Shown here in pieces: positions 1-64,000 of a stretch of 64,000 nucleotides of DNA (position 1 is the stretch's first letter; each line of letters begins with the position of its first letter). The stretch spans positions 62,001 to 126,000 of the forward strand of contig DASYYH010000006.1 in NCBI GenBank assembly GCA_035934015.1. Direction: 5' to 3'. This stretch comes from Candidatus Acidiferrales bacterium (GTDB lineage Bacteria; Acidobacteriota; Terriglobia; Acidiferrales; UBA7541). Under the pieces are notes generated by a model. The model saw only the letters and a program-made list of their open reading frames with translations, searched no databases and was not told the origin of the DNA. The translations under genes and the position numbers were made by a program.

Positions 1-1
1 A

Positions 2-376
2 CTCAATGAACAGCGCAAGAGTCTGAATGGTTCGCGCGTTTTGGTGCTCGGAGTCGCCTACAAGAAAGACATCGACGATTTGCGCGAATCACCCTCATTG
101 AAGCTCATGCAGTTGCTGCAGGAAGGCGGCGCGCTCATCGAATACAACGACCCGTATTTCCCCGCCTTGCATAAAATGCGCCACTACGATTACTCCAAAA
201 TGAAATCCACACCGCTCGATCCAGCGGCGCTCGCCTCTTTCGATTGCGTGCTCATCGCCACCGATCACTCTTCCTATGATTACGACATGATCGTAGCCTC
301 CTCGAAATTGGTCGTGGACACGCGCAATGCTACCCGCCGCGTCTCCAAGCATCATGGGAAGGTGGTGCACTGTTAG
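2..376 (+). CDS. nucleotide-sugar dehydrogenase, C-terminal part (5' end outside window)
   Basis: This is the last 124 residues of a UDP-sugar 6-dehydrogenase, an NAD-dependent enzyme that oxidises UDP-N-acetylhexosamine or UDP-glucose to the uronic acid for surface polysaccharide. The frame is open from base 2, so the gene enters from the left edge. The visible part is the C-terminal substrate/NAD-binding domain, with the family motif GVAYKKDIDDLRESPSL near its beginning, which is typical of the WbpA/VipA group. The Rossmann domain and the catalytic cysteine lie outside the window. The sugar epimerase that follows about 130 bases later supports a role in O-antigen or capsule precursors. The exact substrate cannot be decided from this fragment. 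Confidence 0.85.
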   Translation, partial: LNEQRKSLNGSRVLVLGVAYKKDIDDLRESPSLKLMQLLQEGGALIEYNDPYFPALHKMRHYDYSKMKSTPLDPAALASFDCVLIATDHSSYDYDMIVASSKLVVDTRNATRRVSKHHGKVVHC

Positions 377-504
377 GTTGATTCTTATGGCTCGGTTGGG
401 TCAGCAGCGGGCGCAACGCGGTTCTTGCGTATACTGAATTTTGCAATCCTTCTCGCAACCGTGCATAATTTTTGAGCTTTTGTGCATTGGGGAGAAATCA
501 TCTC

Positions 505-1470
505 GTGAATTACCTTGTGACCGGCGGCGCGGGCTTCATCGGCTCCAACATCGTGGATGAACTCGTTCGCCGCGGCCGCAGAGTGACCGTCCTCGATGAC
601 TTTTCCTCCGGCAAGGAAGAAAATCTCGCAGGCGTACGTGACAAAATTCGGTTGCTGCGCGGCAGCATTTGCGATTTGCAGGCTGCGCAGGAAGCATGTC
701 GTGGCGCGGACTACGTCTTGCATCTCGCCGCGCGCACATCCGTTCCGCGCTCCGTCGCGGAGCCTTTGGACACCAATCGCGTCAATATCGATGGTACGCT
801 CAATGTTCTGGTGGCCGCGCGCGACGCTAAAGTCCGTCGTTTCGTTTTCGCGGCTTCCTCCTCCGCCTATGGCGAATCGGAAACGCTTCCCAAAGTCGAA
901 ACCATGCCCTCCGCGCCCATTTCCCCGTATGGCGTCACGAAACTCGTCGGTGAAATCTACGCGCAGGTTTTCGGCCGTGTTTACGGCCTCGAGAACGTCT
1001 CCATCCGCTATTTCAATGTTTTTGGCCCGCGCCAGGACCCCACCTCGCAATATTCCGGCGTCCTTTCGCGCTTTATGCTCGCCGTTCTTCAGGGTGTTTC
1101 TCCCGTCGTTTATGGAGATGGCTTACAGTCACGCGATTTCACGTATATCGACAACGTGGTGGACATTACCCTGCGCGCCTGTGAGGCCCCCGGCGCTTCC
1201 GGCAAAGTGTTCAATGGAGGCACCGGCGAACGGACCACCCTCGATAACGTTCTGAAGTTGCTCTCCCAAATTTGCGGTAAACAAATCGCCGCGAAGTACG
1301 ACCCACCGCGTACAGGCGACATTCTCCATTCCCTCGCGGACGTTTCCTCCGCGCGAAAACTTCTCGGCTATAGTCCTCTCGTCAATTTCGAAGAGGGATT
1401 GCGCCTCACTTGGGACTGGTATTGCCAGGCCTATGCGTCTGTTTCCACCAGTGCGCCGGGAACAAGGTAG
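505..1470 (+). CDS. NAD-dependent sugar epimerase/dehydratase (UDP-hexose 4-epimerase type)
   Basis: An extended short-chain dehydrogenase of 321 residues that probably epimerises a nucleotide sugar at C4. The Rossmann motif GGAGFIG is at residues 7-13, a serine-rich strand (AASSSAYG) is near 117-123, and the catalytic YxxxK pair is Y142/K146 (PYGVTK). The GTG at 505 is chosen because it sits about 9 bases after a GGGGAGA ribosome site and puts the Rossmann motif at the usual distance from the N-terminus; the frame is open a little further upstream. It follows the nucleotide-sugar dehydrogenase, as in clusters where a UDP-uronic acid is made and then epimerised (WbpA/WbpP or UGD/UAE pairs). 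Substrate specificity is not decidable from sequence alone. Confidence 0.85.
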   Translation: MNYLVTGGAGFIGSNIVDELVRRGRRVTVLDDFSSGKEENLAGVRDKIRLLRGSICDLQAAQEACRGADYVLHLAARTSVPRSVAEPLDTNRVNIDGTLNVLVAARDAKVRRFVFAASSSAYGESETLPKVETMPSAPISPYGVTKLVGEIYAQVFGRVYGLENVSIRYFNVFGPRQDPTSQYSGVLSRFMLAVLQGVSPVVYGDGLQSRDFTYIDNVVDITLRACEAPGASGKVFNGGTGERTTLDNVLKLLSQICGKQIAAKYDPPRTGDILHSLADVSSARKLLGYSPLVNFEEGLRLTWDWYCQAYASVSTSAPGTR

Positions 1471-1480
1471 GTCATTCCGC

Positions 1481-2914
1481 GTGGCGACATTTTTCATTCA
1501 TAATTTCGGCTGCCGCGCCACGCAGGCGGACGCTTCCGCCATCTCTTTCGATCTCAAGGGGCGCGGGTACGCCGCCGCTGAATCCGATCGCGCCGCCGAC
1601 TTCGTCGTTCTCAACACCTGCACGGTCACTGCTGCTGCCGACGCGCAAGCTCGCGACGCCGTTCGCCGCATTCATCGTGAAAATCCCTGCGCGTGCATCG
1701 TCGTCACTGGCTGCTACGCTCAGCGCGCTCCAGAAGAATTGGCCGCGCTCGAAGGCGTCTCTTTGGTCATCGGCAATTCGCATCAGTCCGCGCTTTCTTC
1801 CATCATTTCTTCCCGCGCACCCGATCTCATTTCGAATGATCCTCGCGCCGATGTCGTGCCACTCGGCCGGTTGACTTCATCGCTGCACGCCGCGCGCATC
1901 TTTCGCGGCGAAGCGGCCTCAATCAAGGAAATTCTCGTCGCCGCGCCGGATGCCACGGGCAGTCGCACGCGCCCCACGCTGAAAATTCAGGACGGTTGCA
2001 ACCATCGCTGCTCCTACTGCGTGATTCCGCTCGTCCGAGGTCGGAGCCGCAGCCTCGCGCCGGAGCGCGTAGTCGCTGAAATCCACCGCTTGATTAAGGC
2101 TGGCGCGCGCGAAATCGTTCTGAGCGGCATAGATCTCGGCAGCTACGGGCGTGATCTTGCATCGCGGACATCGCTTCAGGAATTGCTTCGCCAGATTCTC
2201 AACGAAACGTCGCTCGAGCGCTTGCGCCTCAGCTCTATCGAGCCGATGGACGTCACGCAGGATTTCATCGAGATCATCGCCTCATCCGACCGTATCGCCC
2301 CGCATTTTCACATGCCGCTTCAATCCGGTTCCGACCGCATCCTTCGCGCAATGCATCGCTGGTATCGCGCTGCCCATTACGCCCGCCGCGTCGAATTGAT
2401 TCGCGAACGCCTTCCCTATGCCGCCATCGGTGCGGACGTCATCACCGGTTTTCCCGGCGAGACTGAAGAAGAACATGGTGTGACCATGCAATTCCTCGAA
2501 GAATTGCCGCTCAGCTATCTGCACGTGTTTTCGTTTTCTCCTCGTCCGGGCACCGAAGCCGCCATGCTCGGCGAACACGTTTCTCCCTCGGAAATTCATC
2601 GCCGTGCGCGCGAATTGCGCGCTCTGGGCCAGCGCAAACTCGCCGCATTTCGCGCCGCCCAAGATGGCACAACTCTTCGTGTGCTCACGTTGGGACGTCA
2701 GGGCGCGGACTCGACCGAAGCGCTCAGCGGAAATTATTTGAAACTTTGCGTCCGCGGACTTTGGCCGCGCAACGAATGGCTCGATGTAATTTTCAATGAT
2801 CGCATTTCCGCGCTCGAAGCGATGCCCGCCGAGGCTCTAGCTTTCCAGGATGACTTGCGCGAACGCCAGATTTCCGCTGTGCGTGATGGAAAGCAGGATG
2901 TGTTTTGCTCCTAG
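1481..2914 (+). CDS. mtaB: tRNA (N6-threonylcarbamoyladenosine-37-C2) methylthiotransferase MtaB
   Basis: A 477-residue radical SAM methylthiotransferase that adds a methylthio group to t6A37 of tRNAs reading ANN codons. The N-terminal UPF0004 domain carries three cluster cysteines (C11 in NFGCRATQ, C47 in NTCTVT, C78 in TGCYAQ). The radical SAM CxxxCxxC motif is at C173/C177/C180 (DGCNHRCSYC). NFGCRATQADA at the N-terminus separates it from MiaB and RimO. GTG 1481 is chosen because AAGGTAGG lies about 9 bases upstream and the conserved domain begins directly after it. The gene starts 10 bases after the epimerase stop. Its last 78 bases overlap the end of acpS on the other strand; that tail is an extension beyond the usual family end. 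Confidence 0.9.
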   Translation: MATFFIHNFGCRATQADASAISFDLKGRGYAAAESDRAADFVVLNTCTVTAAADAQARDAVRRIHRENPCACIVVTGCYAQRAPEELAALEGVSLVIGNSHQSALSSIISSRAPDLISNDPRADVVPLGRLTSSLHAARIFRGEAASIKEILVAAPDATGSRTRPTLKIQDGCNHRCSYCVIPLVRGRSRSLAPERVVAEIHRLIKAGAREIVLSGIDLGSYGRDLASRTSLQELLRQILNETSLERLRLSSIEPMDVTQDFIEIIASSDRIAPHFHMPLQSGSDRILRAMHRWYRAAHYARRVELIRERLPYAAIGADVITGFPGETEEEHGVTMQFLEELPLSYLHVFSFSPRPGTEAAMLGEHVSPSEIHRRARELRALGQRKLAAFRAAQDGTTLRVLTLGRQGADSTEALSGNYLKLCVRGLWPRNEWLDVIFNDRISALEAMPAEALAFQDDLRERQISAVRDGKQDVFCS

Positions 2915-3214
2915 CCGCGCCGCATGCTCCGCCGCTTGGCCTTCTAGCGTGAGTCCGGGCTTGCCGCTCGCTTCGTTTTTCACTTCGATGTCCCGCCAGC
3001 GCACGCCTTTTCTCCAGCCTGTCCCCAGCGCTTTCATCGCCGCTTCCTTGGCCGCAAAACGCGCGGCGTAGCGTTCGAATTTCGCTTTGTGCCGTTCGCA
3101 GTGTGCGATTTCCACCGGCGTAAACACACGCTCAAGAAACGGCCGCCCGTGCCGCGCGATGGCCGCCTCCACGCGGTCGATTTCCGCAATATCTGCGCCG
3201 ATTCCGACGATCAT
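2837..3214 (-). CDS. acpS: holo-[acyl-carrier-protein] synthase
   Basis: A 125-residue 4'-phosphopantetheinyl transferase that moves the phosphopantetheine arm of CoA onto a serine of acyl carrier protein, needed for fatty acid synthesis. It starts with the family signature GIGADIAEIDR, where D8 binds magnesium, and has the second metal/catalytic motif ARFAAKEAAMKALG with E57. Length is normal for the family. The start at 3214 puts the signature at the N-terminus; the frame is open upstream but that part is not conserved in type. The 3' end overlaps the mtaB 3' end antiparallel by 78 bases, and the conserved strand LLSITHSGNLAFAQVI lies in that overlap, so the overlap is genuine on the acpS side. 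Confidence 0.92.
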   Translation of the reverse strand: MIVGIGADIAEIDRVEAAIARHGRPFLERVFTPVEIAHCERHKAKFERYAARFAAKEAAMKALGTGWRKGVRWRDIEVKNEASGKPGLTLEGQAAEHAARLGAKHILLSITHSGNLAFAQVILES

Positions 3215-3289
3215 TTCTGAGTTTTCACCCGAGACCGCGCCCAAAACAAAATCGCACCTTGGTTCGCCCAACCGCCCGCGAGCATTATA

Positions 3290-4279
3290 ATGTCAAACGC
3301 TCGAGAAACCGTGGAGTTCATCGTGCCCATCGCTCGCATCGCAAAAAGAAGACCACCGAAACCTGCCGGCCGTCATTTGCCCGCGCTGGATAAGCACTGG
3401 AAGTTTCGTCGCGCTGCGGGCCTTCAGATTCTCGAAGCCATTCCGCTGAAAAAATTCAGCTGGCTCGTCCATGGCTTTAGCACTCGTCCGGGCGGCGTGA
3501 GCCAACTCGAAAAATCCTCCAGCGGCAGCGCGAAAAAAGAATCTGTGCTCAATCTCGGTTTCACGGACTGGGATCGTCGCCAATCCGTCGCCGAAAATCG
3601 CCGCCGTTTTGCCCAAGCTCTCGGCGCGAAGTCCTCAGCGCTCATTGCGTTTCGGCAAATTCATTCCGATGTTGTGCACGTTGTCAGCTCGGTTCCTTCG
3701 GACATCTGTCAAGGCGACGCACTTGCCACGCGCACGCCGCATCTTTTTCTCAGCATCCAGACCGCCGACTGTATACCGATTTTGCTCGTCGATCCGCGCA
3801 ACCGCGCTGTCGCCGCCGTACACGCCGGATGGCGCGGCACGCTCGCGCGCATCGCCGCGAAAACAATCGGCCGCATGCAGATGGAGTTCGGCACGCGCCC
3901 CTCGGACATTCTCGCCGCTCTCGGCCCGCGAATCGGCCGCTGCTGCTACGAAGTTGGCCCCGAGGTCGTCAAGGAATTCGCTGCGCAATTTCCGCAGGCG
4001 CGCGACTGGTTCGATGGCCCGTTCGACGTCCTCGCCTCCGGCGAAGACCCGAATCCTCTCCCGTGGCTCACGATGATGCCGCCGGGCCATGAGCCGCCTC
4101 CTCCGCGATGCCATCTCGATTTGCATGCCGCGAATTCGGCCATCCTTGCTGCGGCTGGCGTCGCATCCAGGAATATTTTCGCTGTGAACTTGTGCACTTC
4201 CTGCCGCACCGATCTCTTCTTCAGTTATCGCCGCGAAGCCCAGACCGGCCGCATGATGGCTGCCATCGCAATCATCTAA
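3290..4279 (+). CDS. pgeF: peptidoglycan editing factor / purine nucleoside phosphorylase-like YfiH family protein
   Basis: A 329-residue member of the DUF152 (YfiH/PgeF, LACC1-like) family. Members have been called multicopper polyphenol oxidases, zinc-dependent purine nucleoside phosphorylases, and an editing factor that removes wrongly incorporated L-Ser from peptidoglycan precursors. The family motifs appear in order: VHGFSTRPGGVS, the metal/active-site histidine in QIHSDVV, TADCIPILL with the cysteine ligand, AAVHAGWRGTL, GRCCYEVGPEV and NLCTSCRTDLFFSYRR near the end. The protein is about 70 residues longer at the N-terminus than usual, with a basic proline-rich stretch before the conserved part. 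It is divergent from acpS with a 75-base gap. Confidence 0.85.
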   Translation: MSNARETVEFIVPIARIAKRRPPKPAGRHLPALDKHWKFRRAAGLQILEAIPLKKFSWLVHGFSTRPGGVSQLEKSSSGSAKKESVLNLGFTDWDRRQSVAENRRRFAQALGAKSSALIAFRQIHSDVVHVVSSVPSDICQGDALATRTPHLFLSIQTADCIPILLVDPRNRAVAAVHAGWRGTLARIAAKTIGRMQMEFGTRPSDILAALGPRIGRCCYEVGPEVVKEFAAQFPQARDWFDGPFDVLASGEDPNPLPWLTMMPPGHEPPPPRCHLDLHAANSAILAAAGVASRNIFAVNLCTSCRTDLFFSYRREAQTGRMMAAIAII

Positions 4280-4306
4280 TTGGACACACCGCCTGCAGGC
4301 AAGCTC

Positions 4307-4340
4307 AAGCAGGAATGTAGATGTCTGTGCCCTGCTTTTT
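4307..4340 (+). terminator. probable intrinsic terminator after pgeF
   Basis: Arms AAGCAGG (4307-4313) and CCTGCTT (4331-4337) can form a 7-bp stem with a 17-base loop, followed by a short T run. It lies 28 bases after the pgeF stop. The long loop makes it a moderate rather than a strong candidate. Confidence 0.45.
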
Positions 4341-4450
4341 AGGGGTCGGAGCTTCAGCTTCCACAAAACAGTCGCGTTCTTCGTTCTTTCCTACCTATCG
4401 CACAATCTTCTTGCGCGAGTATTCAGGCTTCACGGGTCACAGGACGCGAG

Positions 4451-5533
4451 TCACGACCGCGTCTCCACCAGCGCCAGTTGCCCGCACGCCGCCATCACGT
4501 CTTGCCCGCGCGAATAGCGCACAAATGCCATCTGTCCCTTGTCCGCCAGAATTTTGCGGAATTCCTCAATGCGCTCGGCATCTGGTGGCCGGTACGGCAA
4601 TTCCCCCGGATTCCACGGGATCAGATTCACTTTCGCGCGCAGCGGTGCGACAAGTTTCGCCAGCCGCCGCGCATCTTCCGGCGTATCGTTGAATCCGCCG
4701 AGCAGCACATACTCGAACGTCAATCGCTCCCAAGTCCGCAGCGGATACTTCCGGCACGCTTCGAGCAAATCTCCAATCGGGTATTTGCGATTGATTGGCA
4801 TGATGGCGTTGCGTTTCTCGTCGCTTGCCGCGTTCAGTGAAATCGCCAGCTTCGGTCGCACTTTTTCTTTGCTGAGTCGCTCAATCCCCGGAATGATTCC
4901 GCTCGTCGAAAGCGTGACGCGCTTCGGCGAAATCCCCAGCCCTTTCGTGTCCAGCAGAATTCTCAGCGCTGCCATCACCGCTTTGTAATTCAGCAGCGGT
5001 TCGCCCTGTCCCATCAGCACCACATTCGTTTGCGGCTTGAGCGCGTCGCGATTTTCGCCGAGCGCAACCAGAATCTGCCCGAGAATTTCGCCAGCCGAAA
5101 GATTCCGTATCAAACCGAGCGTCGCCGTAAGACAAAACTGGCAATTCACCGCGCAGCCCGCCTGCGTCGAAACGCAAATCGTTTGGCGTTTTTCTTCTGG
5201 CATGAAAACGGTCTCAATCGTCGCTGCCTTCCTCTCACTCGAATCCGCTAGCCGCAGCACATATCGAATCGTTCCGTCTGCCGAACGGTGCGTCCGCGCG
5301 ATGGCCGGCAAGCGCACTTCTGCAATCTCCGCGAGCTTCGCGCGAAACGCCGCTGGAAGCGCCGTCATCTGCGCGATTTCGGTCTTATGCTCCGCATAGA
5401 GCGCGCCGTAAATCTGAGCGCCGCGATACCCCGGCTCTCCCAGCGACATGGCAAGCTCGCGCAATTCCTCGCTCGATTTGTCCAGCAGATTGAAGCGCTG
5501 CGAATGCACCGAATTGTTTTCGAATTCACGCAC
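4451..5533 (-). CDS. rlmN: 23S rRNA (A2503-C2)/tRNA (A37-C2) methyltransferase RlmN
   Basis: A 360-residue radical SAM methyltransferase that methylates C2 of A2503 in 23S rRNA and of A37 in some tRNAs. The cluster motif is C127-AVN-C131-QF-C134. The two further cysteines needed for the RlmN mechanism are present: C120 (TICVSTQ, 7 residues before the cluster as in the E. coli enzyme) and C350 near the C-terminus (VMAACGQL). The GGEP-like SAM motif appears as MGQGEPLLN. Start is a GTG at 5533 with only a weak ribosome site, so the exact start is uncertain. It is divergent from the M16 peptidase gene. Confidence 0.95.
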   Translation of the reverse strand: MREFENNSVHSQRFNLLDKSSEELRELAMSLGEPGYRGAQIYGALYAEHKTEIAQMTALPAAFRAKLAEIAEVRLPAIARTHRSADGTIRYVLRLADSSERKAATIETVFMPEEKRQTICVSTQAGCAVNCQFCLTATLGLIRNLSAGEILGQILVALGENRDALKPQTNVVLMGQGEPLLNYKAVMAALRILLDTKGLGISPKRVTLSTSGIIPGIERLSKEKVRPKLAISLNAASDEKRNAIMPINRKYPIGDLLEACRKYPLRTWERLTFEYVLLGGFNDTPEDARRLAKLVAPLRAKVNLIPWNPGELPYRPPDAERIEEFRKILADKGQMAFVRYSRGQDVMAACGQLALVETRS

Positions 5534-5737
5534 GGCGCGTCACTTTCTTGAGATGATATCACGCCGCCAAAACGCGATGCCTTTCGCCGGCACTGCCCCG
5601 CACGTTATACTTGTTTCCAAGCGTGCCCGCTGCGCTTCCGTTGATGCGCGGAAAGTCCGTGGCGTTTCCGAAGGGCAATTCCGCTGCTGTCGTGACACAA
5701 TGGATAAAGATGGCTAGGAGTTGTTCGTCCTGAATAT

Positions 5738-7021
5738 ATGACCAGCGAAGCGCGGAGAATCGAGAAAACGACTTTACCCAACGGCCTTCTTGTCGTCACG
5801 GAAACAATGCCGTACATGCGTTCCGTGTCCGCAGGCATTTGGGTTCGCGACGGCGCGCGTCGCGAACCGCACGAGCTGTGCGGCATCTCCCATTTTCTCG
5901 AACACATGGTTTTCAAGGGCACTTCGCGCCGCACTGCCGAGGATATCGCCCGCGAAGTCGATCGCGTCGGCGGTATGGTCGACGCCTTCACCGCCAAAGA
6001 GATGGTCTGCTTCAATACGCGCGTCCTTGACGAGCATCTTCCCATCGCCTTCGATGTCCTCGCCGACATGGTTCTCGATCCGCAATTTCCGGAAGACGAA
6101 ATTGCCCGCGAGCGCTCCGTCGTTCTCGAAGAAATCCGCATGGTCGAGGACAATCCCGAAGACCTCGTCCACGAGATTTTCTCCAGAAATCTCTGGGGAC
6201 ATCATCCGCTCGGTCGGCCCATCCTTGGAACATCGGACACAGTCCCGAAATTTGACCGCGGCGTCATCCAATCCTGGTTTCGCCAGTGCTACACGCCGGA
6301 CAATATGATGATCACCGCCGCTGGCAATGTCTCCCATGCGCAAATGCTCGATTTAATCGCGCCGCGCTTCGCCAATCGCGTCCCTTCAAGCACTGGACAC
6401 GCCACCGCTCCGTCGGCGCCCGTGCCGCGCGCGGAGATCGTCGCGCGCTCCAAGAGCGAATTGGAGCAGGTGCATCTCTGCCTCGGTGTGCCGGCTTATT
6501 GTGTGACGCACTCCAAAAGATACGCCGCCATGGTGTTGAATAATCTCCTCGGCAGCGGAATGTCCTCGCGCCTTTTCCAGAACATCCGCGAAAAGCAGGG
6601 TCTTGCCTATGCGGTTTTCAGCGACGCGAATCACTATCGCGATGCCGGCATCCTGTCCATCTATGCGGGAACAAGTCTCGCCACTGTCGAGCGCTTGGTC
6701 GCCTCCGTGTTTCGCGAATTGAGCGATTTGAAGGAGAATGCCGTCAGCGACGAAGAGCTCTCCCGCTCAAAAGCCAATCTGAAGGGTGCAACCTTCCTTT
6801 CGCTCGAGTCCAGTGGCGCGCGCATGAGCGATCTCGCCCGGCAATATCTCTATTTCGGCGAATACACGCCCATTGAAGAACGCATCGCCGCGATGGAAGC
6901 GGTCACCGCACCGGAAATCCAGGATGTGGCCCGCGAAATCTTTCAATCCGCCCGCGTCTCCGCCGCAATTCTGGGTGATTTGGACGGCTTCACTCTCACT
7001 TCTTCTCATTTCGCCTGCTGA
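5738..7021 (+). CDS. M16 family zinc peptidase (processing-peptidase type)
   Basis: A 427-residue pitrilysin-family metallopeptidase, about the size of single-chain bacterial homologues of mitochondrial processing peptidase (PepR/MlpA type). The inverted zinc motif HxxEH is H52-F-L-E55-H56, and the distal zinc ligand is the second Glu of the pair at 131-132, the standard spacing of about 76 residues. The C-terminal M16 domain is recognisable by LLGSGMSSRLFQNIREKQGLAYA. No signal peptide is seen, so it probably acts in the cytoplasm. The ATG at 5738 has no good ribosome site close by. It is followed closely by the metallo-hydrolase gene in the same direction. Its substrate is unknown. Confidence 0.88.
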   Translation: MTSEARRIEKTTLPNGLLVVTETMPYMRSVSAGIWVRDGARREPHELCGISHFLEHMVFKGTSRRTAEDIAREVDRVGGMVDAFTAKEMVCFNTRVLDEHLPIAFDVLADMVLDPQFPEDEIARERSVVLEEIRMVEDNPEDLVHEIFSRNLWGHHPLGRPILGTSDTVPKFDRGVIQSWFRQCYTPDNMMITAAGNVSHAQMLDLIAPRFANRVPSSTGHATAPSAPVPRAEIVARSKSELEQVHLCLGVPAYCVTHSKRYAAMVLNNLLGSGMSSRLFQNIREKQGLAYAVFSDANHYRDAGILSIYAGTSLATVERLVASVFRELSDLKENAVSDEELSRSKANLKGATFLSLESSGARMSDLARQYLYFGEYTPIEERIAAMEAVTAPEIQDVAREIFQSARVSAAILGDLDGFTLTSSHFAC

Positions 7022-7140
7022 ACTCGGCCAACAAGCGATTCTCTCCGCGCAATTTCCCATCCGTTCCCATTGACGTATCTTCCTCGCTTTGCCATCATGC
7101 CTTGCAGGCCGTTGCGGGCTCGAACGGCTAGCGAGGGCGC

Positions 7141-7959
7141 ATCAGCTTACGCGTTTCCATTCTGGCCTCCGGCAGTTCCGGCAACGCCACCTTGCTGGAA
7201 ACGGAGCGTACCTGCCTCCTGGTGGACGCCGGCCTCGGCCGCAAGGAAACTCTTCGCCGCTTGGCCGCTTTGGGCAAGTCTCCCGAACGCATCGACGGCA
7301 TTCTGATTTCCCACGAGCACACCGACCATTCGAGCGGCCTGCCGCAACTCCTGAGCCATTGGCAGGCGACTGCCTACCTCACGCAAGCTACCTGCGTTGA
7401 AATTCTCAAAACCCTGCCGGAAGGTTCGAGCAAGAAAATGGCGCGTGTCGAGCACATTCGCGCCGGCGAGCGTTTCACCGTCGGCGACATTGAAGTTTCT
7501 CCGTTTTCCGTGCCTCATGACGCCGCCGATCCCGTCGGCTACGCCTTTCGCGCCAACGGCACCAAGGTCGCCATCGTCACCGACCTCGGCGATCTACCTC
7601 GACACGTCAAGCTTCATCTTCGCGAAGCCGATTGCCTGATCCTCGAGTCCAATCATGATCTCGATAAGCTCAAGCTTGGCCCGTATCCCTGGTACCTAAA
7701 ACAGCGCATCATGGCTAGGAATGGCCATCTTTCCAATCAAAAGGTGAGCGAGTATTTGGCTGACGCAGAGAGCGTTGAAGGCTTCGACGGCCGCGCGCGT
7801 TACTTGGTCCTTGCTCACGTTTCTGAAATCAATAACGATCCCAACATAGTCGACTTTTTCGCCAAGGAGGCGCTCCACAGTCGCCCGATTGAATCTGCCT
7901 TTCAAGGTGAACTTCTCATCGCTTCTCAGCGCGTGCCCCTCGGTCCGCTGAATTTGTAG
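7141..7959 (+). CDS. metallo-beta-lactamase-fold hydrolase (YycJ/WalJ-like)
   Basis: A metallo-hydrolase of the MBL fold, close to the YycJ/WalJ group of putative exonuclease-like enzymes. The metal motif is SHEHTDHSSGL, with later ligands in VPHDAADP, VTDLGDL and LAHVSEINN. The conserved N-terminal strand RVSILASGSSGNATL is encoded from about 7150, but the frame from the stop at 7129 onward has no ATG, GTG or TTG before 7192, inside or after that strand. The given start, ATC at 7141, is a guess: GCGAGGG lies just before it. A start at TTG 7192 would remove a conserved strand. Either a rare start codon is used or there is a local sequence error. Confidence 0.75.
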   Translation: MSLRVSILASGSSGNATLLETERTCLLVDAGLGRKETLRRLAALGKSPERIDGILISHEHTDHSSGLPQLLSHWQATAYLTQATCVEILKTLPEGSSKKMARVEHIRAGERFTVGDIEVSPFSVPHDAADPVGYAFRANGTKVAIVTDLGDLPRHVKLHLREADCLILESNHDLDKLKLGPYPWYLKQRIMARNGHLSNQKVSEYLADAESVEGFDGRARYLVLAHVSEINNDPNIVDFFAKEALHSRPIESAFQGELLIASQRVPLGPLNL

Positions 7960-8305
7960 GATTTTTCGCTTCCTTCCAACTCCTCAACCTGCACTTCTGC
8001 CCAGAAAAATTTGCGCGGTGCGTGCAATTTTCTCCCGGCGCGATCCCTGATTTCCCGGATCGCCTGCGCGTAAAGTCCTGATATCCGAATACTTTAGATT
8101 TTTCTTTCTCGCGGCCTGAAAATTGCTCGACTTTTCGCGGGGATTGGTCTGGGAACTTTTGACTCTACTTGTTCTCTAAATATCTGTCGCTTTCATAGCT
8201 GCCTCGCTTCGCTTTATCGGATGGCATAAACTCAAACGGAATTTTTAAACCGGTCCAGACTCACCCCCCGGCAAAAATTCCATTCCGGCTGCAAGGGGGG
8301 CAGAA
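7960..8305. other. intergenic stretch without a gene
   Basis: No plausible coding region is seen on either strand. It holds a 7-bp inverted repeat (8040-8046 with 8057-8063) without a T run, and a possible sigma-70-like promoter for the downstream LuxR gene: TTGACT at 8159-8164 and TATCTG at 8181-8186 with a 16-base spacer. Both are weak. Confidence 0.4.
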
Positions 8306-8974
8306 ATTCTTCGAAAGAGTCCGAAGCCGCACCGTCTTCTCCCTTCCAAGGACGCGAAGCAAGCTAGGAATCGCAAGAAAACTCTTCTGCGCCAGCCCGA
8401 TCTCCTGATTTTTTGTGACAAGCGCACCGGCTCGCGCCGTTTTCAGGTCGAAGTCAATGGCGATGCCGAAGCGGCTGTTGGCCGCGCCGCCAGCTTGCTG
8501 GCCCTCGGTTGTATGGCCCGCGGCGAATTGCCTCAGGATTATTGCGTCTGCGTTCCCGCGCACAATGGGCTCATCGACCGCATCACGCGCCACGCCGAAG
8601 ATCTTCTCAAACTCGGCCGCGAACTTTCCTGCTCGATTGCCATGAGTCCTCGCGAAAGCGAAGTTCTAAAGGAAGTCATGCGCAATCGCGGCAACAAGGA
8701 AATCGCCGATCGCCTCAATATCTCCATCCGCACCGTGAAATTTCACGTCTCCTCCCTCCTCGGAAAATTTGGCGTGCCCAGCCGCTGGGACTTGATTCAA
8801 AAAGCGGAGCGCACGTTCGGAAACCAGGAGTATTTCCCGGAGCCATCGAGTCCGGCCCCGCGCAACCTCGCGAATCCCGCTCCAGCCAATGCGCGCGTCG
8901 TCCCCTTGATGCGCTTCGAATCTCACAAGCAAAATCGCGTCATCCCCATCCGCCAGCGTTTGCATCCCGCATAA
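8306..8974 (+). CDS. LuxR/NarL-type helix-turn-helix transcriptional regulator
   Basis: A regulator with a C-terminal LuxR-type HTH (SPRESEVLKEVMRNRGNKEI then RLNISIRTVKFHVSSLLGKF), followed by a proline- and arginine-rich tail. The part before the HTH has no recognisable receiver domain. The coding frame is open from 8249, and the peptide upstream of TTG 8495 (for example LLIFCDKRTGSRRFQVEVN) looks like real protein, yet no ATG, GTG or TTG lies in frame before 8495. The start given is an ATT at 8306, 7 bases after an AAGGGGGG ribosome-site-like run; this is a guess. If translation starts at 8495, the product is 159 residues with an intact HTH. Target genes are unknown. Confidence 0.65.
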   Translation: MLRKSPKPHRLLPSKDAKQARNRKKTLLRQPDLLIFCDKRTGSRRFQVEVNGDAEAAVGRAASLLALGCMARGELPQDYCVCVPAHNGLIDRITRHAEDLLKLGRELSCSIAMSPRESEVLKEVMRNRGNKEIADRLNISIRTVKFHVSSLLGKFGVPSRWDLIQKAERTFGNQEYFPEPSSPAPRNLANPAPANARVVPLMRFESHKQNRVIPIRQRLHPA

Positions 8975-9140
8975 TCTCGCAAGGGCCACTCGCTTCGCCC
9001 AATGCCATTGCTTTCCTCCCGTACCGCCCTCGTTTTCGGTTATCATAGAAGGGAAAAGCATTCCAATTTCATCTAGCGAAATCGGTTCGGCGGCTGGACG
9101 CGCGTCTGCATCGCCGCCGCGAAGACCAGGAGAACGAGCG

Positions 9141-10463
9141 TTGATTCAGCGATACACGCGCCCCGAAATGGGCCGCATCTGGACCGAAGAAAATAAATTT
9201 CAAAAGTGGCTCGAAGTCGAGCTCGCCGCAGCGGACACTCTCGCTGACGCCGGAATCGTCCCTCGCGCAGCCGCCGCGCAATTGCGCGAACGCGCCAAAA
9301 TCGACGTCGCCAAAATTCTCGAAATCGAATCGCGCGTCCGCCACGACGTCATTGCCTTCACCGTCGCCGTCGGCGATTCCGTCGGCAATCCTGAATCCGC
9401 TCGCTGGCTGCACTATGGCCTCACGTCCAATGACGTCGTCGACACCGCGCAGGCGCTTCTCGTGCGCGAAGCTTCCGCGAAAATCGAAAAGGAAATCGAA
9501 CGCTTCGCCGGAATCCTCGAGCGTCGCGCCTGGGAATTCAAGGACACGCCGCAGATCGGCCGCACCCACGGCGTCCATGCCGAGCCCATCACCTTCGGCC
9601 TCAAAATTGCCAATTGGTACGACGAAAATCGCCGCGATCTCGCGCGTTTTCGCGCCGCTGCCGCGGAGATGGCCGTCGGAAAAATCGCCGGCGCCGTTGG
9701 CACCTGCGCGCATCTGGGCCCGGAGATCGAGCAGAAAATCTGCCAGCGTCTTGGCCTTGCCGTCGCGCCGATTTCTTCGCAGGTCATCGAGCGCGATCGC
9801 CACGCGAATTATCTCGCCGCTCTCGCCATTCTCGCCGCGTCTCTCGAACGCATCGCGCTCGAAATTCGCCATCTCCAGCGCACCGAAGTTCGCGAAGCCG
9901 AAGAGCCTTTCGGCGGCGGCCAGCGCGGCAGTTCCGCGATGCCGCACAAGCGCAATCCCGTCAGTTGCGAACAGGTCTGCGGCCTCTCGCGCGTCGTCCG
10001 CGCGAATTCCGTCGCCGCCATGGAAAACATCGCACTCTGGCACGAGCGCGATATTTCCCACAGCTCCGTCGAGCGCGTGATTCTCCCCGATTCCACGATT
10101 CTCGCCGACTACATGCTCGACCGCATGTGCGCCATCGTCGAAAAAATGAAAGTCTTTCCCGAGCGCATGCGTCGCAATCTCGATTCCACGCAGGGGTTGG
10201 TTTTTTCCGGCCAGCTTTTGCAGGATCTCGTCGAGCACGGCGCGCCGCGCGAAGACGCCTACAAGTGGGTCCAGGCGCACGCCATGGCCGCGTGGGAAAC
10301 AGAAACCAGTTTCCGCGATCGCGTCGCCGCCGATCCTAACATCACAAAGTTTCTCGACGCGAAAAATCTCGAACACACTTTCGATCTTCGCCGCCAGCTC
10401 AAATCCGTCGATGCGCTTTTTTCCCGCGTCTTCGCCAAAAAATCTTCCGCCGCTCCGCGTTAG
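9141..10463 (+). CDS. purB: adenylosuccinate lyase
   Basis: A 440-residue fumarase/aspartase-superfamily lyase that acts twice in purine synthesis, releasing fumarate from SAICAR and from adenylosuccinate. The superfamily signature GSSAMPHKRNP is at 263-273 with the catalytic serine S264/S265, and the catalytic histidine lies in GRTHGVHAEP (143-146). The start is TTG 9141, supported by AGGAGAA 6 bases upstream. Length matches the short bacterial PurB type. It stands alone, 166 bases after the LuxR gene, and is followed by a long stretch without genes. Confidence 0.95.
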   Translation: MIQRYTRPEMGRIWTEENKFQKWLEVELAAADTLADAGIVPRAAAAQLRERAKIDVAKILEIESRVRHDVIAFTVAVGDSVGNPESARWLHYGLTSNDVVDTAQALLVREASAKIEKEIERFAGILERRAWEFKDTPQIGRTHGVHAEPITFGLKIANWYDENRRDLARFRAAAAEMAVGKIAGAVGTCAHLGPEIEQKICQRLGLAVAPISSQVIERDRHANYLAALAILAASLERIALEIRHLQRTEVREAEEPFGGGQRGSSAMPHKRNPVSCEQVCGLSRVVRANSVAAMENIALWHERDISHSSVERVILPDSTILADYMLDRMCAIVEKMKVFPERMRRNLDSTQGLVFSGQLLQDLVEHGAPREDAYKWVQAHAMAAWETETSFRDRVAADPNITKFLDAKNLEHTFDLRRQLKSVDALFSRVFAKKSSAAPR

Positions 10464-10499
10464 TTGCAAACGTTCAAAACCACTCGTAAATGCAGTTAA

Positions 10500-10900
10500 T
10501 GAGGTCGCGGCCTCAGCCCGTTTGCGTTTGCCTTTCATAGGTGCGCTGCTTGCTGCGCCCGGACTGGTTTTCTCGGGTGGCGCGCGCCCACCCGCCACAC
10601 ACGGGCTCTCAGCTTGTGTGTGTTTGTCTTTTGTAGGGCTCGCTCGCCGTGGCGAGGCGCTGCTTGTTTGCACCGAGGCACGAGGGGTTGCGCCCGTCGC
10701 CTTTGGTTGTCATCCCGAACCCAGCCCGCTGTTGCCGCGGGATGGCGGTGAGGCTCGCCTGCCATGGGCAGGGACCTGCTGTCGCTTTTGGCCGTTGCTT
10801 TTGTAGGGCCCGATCGGACTTATCGGGCCGCTGCGTTTTGCCTTTCGTTGTCATCCCGAAGCGCTTTCAGCGAGGGATCTGCTTCTGCGTTTTTGGAGTG
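10500..10900. repeat. imperfect repeated modules with small hairpins (REP-like)
   Basis: Two sequence modules recur in the same order. CTTTTGTAGGGC is at 10628-10639 and again at 10798-10809, each followed by a GC-rich hairpin (CTCGCTCGCC with GGCGAGGCG; CCCGATCGG with ATCGGG). A 20-base module reading CCTTT(G/C)GTTGTCATCCCGAA is at 10700-10719 and 10841-10860 with one difference. A third, weaker copy of the first module (CCTTTCATAGGTGCGC) lies near 10530. The pattern suggests dispersed intergenic repeat units of the REP/RIP kind rather than protein coding. Confidence 0.6.
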
Positions 10901-11047
10901 CAGCTTGTCCTGAGCTTGCTCGCTGCGGCGAGCGCGACCGAATGGCGCTTCACGTCGCAAAATATTTCTTCCTGTCGCGCGCCTCACCCGCGCGAAGTTT
11001 TTCCACAGTCATCCGCAATTTTGCACAGGTTTTTTCCGCGATTTCTA

Positions 11048-11076
11048 TTGACGCCGCAATGCCACAGGATTATTTT
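11048..11076 (+). promoter_or_regulatory. sigma-70-like promoter without a downstream gene
   Basis: TTGACG at 11048-11053 and TATTTT at 11071-11076 are separated by 17 bases. A strong hairpin follows at once: GGACCGGAAG at 11088-11097 pairs with CTTCCCGGTCC at 11107-11117 with one bulge. No coding region starts here. Confidence 0.4.
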
Positions 11077-11495
11077 GCGCGCAGATTGGACCGGAAGATT
11101 GGAAGACTTCCCGGTCCGGCTCAGAGTTCGCGATTACTTCACCGTTTTCGCGATTCCGAACCTGATCGGGAAGGATAAGGACTTCACGATTCCGCGCAGA
11201 ATGCGCAGCCGCCTGACCGCGATTGCGCAGTTCCGCGCAAAAGTGAAGCTCAGAGAAGCTACGGCACGGATCAGAAGCTGCATTCGCTTCGCGGCGTTGC
11301 AGCGCTGGCTGTGCTGAAAAGCTCCGAGGCTTCAACGTTGCTTCGCCGTTCGCAGCGGCTTTCGGGCTTCTGACAACGGTTGACTGGGCGATGAAGCTCG
11401 CAGGTTGACGCATCAGTTTGGAAGACGCGATTTGCCGCAAGGCGATTGAGTCGCCTCATTGACCCGTAAACCCTGTAAACTTACGGCTCGATTTT

Positions 11496-11536
11496 GAGGG
11501 CGCTTCGGCTTCACCGCCGTCGCGCCCTCACTTTTT
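11496..11536 (+). terminator. intrinsic terminator-like hairpin
   Basis: GAGGGCGC (11496-11503) pairs perfectly with GCGCCCTC (11522-11529), and a run of five T follows within two bases. No protein gene ends just upstream on the plus strand. On the minus strand it lies 45 bases past the stop of the HNH-like gene, but the T run points to use on the plus strand. Confidence 0.55.
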
Positions 11537-11581
11537 GCACGTTGACGTCGCGATAGCCCACTACGAAATCCCCGACGATAA

Positions 11582-12307
11582 CTACCAGTCTAGGCGAATA
11601 GCATGAGAGGTGCGATCATGGACGTCAAATGCAATTGTCTCGGGTCTGTAACAGCAATGCCTGGGAAGCGCCTCAACCGTTGGCCCCGCATCAATGATTA
11701 GCATGAATTCAAGCCCGCAGATGCCGAACCTTGCTCCCGCAACCCGGTTGCTCTGGTCCGTGAACGTGCCGACCTCATATCCCTCGATGAATTCTTTCTT
11801 GCCCGCCTTGCCTATCCAGTAGAGGCCTGCGTGTGGCTTGAATGTCTTTGTCCCAAACGCGATCCTGACTAACGAGCGCGCCGGTTCTCCGGCACGAAAG
11901 GAGGCCCGACCAATCGGCGCACTGTTATCAACGGCTAAGGTAATGAGAGTCTTGAGGAACCACCTTTCAAGCAAAGGACCGCTTACGTGGAATTCCTCGA
12001 ACTGCCACTCTTGTGGTTGGAGCTTTTCCCGGGCCTCTATGAGCTGGACTACGCCGCGAACGGCGTCGCGCAGCGTGATCGCGCAGTTATCAGTTTCGGA
12101 AAGCATGGAATTATGCTTCACGCAAAGCACGTTCTTTGTGAAGCTGTTTATGCCGATTGTCCTGAAGTCATCGGCACACCAAGAAAAGCCTTTAACCTTA
12201 ATTTGCGTTTCGTGAAAAAGACCGCTGGTGAGGACGTCTTCACCGCTGATTGGGCTGGAGCACTCCCCGAGACACGAGGCCCAGCACTTGCTCACCCGTC
12301 GCTTCAT
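11582..12307 (-). CDS. hypothetical protein with HNH-like cysteine/histidine motifs
   Basis: A 241-residue protein I do not recognise with certainty. The N-terminal third has paired cysteines in KCWASCLGECSSPIS, then SWCADDFRTIG and LCVKHNSMLS. This order (Cys pair, Glu/Asp-rich step, Cys-x-x-His-Asn) resembles degenerate HNH-endonuclease-like zinc folds (Cys-Cys...CxxHN) found in small defence- or restriction-associated proteins. The rest has mixed helix and strand without clear motifs. Start at ATG 12307 is preferred over the longer frame because a GAGGG ribosome site lies about 5 bases upstream and the cysteine motif follows at once. It is isolated between repeat-rich stretches, suggesting acquisition by transfer. 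Function unknown. Confidence 0.6.
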   Translation of the reverse strand: MKRRVSKCWASCLGECSSPISGEDVLTSGLFHETQIKVKGFSWCADDFRTIGINSFTKNVLCVKHNSMLSETDNCAITLRDAVRGVVQLIEAREKLQPQEWQFEEFHVSGPLLERWFLKTLITLAVDNSAPIGRASFRAGEPARSLVRIAFGTKTFKPHAGLYWIGKAGKKEFIEGYEVGTFTDQSNRVAGARFGICGLEFMLIIDAGPTVEALPRHCCYRPETIAFDVHDRTSHAIRLDW

Positions 12308-12430
12308 TGAACCCTCATATAGAACCTCACGGGATGTACGAGCATTCTCTTGGTTTCCCGTCTTTTCATCTTCGTCATATCCGAGCTTAAATAATACGGC
12401 CGGAGAGAACCTTGAGCATCTTCCGGGCTG

Positions 12431-12496
12431 GCGCTGGGTCAGTTTGAATTTTCTTGATCGTGACACAAGGAGTCAAAATTCGAACTGACCTAGCGC
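12431..12496. repeat. 22-bp imperfect inverted repeat (hairpin element)
   Basis: The 22 bases at 12431-12452 and the complement of 12475-12496 agree at 20 positions; the core reads GGTCAGTT(T/C)GAATTTT. The arms enclose 22 bases. It lies upstream of the HNH-like gene and shares its core with the ends of the larger element at 12436-12697. Confidence 0.7.
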
Positions 12497-12697
12497 CTTT
12501 TCTATTGACATCCTGATTAACTTCTGCTACAAGTGTAGCGCATGGTTAGCACTGTCAACTCGGCTCTCACAGCATCCGTAAGAGGTTCACGGTGGAGTCT
12601 CCTCTCCGCCTAGCCCTCCCGATCCGCCCCAAGCCACCCGTAACTCTCTCGAAAGTCAATTCTAATCGCTTGTCCTATGAAGAATTAGAACTGACCC
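12436..12697. mobile_element. possible MITE-like remnant with GGGTCAGTT termini
   Basis: GGGTCAGTTTGAATT at the left (12436) and the complement of the right end (12682-12697, GGGTCAGTTCTAATTC) agree at 13 of 16 positions and face each other, as terminal inverted repeats do. Two further copies of the same core, at 12475-12490 and 12655-12666, lie inside. No transposase gene and no clear target duplication are seen. The short size and nested ends suggest a non-autonomous or decayed element. Confidence 0.4.
12505..12539 (+). promoter_or_regulatory. orphan promoter overlapped by a BlaI/MecI/CopY-type operator
   Basis: TTGACA (12505-12510), a 17-base spacer and TACAAG (12528-12533) form a good sigma-70 promoter. 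The -10 lies inside the perfect palindrome GCTACA-AG-TGTAGC (12526-12539). TACA-N2-TGTA is the known core of operators for winged-helix repressors of the BlaI/MecI/CopY family. The expected regulated gene is missing: only a 23-codon frame starting at ATG 12541 follows. Confidence 0.55.
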
Positions 12698-13043
12698 TAA
12701 CTCACACAAAACAAACACCCGGACCCGTTTCTAATCGCTTATTCTTTCGACTTTTTGAAAAATTTTGCGATTTCGGACACTATCACTTACGGGCGACCAG
12801 GCCTTTCCCGTGCCACGCACTCATGCAATCCGCGCTCATGCGCTGCCGGGATCGCGCCGAAGACTATGCCAGCTCTGCCTTCTGCTACCCGTCGAAGCAC
12901 CGCCAAAGCAAATGCGCGGCGAAAAGGAAAAATGTAACGCGTCAGTTCATCCGGTTGGCCTGGAGGCTGCCGACGCTGAGTGCAGGTCGGCGAGTCAAAA
13001 CTTTCCTATCGACGGTAGAATTGCTGCGGTATAGGAAGGGAAT

Positions 13044-15374
13044 GTGTTGAGCGATATGGAAATGGTGGCAGGACTGACGACCGCTGAGGTTCACGCGCGG
13101 CTGCAACGATATGGCCCGAACCGCGTCGAGCAAGAACGACGCCGGCCGGTACTGACGTTCCTTGCCAAATTTTGGGCGCCCGTTCCCTGGATGCTCGAAG
13201 CGACCATTGTGCTCGAGATTCTCGTGCACAAGTGGGATGAAGCCCCCATTATCGGCGGCTTGCTCGTTTTTAATTCCGTCCTGAGCTTCGTCCAGGAGAA
13301 CCAAGCAAATCGTGCTCTGGCTCTCTTGCGAAATCGCCTTTGCGTACAAGCTCGCGTGAGACGTGACGGGCAATGGAAACTCGTTCCCGCCGATCAGCTT
13401 GTTCCTGGAGATGTAATTCACCTGCGCTTGGGTGACCTTGCTCCCGCCGATGTTCACCTCGTCGAAGGTGCCCTGCTAGCTGACGAGTCAGAGTTGACTG
13501 GCGAATCGCTTCCGGTTGAGAAGTCCGCAGGAGCGATTGTCTACGCCGGCTCGCGGCTCAAGCGAGGCGAGGCAACCGGTGAAGTGACCGCAACCGCAGA
13601 ACACACATACTTTGGCAAGACTGCCCAATTGGTGAAGACCGCCAAGACTGTAAGCCACTTGCAACGAGTGATTTTTTCGATTGTGAAATATCTTGTCGTC
13701 CTCGATGCCATACTTGTCGCAATCATGCTGGTCTACGCGGGCCTCTCGCATCTACCCTGGACGGAGGTCTTGCCATTCGCACTGATTCTTCTGGTGGCCT
13801 CGGTGCCGGTGGCATTGCCAGCAACGTTCACAGTGGCAACGGCCTTTGGCGCGCTAGAGATGTCGCGCAACGCGGTTCTGGTCACGCGGCTTTCCGCAAT
13901 CGAGGAAGCTGCGGCCATGGACATCTTGTGCACGGACAAAACAGGAACGATTACCCAGAATCAGCTCCGCGTAGCGGACATTTGTCCGGTCGAAGGTCGA
14001 AGTGCCGAAGAAGTGCTGCGAATGGCCGCCCTGGCATCCGATGTAGCAACACAGGACCCCATAGACTTGGCGATTTTCGCAGCCGCGCAGGAGAAAAAGG
14101 TGCTCGACGCTCTTCCGCGGCGCGTCCAGTTTATTCCGTTCGATCCATCCACCAAGCGATCAGAAGCGGTATATGAGGCGCCGACCGGAAAACTGCGAGT
14201 CATCAAAGGAGCGCCGGACAGCCTCATTCAGTTGGCGACAGACGGTCATGAACGAGCTGGCAACGTCGAAAGGCTTGCGGCCGGAGGCGCGAGAGTGCTC
14301 GCTGTCGCGGCTGGCATGGATAACTCGCTCACGCTCGTGGGTTTCGTTAGTTTTGAGGACCCTGTTCGGGAAGATTCAGAAGAACTCGTGAAGAGCCTTC
14401 AGGGGCTCGGCGTGCGTGTCATCATGGTGACGGGAGATGCACTCGCCACAGCTCAGGCCGTCTCGGCCCAAGTGGGTATTGGCAAGCGAGTCGGCCCCGC
14501 GGCAATTCTGCGTGAAGGTGCGGCCGAGGCAGCGGAACAGTATGACGCCTTTGCCGGAGTCTTTCCCGAGGATAAGTTTCGGCTTGTCGAAGCTCTGCAA
14601 CGCAAAGGGCACATTGTGGGCATGACAGGCGATGGCGTGAACGATGCGCCTGCCCTGAAGCAAGCCGAAGCGGGCATCGCTGTCTCCACGGCGACGGACG
14701 TGGCGAAAGCAGCCGCAAGCATGGTCCTTACTGAAACTGGCTTGGCCGGCATCGTGCGCGCCGTCGAGACGGGCCGCAGAATCTATCAGCGCATGCTGAC
14801 ATACACCCTCAATAAGATCATCAAGACGCTGGAAATTGCCGTCTTCCTCAGCGCTGGCGTTATTCTGACGGGAACCTTCGTCATAACGCCGCTGCTTGTG
14901 GTGTTATTGCTTTTTACCAACGATTTCGTCACGATGTCGATCGCTACAGATCACGTCTCGTTTTCCTCGCGACCCGACCGGTGGCAGATTCGGACTCTAA
15001 TGCTTACCGCTGGCGCGCTCGCAAGCCTCGTGCTGATTCTTTCGTTCACGGTGTTTTTCGTTGGCAAAGATGCCCTTCATCTGCCCCTTGGGCAACTCCA
15101 GACGCTGATTTTTCTCATGTTGGTTTTCACCGGTCAAGGCAACGTCTATCTCGTGCGTGAGCGTAATCGTGTCTGGCATTCGCGTCCTAGCCGATGGCTG
15201 GTATTCAGCTCGCTGGCTGACGTAGTGGTGGTAAGCATTCTCGCAGCGCGTGGTATTCTTATGGCGTCCATTTCTTGGTCTTTGATCGCTTCGCTGCTGG
15301 CTGTCGTCTTGCTCTTTCTGCTGGTAGTTGACGGTCTGAAGATTCATATCTTCCGGCGTTTTGGTGTTCGCTGA
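13044..15374 (+). CDS. plasma-membrane proton-efflux P-type ATPase (P3A)
   Basis: A 776-residue P-type ATPase of the P3A class, which pumps protons out of the cell using ATP. Visible in order: N-terminal cation-ATPase domain (residues 5-65), actuator motif LTGESLPVE (TGES at 152-155), membrane motif PVALP at 255-259 typical of H+-ATPases, phosphorylation site DKTGT with D298, and hinge motif GDGVNDAPAL. About ten membrane helices are expected, the last six in the C-terminal third. It lacks the long autoinhibitory tail of plant and fungal pumps. Start is GTG 13044 with AGGAAGGG just upstream; TTG 13047 is an alternative. A universal stress protein gene follows, suggesting a stress or pH-homeostasis unit. 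Confidence 0.9.
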   Translation: MLSDMEMVAGLTTAEVHARLQRYGPNRVEQERRRPVLTFLAKFWAPVPWMLEATIVLEILVHKWDEAPIIGGLLVFNSVLSFVQENQANRALALLRNRLCVQARVRRDGQWKLVPADQLVPGDVIHLRLGDLAPADVHLVEGALLADESELTGESLPVEKSAGAIVYAGSRLKRGEATGEVTATAEHTYFGKTAQLVKTAKTVSHLQRVIFSIVKYLVVLDAILVAIMLVYAGLSHLPWTEVLPFALILLVASVPVALPATFTVATAFGALEMSRNAVLVTRLSAIEEAAAMDILCTDKTGTITQNQLRVADICPVEGRSAEEVLRMAALASDVATQDPIDLAIFAAAQEKKVLDALPRRVQFIPFDPSTKRSEAVYEAPTGKLRVIKGAPDSLIQLATDGHERAGNVERLAAGGARVLAVAAGMDNSLTLVGFVSFEDPVREDSEELVKSLQGLGVRVIMVTGDALATAQAVSAQVGIGKRVGPAAILREGAAEAAEQYDAFAGVFPEDKFRLVEALQRKGHIVGMTGDGVNDAPALKQAEAGIAVSTATDVAKAAASMVLTETGLAGIVRAVETGRRIYQRMLTYTLNKIIKTLEIAVFLSAGVILTGTFVITPLLVVLLLFTNDFVTMSIATDHVSFSSRPDRWQIRTLMLTAGALASLVLILSFTVFFVGKDALHLPLGQLQTLIFLMLVFTGQGNVYLVRERNRVWHSRPSRWLVFSSLADVVVVSILAARGILMASISWSLIASLLAVVLLFLLVVDGLKIHIFRRFGVR

Positions 15375-15473
15375 AGCAGTCAACGCAAAGCAAGGAAGCT
15401 AAGTCGGCAAGCTGCGCGGGCATCCGAAGCCAACAAGTTTTGTTTGATCGGATCGCACACTGAGGAGTATCCA

Positions 15474-15911
15474 ATGAGCTTTGCGAGGATTCTTATCGCT
15501 GTGGACCAAAGCGCGTTTGCTGCGCACGCCGCCAATATAGGAATTGAGCTCGCGAAGTCCCTCGGAGCGGAATTGGCTTTCATCCATGTCGTGGATACAG
15601 CCGTTGCCAGCGCGGCACCTGATGTTGGACTCCCCGCGGACAAGCTCATTGCGATGGAAAAGGAGGAGGCCAAGAGACTGCTTTCGGCTTTTCGCGAGCG
15701 TGCGGGAACTAGCCCCCTTGCGCTTGAATTCCTTGAAATGGGCAAACCTGCCACCAAGATTGTTGACGCAGCGAAGAGCTGGCCTGCGGACCTTATTGTA
15801 ATCGGCAGTCACGGACGCGGCGGGGTTGAGCGGCTTTTGCTCGGTAGCGTCGCCGAGTCGGTGGTGCGTCATGCTTCATGTCCGGTTCTCGTCGTTCGAA
15901 GAGCGAAGTGA
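15474..15911 (+). CDS. universal stress protein (UspA family)
   Basis: A 145-residue single-domain UspA protein. The ATP-binding signature G-2x-G-9x-G-S appears as GSHGRGGVERLLLGS, and the N-terminal strand reads RILIAVDQS with the nucleotide-contacting aspartate. It is therefore of the ATP-binding Usp type. ATG 15474 has GAGGAG 6 bases upstream; the frame is open further up but the family start fits here. It lies 99 bases after the P-type ATPase and is probably co-transcribed, a common partnership in which the Usp may modulate transport under stress. Confidence 0.9.
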   Translation: MSFARILIAVDQSAFAAHAANIGIELAKSLGAELAFIHVVDTAVASAAPDVGLPADKLIAMEKEEAKRLLSAFRERAGTSPLALEFLEMGKPATKIVDAAKSWPADLIVIGSHGRGGVERLLLGSVAESVVRHASCPVLVVRRAK

Positions 15912-16118
15912 AAGTTGCTGCAGTCAGTCGCTCGAATAACTCCAGTTTACGTGGCTATTCTGAAAACCTCTGCAAATAAGCTCTGAGAAAAAATGTCATC
16001 TGGGCGGGATCACAAATTTCGTTTCCTCGCCTTGTGTTCGCGCTTGTCCTTTCTTTTTCTGCTTCGCGTTTATCGCACGCCGTCCGCAGCGCCGCTTTAG
16101 GCTACGCAAATATCTTAT

Positions 16119-16146
16119 GCAGCGGTATCATTACCGCTGCGTTTTT
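16119..16146 (+). terminator. strong terminator-like hairpin directly before a start codon
   Basis: GCAGCGGTA (16119-16127) and TACCGCTGC (16132-16140) form a perfect 9-bp stem with a 4-base loop, followed by GTTTTT. It lies 207 bases after the uspA stop and ends only 10 bases before the ATG of the next gene, with that gene's GGGG ribosome site right after the T run. It could end the ATPase-usp transcript or act as an attenuator for the secreted protein. Confidence 0.7.
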
Positions 16147-16156
16147 GGGGTGCGGG

Positions 16157-17167
16157 ATGAAGTTTGGGATCTTGGCTCTGTTGGTGTGTGTCTCTTCGCT
16201 TTGCTGGGCCCAGGCCGAGCAGCAGGAAGTCAGACATCACGGGATGATGCATGCAATGGAGATGCAGCATCTCGTTTCGAAGACGGCCAAACTCAGCATC
16301 TCAAATAACGCAGCCGCACAGCAAATGACCGTTCGCGTCGGCCCTCTGAACTTACCCGCGCACTCCAGCCACATGACCGTCGCGCAACCGCCAGTTTTTT
16401 TTCTCACGATTCCCTTCGATGGCTGGCTTGTCGCTTATCATCCGCGCGTCATCGACAATCACGGCGTGCCGCTTCCCAATAAGCTCCTCCATCACACTGC
16501 TTTCTACAATACCGCACGCCCCGATTTTCTTTGCCATAATAAAGACGAACACATTTTTGGCGCGGGCGGCGAAATGAACGACTGGCCGGCCGTTCCGGGC
16601 TTCGGCTATCCGGTTCGCAAAGGCGATCGCATTCGCATCAGCGCGATGTTCGCCAATCCAACGGCCAAAAATTATCCCGATGTTTTTCTCGAAGTCCGCA
16701 TGGACTACAAAATCTCCGACGCCAATCAGCCTCCGCTGCAAGACGTCTATCCCGCCTGGTTCGACGTGATGGGCTGCGGCGATTCCGGCTACACTCTGCC
16801 ATCCGGGGAGAGCATGCGGACCGGTCATTTCAAATTGCGCTATTCCGGAAAACTTCTCGGCGTCGGCGGGCACTTGCACGATTACGGTGAATGGCTCGTC
16901 TTGAAAGACACGACCGCGAATATCACGCTTGCGAATCTCGCTGCGAAAACGGATCTCGCAGGGCACGTTCTCGCCATGCCTGTGGGATCTTTCGCTGCGC
17001 AGGGTGGCGTTGCGCTCTCGAAGGGCGATGTCATCGAAGTCACCGACGCCTACAACAACGCCACCGGAAATCCCATCGACGATGGCGCCATGGGCATCGT
17101 CGTCGGATATTTCCTCCCCGATGACCAAGCCGCCCTCGCCGCTTTACGCCGCAAGCCAAATCGCTAA
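16157..17167 (+). CDS. secreted Nod19/PHM-like protein of unknown function
   Basis: A 336-residue exported protein. A signal peptide is clear (MKFGILALLVCVSSLCWAQA, cleavage near residue 20). The mature part is rich in histidine at conserved-looking places: VRHHGMMHAMEMQH near its start, LLHHTAFYN in the middle, and GVGGHLHDYGEWL later. Segments such as FGAGGEMNDWP and GYPVRKGDRIRISAMFANPT resemble the stress-upregulated Nod19 family and the copper-binding beta-sandwich of peptidylglycine monooxygenases, so metal binding is likely but not proved. The start is ATG 16157 because the signal peptide begins there. No neighbour explains its role. Confidence 0.7.
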   Translation: MKFGILALLVCVSSLCWAQAEQQEVRHHGMMHAMEMQHLVSKTAKLSISNNAAAQQMTVRVGPLNLPAHSSHMTVAQPPVFFLTIPFDGWLVAYHPRVIDNHGVPLPNKLLHHTAFYNTARPDFLCHNKDEHIFGAGGEMNDWPAVPGFGYPVRKGDRIRISAMFANPTAKNYPDVFLEVRMDYKISDANQPPLQDVYPAWFDVMGCGDSGYTLPSGESMRTGHFKLRYSGKLLGVGGHLHDYGEWLVLKDTTANITLANLAAKTDLAGHVLAMPVGSFAAQGGVALSKGDVIEVTDAYNNATGNPIDDGAMGIVVGYFLPDDQAALAALRRKPNR

Positions 17168-17255
17168 CCGCACTCGCATCGCACAAACGACAGCAGGAAA
17201 AAAATCTTCGCAGACGAATACAACGTGTGAGACAAAGAGAAAGGACGAAGAAAAT

Positions 17256-17330
17256 TGGTGCCGGCGGGGGGAATCGAACCCACGGCCTAGGGATTATGAG
17301 ACCCTCGCTCTGCCACTGAGCTACGCCGGC
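17256..17330 (-). tRNA. tRNA-Met (anticodon CAT)
   Basis: On the minus strand the gene folds as a cloverleaf: acceptor GCCGGCG/CGCCGGC, D-arm GCTC/GAGC, anticodon loop CTCATAA, T-arm with GGTTCGATTCC, discriminator A and an encoded CCA. The anticodon stem has one U-U pair next to the loop. The elongator type is favoured because the acceptor begins with a paired G-C and the anticodon stem lacks the three G-C pairs of initiator tRNA. A tRNA-Ile2 modified at C34 has the same anticodon and cannot be excluded. Confidence 0.93.
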
Positions 17331-17455
17331 ACGCGCAACTCCTTGATGCTACGGTTTGCCTTCTTGCAGTGTCAAGAAGCGTTCGCTTCGGAATCGCGCG
17401 CCAGGCACACGCACCGCCCGCGCGAGCGCGCGAAAAAACAATTCTGAACTTCCTC

Positions 17456-17680
17456 TTACTTTTTCGCGGCCTTCGGTGCGTTCGCGTATTTCCGCTGGAA
17501 GCGTTCCACGCGGCCCGCCGTATCGATCAGCTTCTGCTTGCCCGTGAAAAATGGATGACAGCTCGAGCAGATTTCCACGCGGATCAAATCGCCCTTGAAG
17601 GTCGAGCGCGTATCAAACGTGCTGCCGCAGGCGCAGTGCACCTTCACAGCGTGGTATTCAGGATGGATTCCTTCTTTCAT
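17456..17680 (-). CDS. rpmE: 50S ribosomal protein L31
   Basis: A 74-residue L31 of the zinc-binding type. It starts [10 protein letters not shown] and has the zinc ribbon cysteines in VHCACGSTF and [15 protein letters not shown]31 bridges the large and small subunits. AAAGGGAG lies about 9 bases before the ATG. The presence of the cysteines shows the zinc-dependent form rather than the zinc-free paralogue used under zinc limitation. Confidence 0.96.
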
Positions 17681-17844
17681 TTCGGTGACTCCCTTTCGCA
17701 GGACCGGTCTGCGAAGCTGTGCCCGATGTGCACAGCGACGTCGCTAGGTCCGCGCGCAAACTTCTATCATACGCGAATCTGGCTTCCCTGCCAACCGCGC
17801 CTCGTTCGGTCCTATCTCACTTGACCGCGCTTTTGCCGGGTGAA

Positions 17845-18708
17845 TTAGTGCAATTTGTCAAGCCACGTGATGATCGCGCTTTCGAGTGCGATGCGATGGT
17901 CGGACCAACCGTGGTCGGTATCGAAGTGCATCTCCGTAACTTGGCGGCCGCCCTGCGCTTGAATGGCGTGCACGAGCGCATCGGCCTGACCGGCGAGTCC
18001 GTCGTTGGCCGTCAGCACGAGCAGCGGAGTTTGCGTAAGTCCCGCCGCGGCGTCGGCGAACCGGTATTTTCCTGCGATGGCGCGCAGTTCTTCAACCATG
18101 CTCTCCGGCGTCACGCCCGCAAGCGATTCCATGTCTCCAGCCATCAATGCCAATAAACGGCTGTGTGGCTCATCTGCAATCTTGCTCATGTCCGCCGCAG
18201 AAAAAAGAATCGCGCCATACAAACCGTGATCGTGCGCCGCCGTGTGCACGACGACCCAGCCGCCCATGCTGTGACCTGCAATCACGATGCGATGCGTGTC
18301 AATTCCGAGCCGCGCAGCGTTCTCCGGCGCGCGCAAATACGCGAGGACGGCATCGGCATCCTCGAAGTTTCCTGCAAAACGAAACTCTCCCGGACTGCCC
18401 CACGAACCACGATAGTTGAACGTCACCGCATTCCACCCAGCGCGGCGCACGGCCTGCGCAACGTCGAGATTCTTTTCGTTCCCCGGTAAGCCGTGAAACA
18501 AGACGAGCGTTGGATGCAGCCCCGCTCCGGAGGGCTGATAAACGATGCCGTTGATTCTTACGCCGTGGCTGGGAATGTGCAGCACAGTCATCTTCGCGGG
18601 ACGCGCCGCGTCGGCGGGTGGATCCGTGTAGATAGCTTTAGGAATGGACTGCGCGGAAGCGGTGGCCGCGAAAAGTGCCGCGAAAATTACGATCATCGAT
18701 GGGCGCAT
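17845..18708 (-). CDS. secreted alpha/beta hydrolase
   Basis: A 287-residue alpha/beta-hydrolase with an N-terminal signal peptide (residues 1-19, ending TASA). The oxyanion region is LVLFHGLPGNEKN, the nucleophile elbow is GHSMGG, the acid is probably in LTANDGL, and the catalytic histidine in DTDHGWSDHR near the C-terminus. The sequence is close to the prolyl-oligopeptidase-like or acyl-esterase branch (DUF-type dienelactone hydrolase/S9). It probably acts in the periplasm on small esters or peptides; the substrate is unknown. AGGAGCG stands 7 bases before the ATG. Confidence 0.85.
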   Translation of the reverse strand: MRPSMIVIFAALFAATASAQSIPKAIYTDPPADAARPAKMTVLHIPSHGVRINGIVYQPSGAGLHPTLVLFHGLPGNEKNLDVAQAVRRAGWNAVTFNYRGSWGSPGEFRFAGNFEDADAVLAYLRAPENAARLGIDTHRIVIAGHSMGGWVVVHTAAHDHGLYGAILFSAADMSKIADEPHSRLLALMAGDMESLAGVTPESMVEELRAIAGKYRFADAAAGLTQTPLLVLTANDGLAGQADALVHAIQAQGGRQVTEMHFDTDHGWSDHRIALESAIITWLDKLH

Positions 18709-18830
18709 GAGTTCGCTCCTAAGATGAAATGCGTGCGACGATGCGCAGCGCGAGCATCGCGTTTGATCATCGTCAGTTCAGAGCGAAACATGATAGCCCA
18801 TGCTCGCTCGCATCGCCGAAAAATTCCGCG

Positions 18831-19610
18831 CTATTTGGTTTCCTCTACGGTCCGTCCATCGAGCGGCTGAAGGGGTCGCACATCATGCGGGTATAGTTTG
18901 GCGAACGCAGCGATTTGCGCCGTCGAAACCTGCACTCGGCTCTTCATCACAAACCATTTCACGCCCTCGGTACACGGCGGAGCGCTTATGGATCCCATGT
19001 ACATGTAATAACCGGTTTCGCGCGGCAATAGCCCGTCGGGATTCACTTCAGCTCCCGGAATCACACGCGCCGGGCCTTTTGTTTTCGCCATGTATTTCCA
19101 AAGTTCGCTGACCACGGGATTCGCACTGCCTTCATTCAACAGCACGGCAACGCCCGCATTTTTTCCGTCGCTCGATTGGTACATCAGATGTATCACCATG
19201 TCCGAGGGACGCCCATGAACGTATTCTTCGCTCGGATGATGAAAGTGGAATTGCACAAGCTCATAGCGCTGGTCTCCGACGACCAGAAAATTGCCGTTTC
19301 CCGGCGCATAGTCCAAGCGGACGGCCGTGTAACCGTTGTTGATGATGTTGATTGGCCCGCTTTTGTCCTCGAATCGCAGCGGAGGGAGATCCGCTGGCAC
19401 CGCGCTGCGAATGTCGATCGGAGATTGTTCTTTGCCGTCACACGCAGCGTATTCGGGATCCAAATGCGCCCAATGCTGGGGACCGTCGGCCGCGCCGCGG
19501 TTGTAACTCCACGGTGTTCTCCACTGCGCTCGCGGAGCCACAGGTACCAGGATCGCAGCGCCAGCCAAAAATGCAAACGTCATCCAAAGTTTTCGCAAAT
19601 TGCACCTCAT
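18831..19610 (-). CDS. alpha-class carbonic anhydrase, periplasmic
   Basis: A 259-residue alpha-carbonic anhydrase catalysing CO2 hydration. A signal peptide covers about residues 1-28. The three zinc histidines are H122 and H124 (VQFHFHHPSEE) and H141 (MVIHLMY); QSPIDI and ISAPPCTEGVKW are further family landmarks, the latter next to the substrate pocket. C57 and the Cys in APPC may form the disulfide seen in bacterial alpha enzymes. It is transcribed toward the secreted hydrolase, and the gene pair could form an operon, although 122 bases separate them. Confidence 0.95.
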   Translation of the reverse strand: MRCNLRKLWMTFAFLAGAAILVPVAPRAQWRTPWSYNRGAADGPQHWAHLDPEYAACDGKEQSPIDIRSAVPADLPPLRFEDKSGPINIINNGYTAVRLDYAPGNGNFLVVGDQRYELVQFHFHHPSEEYVHGRPSDMVIHLMYQSSDGKNAGVAVLLNEGSANPVVSELWKYMAKTKGPARVIPGAEVNPDGLLPRETGYYMYMGSISAPPCTEGVKWFVMKSRVQVSTAQIAAFAKLYPHDVRPLQPLDGRTVEETK

Positions 19611-19815
19611 TTCGGGCTCAGTTTTCTGCTCTGCTGATATCTACTCCTTCGCCCACCGCCAGCACAATACCATGCGCTGAGCAACAACGATTCGTCAGCT
19701 ATCGAAGTATGAATGTCGCATCGTCGGGCAAATTCCCGGGAGCCCTTGTTGCAAGAGCAACTGGTCACTTGTCACGCTGCTGTATTAGAATTGTCCAAGA
19801 TCAAACGTTTAGCGA

Positions 19816-19891
19816 GGGCGTGTAGCTCAGCTGGGAGAGCACCTGCTTTGCAAGCAGGGGGTCGCCGGTTCGATCCCGGCCACGTCCACCA
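19816..19891 (+). tRNA. tRNA-Ala (anticodon TGC)
   Basis: A complete 76-base cloverleaf: acceptor GGGCGTG/CACGTCC containing the G3-U70 pair that marks alanine tRNAs, D-arm GCTC/GAGC, anticodon stem CCTGC/GCAGG around loop TTTGCAA, T-arm GCCGG/CCGGC with TTCGATC, discriminator A and an encoded CCA. Confidence 0.97.
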
Positions 19892-20166
19892 GATTTTTTC
19901 TGACTGCAAAAGGCTTAGAAAAAGCAGCTCGACCGAATCCCGCCACTGTCGAAGTTACTGGCTCAGCCACACTAACGATTTTGATTCTAGTGTTCCCTCC
20001 AAAAATCTTTAGCATATTTTCATTGATGATTCTTCCCGGAAAGTCAATGAGACACTCACTGTTGGCAACGGGCCGGCGCGTATCCTTAAAATAGCTTACT
20101 GCGGAGCGTGGCCATGTGGGCGGGTCGACACGGAAGTCCCGCCTCTTTTCTCCCGTAGATCACGCT

Positions 20167-22890
20167 TTATTGAATGGGGATTCTATAAAGATTGCGGTGA
20201 ACGTCGCGACGCAATAAGGCGAATATGCCTACCTTGGGGCCTGGAGTAATGAAACCGTCGAGAATTTTCGCTCCTGGAACACTCGTCATGTCCGCGCGCG
20301 TCTGGAGGCCGCCGGATGGCAAAGTTGGGAGACTGTTGCTGCGTGAGACAGGTACGACGAGAGTATCTTCACCTCCCATCGGGAGCCCCAGGGTAACGGA
20401 GAAGCTCCCTCCATCCGAGGTCCATTGCGCGAGGCAAAGTCCAGGACAAATTGTCACAGAACCACCGTCATCGAGGGAACTGGCGAATAGAGGTGACTCC
20501 TGACCTAAAGTTCGGTCAACCAGCGCCCAGCGCCCATCGGGTGACACATCGTGAAACTCAAGAATCGGATCGGGAAGCGCCTTGACGCGGTTGCTGCCGT
20601 CCGCGTTCATGCGGTACAAGTAGTTCGAGTTGCCCTCCGCGGCGCGAAAATAAATGCGGCCCTGTGCATCCCAATGGGGTTGGTCTTCGTTCGCAGGCGA
20701 GGAGAACTCGCGAGGCGGAAAACGAAGAGCGAGAGAAGCAAGCCACAGGTGCTGGCGGTTTTCCTTCTCCTTGGCGGAAAAAACGACCTCCGTTCCGTCG
20801 TGTGAAATACTGTAGCCCGTCACCAGGAAGTTGGGCAGCAGACGTTGGCTCTGACCAGTCTCAAGATCCGCGACCCAAAGCTCTCCACTTAGAAGAGACA
20901 CGTTCAATTGGTCGAAAGTGCTTTCGCGGAGGGCCAAATAATACAGCCTCTTTCCGTCCGGAGAGGACTGCGGGTATGCGGCATAACCCTCGGAAGAGAC
21001 TTGCCGTTCGCCCTTGCTGTCGCGTACCCAGAGGGTGCTTTGTTGCAATCCGACCGAAGTAATCAGCGAGCGGCCATCGGGTGCCACAGCGATGCCTTCT
21101 TCTTCCGTGACGCCCGATGTGACCTGCTCCGGCTGGCCATCCGGGAAACGTTGCCTCCAAATATGGAAGCGGCCGCCAGCGTCGGAGCTAACGTACATCC
21201 ACGTCTGATCCGGAGACCAGGCCACGTAGGTGCATCGGGCACCTGGCGGCCCAATGGGTTTCCCCGTAGTGCTCCCATCAAAAGGAACAAGTCGGCAAGG
21301 CAACCAACCTCCGTTGTCCATCTCCGCCACCAATACCCACTTGTGGTCAGGCGAAAGAGCAGAGCGATGCGCCATACCACGATCGCCCGGCGGTACATAA
21401 ACGTCGCGGATTTGGTCGCGCGTATCGGTGGCCGTCACCAAGGTCATGTGGAGCCCCGACTTGATCTCGGAGAAAAGCAAATGTCCGCCATCGATCCACG
21501 TCAGGCCCTCGGCATTGGGGAGCATCAAGCGAGGCTCGCCGCCCAGCGCGGGGATAACCCAGGTCTGCCACTCGTCCTGCGCGGCGCTCCATTCGAGCGT
21601 GGTATACGCGATGTTTGAGCCATCTGGCGAAAACTGCGGACTCATCTTCATGGCTCCGTCGTGGGTCAATTGCACGGGTTCGCCGTTCGGCAATACCTTC
21701 GCATAGATCTCTCCCTTGCCGTAGAACGTGTACCCACCTCGGATGAAAGTCAGGATGTGCCCGTCCGGAGAAAGCGCCGGAGAAACAGCCGAATCGGCAA
21801 AGTCGGTGAGTTGCACCCAATCTGCTTGGGATGCGACCGGAGGAAGCGCGCGTTCTTCGTGAAGCCACTTGTAGCCGCCTATGGCCAGGAGCAGGAGAAG
21901 ACCGAGTCCCGCGCCAAGCATCACCCAAGGCTGGCGCGCCAAGACTGTAGCTTCGCCTCTCCCTTGCCCCGTGACTGCAGCTGCTAACTCAAGTTCCCGC
22001 CCCAGCCCAGCCGCCGAGGCCCACCGCTGCGTAGGATCCTCTTCCAGACAACGGCTTATGATTCTTTCCAGTTGCGGCGATGGAATGCCCTTGCGTTCAA
22101 ACGTAACTCGCGTGCCAGTCAGCATTTCGTAAAGCACGCAACCGAACGAATAGATATCCGAGCGGGCGTCGGCCCGACCTTCCCTTTGCTCCGGAGCCAT
22201 GTAGGCGGGCGTGCCCATGACCATATGGCTAGCGGTCAGAGTGTGATCCTGTTGCGATTTGGCCAGACCGAAATCCAGAACCTTAACTCCGGATTTCGCA
22301 ATCATGATGTTGCCGGGCTTCAGATCGCGGTGGATGATGCCCTTTTCGTGCGCTTCGGCTAATGCGGAGACAATCTGTGAGGCGTAGAGGAGCGCCAGGT
22401 TCAGCGGGAGAGGCCCGTTTTTGAGCCGGGCGGCTATGGTCTCGCCCTCGACCAATTCCATCACCAGGTAGTTTGGTCCGACGTCGTAGAGAGTGCAGAT
22501 GTTGGGGTGGTTGAGCGAAGAAATGGTACGCGCCTCGCGCCCGAACCGTGAGGTGAACTGCTCGCGCGTGGTCTTGATAGCAACAGCGCGGCCCAAGCGT
22601 GTGTCAACCGCGCGATAGACCTGGCCCATGCCCCCTTCACCAAGCATGTTTTCGATGCGGTAGGGCCCGAGGCTGGCACCCACACCCAATATGGTCAGAG
22701 TCGAATTATCCAGAAACGGTGGAATGGGTGGATCCCGGAATTCGTCGCCGGCGTCCTGCGCGAGAAGGGACTCCACCTCGCGGCGCAAATCGGGGTCTAT
22801 GTGGGCCAGAAGAGCGGTGCGCTCCGCGGCGGATTGCCCACGAACCAATTGGTATAGCGCTTCAATTTGCTGAAGACGCTCGCTCGTCAT
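20167..22890 (-). CDS. membrane Ser/Thr protein kinase with C-terminal TolB/WD40-like propeller
   Basis: A 907-residue Hanks-type kinase. The kinase domain runs from about 75 to 300: glycine loop GEGGMGQVY at 84-92, lysine K106 in AIK, catalytic loop HRDLKPGN at 187-194, DFG at 206-208 and GTPAYMAPEQ. One membrane helix lies at 323-343. The remaining 560 residues have repeated SPDG motifs (ALSPDGHIL, QFSPDGSNIAY, ALSPDHKWV) of a TolB-like beta-propeller, predicted outside the membrane, perhaps as sensor. The N-terminal MTSERLQQIEALYQ helix is usual for this family, which is why the start at 22890 is taken; the frame is open to 22974. The insert between the catalytic lysine and helix C is shorter than usual. 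The signal and substrates are unknown. Confidence 0.88.
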   Translation of the reverse strand: MTSERLQQIEALYQLVRGQSAAERTALLAHIDPDLRREVESLLAQDAGDEFRDPPIPPFLDNSTLTILGVGASLGPYRIENMLGEGGMGQVYRAVDTRLGRAVAIKTTREQFTSRFGREARTISSLNHPNICTLYDVGPNYLVMELVEGETIAARLKNGPLPLNLALLYASQIVSALAEAHEKGIIHRDLKPGNIMIAKSGVKVLDFGLAKSQQDHTLTASHMVMGTPAYMAPEQREGRADARSDIYSFGCVLYEMLTGTRVTFERKGIPSPQLERIISRCLEEDPTQRWASAAGLGRELELAAAVTGQGRGEATVLARQPWVMLGAGLGLLLLLAIGGYKWLHEERALPPVASQADWVQLTDFADSAVSPALSPDGHILTFIRGGYTFYGKGEIYAKVLPNGEPVQLTHDGAMKMSPQFSPDGSNIAYTTLEWSAAQDEWQTWVIPALGGEPRLMLPNAEGLTWIDGGHLLFSEIKSGLHMTLVTATDTRDQIRDVYVPPGDRGMAHRSALSPDHKWVLVAEMDNGGWLPCRLVPFDGSTTGKPIGPPGARCTYVAWSPDQTWMYVSSDAGGRFHIWRQRFPDGQPEQVTSGVTEEEGIAVAPDGRSLITSVGLQQSTLWVRDSKGERQVSSEGYAAYPQSSPDGKRLYYLALRESTFDQLNVSLLSGELWVADLETGQSQRLLPNFLVTGYSISHDGTEVVFSAKEKENRQHLWLASLALRFPPREFSSPANEDQPHWDAQGRIYFRAAEGNSNYLYRMNADGSNRVKALPDPILEFHDVSPDGRWALVDRTLGQESPLFASSLDDGGSVTICPGLCLAQWTSDGGSFSVTLGLPMGGEDTLVVPVSRSNSLPTLPSGGLQTRADMTSVPGAKILDGFITPGPKVGIFALLRRDVHRNLYRIPIQ

Positions 22891-23286
22891 GTGCCGTTGC
22901 TCGCCGTATCCTAAAATCGCCCTGCCCGACGCGTGTTTTACGCGTCCCTGGGGCACACCCGTTTGATCAGGCATGCCAAGGCAGCGTGATTGCCACCGCT
23001 CCAGGTTTTTAAGAAAGCGGAGATTTTAGCAGGGGATGTACGCATGGACATCCGTTCTCCCCACGGTACAAAAAATATACCAGAGGAATGGCTGTTTTTG
23101 TCGTCGGTTTCCGCCGGCGTCCACGGAAAAGGAACTTATCTGTGGGGAGAGCGGAACAGTCTCATATTCGTGTCCGAGATCTTCGCGATCACGAAGCTAA
23201 TCGCGGGCATGCGAAGGCGGCAAACCGCTACACGCCCTCGCGGCATTTCTCCATGACGATAAACTGCTATGAATCGAGCGAGCGAT
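22891..23286. other. intergenic stretch without a gene
   Basis: It lies between the end of the BNR-protein gene and the kinase start, both on the minus strand. No convincing gene is seen. A small inverted repeat (GGATGT at 23034-23039 with ACATCC at 23048-23053) is present without a T run. The short open frames have no family features. Confidence 0.5.
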
Positions 23287-26200
23287 TCAAGGTGTTTTCG
23301 CGATGATGTTTGAGATATTTTTCCCCCGAAGCATGGAATTGAATGCAGCCAGGTCTGAAGCGACCATGCGCTGGAGGTCGCTGTGATATTTGGCGACCTG
23401 CTGTTTGAGTTCTTCATGTACAGCCACTTGCTGCGTAGTTGGCGCAAAATCGGAAGTGCCGACTTCGCGCGCGAGATAATCGAGCTTATCCACCAGCATC
23501 GATTCCCAGCGCACGTCGTCCTGCCCGCGGCCTGTGGCCTTTAGCTGCAACAGATGGCCCTCAAGGTCGATGAACTTGTTGCCGAGATCATCGGCGGCAG
23601 CGCGAATGGACTTGGAGTTCTGGTCGTCGCCGAGCTGAGCCTCAAGATTCAACAACTGGACGCGGATGGATTCAATTTGATTGACGTCATCCGCGGCCGC
23701 GTTGAGTTCGTCCTCGAGTGAGGCCATCAATCTGTCCTGCGCTTGAATATCAGCAATGGTACCCGCGGAGTGAGGATCCTTCAGCACAGTCAGCTTCTGG
23801 CTATAATCATGCCCTCCGACCGTCAGCTTGACCGTGTAGGTCCCCGGAGGCGCGAGAAGTGAAATTGGCCCGACGGCTGGAGCCGGCCGCCAACCCTCCG
23901 GACCCACGCCGACTTCCGGAGCATAAAGGGGACTCGTGCGCAGGTGGATCTGCTTCGTGGGGTCAAACCGCAGATCCCACCAGATGCGATTAACGCCCGC
24001 ATCCTTTTTTCCCTCAAGCGTGCGGACTGTTTTGCCGCTGGCATCCTGGATTTCGATTTTGACGTCATCTTTTGCAGCTGCTTTCAGATAGTAGTTGATG
24101 ACGGCGCCATACGGAGGATTGTGGCCCGTTGTGGGATCGTACGACACGGATGCGGGCTCAGAGATATTCCGGAAGCGATAAGCATCGCGCGGTGCGAAGA
24201 GATGCGCATCCGAATCCCGAATTTCGGGCGTCATCGCCTCGAGCGGCGTCAGATCGTCCATGATCCAAAAGCCCCGACCATACGTCGCGAGTACGAGGTC
24301 GTGGAAGCGCTCCTGTACCGCGATCCAATAGACCGGCGCGTGCGGCAGACCCGATTGCAATGGCTGCCAGTTGTCGCCGTCATCGAAGGACACGTAGAGC
24401 GCATTTTCGGTGCCAAGGTAGAGCAATCCGGGGCGCACAGGGTCTTCGCGGATGCAATGAGCGTAGCTCAACATGCCGTGAGGAATGCCGTTGGTGATTA
24501 GCGTCCAGGTCTTCCCGTAATCGCTTGTTTTGTAAACGAAGGGATCGCGATTGTTCATCTGATGAAAATCCACCGTGATATAAGCCTTGCCCGCCTGATA
24601 CCGTGAAGCCTCGATGTTGCTCACCGTGCCCCATTCCGGAAGGTTGGGGATATTGGCGGTGACGTTGGTCCAGTGTTTTCCGCCGTCGCGCGTGATTTGC
24701 ACGAGGCCATCATTTGTTCCAGCCCAGATAACTCCCGCTTCCTTGGGCGACTCGGCGATGGAGAAAACTACGCCGGCGTATTCGACGCCGATATTGTCGG
24801 GAGTGAGCCCGCCGGAAATTCCCATTTTGCTTCTGTCATTTCGCGTGAGATCCGGACTGATGATTTGCCAGCTATTGCCGCCGTCGGTGGTCATGTGGAC
24901 ATATTGGCTTCCGACATAAACCTTGTTGTGATCGTGAGGCGAAATCGTGATGGGAAATTCCCAATTGAATCGATACTTCACATCGGCAGCGGGTGCTCCG
25001 ATGGTCGTTTCGGGCCAGACTTCGACTTGCCGCGCTTGCTTTGTGCGCAAATCATCGACGATCACAGTGCCGCCGACGCTGCCCGAACCGGTACCACTGT
25101 TCCAGACGATGTTGTTATCGACCGGGTCCACGGTGGCGAATCCGCTCTCGCCGCCGTCGATGCCTTTCCAAACGCTTCTCGAAATGGGTCCCGTCCCGCC
25201 GCGGCCACCGAAAAATCCAAATTGCAGACTGTTGCTGGGCCCACGATAGGAACCGCCGTCCTGTTTGTTGCCGTACACGTTGTAGGGAATTTGATCGTCG
25301 ACGGTAACGTGATAAATCTGTGCAATGGGGAGCTGGATGCGGTCCCAAGTGCGGCCATGGTTGATAGAGATGCTTACGCCGCCATCATTGACCACCGCCA
25401 TGCGGTCGGCATTTGTCGGATCAATCCACATTTCGTGATTGTCGCCGCCAGGGCTTGCGGGCATTTCCGTGAGCGTTTTGCCGCCGTCGAGCGTCCTCGA
25501 AAATGCGGCAGAGAAAAAGTAGACTTCGTTTTCGTCGCCCGGAGAAATTTCCATGCGCGTGTAGTAGTGAGTGCGGCCGCGGATTTGACGGTCGTAGTTC
25601 ACCACCTGCCAATTCTCGCCGCCGTCCTCGGATCGCCAGAGTTGGCCTCGGGCCGTAGGCTTGCCGTTCCACGGAACGCCATCGCCTGTTTCGATCAAGG
25701 CGTAGACACGGTTTGAATCGCCTTGCGCGACGCGCACAGCAATTCGTCCGAGAGGAGAATCCGGCAATCCGTGTCCTGCGAGGTGTTTCCAAGTGACGCC
25801 GCCATCCGTGGATTTGTACAAGCCGCTACCTGGGCCGCCGCTGCTTCGGCCCCACGTGTGAATTTCCAGCTGCCACATTCCGGCGAAAAGAATGTGGGAA
25901 TTGTTCGGATCCATGGCGAGGTCCGAGCAACCAGTGTTCTCATCGACAAAAAGCGTTTTGTTCCATGTTTTTCCGCCATCGGTGGTTCGATAGACGCCGC
26001 GCTCGGGCTGAGGGCCGTATGAGGTGCCGAGCGAGCACGCGAGAACAATGTCGGGATTGCGCGGATTAATCACGACGTTGGCGATGCGGCCCGTAGTTTC
26101 GAGTCCCATGTGCGTCCATGTCTTGCCCGCGTCCATTGATTTATAGATTCCGTCGCCGATGGAAATATGGCTGCGGATGTAAGGTTCGCCTGTTCCGGCC

Positions 26201-26529
26201 CACACAATATTGGGATCGCTTGCAGCGATGGCGATCGCGCCAACCGAGGAAACGTCTTGTGAATCGAAGATTGGCTCCCAATGAATTCCGCCATCGATGG
26301 ATTTGAAAATTCCACCCGAAGCCGCGCCGACGTAATAGATGCCTGGATTGCCGGGCACGCTGGCAACGGCGATCGCACGATTGCCGACCGGTCCGATGTA
26401 GCGGAATTGCATCTGGCCAAAGGCGCCACGATCGCGCCTTTGTCTTGCCTCCTGGGCGAATAGCAAAGTCGCGCCACACAGCGACACGACGGACACAATT
26501 AATGCAAGCAGGCGAATGCGTTTTGACAT
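23287..26529 (-). CDS. secreted BNR-repeat/VPS10-like beta-propeller protein
   Basis: A 1080-residue exported protein. The signal peptide covers about residues 1-26 (hydrophobic core then LLFAQEA). Residues 40-730 hold many BNR/Asp-box-like motifs (SIDGGIHW, SMDAGKTW, TTDGGKTW, STDGGVTW, TSDYGKTW), giving two or more sortilin/VPS10-like seven- to ten-bladed propellers. After that come a FlgD-like Ig segment (KIEIQDASGKTVRTL) and a C-terminal helical part with coiled-coil character (about 930-1070). Such proteins are annotated as glycosyl hydrolases by propeller similarity, but no glycosidase active site is evident, so the function is open. GAGGACG lies about 9 bases before ATG 26529. Confidence 0.85.
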   Translation of the reverse strand: MSKRIRLLALIVSVVSLCGATLLFAQEARQRRDRGAFGQMQFRYIGPVGNRAIAVASVPGNPGIYYVGAASGGIFKSIDGGIHWEPIFDSQDVSSVGAIAIAASDPNIVWAGTGEPYIRSHISIGDGIYKSMDAGKTWTHMGLETTGRIANVVINPRNPDIVLACSLGTSYGPQPERGVYRTTDGGKTWNKTLFVDENTGCSDLAMDPNNSHILFAGMWQLEIHTWGRSSGGPGSGLYKSTDGGVTWKHLAGHGLPDSPLGRIAVRVAQGDSNRVYALIETGDGVPWNGKPTARGQLWRSEDGGENWQVVNYDRQIRGRTHYYTRMEISPGDENEVYFFSAAFSRTLDGGKTLTEMPASPGGDNHEMWIDPTNADRMAVVNDGGVSISINHGRTWDRIQLPIAQIYHVTVDDQIPYNVYGNKQDGGSYRGPSNSLQFGFFGGRGGTGPISRSVWKGIDGGESGFATVDPVDNNIVWNSGTGSGSVGGTVIVDDLRTKQARQVEVWPETTIGAPAADVKYRFNWEFPITISPHDHNKVYVGSQYVHMTTDGGNSWQIISPDLTRNDRSKMGISGGLTPDNIGVEYAGVVFSIAESPKEAGVIWAGTNDGLVQITRDGGKHWTNVTANIPNLPEWGTVSNIEASRYQAGKAYITVDFHQMNNRDPFVYKTSDYGKTWTLITNGIPHGMLSYAHCIREDPVRPGLLYLGTENALYVSFDDGDNWQPLQSGLPHAPVYWIAVQERFHDLVLATYGRGFWIMDDLTPLEAMTPEIRDSDAHLFAPRDAYRFRNISEPASVSYDPTTGHNPPYGAVINYYLKAAAKDDVKIEIQDASGKTVRTLEGKKDAGVNRIWWDLRFDPTKQIHLRTSPLYAPEVGVGPEGWRPAPAVGPISLLAPPGTYTVKLTVGGHDYSQKLTVLKDPHSAGTIADIQAQDRLMASLEDELNAAADDVNQIESIRVQLLNLEAQLGDDQNSKSIRAAADDLGNKFIDLEGHLLQLKATGRGQDDVRWESMLVDKLDYLAREVGTSDFAPTTQQVAVHEELKQQVAKYHSDLQRMVASDLAAFNSMLRGKNISNIIAKTP

Positions 26530-26656
26530 GGCGTTTCGTCCTCGAATCAGATTCGCAACCGGCAACCGCGCGGATGATACTGCCGGAGTGTCAGTGCGTC
26601 AACTTCGGGGGAGTGTTTCGACGCGATGCTTCAGGTTCGGATGCTTTAGAAGAGAG

Positions 26657-27706
26657 CTATTGGATTTTGACGAAATCATCGCCGAAAGGATAGCGCGTGA
26701 TACTTTCGCGTTCTACGCGCATATCGTCGCCGCGCAATTCGCGCAGCGCGTAGGTCACAAATTCGGCGGTGACTTTCTTGCGCCAGCTCATGTCGAAATC
26801 CGTGTTGTCGAGTGGTTTGGCGGTTTTCGCGGCAAGAACTGCAGCCTCGGCGATCGAATCTTGATTCAATGAACCATTGAGAAGAAATTTTGCTGCTTCC
26901 GCGACGACCAGCGGTCGGCTTGCCGTGGAGCCGATGACAATGCGCGCTTCTTCAACCACGCCGCTGCGCGAGAGTCGAACACTGGCGGCGACCGACAGTA
27001 CAGGAAAATCAAACGAGCCGCGACGCCGCAGCTTCCAGTACGTGCTCTTCCAACCGTGGAGAGAATCGAGAAGCACTTCGGCGAGAATTTCGTTTGGACG
27101 GCGGCGGATGTAGTTCATACCGTCATTGTTGTAGAGATCGGCGAGAGAAACCTCGCGTTCTTCGGAGCGCGACACAAGACGCACACGCGCGCCGAGCGCA
27201 ATCAGCGCAGGCGCAGTGTCCGTGGAGGAAACGGCCATGCATTTCGAGCTGCCCGGAGCCACCCAGCAGGTATCTCCGTCTTTCTTGAGACAGAAGTTAA
27301 TCGCCTTGCGCCATTCGTAGCTTTGGTCGTAGTAGTTGCAGCGCGTGTCGAGACACAGATTTCCGCCGAGCGTAGCCATGTTGCGGATTTGCGGCGTAGC
27401 CACTTGCGAAGCGGCTTGCGTGAGCGCCGTCAGACCGTTGCGAAACCGTGGATCGGACGCGATGGCCGAGAGAGTCAAACAGGCGCCCAATCGCGATGCC
27501 GAAGGGTCCAATCGAATCTGGTTTAGGCTCTCTACATGGCGAAGGCTCAGTAGCGTTCGCGGCACCTGCTGCCGGCGCTTCATGTTGGGCAAAAGATCAG
27601 TGCCGCCGGCGAGCAGCATGGCATTGCTGCCTTCGCCATCGAGAATGCGAGCCGCTTCCTCGAGCGTTCGCGGCGCACGAAAGTCGAAAAGAGGCAAACG
27701 CATCAT
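26657..27706 (-). CDS. hcrB: 4-hydroxybenzoyl-CoA reductase, FAD/[4Fe-4S] (beta) subunit
   Basis: A 349-residue FAD-binding subunit of the xanthine-oxidase family. The FAD motifs are LLAGGTDLLPN (about 31-41) and TLGGNLCLDTR (about 112-122). The subunit carries the extra cysteine loop found only in 4-hydroxybenzoyl-CoA reductases: C123, C139, C147 and C156, with spacings of 16, 8 and 9 as in the Thauera enzyme, where these cysteines bind a [4Fe-4S] cluster beside FAD. This is the best evidence for the substrate class. It is the last gene of the operon; its ATGATG start overlaps the hcrA stop. Electrons would enter through this subunit, in Thauera from a ferredoxin. Confidence 0.85.
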   Translation of the reverse strand: MMRLPLFDFRAPRTLEEAARILDGEGSNAMLLAGGTDLLPNMKRRQQVPRTLLSLRHVESLNQIRLDPSASRLGACLTLSAIASDPRFRNGLTALTQAASQVATPQIRNMATLGGNLCLDTRCNYYDQSYEWRKAINFCLKKDGDTCWVAPGSSKCMAVSSTDTAPALIALGARVRLVSRSEEREVSLADLYNNDGMNYIRRRPNEILAEVLLDSLHGWKSTYWKLRRRGSFDFPVLSVAASVRLSRSGVVEEARIVIGSTASRPLVVAEAAKFLLNGSLNQDSIAEAAVLAAKTAKPLDNTDFDMSWRKKVTAEFVTYALRELRGDDMRVERESITRYPFGDDFVKIQ

Positions 27707-30219
27707 GAACTGAGTACCTTTTCCTTTTCCGATGATGGCTTGCTGCGACGCGGCGTGTCGTTCACCGCGTTGCCATCGCCGCCTTCCCACGGCGGAGGGA
27801 CGCGAAGAGCTTCGGGCCAGTCGATATTTGGAAAATTGCCTGGCCCATAACGCGGGAGACGGCCAGCTTTCTTTTCCGCAAGGGCTTTCATTATTTTCTC
27901 GGGAGTGATGGGGACTTCGTCGATGCGCACGCCCACGGCGTCGTAAACCGCGTTGGCGACAGCGGGCATGATCGGAAGCAGCGGGCCCTGGCCAACTTCC
28001 TTTGCGCCGAAAGGCCCGCGAGGATCAGGTTCTTCGATGAGTTCGGTGAGGACGTTGGGCATGTCGAGGGAAGTCGGGCTCTTGTACTCGAGAATCGACG
28101 GGAATTTGTGGACGAGCGCATGCGAAAGTTTTTTCGGTAAACGGCGAAACTCCTGCTCTTCCATCAATGCCTCGCCAAGGCCCATATAAACGCTCCCGAC
28201 GACTTGCCCTCGCGCGAGTTCCGGATTCAGCGCGCGGCCAATGTCGTGGGCGATCCAAATCGTGGGCACGGTGAGCCAGCCAGTTACCGGATTCACGACC
28301 ACTTCGACCACTGCGGCGGAATATGAATATGTCGGAGACGGGCCAACGCCCCCGCCTTTGTAAAGCGCGGGGGATTTCGGCGGCGTGTACGAGCCAACCG
28401 TGCCGATTGTGCCGAAACGCGCCTCGGCCAGGCAAACGGCCTCTTGAAAGCCGACGCGCTTTTCGGGCGCGGCGGAGTCAAAAACGTGTTTTTCTGCGAA
28501 GCGCAGGCGCTCTTTCGGAACGGCAAGGCGCTCCGCGACTGCTTCTGCGAGCAGATCTTTCGCGCGATTCGCCGCCTGAATCGCGGCATTACCAGCCATC
28601 AGAGTGACGCGGCTCGAATACGAACCAAGATCGACAGGGCCGAGATCCGTATCGCCGGTGTAAACGCGGATGTCAAATGTTTCGAGACCGAGGACTTCCG
28701 CAACAATCGCGGCCAGAACATCATCTGAGCCCTGGCCAATTTCGCTCGAGCCGCAAAAGATTGTTATGCCGCCGCCGCGATCGAGTTTGAGCTGAACCCC
28801 AGAGTGCGGCATCTTGTTCCAATAGATCGGCAGCCCTGCTCCGGTGAGATATGCGGAGCAAGCCAGTCCGACACCACGGCCTTCCGGCAGCTTGCGAAAT
28901 TTTTCGTTCCAACCAGAAAGTTTGACCACGCGACGGATGCATTCGGCGAGATTGACCGTTCCGAGGCGAAGGAAATTTGCGGTCACAGAGTCGGAGGACT
29001 GCACGATGCGCAGCCGCAGCTCCGCGGGATCGATACTGAGTTTTTCAGCGATCTTGTCGAGCTGGACTTCCTGTCCGAAGCGCGGCTGCACGGTGCCATG
29101 GCCGCGCTTGGGTCCGCATGGCGGCTTGTTGGTAAATGTGCGGCAGCCTTGGAAGCGATAACGCGGAATGCGATACGTCGTCGTTTGCAGAGCGCCTGTG
29201 TAAAACGTGCTGGCGACTCCGTAAGAACCGTACGCGCCTCCATCGATGAGTGTCTGGAGATGCATGCCGGTAATCGTGCCGTCTTCTTTGACTCCAGTTT
29301 TGAATTTCATCAGCACGGGATGTCGGCCGCGGTGGCAGTAAAAAACCTCCTCGCGCGTCAGGCAAATCTTCACGGGCCGATCGAGCATCAGCGCCGCTTT
29401 GGCAACGACAATTTCGTGCTGAAATGGATCGCTCTTGCCGCCGAAGCCGCCGCCATTGGGCGTCGCAATAACGCGAATATGGGCCGGCGGCATTTCGAGC
29501 ACCTTAGCGAGGGCGCGATGGAGATAGTGAGGCGTCTGTGTGCTGGACCAAATCGTGAGCTTTCCTTCGGGGTCCTTGATGGCGACCGCAGCATGCTGTT
29601 CGATGGGAAGATGAGTATTCCCTTGGTAGAAAAAAATATCTTCGAAGATTTGGTCTGCTTCCGCGAAGCCTTGCTCCACATCACCGAATGCGAGCGATAC
29701 GCGCTTGTGAATATTCCCTTCATCGCCGTAATTGTGAATGCGCGGCTCCGGCGTGATGAGCGCTTCTTCTGGATCAGAGATGGTCGGCAGGACTTCGTAT
29801 TCGACGTCAATCAAATCCAGAGCTTCAAATGCGATTAATTCTTCACGCGCAATCACCGCGGCAACAGGGTCGCCCACGTGACGAACATGATCGGTGCAGA
29901 GGGCCTGCTCGTCCTGGCTAACCGGTAGAATTCCATATTCGATGGGGACGTCCTTGCCGGTGAGAACCAGATAAACCCCTGGGTGAGCCAGCGCGTGCGA
30001 GGTGTCGATTTTTCGAATGCGCGCATGCGGATGCGGCGAGCGCAGCAACTTGCAATAAGCCATGCGCGGAAGCGCAATGTCGTCGGCGTAACGGGTTTGG
30101 CCAGTCACCTTGGCGCGCGCGTCAACGCGGCGGCGTGAGGCACCGATGATGCTGAACTTCTCTCCGCTTGCCTCTTGATCCTTTACCGGTCGTCCCGACG
30201 AATTTGTTTGATCCGGCAT
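27703..30219 (-). CDS. hcrA: 4-hydroxybenzoyl-CoA reductase, molybdopterin (alpha) subunit
   Basis: An 838-residue molybdenum-binding subunit of the xanthine-oxidase family. In the complex with HcrB and HcrC it should remove the para-hydroxyl of 4-hydroxybenzoyl-CoA to give benzoyl-CoA. Seen are ARAKVTGQTRYADDI at the N-terminus, PNGGGFGGKSDP at the cofactor site, CGPKRGHGTVQPRF in the middle, GSSEIGQGSDD and finally GPFGAKEVGQGPLLP with the catalytic glutamate. It is somewhat longer than the Thauera subunit, mostly by a charged C-terminal tail after about residue 790. It overlaps hcrB and is separated from hcrC by 41 bases. The family assignment is certain; the substrate rests on the HcrB iron-sulfur loop and the box neighbours. 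Confidence 0.85.
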   Translation of the reverse strand: MPDQTNSSGRPVKDQEASGEKFSIIGASRRRVDARAKVTGQTRYADDIALPRMAYCKLLRSPHPHARIRKIDTSHALAHPGVYLVLTGKDVPIEYGILPVSQDEQALCTDHVRHVGDPVAAVIAREELIAFEALDLIDVEYEVLPTISDPEEALITPEPRIHNYGDEGNIHKRVSLAFGDVEQGFAEADQIFEDIFFYQGNTHLPIEQHAAVAIKDPEGKLTIWSSTQTPHYLHRALAKVLEMPPAHIRVIATPNGGGFGGKSDPFQHEIVVAKAALMLDRPVKICLTREEVFYCHRGRHPVLMKFKTGVKEDGTITGMHLQTLIDGGAYGSYGVASTFYTGALQTTTYRIPRYRFQGCRTFTNKPPCGPKRGHGTVQPRFGQEVQLDKIAEKLSIDPAELRLRIVQSSDSVTANFLRLGTVNLAECIRRVVKLSGWNEKFRKLPEGRGVGLACSAYLTGAGLPIYWNKMPHSGVQLKLDRGGGITIFCGSSEIGQGSDDVLAAIVAEVLGLETFDIRVYTGDTDLGPVDLGSYSSRVTLMAGNAAIQAANRAKDLLAEAVAERLAVPKERLRFAEKHVFDSAAPEKRVGFQEAVCLAEARFGTIGTVGSYTPPKSPALYKGGGVGPSPTYSYSAAVVEVVVNPVTGWLTVPTIWIAHDIGRALNPELARGQVVGSVYMGLGEALMEEQEFRRLPKKLSHALVHKFPSILEYKSPTSLDMPNVLTELIEEPDPRGPFGAKEVGQGPLLPIMPAVANAVYDAVGVRIDEVPITPEKIMKALAEKKAGRLPRYGPGNFPNIDWPEALRVPPPWEGGDGNAVNDTPRRSKPSSEKEKVLSS

Positions 30220-30260
30220 GTGCTCTGCTTTCCGAGAATCCTGTACGCTGTTTCAGTGAA

Positions 30261-30782
30261 CTATTTTTGTACAGTCGTTTTTTGCTTCTCTGCTATTTTC
30301 ACGATTGCTTCTTCGACGGCTTGGAAAATTTGCAGATAACCTGTGCAACGGCAAAGGTTTCCTGAAAGCGCTTCGCGAATCTGGTCGCGAGTAGGTTTCG
30401 GATTTTGATCGAGCAGCGCTTTTGCGGTGATCAGAATTCCGGGCGTGCAATAGCCACACTGCGCGGCGCCGAGATCGGCGAAGGCATCCTGCAAAGGATG
30501 AAGCGCGCCATCGGAAGACAGGCCCTCAACGGTTAAAACGCTTCTTCCATCACATTCGAGCGCCAGTTGCAGACAGGAGAGCACGGGCCTGCCGTCGAGA
30601 AGAACGGCGCACGCGCCGCATTCGCCCAGCTCACAACCATGCTTCGTTCCAGTGTGGCCGAGGTCTTCACGAAGAACTTCGAGCAAAGTTTTGTAAGAAG
30701 CAAAAAATACGTCAACCACCTCGCCGTTGAGGGTCAGATTAATATGCGCCGTCTTCTGCGATTCGATTGGCAGGATTGCCAC
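30261..30782 (-). CDS. hcrC: 4-hydroxybenzoyl-CoA reductase, [2Fe-2S] (gamma) subunit
   Basis: A 173-residue two-cluster iron-sulfur subunit. The plant-ferredoxin-type cluster motif is CELGECGACAVLLDG with a further cysteine in LSCLQLA; the second cluster motif is QCGYCTPG then NLCRCTGY in the helical domain. It passes electrons from HcrB to the molybdenum site of HcrA. The start is GTG 30782, with GGGGAG upstream inside the end of the TetR gene. It lies 3 bases after the tetR stop, so regulator and enzyme are one transcript. The short C-terminal tail (EKQKTTVQK) is unconserved in type. Confidence 0.9.
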   Translation of the reverse strand: MAILPIESQKTAHINLTLNGEVVDVFFASYKTLLEVLREDLGHTGTKHGCELGECGACAVLLDGRPVLSCLQLALECDGRSVLTVEGLSSDGALHPLQDAFADLGAAQCGYCTPGILITAKALLDQNPKPTRDQIREALSGNLCRCTGYLQIFQAVEEAIVKIAEKQKTTVQK

Positions 30783-30785
30783 GAC

Positions 30786-31514
30786 CTATCTCCCCTCGAT
30801 GATTGTGCGAGCCGACGCGCGGCGTAGTGCCGTGAGCGGAGCGCGATCGCGGGCAAAATGACCCATGTCCTTGAGCGGTCGCGCGGCGCGGTGCGCTTCC
30901 GGCTTGGCAAGCAAACCGCGAATCAGGTAATCAGCGAACCCTTCGGCAATTTCCGTCGCGGCCATTGGGCCTTCGGGGTTGAACCAGCGCACGCTCCAGT
31001 TCATGGCGCCCAGCATAGCGCGGGCCGCAAGCGCCGGATCGTTGCAAACGAATTCTCCTGTTCGGGCTCCCGCTGAAATCAATTGCCGCACGCCTGCTTC
31101 ATAGCGGTCGCGCTTTGCGACGAGCGATCTCTGCAAATGAGCAGGAAGAGCGCTCGTCAAAAGATGGGCCGCGGAGCCTTCCACTTCGTCAAGCAGGCAG
31201 CGCAGATGAGAAACGATGACAAAACGAAGCCGCTCGGCGAAAGTGGCGCGGAGGCGGCGCGCCTTTTCGAGCGCAGCCATCATGCGATCGAGTGAATTAT
31301 CCTGGCAAAAGAAAAGAATTTCCTGCTTGCCATGGAAATAGTTGTAGAGGTTCGCCGGCGAAAGATCCGCGGCAGCAGCGATATCGCGCATACCGGCTTC
31401 TGCAAAGCCGCGAACGCGGAATTGCTTTCCCGCGGCGCGCAGAATCTCCAGGCGCCGCGCCACGTATCGCCTATGCAGGCGGTTGTTATGTCGTTTGGTT
31501 GGATGGGTGCGCAA
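30786..31514 (-). CDS. TetR/AcrR family regulator of the hcr operon
   Basis: A 242-residue TetR-family repressor. The N-terminal HTH is LEILRAAGKQFRVRGF then MRDIAAAADLSPANLYNYF at residues 23-62; the C-terminal part is the ligand domain. An aromatic acyl-CoA is a reasonable ligand guess because the gene heads the hcr operon, but this is inference. Start is a TTG at 31514 with GAGGCAG about 6 bases upstream; the first 16 residues are basic and may be unstructured. Twin palindromes at 31594-31627 stand just upstream of its promoter and are likely its own operators. Confidence 0.85.
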   Translation of the reverse strand: MRTHPTKRHNNRLHRRYVARRLEILRAAGKQFRVRGFAEAGMRDIAAAADLSPANLYNYFHGKQEILFFCQDNSLDRMMAALEKARRLRATFAERLRFVIVSHLRCLLDEVEGSAAHLLTSALPAHLQRSLVAKRDRYEAGVRQLISAGARTGEFVCNDPALAARAMLGAMNWSVRWFNPEGPMAATEIAEGFADYLIRGLLAKPEAHRAARPLKDMGHFARDRAPLTALRRASARTIIEGR

Positions 31515-31558
31515 TAGCTGCCTCTTCGGCGGTCAAAGTAACGGCCGCCAAGGTAAAG

Positions 31559-31587
31559 AAATAGCATGACCGTTTCAGGCGTGTCAA
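31559..31587 (-). promoter_or_regulatory. promoter of the tetR-hcrCAB operon
   Basis: On the minus strand TTGACA (31587-31582) and CTATTT (31564-31559) are separated by 17 bases, 45 bases before the TTG start of tetR. The -35 is a perfect consensus. The operators at 31594-31627 begin 7 bases upstream of the -35. Confidence 0.6.
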
Positions 31588-31593
31588 TTAATT

Positions 31594-31627
31594 CTGAACA
31601 TGTGTTCAGTTACTGAACAACCGTTCA
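31594..31627. promoter_or_regulatory. two tandem palindromic operators, TGAACA-N2-(T/C)GTTCA
   Basis: Site 1 is CTGAACA-TG-TGTTCAG at 31594-31609; site 2 is TGAACA-AC-CGTTCA at 31614-31627 with one mismatch between the arms. Their centres are 19 bases apart, close to two helical turns. The place (in front of tetR) and the shape fit a TetR dimer pair. The boxB stop lies 24 bases further on. Confidence 0.65.
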
Positions 31628-31650
31628 CTATATTGTCGCAGGAAAAACGA

Positions 31651-33075
31651 TCAGTTGAAGCGCACGTATTCGAAGTCCAAGGCCTGATGGTTAATTCCCC
31701 GCAGGGGCGGCGCAATCCAATTCGCAAACTTGCCCGGCTCGACGACGCGGCCAACCATCAGCGACTGCACATACGCTCGGTCGGAGTCGCTGGGCAGCCA
31801 TTCGGACTCTCGTTTCTTCCAAACTTCCTCGGTCAGCACTTCACCGCTGGCACTGATCCAGTTTCCGGCGAAATTGCCAATCGCACGGTGGAAACCCTTG
31901 TGAGGCAACGTCAGCCGATAGGGAATTCCAGCCTTATCGATGACACGCTGCCAGCGGCTGAGGCCTGCTTCGATTTCCTTGATGTAGTCGTCACGCAGAC
32001 GCTCGTTGAGCGCGGTCAGCGCCGGGACGTTTTTCGTAACGATCTTGTCGCCAACGACTTCGGAAACCGGATACTGCGCGTCGATGAGCAAATGATCGTC
32101 GTCAATTTTGGTTTCTTCGAAGCGACCTTTGAGTCCGCTCGTGTAGTAGTTGGCGGCGTTGGACGAGACATCAGAGCCGTAGAGATCCAGCGTCACGCTA
32201 TAGTGAAAATTGATGTACTTCTGAATCGTGGGCAAATCGATGACGCCGAGCGCGCGAACATCGGACGGATCGTCAACCTTGTTTTCCTTCATCACTTCGC
32301 AAGTGCGCTGAATGATGCGGCTGACGCCAGTCTCGCCGACGAACATGTGGTGCGCCTCTTCGGTGAGCATGAAGCGGCACGTGCGCGCCAGCGGATCAAA
32401 ACCAGATTCGGCCAGCGCGCAGAGCTGAAATTTGCCGTCACGGTCCGTGAAGAACGTGAACATATAGAAGGAGAGCCAGTCCGGAGTCGGCTCGTTGAAT
32501 GCACCGAGTATGCGCGGATTATCCGCGTCGCCGGAACGCCGGTCGAGAAGCGCTTCGGCTTCCTCGCGCCCATCGCGGCCAAAGTAACGATGCAGCAGAT
32601 AAACCATGGCCCACAGGTGGCGGCCTTCTTCGACGTTGACCTGAAAAATGTTCCGCAGGTCGTACATGGAAGGGCATGACGCACCCAGCATGCGCTGCTG
32701 CTCCACGGATGCCGGCTCCGTGTCGCCTTGCGTGACAATCACGCGGCGAAGCGTCGAGCGATATTCGCCGGGCACTTCTTGCCAGGCCTGCTCGCCTTTG
32801 TGCGTGCCGAAATTCACCTGGCGCTTTTCATCGCGCGGCTGAAGGAAGATGCCCCAGCGGTATTCGGGCATCTGCACGTATCCGAATCGCGCCCAGCCAT
32901 CGGGCTCGACGCTGACGGCCGTGCGCAAGTAGACGTGATAATTGTGGGTTTCATTGGGGCCCATGTCGTACCACCAGTTGAGATACGCAGGCTGCCAGTG
33001 CTCCAGAGCGCGCTGGAGAACACGGTCACGGCCCAAGTCGACATTGTTTGGAATTTTTTCCGTGTAATTGATCAT
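31651..33075 (-). CDS. boxB: benzoyl-CoA 2,3-epoxidase, oxygenase subunit BoxB
   Basis: A 474-residue class I di-iron oxygenase that epoxidises benzoyl-CoA at C2-C3 with O2 in the aerobic benzoyl-CoA (box) pathway. Two ExxH iron motifs are visible in the four-helix core: VEEGRHLWAMVYLLHRYFG and LTEEAHHMFVGE. YLNWWYDMGP near the N-terminus and the total length match the family. GAGGAGA stands about 8 bases before ATG 33075. It lies 39 bases after boxC in the same direction. The reductase partner BoxA, which supplies electrons from NADPH, is not in the window. The C-terminal end is intact. Confidence 0.95.
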   Translation of the reverse strand: MINYTEKIPNNVDLGRDRVLQRALEHWQPAYLNWWYDMGPNETHNYHVYLRTAVSVEPDGWARFGYVQMPEYRWGIFLQPRDEKRQVNFGTHKGEQAWQEVPGEYRSTLRRVIVTQGDTEPASVEQQRMLGASCPSMYDLRNIFQVNVEEGRHLWAMVYLLHRYFGRDGREEAEALLDRRSGDADNPRILGAFNEPTPDWLSFYMFTFFTDRDGKFQLCALAESGFDPLARTCRFMLTEEAHHMFVGETGVSRIIQRTCEVMKENKVDDPSDVRALGVIDLPTIQKYINFHYSVTLDLYGSDVSSNAANYYTSGLKGRFEETKIDDDHLLIDAQYPVSEVVGDKIVTKNVPALTALNERLRDDYIKEIEAGLSRWQRVIDKAGIPYRLTLPHKGFHRAIGNFAGNWISASGEVLTEEVWKKRESEWLPSDSDRAYVQSLMVGRVVEPGKFANWIAPPLRGINHQALDFEYVRFN

Positions 33076-33114
33076 GGCAATCTCCTCAGAAATCTTCCCG
33101 CTTTCGATGATTTT

Positions 33115-34797
33115 CTAAACGCGCTCCCAATTGAATTTCACCGGCGCGCCTGTTCCGTAAACTTTCAAGGCTCCATTGGCGCCGACGGCGTTCGGGCGAA
33201 TAAAAATCCAGTTCTGCCACGCAGAAAGTCGGCCGAAGATCCTCGTCTCGATCGTTTCGGTGCCGCCAAAACGCAAATTTGCTTCGAGGCCCGTCAATGC
33301 GTCGGGTGATTGTGCGCTCCGCAGCTCGACGGCCTGGCGAATTTCATCTTCCCAATCCAGATCATCAGGCGCTGCGGTAGCCAGTCCGGCCTCAAGGGCG
33401 TCGCGAGCGGAAAGTTTCACGCCAATCCGCGCGCGCAGTGAATCCAGTTGCGCAGCATCCTGATAGAAACGCGATGCCAAGCGGGGAAGATGATTAGCCA
33501 TAGTAAGAGGGCCGAAGTTCATTTCTGAAAGCATCACAAAGGAGGGGCTCGAAACTTCTTCGGCGTCGCGCATATAGACGCGATCGGCAGCGAGCGCAAG
33601 TTCCAGCAGCGTGCCTGCGAAGCAAGAGCCAGGTTCAACAATGGCAAACATGGAGCGCGAAGTCACGTCGAGTCGCGCAAACGTGCGGCGAAGCATGCCC
33701 AGAACTTCGCGGACGAACCAATTGGATTCGTGGCTCAAGATGAATTTATCTATTGCCAGGACCGAGTCAGGATTTCCAGCGGTCTTGAAGATCCAGAGGC
33801 CCAGCCCCAGTTCGCTCGTGCGCAGGGTCAGGATGGCGTCATCCAATTCGCGCGCCATCTGAAGAGGCCACCACGCCGCGCCAGCCGCTAATGCCTTCTC
33901 GACTGTGTATTCGACAATAGATTCAGGCGCGCGAACGGTTAGCGTTGCTGTTCGGCCCTGTCGATCCAGATGCACATCAACATACTCATAATGCAGGCCA
34001 GCCTCGTCCACAGTGCGTTTCAAGGGTGTGAGCGAAATTCCCTTCGCGTCCACGGGACGGTCGCTTTGCTTCGCGAGTTCGAGCGCGCGCTGCTTCACGT
34101 GCTCAGCAAACTGCTGCGGCTTGATGACTTCGTCGACCAATCGCCAATCTTTCGCTCTTTGGCCGCGCACACCATCTGGATTGGTGCAAAATATGTCGGC
34201 GTGATCCCGGCGAACGTGCCGTTTGTCGGTGACGCGCGTGAGGCCGCCGGTGCCGGGCAAAACGCCCAGCAGAGGTAGTTCAGGCAGACTGACTGCTGAG
34301 GAGCGGTCGTCGATCAGAATGATTTCGTCGCATGCCAGCGCCAATTCGTAGCCGCCGCCAGCAGTTGTTCCGTTGCAAGCGGCGATGAATTTCAATCCGG
34401 AATGCGCGCTCGAGTCTTCAATTCCGTTTCGCGTTTCGTTAGTGAATTTGCAGAAATTGACCTTCCACGCATGCGACGAAAGGCCGAGCATATAGATATT
34501 GGCACCCGAGCAGAACACCCGATTTTTCGCGCTGCTGATAATTACAGATCGAATTTCCGGATGCTCGAAACGTATCCGCTGCAAAGCGTCGTGCAGCTCA
34601 ATATCGACTCCGAGGTCGTAGGAATTGAGCTTGAGCTTGTAACCGGGACGGATTCCCCCGTCTTCCGCTACGTCCATAGTCAGCGTGGCAACCGGACCAT
34701 CGAATGAAAGTTTCCAGTGCTTGTAACGTGAAGGGTCAGTTTGATAGTCGGGTGCATCCAGAGCAGACAGATGCTGTTGGCTTGCAACTGCGTCCAC
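33115..34797 (-). CDS. boxC: benzoyl-CoA-dihydrodiol lyase / epoxide hydrolase-lyase BoxC
   Basis: A 560-residue protein of the enoyl-CoA hydratase superfamily that opens and cleaves 2,3-epoxybenzoyl-CoA to 3,4-dehydroadipyl-CoA semialdehyde and formate. The N-terminal half has a crotonase core: VFCSGANIYMLG for the oxyanion hole, then NGTTAGGGYELALACDEI and LPELPLLGVLPGTGG. The second half is the BoxC-specific duplicated domain. Start is GTG 34797 with a near-perfect AGGAGGA about 5 bases upstream. It begins 9 bases after the boxR stop, so boxR, boxC and boxB form one operon. Confidence 0.95.
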   Translation of the reverse strand: MDAVASQQHLSALDAPDYQTDPSRYKHWKLSFDGPVATLTMDVAEDGGIRPGYKLKLNSYDLGVDIELHDALQRIRFEHPEIRSVIISSAKNRVFCSGANIYMLGLSSHAWKVNFCKFTNETRNGIEDSSAHSGLKFIAACNGTTAGGGYELALACDEIILIDDRSSAVSLPELPLLGVLPGTGGLTRVTDKRHVRRDHADIFCTNPDGVRGQRAKDWRLVDEVIKPQQFAEHVKQRALELAKQSDRPVDAKGISLTPLKRTVDEAGLHYEYVDVHLDRQGRTATLTVRAPESIVEYTVEKALAAGAAWWPLQMARELDDAILTLRTSELGLGLWIFKTAGNPDSVLAIDKFILSHESNWFVREVLGMLRRTFARLDVTSRSMFAIVEPGSCFAGTLLELALAADRVYMRDAEEVSSPSFVMLSEMNFGPLTMANHLPRLASRFYQDAAQLDSLRARIGVKLSARDALEAGLATAAPDDLDWEDEIRQAVELRSAQSPDALTGLEANLRFGGTETIETRIFGRLSAWQNWIFIRPNAVGANGALKVYGTGAPVKFNWERV

Positions 34798-34806
34798 GAG
34801 TTCCTC

Positions 34807-35712
34807 CTACTCCCTATCGGCCTGCAAGGAGACCTTCAATTTGGCGAAGCTTTCTTCAACGGAACTGCCCGAAGTATCGATACATATGTCCGCTTGCCGG
34901 TAGAGCGGTTCACGGGAATCGAGAATCCGGCGCAAGTCCTCCATGGCTCGATCGTTTCCAGCCATAGCGCGAAAATCGCCCTGCGCGATCACACGCGCCA
35001 TGTGCTCTTCCGGCTGAGCCTTGATCCAAATGGTGTAACAATTGGACATCAGAAAATCGTAAGTTTCTTTTTCCGAAACGACGCCGCCACCGACGGAAAG
35101 AATCACCTGCGGAAATTCCTCGAGGGCGCGTTTCAGTGTACGCTTTTCGATCTCGCGATAGCCGGACTGTCCATAAAAAGAAAAAATCTCCGCAAGAGGC
35201 ATTCCGGCTTCTTTTTCGATTTCAGCATCCAGTTCGACGAAAGAGATTTTCATTTCCTTGCTCAGCTTTGAGCCGAGAGTGGACTTGCCTGCACCACGCA
35301 AGCCGATCAGGGCGATTCGGCTGCGGCGCGTCTTTTCCTCATGACTTAAATCACGCATTAGCCGGAGAACAGCATCCTCGCGGCGACTGGCGGGAAGCCG
35401 TTCCAGAAAACGCAAGAGCAGCCGTTTCTCCATGGATCTTTCGGTTTCCGGAACGAAGAGTTCGGCAAGAGAAACATGCAGAGCCGCAGTAATCCGGCGC
35501 AAGAGCACGATGGATATGTTTCCCTCGCCGATTTCGAGCTGCGCAAGATGACGCTCGGATACGTCTGCTTCTTTTGCCATCATTTTGCGGGTCATGCCGC
35601 GGCGATTGCGGAGTTCGCGCACGCGCTTGCCAAGCGAGAGCAGAAAGTCGCCTTCAGGAGCCAGTTCGCTTCCACGGGGGGGAGCAACGCCGATTTCGCT
35701 CGATGCTGGCAT
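34807..35712 (-). CDS. boxR: BoxR/BzdR-type regulator: XRE HTH fused to shikimate-kinase-like domain
   Basis: A 301-residue regulator with the BzdR/BoxR layout: an XRE helix-turn-helix (GKRVRELRNRRGMTRKMMAK then ADVSERHLAQLEIGEGNIS, about 30-75), a linker, and a shikimate-kinase-like domain with the P-loop LRGAGKST and a Walker-B-like VGGGVV. In Azoarcus relatives this domain binds benzoyl-CoA and releases the DNA, so it works as a repressor that senses the intermediate. Start is probably ATG 35712; ATG 35724 is an alternative that would leave almost no leader after the promoter at 35727-35756. It heads boxC and boxB and is divergent from boxD, the classic layout for controlling both transcripts. 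Confidence 0.9.
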   Translation of the reverse strand: MPASSEIGVAPPRGSELAPEGDFLLSLGKRVRELRNRRGMTRKMMAKEADVSERHLAQLEIGEGNISIVLLRRITAALHVSLAELFVPETERSMEKRLLLRFLERLPASRREDAVLRLMRDLSHEEKTRRSRIALIGLRGAGKSTLGSKLSKEMKISFVELDAEIEKEAGMPLAEIFSFYGQSGYREIEKRTLKRALEEFPQVILSVGGGVVSEKETYDFLMSNCYTIWIKAQPEEHMARVIAQGDFRAMAGNDRAMEDLRRILDSREPLYRQADICIDTSGSSVEESFAKLKVSLQADRE

Positions 35713-35723
35713 AGCCGTCAACA

Positions 35724-35821
35724 TGCAGTATAACGCATACCGATCGCAACGTACAAGCAATAAAATGAGTGTCGTACGAAATGTTGTGGATTTGACGACC
35801 GAGAAGATGCACTATTATGCC
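35724..35821. promoter_or_regulatory. boxR-boxD intergenic control region with TGCA-type repeats
   Basis: The minus-strand promoter for boxR is TTGTAC (35756-35751) with TATACT (35732-35727) and an 18-base spacer. A TGCA-N6-CGCA pair (35724-35737) overlaps its -10. Toward boxD, TTGACG (35792-35797) and TATTAT (35813-35818) have a short 15-base spacer, overlapped by TGCA-N6-TGCC (35808-35821). The known BzdR operator is built of TGCA-N6-TGCA, so both pairs are one-mismatch candidates for BoxR binding. Confidence 0.5.
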
Positions 35822-35893
35822 GAATCCTGCGGGCAAGGGGACCTGGTTCAGAATCCTAGCGTATTTATTGCCAAGACCGATGGAGGAATGCAC

Positions 35894-37471
35894 GTGAAGC
35901 TGCCGAACTATGTGTGTGACGAATGGAAGGAAGGCGCAGGACCCGGAGAAGCGTTGATCGATCCTGTTACCGGAGACGAACTAACGCGGGTTTCTTCGCA
36001 GGGCGTGGATTTGAAAGCCGCTCTCGAGTTTGCCCGTTCGCGCGGCAGTGCTGGATTACAAGGATTCTCCTATCGCGAGCGCGCGGACATGCTCACGAAA
36101 ATTGCAGATGTGCTGACGGCGAACCGTGACGAGTATTTTCGCATTTCGCTCCTGAATTCGGGCACAACGCAAGCTGACGCTTCGTTTGATGTGGACGGCG
36201 CGATTTACACGGTGAAGTACTACGCGAAAGCCGGCCGGGCACTCGCGGAAGGGAAAATCCTGGTGGAGGGTGCCGGGATTCCACTCTCGAAAACCGGCGC
36301 GTTTTCCGCGCAACATTTCCTCGTGCCATTAAAAGGGGTGGCGATTTTCATCAATGCCTTCAATTTTCCGGCATGGGGGTTCTGCGAGAAAACAGCGCCA
36401 GCGCTTCTTTCGGGTGTGCCGATCGTGGTCAAACCAGCTTCGCCTACGGCTTGGCTGACGCACCGCATGGTCGAAGACATTGTAAAGGCAAATATCCTGC
36501 CGGCAGGGGCTATTTCAATTGTTTGTGGCTCCGCGCGCGATCTGCTCGATCATGTCACCGAAGGAGACGTTGTTTCTTTCACTGGTTCGGCGGAGACGGC
36601 TGCCAAAATTCGCTCGCATGCGAGTGTTCTGCGGCATTCGGTGCGTGTGAATATCGAAGCCGATAGCATCAATTCGGCGATTCTTGGAGCCGATGTTTCC
36701 CCCGGAAACGATTTGTTCGATTTGCTGGTTAAAGAAGTTGTGCGCGAGATGACGCTGAAGGCTGGCCAGAAATGCACGGCGATTCGTCGCGTCTTCGTCG
36801 CGCGTCAAAATATGAAGGCCCTCGGCGAAGCGATCTCCAGTCGCTTGAGCTCCCTAAAAGTGGGAAATCCGCGGAATGCAGATGTGAAAGTCGGACCTGT
36901 GGTCAACAAGGCTCAGCAAACATCATGCCGGGAAGGCCTACGACAGTTGAAGATGGAGTGCTCGGTCATATTCGGTGGAGATGAGAATTTTCAGCCTATT
37001 GACGCCGACCCGCAGAAATCCGCATTCGTGGAGCCCACGTTGCTGGCTTGCGAAAATGGATCTGAAGCGAAATTTGTCCATGATGTAGAAGTATTCGGTC
37101 CCGCTGCGACGCTTATCGCGTACGATTCGCCCGAAAATCTCATTGCGCTTGCCCGGCGTGGCCGGGGTTCGCTTGTGGCCTCGATCTTTTCAAATGATTC
37201 GGGATTCGCGGAAAAGGTGGTCCTCGGAATCAGCGACCTTCATGGACGTGTGATGGTCATTGACTCGAATGTCGGAAGCCAGCATACGGGCCACGGCAAC
37301 GTCATGCCCAATTGCTTGCACGGCGGCCCAGGGAGAGCCGGCGGGGGCGAGGAGCTCGCCGGCTTGCGCGCGCTGCTGCTTTACCATCGCCGCGTTGTCG
37401 TACAAGGACCGCCGAATTGCATCGCTGACCTGGCGAAACTCTCATCCGATGCAAGCCTGCTCTATTCATAG
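35894..37471 (+). CDS. boxD: 3,4-dehydroadipyl-CoA semialdehyde dehydrogenase BoxD
   Basis: A 525-residue aldehyde dehydrogenase that oxidises 3,4-dehydroadipyl-CoA semialdehyde, the BoxC product, to the acid with NADP+. Catalytic residues are the cysteine in AGQKCTAIRR and the glutamate in VNIEADSINS; cofactor motifs are INAFNFPAWG and SFTGSAETA. It resembles the ALDH half of PaaZ without the hydratase half. Two starts compete: ATG 35888, only one base after GGAGG, and GTG 35894, seven bases after it. The GTG is chosen for spacing. It is divergent from boxR. Downstream beta-oxidation genes are not in the window. Confidence 0.9.
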   Translation: MKLPNYVCDEWKEGAGPGEALIDPVTGDELTRVSSQGVDLKAALEFARSRGSAGLQGFSYRERADMLTKIADVLTANRDEYFRISLLNSGTTQADASFDVDGAIYTVKYYAKAGRALAEGKILVEGAGIPLSKTGAFSAQHFLVPLKGVAIFINAFNFPAWGFCEKTAPALLSGVPIVVKPASPTAWLTHRMVEDIVKANILPAGAISIVCGSARDLLDHVTEGDVVSFTGSAETAAKIRSHASVLRHSVRVNIEADSINSAILGADVSPGNDLFDLLVKEVVREMTLKAGQKCTAIRRVFVARQNMKALGEAISSRLSSLKVGNPRNADVKVGPVVNKAQQTSCREGLRQLKMECSVIFGGDENFQPIDADPQKSAFVEPTLLACENGSEAKFVHDVEVFGPAATLIAYDSPENLIALARRGRGSLVASIFSNDSGFAEKVVLGISDLHGRVMVIDSNVGSQHTGHGNVMPNCLHGGPGRAGGGEELAGLRALLLYHRRVVVQGPPNCIADLAKLSSDASLLYS

Positions 37472-37504
37472 CTGCCCAGCCTGATTCCAGTTACACTGGC
37501 GCTC

Positions 37505-38218
37505 ATGGCTGAGATTTATGCAGGCACATCAGGATGGTCCTATTCGAGCTGGAAGCCAAAATTTTATCCTTCGAAGCTCGCTTCCGCGAAATTTCTCAGC
37601 TATTACGCGACCCGGCTCAACTCCGTCGAGGTGAACTATACGTTTCGTACTTTGCCAACGGAGAAACTTCTGGCCGGATGGATCGCTTCCACGCCTGTGC
37701 ATTTCAAATTCACAGCCAAGGCGCACCAGGTAATCACGCACATCAAACGTCTGCGTGACACAAGAAAATATCTGTTGGATTTCCTCCACTCCCTGCAACC
37801 TTTGCGCGATGAAGGCAGACTGGGGCTCATTCTCTTTCAGTTGCCACCGAATTTTAAGTGTGACGTCGCGCGTCTTATTGAATTTCTCGACGATCTCCCG
37901 CACGGGATCCGCTGCGCGTTTGAATTTCGCCACGAAACCTGGTTTTGCGAGGAAGTTTTCGCGGCGCTTCGGGCAAGAAATGCCGCACTCTGCTGGGCCG
38001 AGAGCGAAAAGCTGAAAACACCCGAGGTTCGGACTGCGAACTTCTCTTATCTGCGCCTGCGCAAGAAAAAGTACTCTGCCGCAGCTCTCAAATCGGTCAT
38101 TTCCAAGGTAGGAAAGCTCGCCCAGCAGGGCGATGTTTTCGCCTACTTCAAGCACGAAGAAACGCCCGAAGGCGCCGTTTGCGCCGTGCAAGTACTAAGG
38201 CGTGCGCGGGCCTCATAA
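37505..38218 (+). CDS. DUF72 family protein (YecE-like)
   Basis: A 237-residue TIM-barrel-like protein of the DUF72 family. The start MAEIYAGTSGWSYSSWKPKFYP and the motifs FYATRLNSVEVNYTFR-like (here YYATRLNSVEVNYTFR), FKFTAKAHQVITH and FEFRHETWF are typical. No biochemical role is established for the family; a link to iron-sulfur or DNA metabolism has been suggested for some. It starts 33 bases after boxD but its family has no known tie to benzoate, so co-transcription may be chance. Confidence 0.88.
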   Translation: MAEIYAGTSGWSYSSWKPKFYPSKLASAKFLSYYATRLNSVEVNYTFRTLPTEKLLAGWIASTPVHFKFTAKAHQVITHIKRLRDTRKYLLDFLHSLQPLRDEGRLGLILFQLPPNFKCDVARLIEFLDDLPHGIRCAFEFRHETWFCEEVFAALRARNAALCWAESEKLKTPEVRTANFSYLRLRKKKYSAAALKSVISKVGKLAQQGDVFAYFKHEETPEGAVCAVQVLRRARAS

Positions 38219-38438
38219 AGCTCAGGAAACAGCGAGATCTTGACGAATTGGTTTGGAGTTAGGCGTCCGCAAGACTATTCATATATCTGAAAATAAAGAC
38301 CATCACTCGAATTTGCGTGAGCTTTTACTTGAGAGAATAAGTTTCAGTACTTTTAGTACCTTCGTACCCAAATTCTGCCCCGAAAAAAGTGACTTGGCTC
38401 CTATTCACGTTCTGGCGAGCTTCCCCGAAAATGGGCTC

Positions 38439-38663
38439 ATGTCAAACACAACAGTTTTTATCGCACAAACACAGACTTGGGGCCACCGGACCTGGTGGTG
38501 CGCGGACTGTCGCGTTCCCACCGATCTGGATCGGCATGGGCGCTGCGGCACCTGTGGGTCAGACGCGGTGGACGTCATGATGCGGCCAAACAAACTGAAA
38601 AGACAGACGGAATCACCGGCCATCATGTTCGAAGTCCAAACACGCCTTGTCTCGGTGGCTTAG
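38439..38663 (+). CDS. small zinc-ribbon protein
   Basis: A 74-residue protein with one zinc-ribbon: WWCADCRVPTDLDRHGRCGTCGSDAV, i.e. two CxxC pairs 13 residues apart, at about residues 21-40. The chosen ATG 38439 keeps the zinc part near the N-terminus; the frame is open 180 bases further up, but that part is low in conserved features. Similar tiny zinc-ribbon proteins are common in acidobacterial genomes without assigned function. The gene stands alone between DUF72 and a leftward PilZ gene. Confidence 0.55.
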   Translation: MSNTTVFIAQTQTWGHRTWWCADCRVPTDLDRHGRCGTCGSDAVDVMMRPNKLKRQTESPAIMFEVQTRLVSVA

Positions 38664-38834
38664 TTTCCACGCTTAGACACGTCCCAAGGAAGAAGGCTTT
38701 TCACGTCGGAACAGCCGTGCGTTTCATCCGTCGGAAGTGCGACGTTGCTCACGCGCAATGTCGGCGTGAGGAGAACGGTTAAGACGCTTGCGCGGAGGAA
38801 TCGCTGGAACGGCGGGAATGTGAAATCCGTTGGA

Positions 38835-39323
38835 CTACGTTCGTTTCTTCGGAGTTGCCGGACCAGTCGCCGGCTTCTTGCGGTCCGCAGGATCCCAATC
38901 ATCCGGCGGAAATGCGATGCGCCAAAAATACGCTGCCGCGCACGTGAACTCAAGGCCTGCTTGCGTCTTGCTGCCATCGGACTGCCCAAGGTAGGCGACA
39001 CGGCATTCAATTTCTTCGTTGGTCTTGGAATTTCTTAGACTGAGCTTCTGCCCGCGGTCCACGGCACTGGTCAAACGCACCAAACATCCCGCCGCATTCA
39101 CCGCATCGGTCGTAGTCTGCTCCTCAAATGGAGTGTTTGCTTTTTGTCCCTTTACTATCACGGGCATAGAGATATAGACGCGCTTACTGCGGCGTGTATC
39201 CCGGCGGGCATCGGCCGCACCCGGCGACTCGGAAATGGCTGTAGCCAAGTTGGATTCGTCAGAGGCAGCTTCTTGCGCCGGAGCAGACGTTCCCCGGCGA
39301 CCCAAGACCTTTTCCCAAGCCAT
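38835..39323 (-). CDS. PilZ-domain protein (c-di-GMP binding candidate)
   Basis: A 162-residue protein with one PilZ domain at about residues 42-130. The cyclic-di-GMP motif RxxxR appears as RRSKRVYISMPVIV, and the second motif, usually D/NxSxxG, is NAAGCLVRL, with alanine replacing serine, so binding may be weak. The strand CRVAYLG and QAGLEF end the barrel. The N-terminal 40 residues and the lysine-rich C-terminus look disordered. No flagellar or pilus gene is near to indicate its target. Confidence 0.8.
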   Translation of the reverse strand: MAWEKVLGRRGTSAPAQEAASDESNLATAISESPGAADARRDTRRSKRVYISMPVIVKGQKANTPFEEQTTTDAVNAAGCLVRLTSAVDRGQKLSLRNSKTNEEIECRVAYLGQSDGSKTQAGLEFTCAAAYFWRIAFPPDDWDPADRKKPATGPATPKKRT

Positions 39324-39534
39324 GGATGCCCTCTAGTGGAATGATGCCCTGACTTGTGTGATGTGGCTTGACGTTTCGCTCGCTGCGTATCCATTCAGTC
39401 ACTATCCCAATCTCCCTTCCGGGTTTTTCGGCAAGTACCGCCGCTTTGCGCCAGTGAAATCGATCACATTTGTGGGATTCCGGTGATAGAGTCACGCAGA
39501 ATTTGTGCAAAGCGAGGCGCGCATTGCGCAGCCG

Positions 39535-40938
39535 ATGATGCATTCACACAATCCGCAAGAAGCTGCATCCCCGAATACATCAAGTCTCGCTGCTCGCATC
39601 GGCCTTTTCGACGCGACGATGATTGTGATGGGTGGGATCATCGGTTCAGGCATTTTTATCAATTCATACGTCGTTGCGGAGCAGGTTCATACACCGTTTT
39701 TAATTATTGGCGCATGGGCCGCAGGCGGAGTGATCGCAATGGCCGGGGCATTCATCTGGGCGGAGCTTGCGGCGCGTATGCCCCAAGTCGGCGGGCAATA
39801 CGCCTATTTGCGCGAAGCTTATCATCCGGCAGTCGCATTTCTTTACGGATGGGTATTGCTATTGGTGATTCAGACCGGCGGCATGGCGGCCGTCGCCGTG
39901 ACATTTGCCAAGTATTTCATCGAACTGACCCACCTCCCCGTTGCCGACGGTGTGATCGCCACGCTCGCGCTTGGCCTATTGACGCTGATCAATTGCTTCG
40001 GCGTCCGCGCGGGAAGCACGGTTCAAAGCATGCTGATGGTTTTGAAGATTCTGGCCATTGCAGTGCTTGTTTTTTGCGGCGCGGTTTTTCTGATGCGCCA
40101 TGGGAATCCTGCATTTTCAAGCGAGAAGCCACATCCGCTGCTGGATCGCCCAGTCTCGTTTGATCTTGTAACAGCCATCGGTGCCGCGCTGGTTCCTGTG
40201 CTGTTCGCATATGGCGGATGGCAAACGTCGAACTTTGTCGCCGAAGAAATCCGCGAGCCGCGAAAGAATCTCCCGCGCGCACTTGTCATTGGCGTCATCG
40301 GAGTCATATTGCTCTATCTCTCAGTGAACTTCGTTTATGTTTACGTTTTGGGACCTTTGGGGTTGGCGCAAACGAGCACGCCAGCCTCGGCCGTCATGCT
40401 CATTGCATTTGGTCAGAAGGGCGCCGCATTGATTGCCATCGGCATCGCCATATCGGCGTTGGGATTCCTGAGCCAATCGATTCTCACGGCTCCGCGCGTT
40501 TATTTCGCCATGGCGGAGGACGGCCTATTCTTTCGCTCTGCTGGCTGGCTGGATCCGCGGCATCGCGTGCCTGTTGTCGCCATCGCGCTGCAAGGAATCG
40601 CGGCCATCATTATTGCCTTATCCGGACGTTACGACCAGATTCTCAGTTACGTCGTTTCGATGGATTTTCTTTTCTTCGGGCTTACGGCAACATGCCTTTT
40701 TGCCTTTCGCCGCCGCGACTCGCCGAGGGATGAATACGGTCCTGCCAGAGGACTTGCACGCATGCCGGGACATCCAATTACAACTGTCCTCTTTGTTGCG
40801 GCGTGCTGGCTTGTGGTCATCAACACGATTTTCAAATATCCCCGCAATACCGCGATAGGATTCGGTATTTTATTCGCAGGGATTCCTGTGTATTTTTTCT
40901 GGAGCTGGCAAAAATCAAAAAGAGGCACTGATTCGTGA
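39535..40938 (+). CDS. amino acid permease (APC superfamily)
   Basis: A 467-residue integral membrane transporter with about 12 membrane helices. The first helix carries the substrate motif GGIIGSGIF, typical of the LAT/amino acid-polyamine-organocation branch. It presumably imports an amino acid by proton symport or exchange. Starts at GTG 39505, ATG 39535 and ATG 39538 are all possible; none has a strong ribosome site. The stop overlaps the GTG start of the aminotransferase by 4 bases (GTGA), so the two work together: uptake, then transamination. The amino acid cannot be named from sequence. Confidence 0.9.
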   Translation: MMHSHNPQEAASPNTSSLAARIGLFDATMIVMGGIIGSGIFINSYVVAEQVHTPFLIIGAWAAGGVIAMAGAFIWAELAARMPQVGGQYAYLREAYHPAVAFLYGWVLLLVIQTGGMAAVAVTFAKYFIELTHLPVADGVIATLALGLLTLINCFGVRAGSTVQSMLMVLKILAIAVLVFCGAVFLMRHGNPAFSSEKPHPLLDRPVSFDLVTAIGAALVPVLFAYGGWQTSNFVAEEIREPRKNLPRALVIGVIGVILLYLSVNFVYVYVLGPLGLAQTSTPASAVMLIAFGQKGAALIAIGIAISALGFLSQSILTAPRVYFAMAEDGLFFRSAGWLDPRHRVPVVAIALQGIAAIIIALSGRYDQILSYVVSMDFLFFGLTATCLFAFRRRDSPRDEYGPARGLARMPGHPITTVLFVAACWLVVINTIFKYPRNTAIGFGILFAGIPVYFFWSWQKSKRGTDS

Positions 40939-42023
40939 CAAAAGAGCGCGGAGAAGGCAGATCGCCCTACCTGGAATGGGCAAAACTAAAATCGCACGCT
41001 ACGTTTAATCTGGCCACGAGCGGTCTCGACGGCTATCCGCTCGCCAAGCTTGCCGTGAAAATCGAGGATCTCGAAATCTCCGTTGCAGGCAGCTATGGTT
41101 ATCCGCCTCTGCAGGAGCGGCTCGCACACAGGAGTGGCGTCGCGCCGGAATGCGTTGTCGCCGCGAACGGCACGTCCATGGCCAACCACCTCGTAATGGC
41201 CGCGTTGATTGAGTCTGGAGACGAAGTCCTGATTGAGCAGCCTGCATACGAGCCGATCGTCACTGCCGCGGAGTATTTTGGCGCGCGGATTCGCCGCCTT
41301 CCGCGGCGAACAGAAAATGGATTTCAGGTTGATTTGCAAGAACTGAAGCGCATCATCACACCCACCACACGATTAATTATCCTCAGCAATCTTCATAATC
41401 CGACCGGCGCACGAACATCCGATGCGGACTTGCGGCAGATCGGTGAGATTGCGGATGTCTGCGGCGCCCATGTCCTGGTGGACGAAGTGTATCTGGAAGC
41501 TCTCTTCGATCCGCGCGCGCATTCCGCATTTCATCTTGGGCCGAATTTCGTAATAACCAGCAGCCTGACGAAAGCTTTTGGCCTTTCTGGCCTGCGATGT
41601 GGCTGGATTCTCGCCCCAGCTCCTTTGGCTGCGCGAATGTGGAGGCTCAATGATCTTTTTGGAGTGATTCCAGCCCACGTCGCGGAGTTATTGAGCGTGA
41701 TCGCGCTGGATCATCTGCCGGAAATATCCGATTATGCCCGCAAGCGATTGGAAACGAATCGGCCCTTCGTTCGGCGCTTTCTGGATTCGCGAAAGGATCT
41801 ATCTGCCATTTCCTTCACGGACGGCACAGTCACTTTTCCGAAGTTGCTATCGGGGCGAATCGATGATCTCTGCCGCATCCTGCGCGAAAAATACGATACC
41901 AGTGTTGTCCCCGGCAGCTTTTTTGAAATGCCGGATCACTTCCGCGTGGGGATCGGCGGGGAAACGGAGATGCTCCACGAAGGCCTGCGGCGGCTGGGCA
42001 TTGCACTTGATGAAGTGCAATGA
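40935..42023 (+). CDS. class I/II pyridoxal-phosphate aminotransferase
   Basis: A 362-residue fold-type I aminotransferase. The PLP lysine is in SSLTKAFGLSGLRCGW, the aspartate that holds the pyridine nitrogen is in VLVDEVY, and NLHNPTG is the conserved asparagine loop. The small domain is complete. Translation is coupled to the upstream permease by a GTGA overlap. The substrate is unknown; coupling with the permease suggests catabolism or use of an imported amino acid. It is convergent with the LysR gene. Confidence 0.88.
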   Translation: MTKERGEGRSPYLEWAKLKSHATFNLATSGLDGYPLAKLAVKIEDLEISVAGSYGYPPLQERLAHRSGVAPECVVAANGTSMANHLVMAALIESGDEVLIEQPAYEPIVTAAEYFGARIRRLPRRTENGFQVDLQELKRIITPTTRLIILSNLHNPTGARTSDADLRQIGEIADVCGAHVLVDEVYLEALFDPRAHSAFHLGPNFVITSSLTKAFGLSGLRCGWILAPAPLAARMWRLNDLFGVIPAHVAELLSVIALDHLPEISDYARKRLETNRPFVRRFLDSRKDLSAISFTDGTVTFPKLLSGRIDDLCRILREKYDTSVVPGSFFEMPDHFRVGIGGETEMLHEGLRRLGIALDEVQ

Positions 42024-42072
42024 GCATGCTGCGCCTGGCCATTGTCCGAGCGGCCGCTAACCAGCCGATCTT

Positions 42073-42966
42073 TCACTCGAAATCTGCGATGTGCCTGGGC
42101 CGCAGTAGACGAACAAAGGCCCGCGCCGGATGCGAGAGCGGTCGATCCCGCCGGAAAATCAGAAACAAATCACGGCGCAAATGCATTTCGCGGATGCGAA
42201 CTTCCGTGAGCTGGCCGCGCTCGACTTCTGTTTGCACACACATGCGCGGAACGATTGCGACACCCATGCCCATCTCGACGAATCGCTTGATGCTCTCAAT
42301 CGTTGGCAGTTCGACGCCCATCTGAAGTTGCACACGATTCTGCGCGAAAAGCTGGATCACACGTTCGCGGTATGGAGACGAAACAATATGAGCCACGAAG
42401 ACTTCGCTGCCCAGGTCGGCGATCGATACGCGGCGTTGTTTTGCTAATCGGTGTCGGGGATGGACTACGAACGCCAGATCGTCACGCAGAAATTCCATGG
42501 CTGCCAGAGCCTTGTCCGGCGGACGATAGGACGCCACGCCCAAATCGAGCCGGTAATTGAGAATTTCGCGCGGAATGTCGCGCGAATATACCCGATGAAT
42601 GGCAATTTCGACCTCTGGATGCTTTTTGCGAAAACGTCCCAGCGCCGGCAACAGCGCGTGAATCGAACTTTCGTTCACTCCGAGCGACAATCTTCCGCGA
42701 CGCAGTCCGGCCAGATCTTCCAAGCTACGCCGCGCCTCCTCCCGCAGGTTCAGCATGCGCTCGGCATATTCGACGAGCAGCGCTCCCGCCTCTGTGAGTT
42801 TTCCCGCGCCCGTACCGCGAACGAATAGAGGCTGGCCCACCCATTCTTCCAGCTTGCGCACAGAGATGCTGACAGCCGGCTGGGTGCGGAAGAGCTTTTC
42901 CGCCGCGCGCGAAAAGCTGTGCTCTCGTGCCACGGTCAGAAATACTTGCAGGGAGCTGATGTCCAT
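42073..42966 (-). CDS. LysR family transcriptional regulator
   Basis: A 297-residue LysR regulator. The winged HTH is at residues 1-60 (LQVFLTVAREHSFSRAAEKL then QPAVSISVRKLEEWVG); the effector domain begins near 90 with LSLGVNESS. It is divergent from the leuA-leuB operon, the usual place for a regulator of that operon, so leucine-pathway control is a reasonable guess. The permease-aminotransferase pair on its other side could also be a target. A good promoter for it is at 42989-43017. Confidence 0.88.
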   Translation of the reverse strand: MDISSLQVFLTVAREHSFSRAAEKLFRTQPAVSISVRKLEEWVGQPLFVRGTGAGKLTEAGALLVEYAERMLNLREEARRSLEDLAGLRRGRLSLGVNESSIHALLPALGRFRKKHPEVEIAIHRVYSRDIPREILNYRLDLGVASYRPPDKALAAMEFLRDDLAFVVHPRHRLAKQRRVSIADLGSEVFVAHIVSSPYRERVIQLFAQNRVQLQMGVELPTIESIKRFVEMGMGVAIVPRMCVQTEVERGQLTEVRIREMHLRRDLFLIFRRDRPLSHPARAFVRLLRPRHIADFE

Positions 42967-42988
42967 GGGGAAGAACGCCTCTCATTCG

Positions 42989-43017
42989 TATATAAACGAT
43001 ATTTATGTCATCTGCAA
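42989..43017 (-). promoter_or_regulatory. lysR promoter with embedded T-N11-A palindrome
   Basis: On the minus strand TTGCAG (43017-43012) and TATATA (42994-42989) are 17 bases apart. The spacer holds ATAAA-N5-TTTAT (42992-43006), which contains the T-N11-A pattern of LysR sites and could mediate autoregulation and control of leuA. Confidence 0.5.
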
Positions 43018-43086
43018 TAATTATAAATTAGACGGATTCTGTTGACTGCGTTTGACTGTCCTTGTCTGGTCCGAATGGGGGAAACT

Positions 43087-44319
43087 ATGGATACCGTTCA
43101 GTTTTTTGACACGACTCTTCGTGACGGCGAGCAGTCGCCCGGGTTTTCGATGAATGCAGAAGAAAAGCTGCGTCTCGCTCGCAAACTCGAACAGCTCGGT
43201 GTGGACATTATCGAAGCAGGTTTTCCCGTCGCTTCCGTGGGGGAGCGCGAATGCGTTCGGAAGGTTGCCGCAGAAATTCGCACGTCGCGCGTTGCCGCGC
43301 TCGCGCGAGCTCGTCAGGAAGATGTCGAGGCTGCGCTGACAGCCCTCGAACCGGCCGCCCGCCCGCGATTGCATGTCTTCCTGGCCACTTCCGACCTTCA
43401 TCTGCAAGCCAAATTACGAATTTCCCGCCAGCAGGCGCTCGATGCCGCGTCGCGCTGGGTACGCTATGGACGCGAGCATTGCCCGGAAGTTGAATTTTCG
43501 GCCGAGGATGCGAGCCGCAGCGATATCCGTTTTCTTCTCGATGTGATGGAGACGGCTGCTGAAGCGGGGGCCACGATCCTGAATATTCCGGACACGGTGG
43601 GTTACAGTACGCCCGAAGAGTACGGCGCGATTTTTCATCGCGTGCGGAGCCATTTGGGCCGCGCCGACGGGATTATTTTTAGTGCGCATTGCCACAATGA
43701 CCTTGGCCTCGCGGTAGCCAATTCGCTGGCTGCAGTGCGGGCCGGCGCGCGCCAGGTCGAGTGCACGATTAACGGCATCGGCGAACGGGCTGGCAATGCT
43801 TCGCTGGAAGAGCTTGCTGTCGCGCTGGCGGTGCGGCAGAGTTTCTTCGGCGTGCGCACAAATCTTCATCTTGAAGAAATCTATTCCACCAGCCGAATGC
43901 TTTCGGAAATTACCGGCGTCAGCGTCTCTCCCAACAAGGCCGTCGTCGGATCCAATGCCTTCGCTCACGAAGCGGGAATCCATCAGGACGGCATCCTCAA
44001 GAATCCACTGACGTACGAAATCATTCGGCCGGAGGCTGTTGGCGTTCCCGCGCGGCGTCTCGTGGTCGGCAAGCATTCCGGGCGTAATGCTCTGCGGACG
44101 CGCATCGAAGAGCTTGGTTATCGATTGAGTGACGACGAGGTAGCGCAGTGCTATCGTGCTGCTATGGCTCTTGCCGACGCTTCCAAGGAGATCACGGACC
44201 GCGATTTGCTGACATTCGCACACCAGGCGCGTCGCGGTCGCTTGACGAGCGATTCCATAAACGCGGCTGATGATAGCGGCGCAGCAAACGCGGTCAGCGC
44301 AGCGAGTCCGGTGCAATGA
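43087..44319 (+). CDS. leuA: 2-isopropylmalate synthase-type enzyme without regulatory domain
   Basis: A 410-residue DRE-TIM condensing enzyme joining acetyl-CoA to a 2-oxo acid, most likely 2-oxoisovalerate in leucine synthesis. Motifs: FFDTTLRDGEQSPG at the N-terminus, HCHNDLGLAVANSLAA with metal histidines, NGIGERAGNASLEE and KHSGRNALRTRIEELGY. The usual C-terminal allosteric domain of about 100 residues is missing: the protein ends soon after the linker helices, so leucine feedback inhibition should be absent. Citramalate or homocitrate synthases also have this short form, but VVGKHSG and the leuB partner favour isopropylmalate. ATG 43087 has GGGGGA 5 bases upstream. The stop overlaps the leuB start (ATGA). 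Confidence 0.85.
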   Translation: MDTVQFFDTTLRDGEQSPGFSMNAEEKLRLARKLEQLGVDIIEAGFPVASVGERECVRKVAAEIRTSRVAALARARQEDVEAALTALEPAARPRLHVFLATSDLHLQAKLRISRQQALDAASRWVRYGREHCPEVEFSAEDASRSDIRFLLDVMETAAEAGATILNIPDTVGYSTPEEYGAIFHRVRSHLGRADGIIFSAHCHNDLGLAVANSLAAVRAGARQVECTINGIGERAGNASLEELAVALAVRQSFFGVRTNLHLEEIYSTSRMLSEITGVSVSPNKAVVGSNAFAHEAGIHQDGILKNPLTYEIIRPEAVGVPARRLVVGKHSGRNALRTRIEELGYRLSDDEVAQCYRAAMALADASKEITDRDLLTFAHQARRGRLTSDSINAADDSGAANAVSAASPVQ

Positions 44320-45443
44320 CAGGTGTTCGCAAGAAGATTGCTGTTCTCGCCGGCGACGGTATTGGCCCGGAGGTCGTCCGCGCGGCCATTTCGATTCTCG
44401 AAGAGTGCGCGCGTAGCTTCCATCATCATTTTGATTTCATAGAACTGCCTTTTGGCGGCGTTGCCATCGACCAGTGCGGCCGCCCGCTTCCCACAGAGAC
44501 GCTTCAGGGCTGCCGTGATGCTGACGCTGTTCTTCTCGGTGCGGTTGGCGGCTCCAAATGGGATAGCCAGCCGCTCGACCGCCGCCCCGAGGCCGGTTTG
44601 CTCGGACTCCGCAAAGAGCTGGGCCTTTACATCAACGTCCGTCCGGTCAAGTTGTTTGAGTCACTTCGCGAGATTTCACCGTTGCGCATAGAGAAGAGTT
44701 CCACGATTGATTTGGAGATTGTGCGTGAGCTTGCCGGTGGAATCTACTTCGGCCCACGCCAGGCAGGCGGTGAGAACGCTGAAGAATTTGCATCCGACAC
44801 AGAAATCTATTCCGTCAGAGAAATCGAACGCGTCGCGCTCTATGCTTTTCGCCGCGCGGCCGCTCGCCGCGGCCAACTGGCAAGCATCGACAAGGCGAAT
44901 GTGCTCGCCAGTTCCGGGTTGTGGCGGCGAACCGTTCAGCGTATCGCCAAGGATTTTCCAGAAGTCACCGTCGAATCCTTGTATGTCGACAACGCGGCTC
45001 TGCAAATTCTTCTGCGTCCATCGCAATTCGACGTCATGTTGACGTCGAACATGTTCGGCGACATCTTGAGCGACGAGGCTGCGGGACTCGTCGGTTCGAT
45101 CGGCCTGATCCCATCGATGAGTCTCGGCAATGGCACTGCGCTTTATGAACCAATCCACGGTTCTGCGCCGCAGTTGGCCGGAAAGGATTGTGCCAATCCC
45201 GTTGGCACGATTCTTTGCGCGGCGATGATGATGCGCGAATCCTTCGGCCTGGCCGCCGAAGCAAAAGCAATCGAACGTGCTGTGGCGCACGCGCTTTCCC
45301 GCGGCTACCGTACGCCGGACGTCGCCAGTCCCGGCGCGAAATCGAGCATACACATCGTTGGTTGTGCGGAGATGTCCGCGCGAATTCGTGCGGCGCTTTC
45401 GGAATCGCTCTCGGAGACAGAGCGCTACGGCTGGGGAGTTTAA
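44316..45443 (+). CDS. leuB: 3-isopropylmalate dehydrogenase
   Basis: A 375-residue NAD-dependent beta-decarboxylating dehydrogenase converting 3-isopropylmalate to 2-oxoisocaproate. Seen are AVLAGDGIGPEVV at the start, DAVLLGAVGGSKWD, the NAD/metal segment LTSNMFGDILSDEAAGLVGSIGLIPS split over about 235-260, and YEPIHGSAPQLAGKDCANP. Length is normal. Coupled to leuA by a 4-base overlap. leuC and leuD are not in the window, so the isomerase step is encoded elsewhere. Confidence 0.92.
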   Translation: MTGVRKKIAVLAGDGIGPEVVRAAISILEECARSFHHHFDFIELPFGGVAIDQCGRPLPTETLQGCRDADAVLLGAVGGSKWDSQPLDRRPEAGLLGLRKELGLYINVRPVKLFESLREISPLRIEKSSTIDLEIVRELAGGIYFGPRQAGGENAEEFASDTEIYSVREIERVALYAFRRAAARRGQLASIDKANVLASSGLWRRTVQRIAKDFPEVTVESLYVDNAALQILLRPSQFDVMLTSNMFGDILSDEAAGLVGSIGLIPSMSLGNGTALYEPIHGSAPQLAGKDCANPVGTILCAAMMMRESFGLAAEAKAIERAVAHALSRGYRTPDVASPGAKSSIHIVGCAEMSARIRAALSESLSETERYGWGV

Positions 45444-45483
45444 AGAGAGAAGCAGTTTCGATAATCGCAGACGAATCGCAACG

Positions 45484-46113
45484 CTAAATTCTGCGGAGCA
45501 CGAGACAGCCGGCGATCATGTCGTGTAGCGCCTGCTTCTTCGCCGTGAATCCCGCCATGATGTACCCGATACATAGAGGAACAAGTCCGGTGATGAATTT
45601 TGCGAAAAATCGCCCGCTCGCTCGCGCAAAAGAGACCGGTTGGTACTGGAGATCAGTCACAATCAAGCCGAGGGCCATCTTTCCTAGTGTCCCTTGGTGC
45701 TCAGAACTTTCCATCCAGGCGTAGTAAATCCAAATCATCACGATCATTCCCGCAATGAACACCACAAGAGCAAAAATGAACGTGCCTGTGAAAAATTCGT
45801 CTGGCGTAGGATTTTCCGGCAAACTCCGAAACATCGCCCCCAGTCCCGTCGCAAAAACTAGAATGACAGCGAGCACGCATTCCGCAAAAGTAAGAATGAT
45901 CGCGTCAATGATGTAGGCCACAAGTCGCAGCCAGAAACCCGCGTAAAAAAGCTGCGGCGCGACAGTGACTGTGCCTATCGGCTGCTGAGGCGCTCCCGCG
46001 GCAGGTGCCTGCGGGGTCGCCGGAGCAGCCGCCGTAGTCGACAAAGGCTTTCCGCATGCGCTACAAAATCCAGCGCCATCCGTCACCGCAGAGCCGCAAC
46101 TTGAGCAGAACAT
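45484..46113 (-). CDS. zinc-ribbon RDD family membrane protein (copy 1)
   Basis: A 209-residue membrane protein: a zinc ribbon MFCSSCGSAV then FCSACGKPL at the N-terminus, a proline/alanine linker, then an RDD domain with about four membrane helices (YAGFWLRLVAYIIDAIIL carries the Arg and Asp pair that name the family). Many RDD proteins are suspected Na+(Li+)/H+ antiporters or transport helpers, but this is unproved here. It follows copy 2 by 34 bases; the two are alike in every part and arose by tandem duplication. Confidence 0.85.
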   Translation of the reverse strand: MFCSSCGSAVTDGAGFCSACGKPLSTTAAAPATPQAPAAGAPQQPIGTVTVAPQLFYAGFWLRLVAYIIDAIILTFAECVLAVILVFATGLGAMFRSLPENPTPDEFFTGTFIFALVVFIAGMIVMIWIYYAWMESSEHQGTLGKMALGLIVTDLQYQPVSFARASGRFFAKFITGLVPLCIGYIMAGFTAKKQALHDMIAGCLVLRRI

Positions 46114-46147
46114 TTCTTGTCTCCGCCTTCCGCCGATGCGGAGAATA

Positions 46148-46849
46148 TCAGATTTTGCGAATCACCAGGCAGCTCGCCATCATATCGTGCAGCGCCTGCT
46201 TTCTTTCGGTAAATCCCGCACAAATGCAGTCGATGGGCCACAGCAGAAACACGCCGAGGAGCGGGATGATGCGAAACAAGATCATGCTGAAATACCGTCC
46301 CGTCGCGCGTCCGAACGATATACGAGCGCCAGTAAGGTCAGTCACGTACAGGCCCAGGATCTTTTTCCCCACAGTCGCTTGCCAGGAGGAGCTTTCCAGC
46401 AGGGCGTAGTACAGCCATTCCGCTACTAAGATCACAAGGGTGAATCGGAGAATCATCCTCATGCCCATGAGGCGCGCGAAAGTATCCGGAGAAAATGGGG
46501 AAGACGAGTTCAGGGAATTCAGAATTCCCGAAGCCGCGAAAAAGGGAATGAATAGAAAAAACGCAGGGATTCCCAGGATCAGTGCGTCGAGAATGTATGC
46601 GACGAAGCGCAACCAGAACCCGGCGTACGCAACCCTCGGCATCGGGGCTGCTGCCTGATAGGATGGGTATGAGGGACCAGCCATCACTGGTGCAGCCGGA
46701 GGAGCGCCGGGTTCAGCAGGAGGCGTAAATCCTCCCGGAGCGAGCGGGATCCCCCGTGGCGCCGCTGATCCGCCGCTTGTCGCCTGCCCACAGGAAGGGC
46801 AGAAGGCCGCCGTGTCCGCGACTTGCGCGCCGCATTTCGAACAGAACAT
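46148..46849 (-). CDS. zinc-ribbon RDD family membrane protein (copy 2)
   Basis: A 233-residue paralogue of the next gene downstream: zinc ribbon [10 protein letters not shown] then FCPSCGQAT, a longer glycine/proline linker, and the RDD domain beginning [18 protein letters not shown]. The C-terminal segment [20 protein letters not shown] matches copy 1 (TAKKQALHDMIAGCLVLRRI). The more divergent linker and first loop suggest that the duplication is not recent. First gene of the pair; serS lies divergently 181 bases away. Confidence 0.85.
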
Positions 46850-47030
46850 AAACCCTCCTCATTGCCCGCAGAAAAGAATTCCACGCATCCTACTTGCCCG
46901 CTGCCGCAAGGTCAATCGCCAAGAATCTGACGGCAAGCAATGTATCGTCGAAATCAAGCAAGTTGCTCCCATTGACGCGCGCGGCTCCATCATTGGCGAA
47001 AGCTTGCTCCTGCGGTATCCTGCTTTGACT

Positions 47031-48308
47031 ATGCTGGACTTGAATTATTTCCGCGACCATCTCGATGAAATTGAACGCATGCTTGTAAACCGCCATGCCA
47101 GGATAAATCTCAACGTTTTTCGCAAGATTGACGCGGAGCGCCGCAAGCTCATCACCGACGCGGAACGCCTGAAGGCCGAGCGAAACAAAGGCAGCGAGGA
47201 AGTCGCGAAGCTGAAGAAGTTGGGCGAGGATGCCGTCCCGCTGATGACGCGCATGAAGCAGATCGCCGATGAGATTAAGTTCGAAGACAATAAAGTTGCC
47301 GAGCTCGATGATCAGTTGCGCGATTTTATGCTTTCGGTTCCGAACGTCCCGCACAGCTCTGTACCCGTTGGCGACGGTGCCGATGGAAACATCGAAGTTC
47401 GGCGATGGGGCTCGCCTCCAAAATTTGATTTCGCGCCTAAACCCCATTGGGAAGTTGGGGAACGCACGGACATTTTGGATTTGGAGCGAGCCGTAAAAAT
47501 CGCCGGGGCGCGCTTCGCGCTCTATCGCGGAGCCGGCGCGCGTCTCGAACGCGCACTGGCCAATTTCTTTCTCGACGTGCACACGCGCGAGCAGGGGTAC
47601 ACGGAAATTTTGCCTCCGTTTATCGTAAATACGGCATCGTTGGTCGCCGATGGCAAGCTCCCGAAATTTGCCGCCGATATGTTTCGCCTCGAAAATACGG
47701 ATCTGTGGCTGACGACCACTGCCGAGACGGAATTGACGAATCTCTATCGCGATGAAACGCTTGATGCGGACCTGCTCCCCATCAATGTATGCGCATGGAC
47801 GGCGTGTTTCCGGTCCGAAGCCGGCGCAGCGGGTAAAGACACGCGCGGAATCAAGCGTCAGCACCAATTTCAGAAAGTGGAGATGTTCAAATTCACGCGG
47901 CCGGAAACGAGCTACGAAGAACTCGAAAAAATGGTGCGCGACGCTGAGGATTTGTTACAGCGCCTTGGCCTCCACTATCGTGTAATCCAGCTTTGCACAG
48001 GAGACATAGGTTTCGCTTCCTCGAAAACCTACGACATCGAAGTCTGGGTGCCGTCGTCCAACGAATTCATGGAGATTTCGAGCTGTTCGAACTGCGAAGC
48101 GTTCCAAGCGCGTCGCGCTGGGATTCGTTACAAGCCGAAAGGTGGGAAGAGTGAGTTTGTACACACGCTCAATGGTTCCGGGCTTCCCACTGGCCGCACG
48201 TGGATCGCCATTGTCGAAAACTACCAGCAGGCCGATGGCTCCATCGTCATTCCCGAGATTCTCCGGCCTTACATGGGAACTGACAAAATCCCCGCATTGC
48301 AAAAGTAA
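47031..48308 (+). CDS. serS: seryl-tRNA synthetase
   Basis: A 425-residue class II synthetase that charges tRNA-Ser and, in selenoprotein makers, tRNA-Sec. The N-terminal long coiled-coil arm (residues 30-100) contacts the long variable arm of the tRNA. The class II motif 2 region is [22 protein letters not shown] and motif 3 is [19 protein letters not shown] in two parts. ATG 47031 matches the family start [10 protein letters not shown]; the frame is open upstream. selB at 59-61 kb makes a dual role with tRNA-Sec likely. Confidence 0.96.
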
Positions 48309-48320
48309 CCTTCGAAAATC

Positions 48321-48370
48321 AAAAGGCGCGGTCCCCTCGATGCAATGAGGTCAACCGCGCCTTGAAGGCA
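48321..48370. terminator. bidirectional terminator between serS and a convergent small gene
   Basis: AAGGCGCGGT (48323-48332) and ACCGCGCCTT (48354-48363) form a perfect 10-bp stem with a 21-base loop. A run of A precedes it (AAAA at 48321-48324), giving a T run on the minus strand; the plus-strand side has only two T. It lies 15 bases after serS and 20 bases after the convergent gene. Confidence 0.6.
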
Positions 48371-48383
48371 GAAGTTTCCGAAA

Positions 48384-48725
48384 TTACATGCCTGATGCTT
48401 TGATGCTGTCAACCTTGATGGAACCGTCCTTGTTCAATTCGCCCGTCAGCATAACTTCGCTGCCGATGGCCGAATCCGTGACGGCATCCTGGTTTGCAAT
48501 GGGATAAACCTTTTGCGTTTTCGTGTTCACGAAGACGTATTTGTCGCCTCTCTTGATGCAGGACCTTACGCAATCCGCCTTTGCCGCGCTTGCATCCTTG
48601 GCGCCGCACATCGCACCGCTGATCCAGCCTGTCCAAGTATGTGGCTTCGCATTGGCGCTAGACGCCAAACCGAAGGCGAACAACGCCAAGGCGGTCACGC
48701 CGAGCACATTCGACAGCTTCTTCAT
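48384..48725 (-). CDS. small secreted protein of unknown function
   Basis: A 113-residue exported protein. Signal peptide 1-25 (MKKLSNVLGVTALALFAFGL then ASSANA). The mature part starts TWTGWISGAMCGAK, has three cysteines in two places (AMCGAK; ADCVRSCIKRG), and a beta-rich end with GEVMLTGELN-like strands (here SEVMLTGELN). It resembles small OB-like exported proteins frequent in Acidobacteria. ATG 48725 has GGGAGGA about 7 bases upstream and starts the signal peptide; the frame is open upstream. Confidence 0.75.
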   Translation of the reverse strand: MKKLSNVLGVTALALFAFGLASSANAKPHTWTGWISGAMCGAKDASAAKADCVRSCIKRGDKYVFVNTKTQKVYPIANQDAVTDSAIGSEVMLTGELNKDGSIKVDSIKASGM

Positions 48726-48897
48726 GTGATTCCTCCCTTTCCTCTTTCCTACTGGGCTTCCGCCGGCATGCACCCCGCCAACGGTACTTTCCCTATTGGA
48801 CGGAGTACGCCAGAAACAGGGCGTTGGATGCCGGACTTAATTCTTCGGTTCAGGATTTCTCCCTTTGTATTCGGATTCGTATTGGAGTTTTCGGCGC

Positions 48898-49677
48898 TCA
48901 TAGAGTGCCGACCAGCACCCTGGGCCCCGTAGGCCGTTGTTTGCCACCTTCTGGTTCTATCGTCACGCAAAACCATTTGCATGACATTCCCGAAGGGACT
49001 TTGGCCATGGGCATCTTACCCTCGCCAGCTGTCTCCGGCATGAAAATGCCTTCGCTGACCGGATCGCCTACTTCAGGGACAGCCCACATCTGATAAACCA
49101 TCTTCGGCGGTGGCTCGGGCAAATCGGCGCTGTAGCACATCATTTGCATCCGGGGATTGTATTTCACCGTTCCCCAGGCCTTGGGCATGTTCTGCGTACC
49201 CTCAAGTTTAATGGTCATCGTATCCTGGGCCGTGAGCATCGCTACGAGAGATCGCGAATGTTGGATCTGCTTCTGATCGGCTGCGATTTGCTGGCGAATA
49301 TTCTCCAGCTGGCTGTCGAGCTGGCGATTGCCGTACCACAGAAAAATCGACAAGATAACAAGACCGATGGCCGCTGGCGCCCATATCGTATTCCACCAGC
49401 GAATAGTCTGGCGGCTTTTGCTGACGTGCCAAAGGCCAGACGATGCGGATTTTTCGGCGCGAATTCTTTCCAGCAGCTTCTGTTTCACCGCGATAAGCGG
49501 ATTTTCTTCCGGCGCAGCAAGAGAAAGCAGCGCAATTCGTCCGCGCGCCTCGGTGAGCCTTCGCATACACTCTTGGCACGAAGACACGTGTTCTCGGATT
49601 TCGCCGGCCTCTTCTTCAAGGAGACCGAGGGCGAAAAGCTCCAAATCTTCATCCCGAATTGGATGACCGAAAGTCAT
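48898..49677 (-). CDS. anti-sigma factor (RskA-like, zinc-finger type)
   Basis: A 259-residue membrane anti-sigma factor. The N-terminal zinc anti-sigma motif is EHVSSCQECMRRL (HxxxCxxC) at about residues 29-41. One membrane helix lies at about 97-117 (WAPAAIGLVILSIFLWYG), followed by a short coiled coil and an RskA-type periplasmic domain (MQMMCYSADLPEPPPKMVYQMW). Its start overlaps the sigma gene stop by 4 bases (ATGA), so the pair is translationally coupled and the protein should hold the sigma factor at the membrane until released. Confidence 0.88.
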   Translation of the reverse strand: MTFGHPIRDEDLELFALGLLEEEAGEIREHVSSCQECMRRLTEARGRIALLSLAAPEENPLIAVKQKLLERIRAEKSASSGLWHVSKSRQTIRWWNTIWAPAAIGLVILSIFLWYGNRQLDSQLENIRQQIAADQKQIQHSRSLVAMLTAQDTMTIKLEGTQNMPKAWGTVKYNPRMQMMCYSADLPEPPPKMVYQMWAVPEVGDPVSEGIFMPETAGEGKMPMAKVPSGMSCKWFCVTIEPEGGKQRPTGPRVLVGTL

Positions 49678-50225
49678 GCGAGCGACCGTTTCAGAATCTC
49701 CATTGCCGTCCGAATTCTTGTTTTCACCGTGCCGAGCGGAGCGCCCGTGCGATCGGCGATTTCACTGTGCGACATTCCTTGAAAATACGCGAATTCTATG
49801 GCTTCGCGCTGGCCGTCGGGCAGCCCAACAAGCGCAGCCTTCACGCGTCCAAGGAGCTGATTCTGTGCTGCTGCCGACTCGATATTGAACGGAAACGCCA
49901 CGTTTTGTTCGAAAGCTTCCTCGCCCACGAAGGTGCGTCCGCGCAGTCGTGAGATCGAGCGATTGCGAGCGGCCACAAGCAACCATCCAGGCAGCGATCC
50001 TCTTGCTGGATCGAATTTCTCGGCCCTGCGCCAGACTTGAAAAAAAATATCCTGCAGGACCTCTTCCGCCGCTCCGGAGTCGCGAAGAATTCGCATCGCC
50101 TGTGAGTACACGAGTCCGCTGTATCGGTCGTAGAGAGCTGCGAGCGCAGATTCGTCCCGGTGGACGACACGCTCCAGAAGCGACCAATCGGATTCATTTG
50201 TTCCAGCGTCGCGCGCGCGATTCAC
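49674..50225 (-). CDS. ECF RNA polymerase sigma factor (SigK-like)
   Basis: A 183-residue ECF sigma factor with the four parts: region 2 at about 24-90 (LYDRYSGLVYSQAMRILRD, DIFFQVWRRAEKFDP) and region 4 at about 125-175 (LPDGQREAIEFAYFQGMSHSE then IADRTGAPLGTVKTRIR). It resembles the SigK/RskA group. The anti-sigma gene follows with a 4-base overlap. The regulon is not indicated by the neighbours; the small exported protein next downstream may belong to it. Confidence 0.9.
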   Translation of the reverse strand: MNRARDAGTNESDWSLLERVVHRDESALAALYDRYSGLVYSQAMRILRDSGAAEEVLQDIFFQVWRRAEKFDPARGSLPGWLLVAARNRSISRLRGRTFVGEEAFEQNVAFPFNIESAAAQNQLLGRVKAALVGLPDGQREAIEFAYFQGMSHSEIADRTGAPLGTVKTRIRTAMEILKRSLA

Positions 50226-50625
50226 ATTTCCTCGACTGCTCTGGATAGGTTACGCGAAATCAGGGAATCTGGATTTCCCCGTCCAAGTTCTTGGAGACCG
50301 CTGTTTCGCCTCGTCCTTGTGAGGGCGGACTAGAGGTTAATGGCTTCCGGCAGCCGAGTCAAACGATTCGGCCTGCAAATCCCTGCCAGCGACCGCCCCC
50401 CGTTAAGTGCATTATTAACAATCAGTTACGCAAAACGACCGCGAAATCCTTTGAAATTTGGGATTTCCAGCTCTGCAGACAATCTTGCGATTTTGCCTGC
50501 TTTCAATTGACTGCTACTGGCTGGTTGAATAAACTTCGAGCCTGAAGCAACTTACAGGGAAGCCACGACGACCCCGCTGCGCAAATCATGGTTCTGCGGC
50601 GAGTGAGCCGTGGCTGAGGTTCGCT
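50226..50625. other. intergenic stretch holding the promoter of the next operon
   Basis: No gene is seen. The only clear signal is the plus-strand promoter at 50507-50535. The left end is the divergent control region of the ECF sigma gene, where I see no convincing ECF-type promoter. Confidence 0.5.
50507..50535 (+). promoter_or_regulatory. promoter of the YHS-gdhA operon
   Basis: TTGACT (50507-50512) and TAAACT (50530-50535) are separated by exactly 17 bases. The leader to the TTG start at 50626 would be about 84 bases. Confidence 0.55.
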
Positions 50626-50928
50626 TTGAAGTTTCTGGGACGATTCTTTCGGTATATATTTTGGGCTGTCGTCGCAGCTGCTGTCGCTTGGATCGTGCGG
50701 AAAATGATTCAGTCAGCCACGCCGGTTCCGAGCGAGAGTCAACGCGACCCAGTACGCGTGGAACCAGCGCCCGCGCCGCAAGAGTTATTCCGCGATCCTG
50801 TGTGTGGAACTTACGTCGCGGGAAATATTTCTTATTCTCTGGTGCAGGGCAGTGCGACGCTTCATTTTTGTTCCCGCAGTTGCGTCGATCAATATCGTGC
50901 GCTGGACAAACTAGCAGCGGAAGCATAG
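50626..50928 (+). CDS. membrane-anchored YHS-like metal-binding protein
   Basis: A 100-residue protein with an N-terminal membrane helix (residues 6-25, FFRYIFWAVVAAAVAWIV), a proline-rich linker and a YHS/TRASH-type domain: DPVCGTYV then ATLHFCSRSCVDQY, with three cysteines that can bind a metal. The start is TTG 50626 with GAGG 6 bases upstream. It lies 19 bases before glutamate dehydrogenase and is probably co-transcribed, although no functional tie is known. Confidence 0.75.
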   Translation: MKFLGRFFRYIFWAVVAAAVAWIVRKMIQSATPVPSESQRDPVRVEPAPAPQELFRDPVCGTYVAGNISYSLVQGSATLHFCSRSCVDQYRALDKLAAEA

Positions 50929-50947
50929 GTCGAGGAGGAACAACGGA

Positions 50948-52246
50948 ATGGCCATAAGTGCCAAAGCGGTTCCCCAGGCAATGCCGCGGATCGCACCGCG
51001 CGAAGATCTCAACGTTTTTCGTATTTCCCAGATTCAATTTGACATCGCTGCCGAGCATTTGAAGCTCGAGGCAGGATTGCGGCAACTGCTTCGCACGCCG
51101 AAACGCGTCATGGAAGTCTCCGTCCCGGCGAAGATGGATAACGGCCAGGTGAAAGTCTTCACCGGCTATCGCGTGCAGCACAATATTGCGCGAGGTCCCG
51201 CAAAAGGCGGCGTTCGTTATCATCCCGGGGTGACGCTGGATGAAGTCAAAGCGCTCGCGATGTGGATGACCTGGAAAACTGCGGCCGTCAACATTCCCTT
51301 CGGTGGCGCCAAAGGCGGCGTGATCTGCGATCCCAAACGCATGAGTAAATCCGAGCTCGAGAGAATGACGCGTCGCTTCTGTTCGGAAATCTTGCCCATC
51401 ATCGGTCCTGAGCGCGACATTCCGGCGCCGGACGTCTATACCGATTCGCAAACGATGGCGTGGATGATGGATACGTATTCGATGACTGTGGGTTATTCCG
51501 CACTTGGCGTTGTCACGGGGAAACCGGTTGCGCTTGGCGGTTCTGAGGGCCGAAATGAAGCGACGGCGCGCGGCTGTCTGTTTGTCACGGAAGAAGCCTG
51601 CAAAGTTAAGAAAATAAATTTGCGTGGCGCGACCGTGGCGATCCAGGGATTCGGCAATGCCGGATCGATTGCTGCACGTCTTTTCGCCGAGAAAAAGGCA
51701 AAAATCGTCGCCATCAGTGACTCGCGCGGCGGCGTTCATAATTCGCGCGGCATAGATCCTTATAAGGCTGTGCGCTATAAGGAGCGTTCCGGAACTGTCG
51801 TAGGTATGCCCGGAACATCGCGGATTTCGAATGACGATTTGCTGACGATGAAATGCGACATCTTGATTCCGGCGGCACTCGAAAACGTCATTACTCTAAA
51901 CAACGCCGAGCAAATCAAAGCGAAGATTGTCGCAGAAGCAGCGAACGGCCCAACCACTCCTCACGCGGACGAAGTTCTTGCGCGACGGGGAATTATGGTT
52001 CTACCCGATGTGCTGGCGAACTCAGGCGGCGTAACAACGAGCTATTTCGAGTGGGTGCAGGATCTCCAGAATTTCTTCTGGACCGAAGCGGAAGTCAACG
52101 CCAAGCTCGAAAGCGTGATGAAGCGCGCGTTTCATGAAGTACATGAAACCGCACGGAAAAATCACGTGCATATGCGCACGGGAGCTTACATCCTCGCTGT
52201 TGGCCGCGTCGCCGACGCGACAGTTGTTCGCGGACTCTTCCCGTAA
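50948..52246 (+). CDS. gdhA: glutamate dehydrogenase (Glu/Leu/Phe/Val family)
   Basis: A 432-residue dehydrogenase interconverting glutamate and 2-oxoglutarate plus ammonia. Substrate motif GPAKGGVRYHP and the catalytic lysine in PFGGAKGGV are clear; the Rossmann motif is VAIQGFGNAGS. The hexameric class with about 430 residues fits NAD-linked or dual-specificity enzymes. GGAGGAA lies about 8 bases before ATG 50948. It probably belongs to one transcript with the YHS gene. Confidence 0.93.
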   Translation: MAISAKAVPQAMPRIAPREDLNVFRISQIQFDIAAEHLKLEAGLRQLLRTPKRVMEVSVPAKMDNGQVKVFTGYRVQHNIARGPAKGGVRYHPGVTLDEVKALAMWMTWKTAAVNIPFGGAKGGVICDPKRMSKSELERMTRRFCSEILPIIGPERDIPAPDVYTDSQTMAWMMDTYSMTVGYSALGVVTGKPVALGGSEGRNEATARGCLFVTEEACKVKKINLRGATVAIQGFGNAGSIAARLFAEKKAKIVAISDSRGGVHNSRGIDPYKAVRYKERSGTVVGMPGTSRISNDDLLTMKCDILIPAALENVITLNNAEQIKAKIVAEAANGPTTPHADEVLARRGIMVLPDVLANSGGVTTSYFEWVQDLQNFFWTEAEVNAKLESVMKRAFHEVHETARKNHVHMRTGAYILAVGRVADATVVRGLFP

Positions 52247-52290
52247 ATTGCGCTCGGCCTAACAGCACGATTTCGGCAATCGCAATTTTT
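52245..52290 (+). terminator. possible terminator after gdhA
   Basis: AAATTGCG (52245-52252, overlapping the stop codon) and CGCAATTT (52281-52288) can pair over 8 bases, with five T at 52286-52290. The loop is 28 bases and partly structured, so this is only a possible terminator. Confidence 0.3.
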
Positions 52291-52434
52291 GCGCCGATGC
52301 TTAGCTTCGGAAAACCGATTCTTCCGTCTATCAAAATACCCTTGCGCTTTAGGAAGTAACGCGCGTACATTTCAAAGTGACGGCGCGCGACAAGCTGCGT
52401 CGGCGTTTGTGCCAAGCGCGGAGGGCATGAATCG

Positions 52435-53316
52435 TTGTCGAATCACCCGAATAATCATCCACCGATTTTGCTGACCATCGCCGGATTCGATCCTTCCTGT
52501 GGCGCAGGCGTTGCCGCCGATTTGAAAACCTTCGCGGCCCACAATTGTTACGGCGTCGCTGCTGTGACCGCCCTTACTGTGCAATCCACGCAAGGTGTTA
52601 CGTCCGTGCATCCGACTCCCGCAGCGACGCTTCGCGCGCAACTCGACGCGCTCGCCGGGGATTTGGCGATTGCCGCGGTGAAAATCGGCATGCTCGGAAA
52701 TAAAGCGAACGCTGTCGCAGTCGCGGAATTTCTCGACAAGAACAAATTTCCCCATGTCGTGCTCGATCCGGTTGTGAAACCTTCTTCGGGGAGTGCCGAG
52801 TTGCTTGATGCCGCCGGCGTGAAATTCCTCCGTGATGAATTGCTCAAGCGTGCGAGCGTTATCACGCCCAATATGGATGAAGCCGCGCTGCTCGCAGGTA
52901 TGGAAGTGAAGGATCTGGCGGGAATGAAAGCAGCAGCTCTGAAACTGGTGGAAATGGGCGCGAAAGCAGTGATTGTTACAGGGGGGCATCTCGAAAAACC
53001 GGCGGATGTGCTTTGCGAGGGCAGCGAAGTGAATCCGTTTGGCGGCGACCATGTGAAAAGCGAGAACACGCATGGATCGGGCTGCACGCTTTCCTCGGCT
53101 GTGGCGGCTCAGCTCGCTCTGGGGCAGCAACTGCGCGAGGCGCTGATCTTGGCAAAGGCATACGTGTTCAAAGCAATTGAGAAAAGCTATTCCATCGGCA
53201 AGGGCGCTGGACCCGTCAATCAACTCTATCGATTCCATCAGGAGCCGCCGGCGCGCGGCGTCCACGAAGTGCCGCAGCACGGGATGCATCCCGCAGCCGA
53301 GCCAACTGCAACATAG
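52435..53316 (+). CDS. thiD: hydroxymethylpyrimidine/phosphomethylpyrimidine kinase
   Basis: A 293-residue ribokinase-fold kinase that phosphorylates HMP and HMP-phosphate in thiamine synthesis. Motifs: LTIAGFDPSCGAG at the N-terminus, KIGMLGN, DPVVKPSSG, and NTHGSGCTLSSA with the anion hole and catalytic cysteine-glycine region. The C-terminal tail (about 30 residues, histidine- and proline-rich) is an extension. The start is TTG 52435 with GGAGGG 9 bases upstream. No TPP riboswitch is recognisable in the 188 bases before it, and no other thi gene is near. Confidence 0.92.
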   Translation: MSNHPNNHPPILLTIAGFDPSCGAGVAADLKTFAAHNCYGVAAVTALTVQSTQGVTSVHPTPAATLRAQLDALAGDLAIAAVKIGMLGNKANAVAVAEFLDKNKFPHVVLDPVVKPSSGSAELLDAAGVKFLRDELLKRASVITPNMDEAALLAGMEVKDLAGMKAAALKLVEMGAKAVIVTGGHLEKPADVLCEGSEVNPFGGDHVKSENTHGSGCTLSSAVAAQLALGQQLREALILAKAYVFKAIEKSYSIGKGAGPVNQLYRFHQEPPARGVHEVPQHGMHPAAEPTAT

Positions 53317-53342
53317 GTTTTCGTCGTTTTTTCTCCATTTGT

Positions 53343-53657
53343 ATGCCGCTGCGTGCAGCAATTTCATTCTATGGCGGCGGCATCGCGAAGACGGAGCGTG
53401 GCCCGGGCTTGCTCGACCGCGTAGCTGACATTCATGCGCCGATTCTTCTGTTTTGGGGCGGACTGGATAAGCACATCGGTCCAGACCAGCGCAATGCCGT
53501 CGCTGAGGCTCTTCGCGATGCGCACAAGACCCTCGCGAGCATGGAGTTCGCCGACGCGGATCATGCGTTCTTCTGTGTTGAGCGGCCAAGCTATAACAAA
53601 CAAGCTGCGGAACAGTCTTGGGCGCTGTCGCTCGCCTTCCTGAAGAGCAATCTCTAA
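53343..53657 (+). pseudogene. truncated dienelactone hydrolase family gene (3' part)
   Basis: A 104-residue frame equal to the last part of a dienelactone hydrolase. It begins at the strand AAISFYGGG, keeps the acid in ILLFWGGLDKHIGP and the histidine in FADADHAFFC, but lacks the first half with the nucleophile cysteine and the N-terminal strands. Full members have about 230-240 residues. No matching 5' part is found upstream, where thiD ends 27 bases before. A remnant left by deletion is the simplest reading; it may not be expressed. Confidence 0.7.
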
Positions 53658-53718
53658 GAATTAGGCTGCAACAATCGCCGGAAACTATTTCATTGCATTC
53701 GAAGCGAAGAAAAATCTG

Positions 53719-54984
53719 TCAATTGCGATAAACGATTTTTCCGCCGACAATTGTTGCCACAGGTCCGCCGCGGAATTTGCGTCCGTCAAATGGCGTGTTG
53801 CGCGAAAGACCGGGAGATTCGACGGTGTGATAGGTCCAGTCGCGTTCAGTCGAGAAAATCGTAATGTCGGCGGGAGCGCCTGTATGCAGTTTGCTTTCTT
53901 TGCCCAGAATTTTTGCTGGACCAATTGTGAATAGTTCCACCATGCGCATGAGCGAAATGCGATTGGCGTGGACGAGCTGCTCGAGCGCTAGGGCGATGGC
54001 TGTCTCAAACCCGGTGATGCCAAAGGGAGCGCGATCGAATTCGACATCCTTGCTCGCGGGATGATGTGGCGCGTGGTCCGTCGCGATTGCGTCGACAGTT
54101 CCGTCGGCTAGGCCCTCCAATAGCGCGTCGCGATCTTCGCGCGATGCGAGCGGCGGATTCATTTTGAAATGCGAGTCATAGCGTACGTCTTCATCAATGA
54201 GCGTGAAATGATGCGGCGTCACTTCGCACGTGACACTGAGGCCGCGCCGCTTGGCATTGCGTACGTGTTCCAGCGAGCCGCGCGCAGACATGTGCGCGAT
54301 ATGCAGGCGCGCGCCGGTCAGTGAGGCCACTTCAACATCCCGGCCAACGCAAATTGATTCGGCCGCAGCCGGCATGCCTTTCAAGCCCAGACGAATCGAA
54401 TGCGGCCCTTCTCGCATTACACCACCCGCGGCAAGCGATGAATCTTCGCAATGATCAATCACCGGCAAATTCAGCGGTCGGCAATAATCCATCACCTGCC
54501 GGAGAAGGCGCGCACTGGCGATGGGCTTGCCGTCGTCGGTCACGGCGACCGCGCCCGCTTGTTGCATGGCAGCGATTTCGGAGAGCTGCTCGCCTTTGCT
54601 TTCCTTGGAGGCCGCTCCGATGGGCCAGACGTGAACGGGTGAGATGGCGGCTGCGCGCTCGAGAATCGCGCGAGTGACCGACGCATTGTCATTCACGGGG
54701 TGCGTATTTGGCATGGGACATACGGCAGTGAACCCTCCGCGTGCTGCGGATTGCGTACCCGATTGAATCGTCTCCGAAATTTCTCCGCCTGGTTCGCGCA
54801 GATGGCAGTGCATATCGATGAAGCCCGGCGCGACAATGCAATTGGCTGCATCGAGCACGACCGCATCGCCTGCGGAAATCCCCGCGCCGATCTTTGCGAT
54901 CTTCCCTTTGTCGATGAGCACGTCCGCGTGGGAATCCGTTTTCGATGTCGGATCAATCACGCGGCCATTCTTAATCAGCAGCAT
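53719..54984 (-). CDS. pyrC: dihydroorotase
   Basis: A 421-residue zinc amidohydrolase that closes carbamoyl-aspartate to dihydroorotate. Zinc motif GFIDMHCHLREPG, further ligands in VIDHCED and LHIAHMSARG, and the catalytic aspartate in AIATDHAPHH are all present, so it is a catalytic type I enzyme and not the inactive PyrC' partner seen in some species. The start at ATG 54984 (MLLIKNGRVIDP) lies 14 bases inside the pyrB 3' end. Last gene of the pyrR-pyrB-pyrC unit. Confidence 0.94.
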   Translation of the reverse strand: MLLIKNGRVIDPTSKTDSHADVLIDKGKIAKIGAGISAGDAVVLDAANCIVAPGFIDMHCHLREPGGEISETIQSGTQSAARGGFTAVCPMPNTHPVNDNASVTRAILERAAAISPVHVWPIGAASKESKGEQLSEIAAMQQAGAVAVTDDGKPIASARLLRQVMDYCRPLNLPVIDHCEDSSLAAGGVMREGPHSIRLGLKGMPAAAESICVGRDVEVASLTGARLHIAHMSARGSLEHVRNAKRRGLSVTCEVTPHHFTLIDEDVRYDSHFKMNPPLASREDRDALLEGLADGTVDAIATDHAPHHPASKDVEFDRAPFGITGFETAIALALEQLVHANRISLMRMVELFTIGPAKILGKESKLHTGAPADITIFSTERDWTYHTVESPGLSRNTPFDGRKFRGGPVATIVGGKIVYRN

Positions 54985-55939
54985 GCGAGGAATCCTTTGC
55001 GTGATCTTGAGGGTCGGCGGAGCCGGCGACAAGCTCGAAGAGAATCGCCATGCGAATCGCCAACCCGTTGGTGACTTGTTCCAGAATGCAAGATTGCGGG
55101 CTGTCGGCAACCGCCGGATCGATTTCCAGCCCGCGAATCATCGGGCCCGGATGCAGAACAATGGCATTCCTGCGCGCCAGTTTCACTCGTGAAGGTGTCA
55201 ATTGATATTGCAGGATGTAGTCTTCTGCGGAAATCGAAGGCTCGTGCATACGCTCCTGCTGAATCCGTAGCGCCATGATGGCGTCCGCGCCGTCGAGCGC
55301 TTCTTCGATGCACGGGACGCAGCGAATATTCGGCGCAAGCGACGCAAGTTCTCGCGGAAGCCACATCGCGGGACCGCATAGCGTCATGTGCGCCCCAAAC
55401 TTTGAAAGCAGATGAATATTGGAACGCGCCACGCGGCTGTGAAGGATGTCGCCAATCATCGTTATGCGGATTCCGTCGAGATGGCCCCGGCGATCGCGGA
55501 TCGTCAGGGCATCGAGTAGTGCCTGCGTCGGATGCTCGTGTGTGCCGTCGCCTGCGTTGATGACGGGAACATCCACGCGCCGCGAAACGAACTCGGCGGC
55601 TCCGGAGGAGCTATGGCGGATCACAATCGCATCCGGCCTCATGGCTTCCAGCGTCCGTACGGTATCGCTGAGCGATTCGCCTTTCTTTACGCTGGAGGCT
55701 TCCGCCTGAAGATTCATTTGGTCTGCGCCCAATCGTGATGCAGCCGTGGCAAAGCTGATTCGTGTGCGCGTGGAGTTCTCGAAAAACGTGAGCGCAATCG
55801 TCTTGCCGCGGAGTGTCGCGAGCTTTTTTAATGGATAGCGTTGGAATTCCTGGAAGGGTTTTGCCTGGTCAAGAAGAAATACGATTTGTTCGCGGCTGAG
55901 CGGTTCTATGGCTAGCAGATGACGGAAGCGGTGCGACAC
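54971..55939 (-). CDS. pyrB: aspartate carbamoyltransferase catalytic chain
   Basis: A 322-residue transcarbamoylase that joins carbamoyl phosphate to aspartate. The carbamoyl-phosphate motif FENSTRTR, the HPTQALLD motif and HPGPMIRG near the C-terminus are clear. The start is GTG 55939, 30 bases after pyrR. The end overlaps pyrC by 14 bases. No regulatory chain gene (pyrI) is near, as usual for this operon type. Confidence 0.95.
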   Translation of the reverse strand: MSHRFRHLLAIEPLSREQIVFLLDQAKPFQEFQRYPLKKLATLRGKTIALTFFENSTRTRISFATAASRLGADQMNLQAEASSVKKGESLSDTVRTLEAMRPDAIVIRHSSSGAAEFVSRRVDVPVINAGDGTHEHPTQALLDALTIRDRRGHLDGIRITMIGDILHSRVARSNIHLLSKFGAHMTLCGPAMWLPRELASLAPNIRCVPCIEEALDGADAIMALRIQQERMHEPSISAEDYILQYQLTPSRVKLARRNAIVLHPGPMIRGLEIDPAVADSPQSCILEQVTNGLAIRMAILFELVAGSADPQDHAKDSSHAAD

Positions 55940-55969
55940 AATCTCCCTCGATTGCAGATTTTCACAGGT

Positions 55970-56518
55970 TCAGTCAACACGATCCATGACCACAACGCGT
56001 TCTTCCTTGTCAATTTCAGTCAAACGCACTTCAATAATCTCGGTATCCGACGTTTCCACAGCTCGGCCCACGAAAGTTGCTTCGATAGGCAGCTCGCGAT
56101 GGCCGCGATCGATCAAAACGCATAGTTGAATGCGTCTCGGGCGGCCCAAATCGAACAGTCCATTCATCGCCGCGCGGACGGTCCTACCAGTATAGAGAAC
56201 ATCGTCGACGAGCAACAGATCACGATCGTCGACGGGAAACGCAATCTCGCTGGATTGCACAACGGGCTGCGGCGCGACAGTCGAAAGATCATCGCGGTAA
56301 AGGGTGATGTCCAGCGTGCCGACAGGGACTCCAGCCTTCGACGATGCACGAATGGATTTGGCGAGGCGTTCGGCCAGCGGGATGCCACGACGGCGCACGC
56401 CAATGAGTGCCAGATCCTTCGCACCGCCTGTCTTCTCCACGATCTCATGTGCCAAGCGGTCGAGCGTGCGTCGAATCTCGTCCGCGGACATGAGCTGGCG
56501 TTTTTCGATGACGCGCAT
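55970..56518 (-). CDS. pyrR: pyrimidine operon regulator / uracil phosphoribosyltransferase PyrR
   Basis: A 182-residue type I phosphoribosyltransferase-fold protein with the PRPP motif LLLVDDVLYTGRTVRAAM. In Bacillus it binds UMP and pyr leader RNA to promote attenuation; it also has weak uracil phosphoribosyltransferase activity. It heads pyrB and pyrC. I could not identify a PyrR-binding anti-antiterminator in the 148 bases upstream. It is divergent from pyrD, so one region may control both directions. Confidence 0.93.
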   Translation of the reverse strand: MRVIEKRQLMSADEIRRTLDRLAHEIVEKTGGAKDLALIGVRRRGIPLAERLAKSIRASSKAGVPVGTLDITLYRDDLSTVAPQPVVQSSEIAFPVDDRDLLLVDDVLYTGRTVRAAMNGLFDLGRPRRIQLCVLIDRGHRELPIEATFVGRAVETSDTEIIEVRLTEIDKEERVVVMDRVD

Positions 56519-56666
56519 GGGCGCATTATCGTAACACAGAGAGGGAAAAGCGCGAGGGGCGAGCCTCTGCTAGCCATTCAGGAAGAACTCGGCAATTGCC
56601 GCAGCTTTTTGGAATCTCGACTTTAGACATGGCAGACGCTGCTCTGCGTGTGTTAAACTCCTTCGC

Positions 56667-57608
56667 GTGAGCTCGCCCGCAAGCGCCCGGCGGCCCACGG
56701 ACGTCGACCTCAGCGTCCGGATAGGTACCCTTCTTCTCTCCAATCCTGTAATTGCCGCCAGCGGGACTTTCGGATATGGCATCGAATTTTCTCATCTTGT
56801 TGATTTGAATTCTCTCGGCGGAATTGTTGTCAAGGGTCTGTCGGCGCAGCCTTTGACCGGAGCACCCGTGCCGCGGCTTTGTGAAACCACGGGCGGCATG
56901 CTCAATGCCGTTGGGTTGCAGAATATTGGTGTGCATGCCTTCGTCGCCGAGAAGCTGCCGGTGCTCAGGAAATATCGAACAGCCATCATCGCAAATGTGT
57001 TCGGCTACACGATTGATGAGTATGTGGAAGTAATCCATGTGCTGGAAGACGCCGAAGGCGTGGCCGGCTACGAATTAAACATCTCCTGCCCAAATGTGGA
57101 TCAGGGCGGCTCGGAATTTGGAGTCGATCCCTTGCTCACGTCCCAGGTTGTAACTGCAGCACGGCGGGCGGCGGTGAAACGACCGCTATGGGTGAAGCTA
57201 GCCCCGAATGCAGACGTAAAGGCGACCGCACGCGCCGCTGAGGCGGCTGGAGCGGACGCGCTAACAGTAGCAAACACATACCCAGCCATGGCTCTTGACC
57301 CTGCGACAGGTTCGTCAAAGTTGGGTCGTTTGACGGGTGGGCTCTCTGGTCCAGCCATAAAACCTCTCACGGTACGGCTTGTTTACGACGTAAGTCGTAC
57401 CGTTGGGATTCCTGTCATCGGCCTTGGAGGGATAGAAAGCTTAGACGACGTCCTTGAGTATTTTCGCGCCGGAGCCACCGCTATTCAGATCGGGACTGCT
57501 CACTTTGCCGATCCCAGAGCGTCTGAACGCGTGGTGGAGGAACTTTGGCACCACTGTGAGAGTCTAACTATCAATAATATCAACCAGTTAAGGGAAGTCT
57601 CTAAGTGA
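56667..57608 (+). CDS. pyrD: dihydroorotate dehydrogenase, class 1B catalytic subunit
   Basis: A 313-residue FMN enzyme oxidising dihydroorotate to orotate. The active-site cysteine is in YELNISCPNVDQGG, as in class 1 enzymes; NPVIAASGTFGYG and IPVIGLGGIES are FMN motifs. Class 1B enzymes work with PyrK, an FAD/[2Fe-2S] subunit, which is not in the window. Start is GTG 56667 without a strong ribosome site, close to a -10-like TAAACT, so the leader may be very short. Codon use toward the end becomes AT-richer, like the following rlpA. Confidence 0.92.
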   Translation: MSSPASARRPTDVDLSVRIGTLLLSNPVIAASGTFGYGIEFSHLVDLNSLGGIVVKGLSAQPLTGAPVPRLCETTGGMLNAVGLQNIGVHAFVAEKLPVLRKYRTAIIANVFGYTIDEYVEVIHVLEDAEGVAGYELNISCPNVDQGGSEFGVDPLLTSQVVTAARRAAVKRPLWVKLAPNADVKATARAAEAAGADALTVANTYPAMALDPATGSSKLGRLTGGLSGPAIKPLTVRLVYDVSRTVGIPVIGLGGIESLDDVLEYFRAGATAIQIGTAHFADPRASERVVEELWHHCESLTINNINQLREVSK

Positions 57609-57638
57609 GATTGGAGGTTCTTTTTCGGCAGATACGAC

Positions 57639-57667
57639 TTGAGTGGGAGTTCGGTTCGCGGTATAAT
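57639..57667 (+). promoter_or_regulatory. promoter of the rlpA-pyrF unit
   Basis: TTGAGT (57639-57644) and a perfect TATAAT (57662-57667) with a 17-base spacer. The start codon of rlpA is 30 bases after the -10. Confidence 0.7.
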
Positions 57668-57696
57668 TTTGTTGATTCTGAAAGAGTTATAAAAAC

Positions 57697-58203
57697 ATGA
57701 AAACAAGACTAAAACAACTCGGAAAAGTGCTTCTAGGCCTTGTCTTGCCATTCCTTCTCGTCACAGTCGTCAAGGCTCCGGCCATTGGCGAGAGTGCTGC
57801 GCCTGCCTCGATTAGTCAAGGCGAGCTGCTGGCCTCGGGTCTAGCCACCCCGGACTCCAAGCTGGCCCCTAGGCCACTCAAGACCTTCGTTTGCCTGTCC
57901 AGTTGGTACGGCCAAAATTTCGACGGCCAGGTTACCGCGGATGGCGAGATTTATGATATGTATGCCCAGACGGCAGCCCACCCCAGTCTGCCGATGGGAT
58001 CTGTCGTCAGGGTCGTCAATCTTCGCACGCGGAAAAGCGCGATTGTCCGAATCAATGACCGGGGTCCATACGTTCCGGGACGCGACCTTGATGTTTCGTA
58101 CCAGGTAGCCAAGGAACTTGGCTTTGCCCACCGCGGCACCGCCCGCGTGAGGGTCGAGCTGCTCAAGGTGCCGAAATCAAAGAACGAACCGCCAGCCAAC
58201 TGA
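57697..58203 (+). CDS. rlpA: septal-ring lytic transglycosylase RlpA family protein
   Basis: A 168-residue exported protein with a double-psi beta-barrel domain. The N-terminus is a signal peptide (about 1-32). The RlpA signature is SSWYGQNFDGQVTADGEIYD, with TAAHPSLPMGSVVRV and the active-site-like INDRGPYVPGRDLDVS. RlpA cleaves naked glycan strands at the septum. The lipoprotein cysteine and the C-terminal SPOR domain of the E. coli protein are absent. The stop overlaps the apparent CTG start of pyrF. Its place between pyrD and pyrF is unusual. Confidence 0.88.
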   Translation: MKTRLKQLGKVLLGLVLPFLLVTVVKAPAIGESAAPASISQGELLASGLATPDSKLAPRPLKTFVCLSSWYGQNFDGQVTADGEIYDMYAQTAAHPSLPMGSVVRVVNLRTRKSAIVRINDRGPYVPGRDLDVSYQVAKELGFAHRGTARVRVELLKVPKSKNEPPAN

Positions 58204-58913
58204 TTGTCGCACTAGACTTTCCCCATCTTTCGGAAGCCATCCATCTTGTCCGCCAGCTCAAGGGGCGTATAGGACTGGCCAAAATAGGCAGCCAGCTATT
58301 TACGGCTGAGGGCCCGCGAGCCGTCGAGCGGCTCGCGTCGCTAGTGCCGGGCATTTTCCTGGATTTAAAGTTCTGTGACATACCAAACACCGTCGCAGGA
58401 GCAGTGAGGTCGGCTGCGGGCCTTCCCAAGGTCAAAATGCTGACTCTGCATACGACGGGCGGCTACGAAATGATGCGGACCGCCAAAGATGCTCTGAAGA
58501 ACATCAAAAATCCCCCGAAATTGCTCGGAGTCACCATCCTAACGAGCCTGGATGGAGCAGAACTTAGACGGATAGGACTCGCAGGGCCCGTGGAAGACCG
58601 TGTGGTCGCACTTGCCCAACTTGCGAAATCAGCCGGCTTGGACGGGATAGTAGCTTCTGCTCGGGAAACCTCCCTTGTGCGTGCGGCAGTGGGAAGAGAC
58701 ATAAAAGTCGTAGTGCCGGGCATACGCCCTGCTATTGCCGAAGGCGAAGCAAAGGCCGACGATCAAGCTCGCATCGCAACGCCCGCTGGTGCTATAAGGG
58801 CGGGCGCGGATTACCTCGTCGTTGGTCGTCCAATTACGGCCGCTCCGGATCCTCGCAAAGCTGCGGATGCCATACTTCAGGAAATGAAGGCCTCTCGAGT
58901 ATCCGTCTCCTAG
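58200..58913 (+). CDS. pyrF: orotidine 5'-phosphate decarboxylase (CTG start inferred)
   Basis: A 237-residue TIM-barrel enzyme making UMP from OMP. The N-terminal strand IVALDFPHLSEA begins right at the rlpA stop; the catalytic DxKxxD is in FLDLKFCDIPNT, and PGIRP and YLVVGRPI are the phosphate-binding motifs. No ATG, GTG or TTG is in frame before GTG 58344, which would cut off the first beta-strand and helix and so is unlikely. A CTG at 58200 overlaps the rlpA TGA as CTGA, the geometry of ATGA coupling, and is taken as the start. Confidence 0.85.
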   Translation: MIVALDFPHLSEAIHLVRQLKGRIGLAKIGSQLFTAEGPRAVERLASLVPGIFLDLKFCDIPNTVAGAVRSAAGLPKVKMLTLHTTGGYEMMRTAKDALKNIKNPPKLLGVTILTSLDGAELRRIGLAGPVEDRVVALAQLAKSAGLDGIVASARETSLVRAAVGRDIKVVVPGIRPAIAEGEAKADDQARIATPAGAIRAGADYLVVGRPITAAPDPRKAADAILQEMKASRVSVS

Positions 58914-59025
58914 CACGCCGCGCGTTTTCCTTCCCACGCTTGCCTCGCGACGTTTGACCCCATCTTCCTAGTCCATTAGCATCGGTGCGCATCCCTGAAT
59001 TGCAGGGTTGGCCAAGGACAAACGC

Positions 59026-60927
59026 GTGGGCATGCACGTCATTGTTGGCACAGCTGGACATATCGACCACGGCAAATCGACACTGGTCGAGGCGTTGACA
59101 GGTACGCATCCCGATCGTTTGGAGGAAGAGAAACGGCGAGGCATCACAATCGATCTGGGTTTTGCCTTCCTGCAACTCGATGACGTTCGAATGGGTTTCG
59201 TCGACGTACCAGGGCACGAGCGATTTGTCCGCAACATGCTCGCCGGGGCCGGGGGTATCGACCTCGTGGTGCTCGTCATCGCCGCCGACGAAGGAATCAA
59301 ACCGCAGACGCGCGAACACTTCGACATTTGCCAAATGCTTGGCATCTCGCGAGGGATTGTCGCGATCACGAAAATCGATTTGGTTGAACGGGATGCCTTG
59401 GACTTGGTCAAACTGGAGGCGGAGGAATTCATCCGCGGATCCGCCTTGGAAGGCGCGTCAATCGTCGGTGTAAGTTCGAAAACTGGAGCTGGAATCGAGG
59501 AAGTGAAGGCAGCATTGCTTCGGGTAGCGCGCGAAGTGCCAGGGAAAGATGCTTCCCGGCAGGTCCGCTTGCCGATCGACCGCGCGTTTGTGATGAAGGG
59601 TTTCGGTACTGTCGTGACGGGTACGCTGATTTCGGGAACGCTGCGCATCGAGCAAGAAGTCGAGTTGCTTCCTGGAGGAAAGCGCTTGCGGGTTCGCGGG
59701 CTGCATTCGGGTGGGTGCACTGTCGAGCAGGCATTAGCCGGTCAGCGAACTGCAGTGAATCTTGCTGACATTGAAACAGAGGAAATCGAGCGCGGCATGG
59801 TGCTGGTGACCCCGGGAGTTTTTCATCCGACGAATCGGATTGACGTCCGGCTTACTTTGCTCTCCTCTGCGCGACCGCTTAAAGGCGGAACGCGAGTCCA
59901 CTTTCATCAAGGCACGGCCGAGACAATCGCTACCGTTTCGCTTTTAAGTCAAGAGCAACTCCGGCCGGGAAGCGCGACTCTCGCGCAGATGCAATTGGAC
60001 AAAGCGGTAACACTCTTGCCCGAAGACCGCTTCATTATCCGCCAATTTTCGCCTGTTGTGACCATCGGCGGCGGAGTTGTACTCGATGCATTCGCACCTC
60101 GCCACAAGAAGAGCGATACAAGCGTTTCGGCATTTCTCGAGACCATTGAGCACGGCAGCCGGGAAGAGATTCTTGTGGCTCTTGCGGCGGAGAATGCCCG
60201 AGGCGTAGATCTCGCGAAGCTCATGGCGCGCACTGGCTGGCTCAAAGCCGACATTCTGGAAATTGCCAACAAGCTGGTTGCGGCGCAGCGAATTTGCCTT
60301 GTCTCCGGCGAGCCATTGATTCTGACCTCGCCCAGCCGCATGGAAGACTTGCTGCGTGCAATCGAAGCGGAAATGGATCAATTCCACGCGAAGAATCCGC
60401 TCCTTCCGGGCATCGCCCGGCAGGATTTGCGCGGTCGAATCAGTGGAAAAGCTGTTCCAGAAATATTTCGTGCGGCACTGGATAAACTGGTGGAGCGAGG
60501 CAAAATCGTGCTTTCGGGAGACATCGTCCAGCGCGCCAATCGTCAAATTGTGCTGACGCCGGAAGAGACGAAAGCCAAAGAACAAATCGCGCGTGAATTT
60601 GAACGTGCAGGCTTGACCGCGCCGGCGGTGACCGAAGTTCTAAAAGGCGTGCGCGTGGATCCGGAGCGAGCACGAAAACTTCTGCAACTCCTGGTCCGCG
60701 AAAAAACGCTCGTCAAAATCACCGAGGATTTGCTATTGCACCGGACGGCCCTCGAACATTTGCATGCCCTTCTGGCAGGCTATAAGAAGCAGCGCGGACC
60801 GAAATTACCGATTCCAGTGTTCAAGGAATTGGCCGGAGTGAGCCGCAAGTATGCGATTCCACTCCTTGAGTACCTCGATCGAGAGGGGTTGACGCGCCGT
60901 GCCGGGGATGAACGTGTTATACTTTAA
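59026..60927 (+). CDS. selB: selenocysteine-specific elongation factor SelB
   Basis: A 633-residue GTPase that brings selenocysteyl-tRNA to UGA codons marked by a SECIS hairpin. G1 is GTAGHIDHGKST, the switch region has EEKRRGITIDLGFA, G3 is DVPGHERFVRNM and G4 is TKID. After two beta-barrel domains come four winged-helix repeats (about 380-630) that bind SECIS RNA, which distinguish it from EF-Tu. Three starts are possible: TTG 59008, GTG 59026 and ATG 59032. GTG 59026 has AAGGA 7 bases upstream and is preferred. selA, selC and selD are not in the window. Confidence 0.93.
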   Translation: MGMHVIVGTAGHIDHGKSTLVEALTGTHPDRLEEEKRRGITIDLGFAFLQLDDVRMGFVDVPGHERFVRNMLAGAGGIDLVVLVIAADEGIKPQTREHFDICQMLGISRGIVAITKIDLVERDALDLVKLEAEEFIRGSALEGASIVGVSSKTGAGIEEVKAALLRVAREVPGKDASRQVRLPIDRAFVMKGFGTVVTGTLISGTLRIEQEVELLPGGKRLRVRGLHSGGCTVEQALAGQRTAVNLADIETEEIERGMVLVTPGVFHPTNRIDVRLTLLSSARPLKGGTRVHFHQGTAETIATVSLLSQEQLRPGSATLAQMQLDKAVTLLPEDRFIIRQFSPVVTIGGGVVLDAFAPRHKKSDTSVSAFLETIEHGSREEILVALAAENARGVDLAKLMARTGWLKADILEIANKLVAAQRICLVSGEPLILTSPSRMEDLLRAIEAEMDQFHAKNPLLPGIARQDLRGRISGKAVPEIFRAALDKLVERGKIVLSGDIVQRANRQIVLTPEETKAKEQIAREFERAGLTAPAVTEVLKGVRVDPERARKLLQLLVREKTLVKITEDLLLHRTALEHLHALLAGYKKQRGPKLPIPVFKELAGVSRKYAIPLLEYLDREGLTRRAGDERVIL

Positions 60928-60999
60928 GGCAGGTTCTCTCGCAGCAAGATAGAGGCCCTTGCGCAGGTTGCCGTGGTGCAGTTTCGGCAAGGAGGTAGC

Positions 61000-61194
61000 A
61001 TGGAATTCAGCCCGATGCATTTGTTGTTAATTTTGATCATCGTTGTCATATTGTTTGGCGGCAGCAGGATCCCTCAGTTGATGCGCGGTCTGGGACAGGG
61101 CATCCGGGAATTCAAGGAAGGAATGCGCGACGAACCACCGTCAACACCGCCCTCGACGACTACGCCCGCTCCGCCGACCGAACAGAAAAAGTAG
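61000..61194 (+). CDS. tatA: twin-arginine translocase subunit TatA/TatE
   Basis: A 64-residue protein with the TatA layout: short periplasmic N-terminus, one membrane helix (about 5-21, HLLLILIIVVILFGG), a hinge at FGGSRIPQL, an amphipathic helix (RGLGQGIREFKEGMRDE) and an acidic/proline-rich tail. It forms the export pore for folded proteins. AAGGAGGT stands about 4 bases before ATG 61000. tatB and tatC are not adjacent. It is followed by a strong terminator. Confidence 0.93.
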   Translation: MEFSPMHLLLILIIVVILFGGSRIPQLMRGLGQGIREFKEGMRDEPPSTPPSTTTPAPPTEQKK

Positions 61195-61231
61195 CCGACA
61201 TCCAGAGGAGACAGATTGGAGCAGAACTCCA

Positions 61232-61260
61232 CGGCAGCCAGGGGCTGCCGTTTTTGTTTT
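61232..61260 (+). terminator. strong intrinsic terminator after tatA
   Basis: CGGCAGCC (61232-61239) and GGCTGCCG (61243-61250) form a perfect 8-bp stem with a 3-base loop, directly followed by TTTTTGTTTT. It lies 38 bases after the tatA stop. The convergent maf gene ends 8 bases past it. Confidence 0.9.
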
Positions 61261-61267
61261 AAGCCGC

Positions 61268-61903
61268 TTATTTGCCTCCTTTTTCCGTGCGCGGAACCAG
61301 CTTTTCGCGCGAATCCGCGCTGAGTTCACGAAGCATGGCGTAGAGCCGCGCAAGCGGCATGCCCATTACGTTGAAATAACATCCTTCGATCCGCGAAATG
61401 AATTTTCCTCCGCGGCCTTGAATTCCGTAGCCGCCTGCTTTGTCGAACGGCTCGCCTGTAGAGACATAATCCTCGATTTCATCATCCGAAAGTCTCGCAA
61501 ACGTCACGCAAGTTGCTTCGGCCGAAACGAAAATCTGTCGATTCGACAATGGAAGCACAGCCAATCCGGTGAACACTTCATGCTTCTTGCCGCTCAGGAT
61601 GCGCAGCATGCGGCGAGCATCTTCTTTCGATGTCGGCTTTCCGAGAATTTCTCCTTCGCCGACAACAGCCGTATCGGCGCCAATGATGAAAGTGGGTTCT
61701 GGCATTGTCTCGCTCTTCAGTTGGCGCGCAACTGCGCGAGCTTTTTCCTCCGCGAGACGGCGCACGTAATCCGTTGCCGGCTCTCCTGGGCAAAGTGACT
61801 CGTCAATACTCACCGGTCGGATCTCGATCTTGAAACCCGCATTACGAAGAATCTCCGCTCGTCGCGGCGAAGCGGAGGCGAGTATGAGGTGCATGGCTTG
61901 CAT
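61268..61903 (-). CDS. maf: Maf family nucleoside triphosphate pyrophosphatase
   Basis: A 211-residue Maf protein (YhdE type) that hydrolyses non-standard or surplus nucleotides (dTTP, UTP, modified NTPs) and can slow septation. Motifs are LILASASPRRAEIL at the N-terminus, the phosphate/metal site IIGADTAV, GKPTSKEDA and GYGIQGRGGKFI. The C-terminal tail is longer than usual by about 15 residues. The start is ATG 61903 or ATG 61894. Its 5' end lies 11 bases after the end of the mutase gene in the same direction. Confidence 0.92.
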   Translation of the reverse strand: MQAMHLILASASPRRAEILRNAGFKIEIRPVSIDESLCPGEPATDYVRRLAEEKARAVARQLKSETMPEPTFIIGADTAVVGEGEILGKPTSKEDARRMLRILSGKKHEVFTGLAVLPLSNRQIFVSAEATCVTFARLSDDEIEDYVSTGEPFDKAGGYGIQGRGGKFISRIEGCYFNVMGMPLARLYAMLRELSADSREKLVPRTEKGGK

Positions 61904-61914
61904 CGCGAGAGCGC

Positions 61915-63534
61915 CTAGATGACTACGGACTCTTGGTATTCGCCGAAGGCACTGCGGAGCGCGTCGGAAATCTCACCCACGGTCGCATAAGATTCCACTG
62001 CGGAAAGGATTGCGGGCATCAGATTTTCCTTCGTCCCCGTACGGCGTTGTACTTCGGCCAGCGTAGCCTTTGCTTTGTGGGCATCTCTTCGTGCCCGCAG
62101 TGCGCGAAGACGGGCAACTTGCGCGTGCTCGACCTCCGGATCAATGCGCATCGTGGGAACCTGCGTGTTTCTGGCATCCTCGGTAAAGCGGTTCACGCCC
62201 ACGACGATCACTTCTCCGCGCTCGACCGCCTGCTGGTAATCGTATGCATCCTTCTGAATTTCCGATTGTACAAAGCCAGATTCGATGGCGCGAAGCATGC
62301 CTCCGAGCGCGTCGATTTTGGCGATGTATTCTTCCGCACCGCATTCGATTTCGTTGGTCAGAGATTCGATGGCATAGGAGCCGGCAAAGGGATCGATCGT
62401 ATTCACAATGCCCGTCTCGTGAGCGATGATTTGCTGCGTGCGCAGCGCCAGCAGCGCGGATTGTTCCGTTGGCAGGGCCAGAGCTTCATCCAGGCTATTC
62501 GTGTGTAACGACTGGCAACCGCCCAGAACCGCCGCAAGCCCCTGCAGCGCGACGCGAACGAGATTGTTTTCCGGTTGCTGTGCCGTAAGCGTCGAGCCGC
62601 CGGTTTGCGCGTGAAAGCGCAGCAACATCGATCGCGGATCACGCGCGCCAAAGCGCTTTTGCATGAGGCGCGCCCAGAGGCGGCGAGCGGCGCGAAACTT
62701 GGCGACTTCTTCCAGCAGTCCATTGTGCGAATTGAAGAAGAAAGAAAGCTGCGGCGCGAAATCATCCACGTGTAATCCCGCCGTCACCGCGGCATCCACA
62801 TAGGCGATCGCATTTGCCAGCGTAAAAGCGACTTCCTGCACCGCGGTCGACCCGGCTTCGCGAATGTGATATCCGGAAATCGATATTGCATTCCAGTTGG
62901 GTATCTCTGCATGGCACCATGCGAAAATGTCCGTTACGATGCGCATCGCAGGCCGAATCGGGTAAATGTACGTCCCCCGCGCGATATATTCCTTGAGAAC
63001 ATCGTTCTGAACGGTTCCCGCCAGCCGGCGAAGATTCGCACCTTGCTTCTTTGCAACCGCGACGTACAGCGCCAGCAAAATTGCCGCCGTCGAATTAATC
63101 GTCATGGAAGTGGAAACCTTGTCGAGAGGAATGTCTTCGAAAAGCGTCTCCATATCCTCGAGCGAATCGATAGCCACGCCGACTTTGCCTACTTCCCCCA
63201 ATGCCAGCGCATGATCCGAATCCATGCCGATTTGCGTGGGCAAATCGAAAGCGACGGAAAGACCGGTTTGCCCCTGCGACAGCAAATACCGATAGCGCTG
63301 ATTCGATTCGAAGGCCGTGCCGAATCCCGCATACTGGCGCATCGTCCAGAGCCGGCCACGATACATCGTTGGATAAATGCCGCGCGTGAAAGGGAACTGG
63401 CCCGGAAAACCTAACTCGCGATCGGGATTCCAATCGCCGAGGTTCTCGGATGTGATAACTGTTTCCATGGGCAAAGCCCCGGGAGAACTTCTCCGAACTT
63501 CATTGGATTCCGTCTTGGCGGGGATCTTGTTCAT
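61915..63534 (-). CDS. methylmalonyl-CoA mutase-type large subunit (no B12 domain)
   Basis: A 539-residue acyl-CoA mutase large subunit that interconverts (R)-methylmalonyl-CoA and succinyl-CoA or a similar pair. Present are [18 protein letters not shown], where the tyrosine is the MCM-type substrate residue, and [17 protein letters not shown] with the arginine that contacts the carboxylate; both favour methylmalonyl-CoA over isobutyryl-CoA. The C-terminal cobalamin-binding domain is absent, so a separate small subunit is needed; it is not in the window. The ATG at 63534 (MNKIPAKTE) is preferred over the longer frame. Preceded by a small membrane protein gene 13 bases upstream. Confidence 0.88.
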
Positions 63535-63547
63535 CTTGGGACGCAAT

Positions 63548-63829
63548 TCAGCGTACGCGGCGCGCACTGCGAAACGAACTGACCGAAAAAAATGCCATCA
63601 TCAGCGTGTATCCCAGAGCAAGTCCCGCAATCCACCAATTGCTCGTCTGATGGAATTGTCTCCACGCAGCCACTCCGGAGTACAGCGCGAATAGCGCGAA
63701 AAGCGAACCAGTTGCCTCGTGAAAAAGCTGGCGCGTCACTTTCCAGATTGTGCGCACGATCGTCGTGCCGCCGCGCCACGCCGCCGAAATCAGATCGGGC
63801 CGAACGTTTGATCTGGCGCCGGATGCCAT
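63548..63829 (-). CDS. small membrane protein of unknown function
   Basis: A 93-residue protein with two membrane helices (about 36-54, [14 protein letters not shown], and 61-80, [17 protein letters not shown]) and basic ends ([10 protein letters not shown]). The frame is open further upstream, but the ATG at 63829 fits the divergent arrangement with the next gene, whose start is 109 bases away. It ends 13 bases before the mutase start and is probably co-transcribed. No family recognised. Confidence 0.6.
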
Positions 63830-63937
63830 GGTTCCCATTCTATTACATCCGGCGGGGAGTTGTCGGCTGGCGCACCAGGGCTTGTATCCTTTGCGCTGCC
63901 GCAATAGAATCGGAAATAGACAAGCGGGAGGGAGACC

Positions 63938-64000
63938 TTGCGCCTCGACGACAACTTGAAAGCTTTGCTCCGTGAATTGGGCCACGCAATCAACGATTCC
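63938..64000 (+). CDS. start of a small protein gene cut by the window edge
   Basis: A TTG at 63938 with GGGAGGGAG just upstream opens a frame that stays open to the window end. The first residues read LRLDDNLKALLRELGHAIND. The peptide looks helical and amphipathic, like short acidobacterial proteins of unknown function. It is divergent from the small membrane protein. Nothing more can be said without the rest. Confidence 0.6.
   Translation, partial: MRLDDNLKALLRELGHAINDS

Follow-up and report, generated by a model that had tools for sequence, protein, structure and literature searches.

Where does translation of pyrF, the gene of orotidine-5'-phosphate decarboxylase, start when its reading frame contains no ATG, GTG or TTG codon in front of the catalytic residues? 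The question was raised by a locus in the window, the whole stretch of 64,000 nucleotides (nt) that was analysed. The window genome is that of a poorly known bacterium from soil; its nearest named relatives are Acidobacteriota, Candidatus Acidiferrales, and the assembly containing the window consists of 28 contigs and is 98.6% complete.

The pyrF frame and its missing canonical start

The open pyrF frame spans positions 58092 to 58913 on the plus strand and, as the original prediction had stated, the first ATG, GTG or TTG codon in it is GTG 58344. The beginning of the frame overlaps rlpA (57697..58203, plus strand, starting with ATG 57697), whose product belongs to the septal ring lytic transglycosylase RlpA family (TIGR00413, 125.8 bits, cut-off 82.15). 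It had also been noted correctly that the codon CTG 58200-58202 overlaps the rlpA stop codon TGA (58201-58203) as CTGA. In the region 54971-57608 just upstream, pyrD (Pfam DHO_dh) was found on the plus strand, and ORFs resembling pyrR and pyrB by sequence lie on the minus strand further upstream of pyrD. Judged by these assignments, pyrF belongs to a pyrimidine gene cluster with rlpA intervening, in which the pyrR and pyrB members are putative.

When translated from the start codon proposed below, pyrF (58176..58913, plus strand) would encode a polypeptide of 245 amino acids, (M)KERTASQLIVALDF..., and would overlap rlpA by 28 nt. This product matched the NF001273 profile over nearly its full length (positions 3-231 of 233) with 258.5 bits (equivalog cut-off 193 bits). 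It also matched TIGR01740 (176 bits) and, among solved structures, 3tr2 in the PDB (7.5e-55). The segments LIVALD, the K of KIG, and DLKFCDIP, which we take to be the catalytic Asp/Lys motifs of the PyrF family, are all present in the translation and were aligned to solved PyrF chains. LIVALD starts at CTG 58200. Since a protein made from GTG 58344 would lack LIVALD and AKIGSQLF, and the OMPdecase domain begins upstream of this codon, a start at 58344 or downstream is not credible for PyrF. Gene finders admitting only ATG, GTG and TTG would cut the protein past the catalytic Asp and Lys, and a shortened PyrF is the likely outcome of standard annotation. With such truncated calls these genomes could be scored as having no working PyrF.

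Loci of pyrF were gathered from the whole family (89 genomes in 13 genera) and from some other members of the class. The comparison in relatives indicated that the absent start is not a sequencing slip: in all five genomes of the window genus (g1) the frame has no ATG, GTG or TTG upstream of LIVALD and the other conserved N-terminal residues. Of the 44 family loci in which pyrF runs into rlpA or directly adjoins it, 27 have no such codon before LIVALD. In the window, nine ORFs that start late or are neighbours were inspected, six of them with a domain match, and only in pyrF does a Pfam domain begin before the first NTG; a genome-wide habit of missing starts was thus not seen among these ORFs.

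A conserved Shine-Dalgarno-ATC unit inside rlpA

The near-cognate codon ATC 58176-58178 (plus strand), which the original prediction had overlooked, is located 24 nt upstream of CTG 58200, and the rlpA stop codon lies 25 nt downstream of it. It is preceded by the Shine-Dalgarno (SD) sequence AAGGTG (58165..58170, plus strand), formed by the rlpA codons AAG GTG (K V), with 7 nt between AAGG and the ATC; by sequence, the window pyrF thus has a near-cognate codon at the proper spacing from a conserved SD. The calculated SD energy for ATC 58176 is -6.2 kcal/mol, where the anti-SD was assumed to be the universal 16S tail, the genome's own 16S gene being absent from the assembly. The SD (AGGTG) is of moderate strength, since 7% of random window positions score equally well. 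The same arrangement, AAGG, 7 nt and ATC, is present in 5/5 g1 loci, all without NTG, and ACG stands at equal SD spacing in 18 species of the sister genera. ATC codons also arise by chance, and the comparison within the genus covers five members. In one of these (L004) a stop codon interrupts the pyrF frame just three codons ahead of the ATC, and the near-cognate codons left upstream of the catalytic Asp are, besides the adjacent internal Leu codon, ATC, CTG and ATT only. The PyrF residues before LIVALD are similar to the corresponding ones in relatives whose start is canonical (for example, IESDASRKLIVALD versus MPTDARERLIVALD).

Because of the overlap, the third positions of rlpA codons can serve as a neutral yardstick. 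Changes were counted along a PyrF tree in the 23 species that make up g1 and its sister genera g3 (16 species) and g8 (2 species). Neither the G of the SD nor the A that opens ATC/ACG showed any change, while the 40 upstream rlpA third positions changed 7.8 times on average and at least twice (at least four times in the columns of fourfold type). In g3 and g8 none of these 40 positions was invariant, and in a 46-codon stretch of rlpA the only two invariant third positions were the SD G and the A beginning the ACG. The SD G was retained in the 23 species although the RlpA residue varies between E, K and R, and the first A of ATC/ACG although the residue varies between K, S, T, P and A (in g3 and g8 S, T, P or A). 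Such a pattern, with variable amino acids and two fixed bases, is characteristic of an initiation site and not of the RlpA protein. Since TC in ATC and CG in ACG are also needed for Ser and Arg of RlpA, only the first base provides a clean test. In g1 the third bases of both SD codons (AAG GTG) are invariant. The window and its closest relative (G003) are identical over the ATC and the 40 nt that follow, but differ at many third positions of rlpA upstream of the ATC. In g3 and g8 the stretch from the ACG to LIVALD varies by indels (-18/-21/-24); none was observed between the SD and the ACG.

The SD-ATC unit is thus conserved in a frame that has no canonical alternative. On this comparative evidence, which strongly supports a conserved SD-AUC start, PyrF is very probably translated from AUC 58176. 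We infer that initiation does take place at this codon and that it is weak. The 30S subunit would be placed by the AAGGTG sequence embedded in the last rlpA codons, and the AUC would be read by the ordinary fMet-tRNA with a third-base mismatch to yield (f)M-KERTAS-QLIVALD... of 245 amino acids. Ribosomes translating rlpA would read through the pyrF start and stop 25 nt later, so that both proteins would come from one overlapping unit. If the AUC start is true, the N-terminal peptide of PyrF is ERTASQLIVALDFPH... (or KERTAS...), which contains residues upstream of CTG 58200.

The original prediction was right in placing a non-canonical pyrF start inside the rlpA overlap but chose a different codon, CTG 58200, from which PyrF would be made by termination-reinitiation at the CTGA overlap. 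Selection marks the SD, the 7-nt spacer and ATC/ACG instead. CTGA is present in the window and in four of the five genus members, but comparison of the codon in close relatives, proposed as a check, showed that CTG has not been kept as a usable start. Four g1 species have CTG as the Leu codon at this position and one (L006) has TTA; the g3 species have CTA (11), TTA (1) or CTG (4), and those of g8 have ATA. CTA, TTA and ATA are implausible starts. No SD precedes CTG 58200 (+0.1 kcal/mol, a value equalled or bettered by 76% of random window positions), and relatives with a canonical start all have the codon inside the gene, as Leu or Ile, several codons past the start; reinitiation on it was not borne out. 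The CTGA overlap results from the coding of Leu-Ile, since CTG AT. in the pyrF frame contains a TGA in that of rlpA, and it is found also in g2, g11 and most of g12, where pyrF has an undisputed upstream TTG start. A start at CTG 58200 would moreover remove the residues before LIVALD and leave the conservation of the SD-ATC unit unexplained. CTG starts may exist in the family, as two loci (L025 and L042) have a genuine CTGA start-stop overlap at -21, 8 codons further upstream. In the window CTG 58200 is most likely the internal Leu of LIVALD, and we regard a start there as improbable. Much the same evidence speaks against ATT 58203 (ATC in relatives), which would form a TGATT/TAATC overlap with the rlpA stop. 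Nearly all family members have ATH as this Ile codon, and in many of them TGAT or TAAT overlaps the rlpA stop, but the codon is internal in every relative with a canonical start, has no SD (+0.1 kcal/mol), and would give M-VALD with essentially nothing before strand 1; this makes it a still more doubtful candidate.

Two further explanations, both very improbable, dispense with a separate functional start. With pyrF overlapping rlpA in the -1 frame, PyrF could arise from rlpA by -1 frameshifting or other recoding, but inspection of the overlap revealed no slippery heptamer, such a product would bear the RlpA N-terminus and be exported, and in relatives the homologous place is occupied by ordinary starts. 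Alternatively, the missing start could be a sign of decay, pyrF being untranslated in the window genome after a group-II PyrF took over. A second PyrF of another subfamily (L002/L138; TIGR02127, 253 bits) is indeed encoded at G000:C8:110327-111154, and the window genome is the only one among the 89 family genomes with a TIGR02127 match. The pyrF frame, the catalytic motifs and the SD-ATC unit are nevertheless intact and almost unchanged relative to G003, which has no second PyrF, and the same ATC start occurs in four other genomes without one. No second PyrF was found in G001, which is 99% complete. As the AUC-start pyrF is the only copy found in the other genomes, it must presumably be translated there; in the window genome its expression is not forced. 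The argument of the original prediction from an essential enzyme is accordingly weaker for the window genome and holds for the other members, where a single PyrF was found. The second gene, restricted to this genome, was possibly acquired horizontally or comes from a contaminating contig.

Start codons across the family and the phase of the overlap

Loci without an NTG start were found in six genera: 5/5 in g1, 16/16 in g3, 2/2 in g8, 2/2 in g7, 1/2 in g13 and 1/5 in g4. In g3 and g8 the apparent pyrF start is ACG, 7 nt after AGG, in 18/18 species (L008, L009, L013, L015, L022, L029, L033-L041, L043-L045). ACG mismatches the initiator anticodon at the middle base; by sequence comparison it is a likely start in these sister genera, less secure than AUC. 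In g2, g6, g10, g11 and g12 a TTG start is located seven codons before the residue preceding LIVALD, and the large genus g5 has ATG, GTG or TTG at a greater distance upstream, in many cases past a gap that follows rlpA. The apparent start in g7 (L014, L017) is ATA, in an ATAA overlap with the rlpA stop. In L025 and L042 it appears to be the CTG of the CTGA overlap at -21, and the start of these two loci could be either this CTG or an ACG at -27. Taken together, it seems fairly probable that the orthologous pyrF in the overlap uses ATG, GTG, TTG, CTG, ATA, ATC and ACG across sister genera, with ACG conserved in 18 species.

The pyrF frame is shifted by one relative to rlpA, and an NTG start in the overlap gives TGN in the rlpA frame, i.e. 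Cys, Trp or stop. This constraint can be read directly from the sequences. At the position concerned rlpA has Trp (TGG) with a TTG start in g2, g6, g10, g11 and g12, the stop codon TGA in g4 and g13 (as GTGA, CTGA, TTGA or TGATG) and TAA in g7 (as ATAA), Arg (CGN) with an ACG start in g3 and g8, and Ser (TCN) with an ATC start in g1. The lineages would thus have met the constraint in different ways, by Trp with TTG, by an early stop with GTG, CTG, ATG or ATA, by Arg with ACG, and by Ser with ATC. We infer that the frame constraint, not selection for a low level of PyrF, drove the change of the start codon. If true, the series of start codons is a natural experiment on the limits of start-codon drift and on the control of a metabolic enzyme by IF3.

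Initiation in the family and known non-NTG starts

The window genome was found to have one initiator tRNA of the ordinary kind (C1-A72, GGG/CCC in the anticodon stem, anticodon CAU). No second initiator with another anticodon was seen, the detailed inspection covering the three CAU tRNAs, and an altered initiator tRNA was rejected as an explanation. Loss of IF3 was likewise rejected, as infC is present in 81/89 family genomes and in 50/50 of those of high quality. The infC genes of the family, including those of four g1 genomes, have the arrangement GGAGGTG-N5-ATC with the ATC 7 nt after GGAGG, and in several genomes, two of them of g1, the infC frame is stop-bounded without any NTG. The same SD-ATC spacing in infC of the same organisms indicates that AUC is an accepted start there; on these sequences it is very likely an accepted start codon in the family, as in Streptomyces infC (PMC5472188). 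At the infC loci (L169-L174 and others, e.g. L142, L147 and L171) the ATC start follows GGAGGTG, in many cases in a stop-bounded frame lacking ATG, GTG and TTG, and the annotation of IF3 in the family is probably also wrong at the start. By analogy with infC AUU and AUC in other bacteria, the AUC start of pyrF may be restrained by IF3.

Few non-NTG starts of bacteria have been characterised experimentally, namely AUU or AUC in infC and GTC in Streptomyces sigR; IF3 restrains both (PMC5472188). Start-codon switches traced in closely related prokaryotes include only one or two to CUG or AUU per class (PMC5622118). In vitro, IF3 accepts nothing but Watson-Crick pairing at codon positions 1 and 2 (PMC10158994), which makes the claim of ACG more surprising and that of AUC easier. 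No precedent for a bacterial ACG start or for a CTG start of pyrF was found in the open literature.

Compared with PyrF of other organisms (TIGR01740/NF001273), the protein of the window is alike in being a full-length equivalog match with the catalytic motifs, and its gene differs in the start codon alone. The short start-stop overlaps with termination-reinitiation coupling described in PMC10666635 correspond to pyrF of g4, g13 and g7 (GTGA, CTGA, ATAA). The window genus differs from that type, since rlpA ends 25 nt past the start and the overlap is 28 nt, not 4 nt. The closest precedents for the pyrF start are infC (AUU/AUC) and Streptomyces sigR (GUC). With infC, which starts with AUU in E. 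coli and with AUC in Streptomyces (PMC5472188) and apparently in the present family, pyrF shares the AUC, the SD 7 nt upstream, the lack of NTG in stop-bounded frames and the conservation across genera. However, infC is autoregulated by its own product, whereas pyrF codes for a metabolic enzyme within the 3' end of another gene, and its start codon, unlike that of infC, differs between genera. The IF3-repressed sigR (PMC5472188) is alike in having a conserved non-NTG start on a gene other than infC, with an SD and missed by annotation; its start has been shown experimentally and is regulatory, whereas the proposed start of pyrF lies within a gene overlap and is deduced from comparison. To these systems pyrF would add, on comparative evidence, a metabolic enzyme, usually in sole copy, with AUC or ACG as the start in at least 23 species, and it offers a structural reason, the frame of the overlap, together with a gradation of start codons for a single gene.
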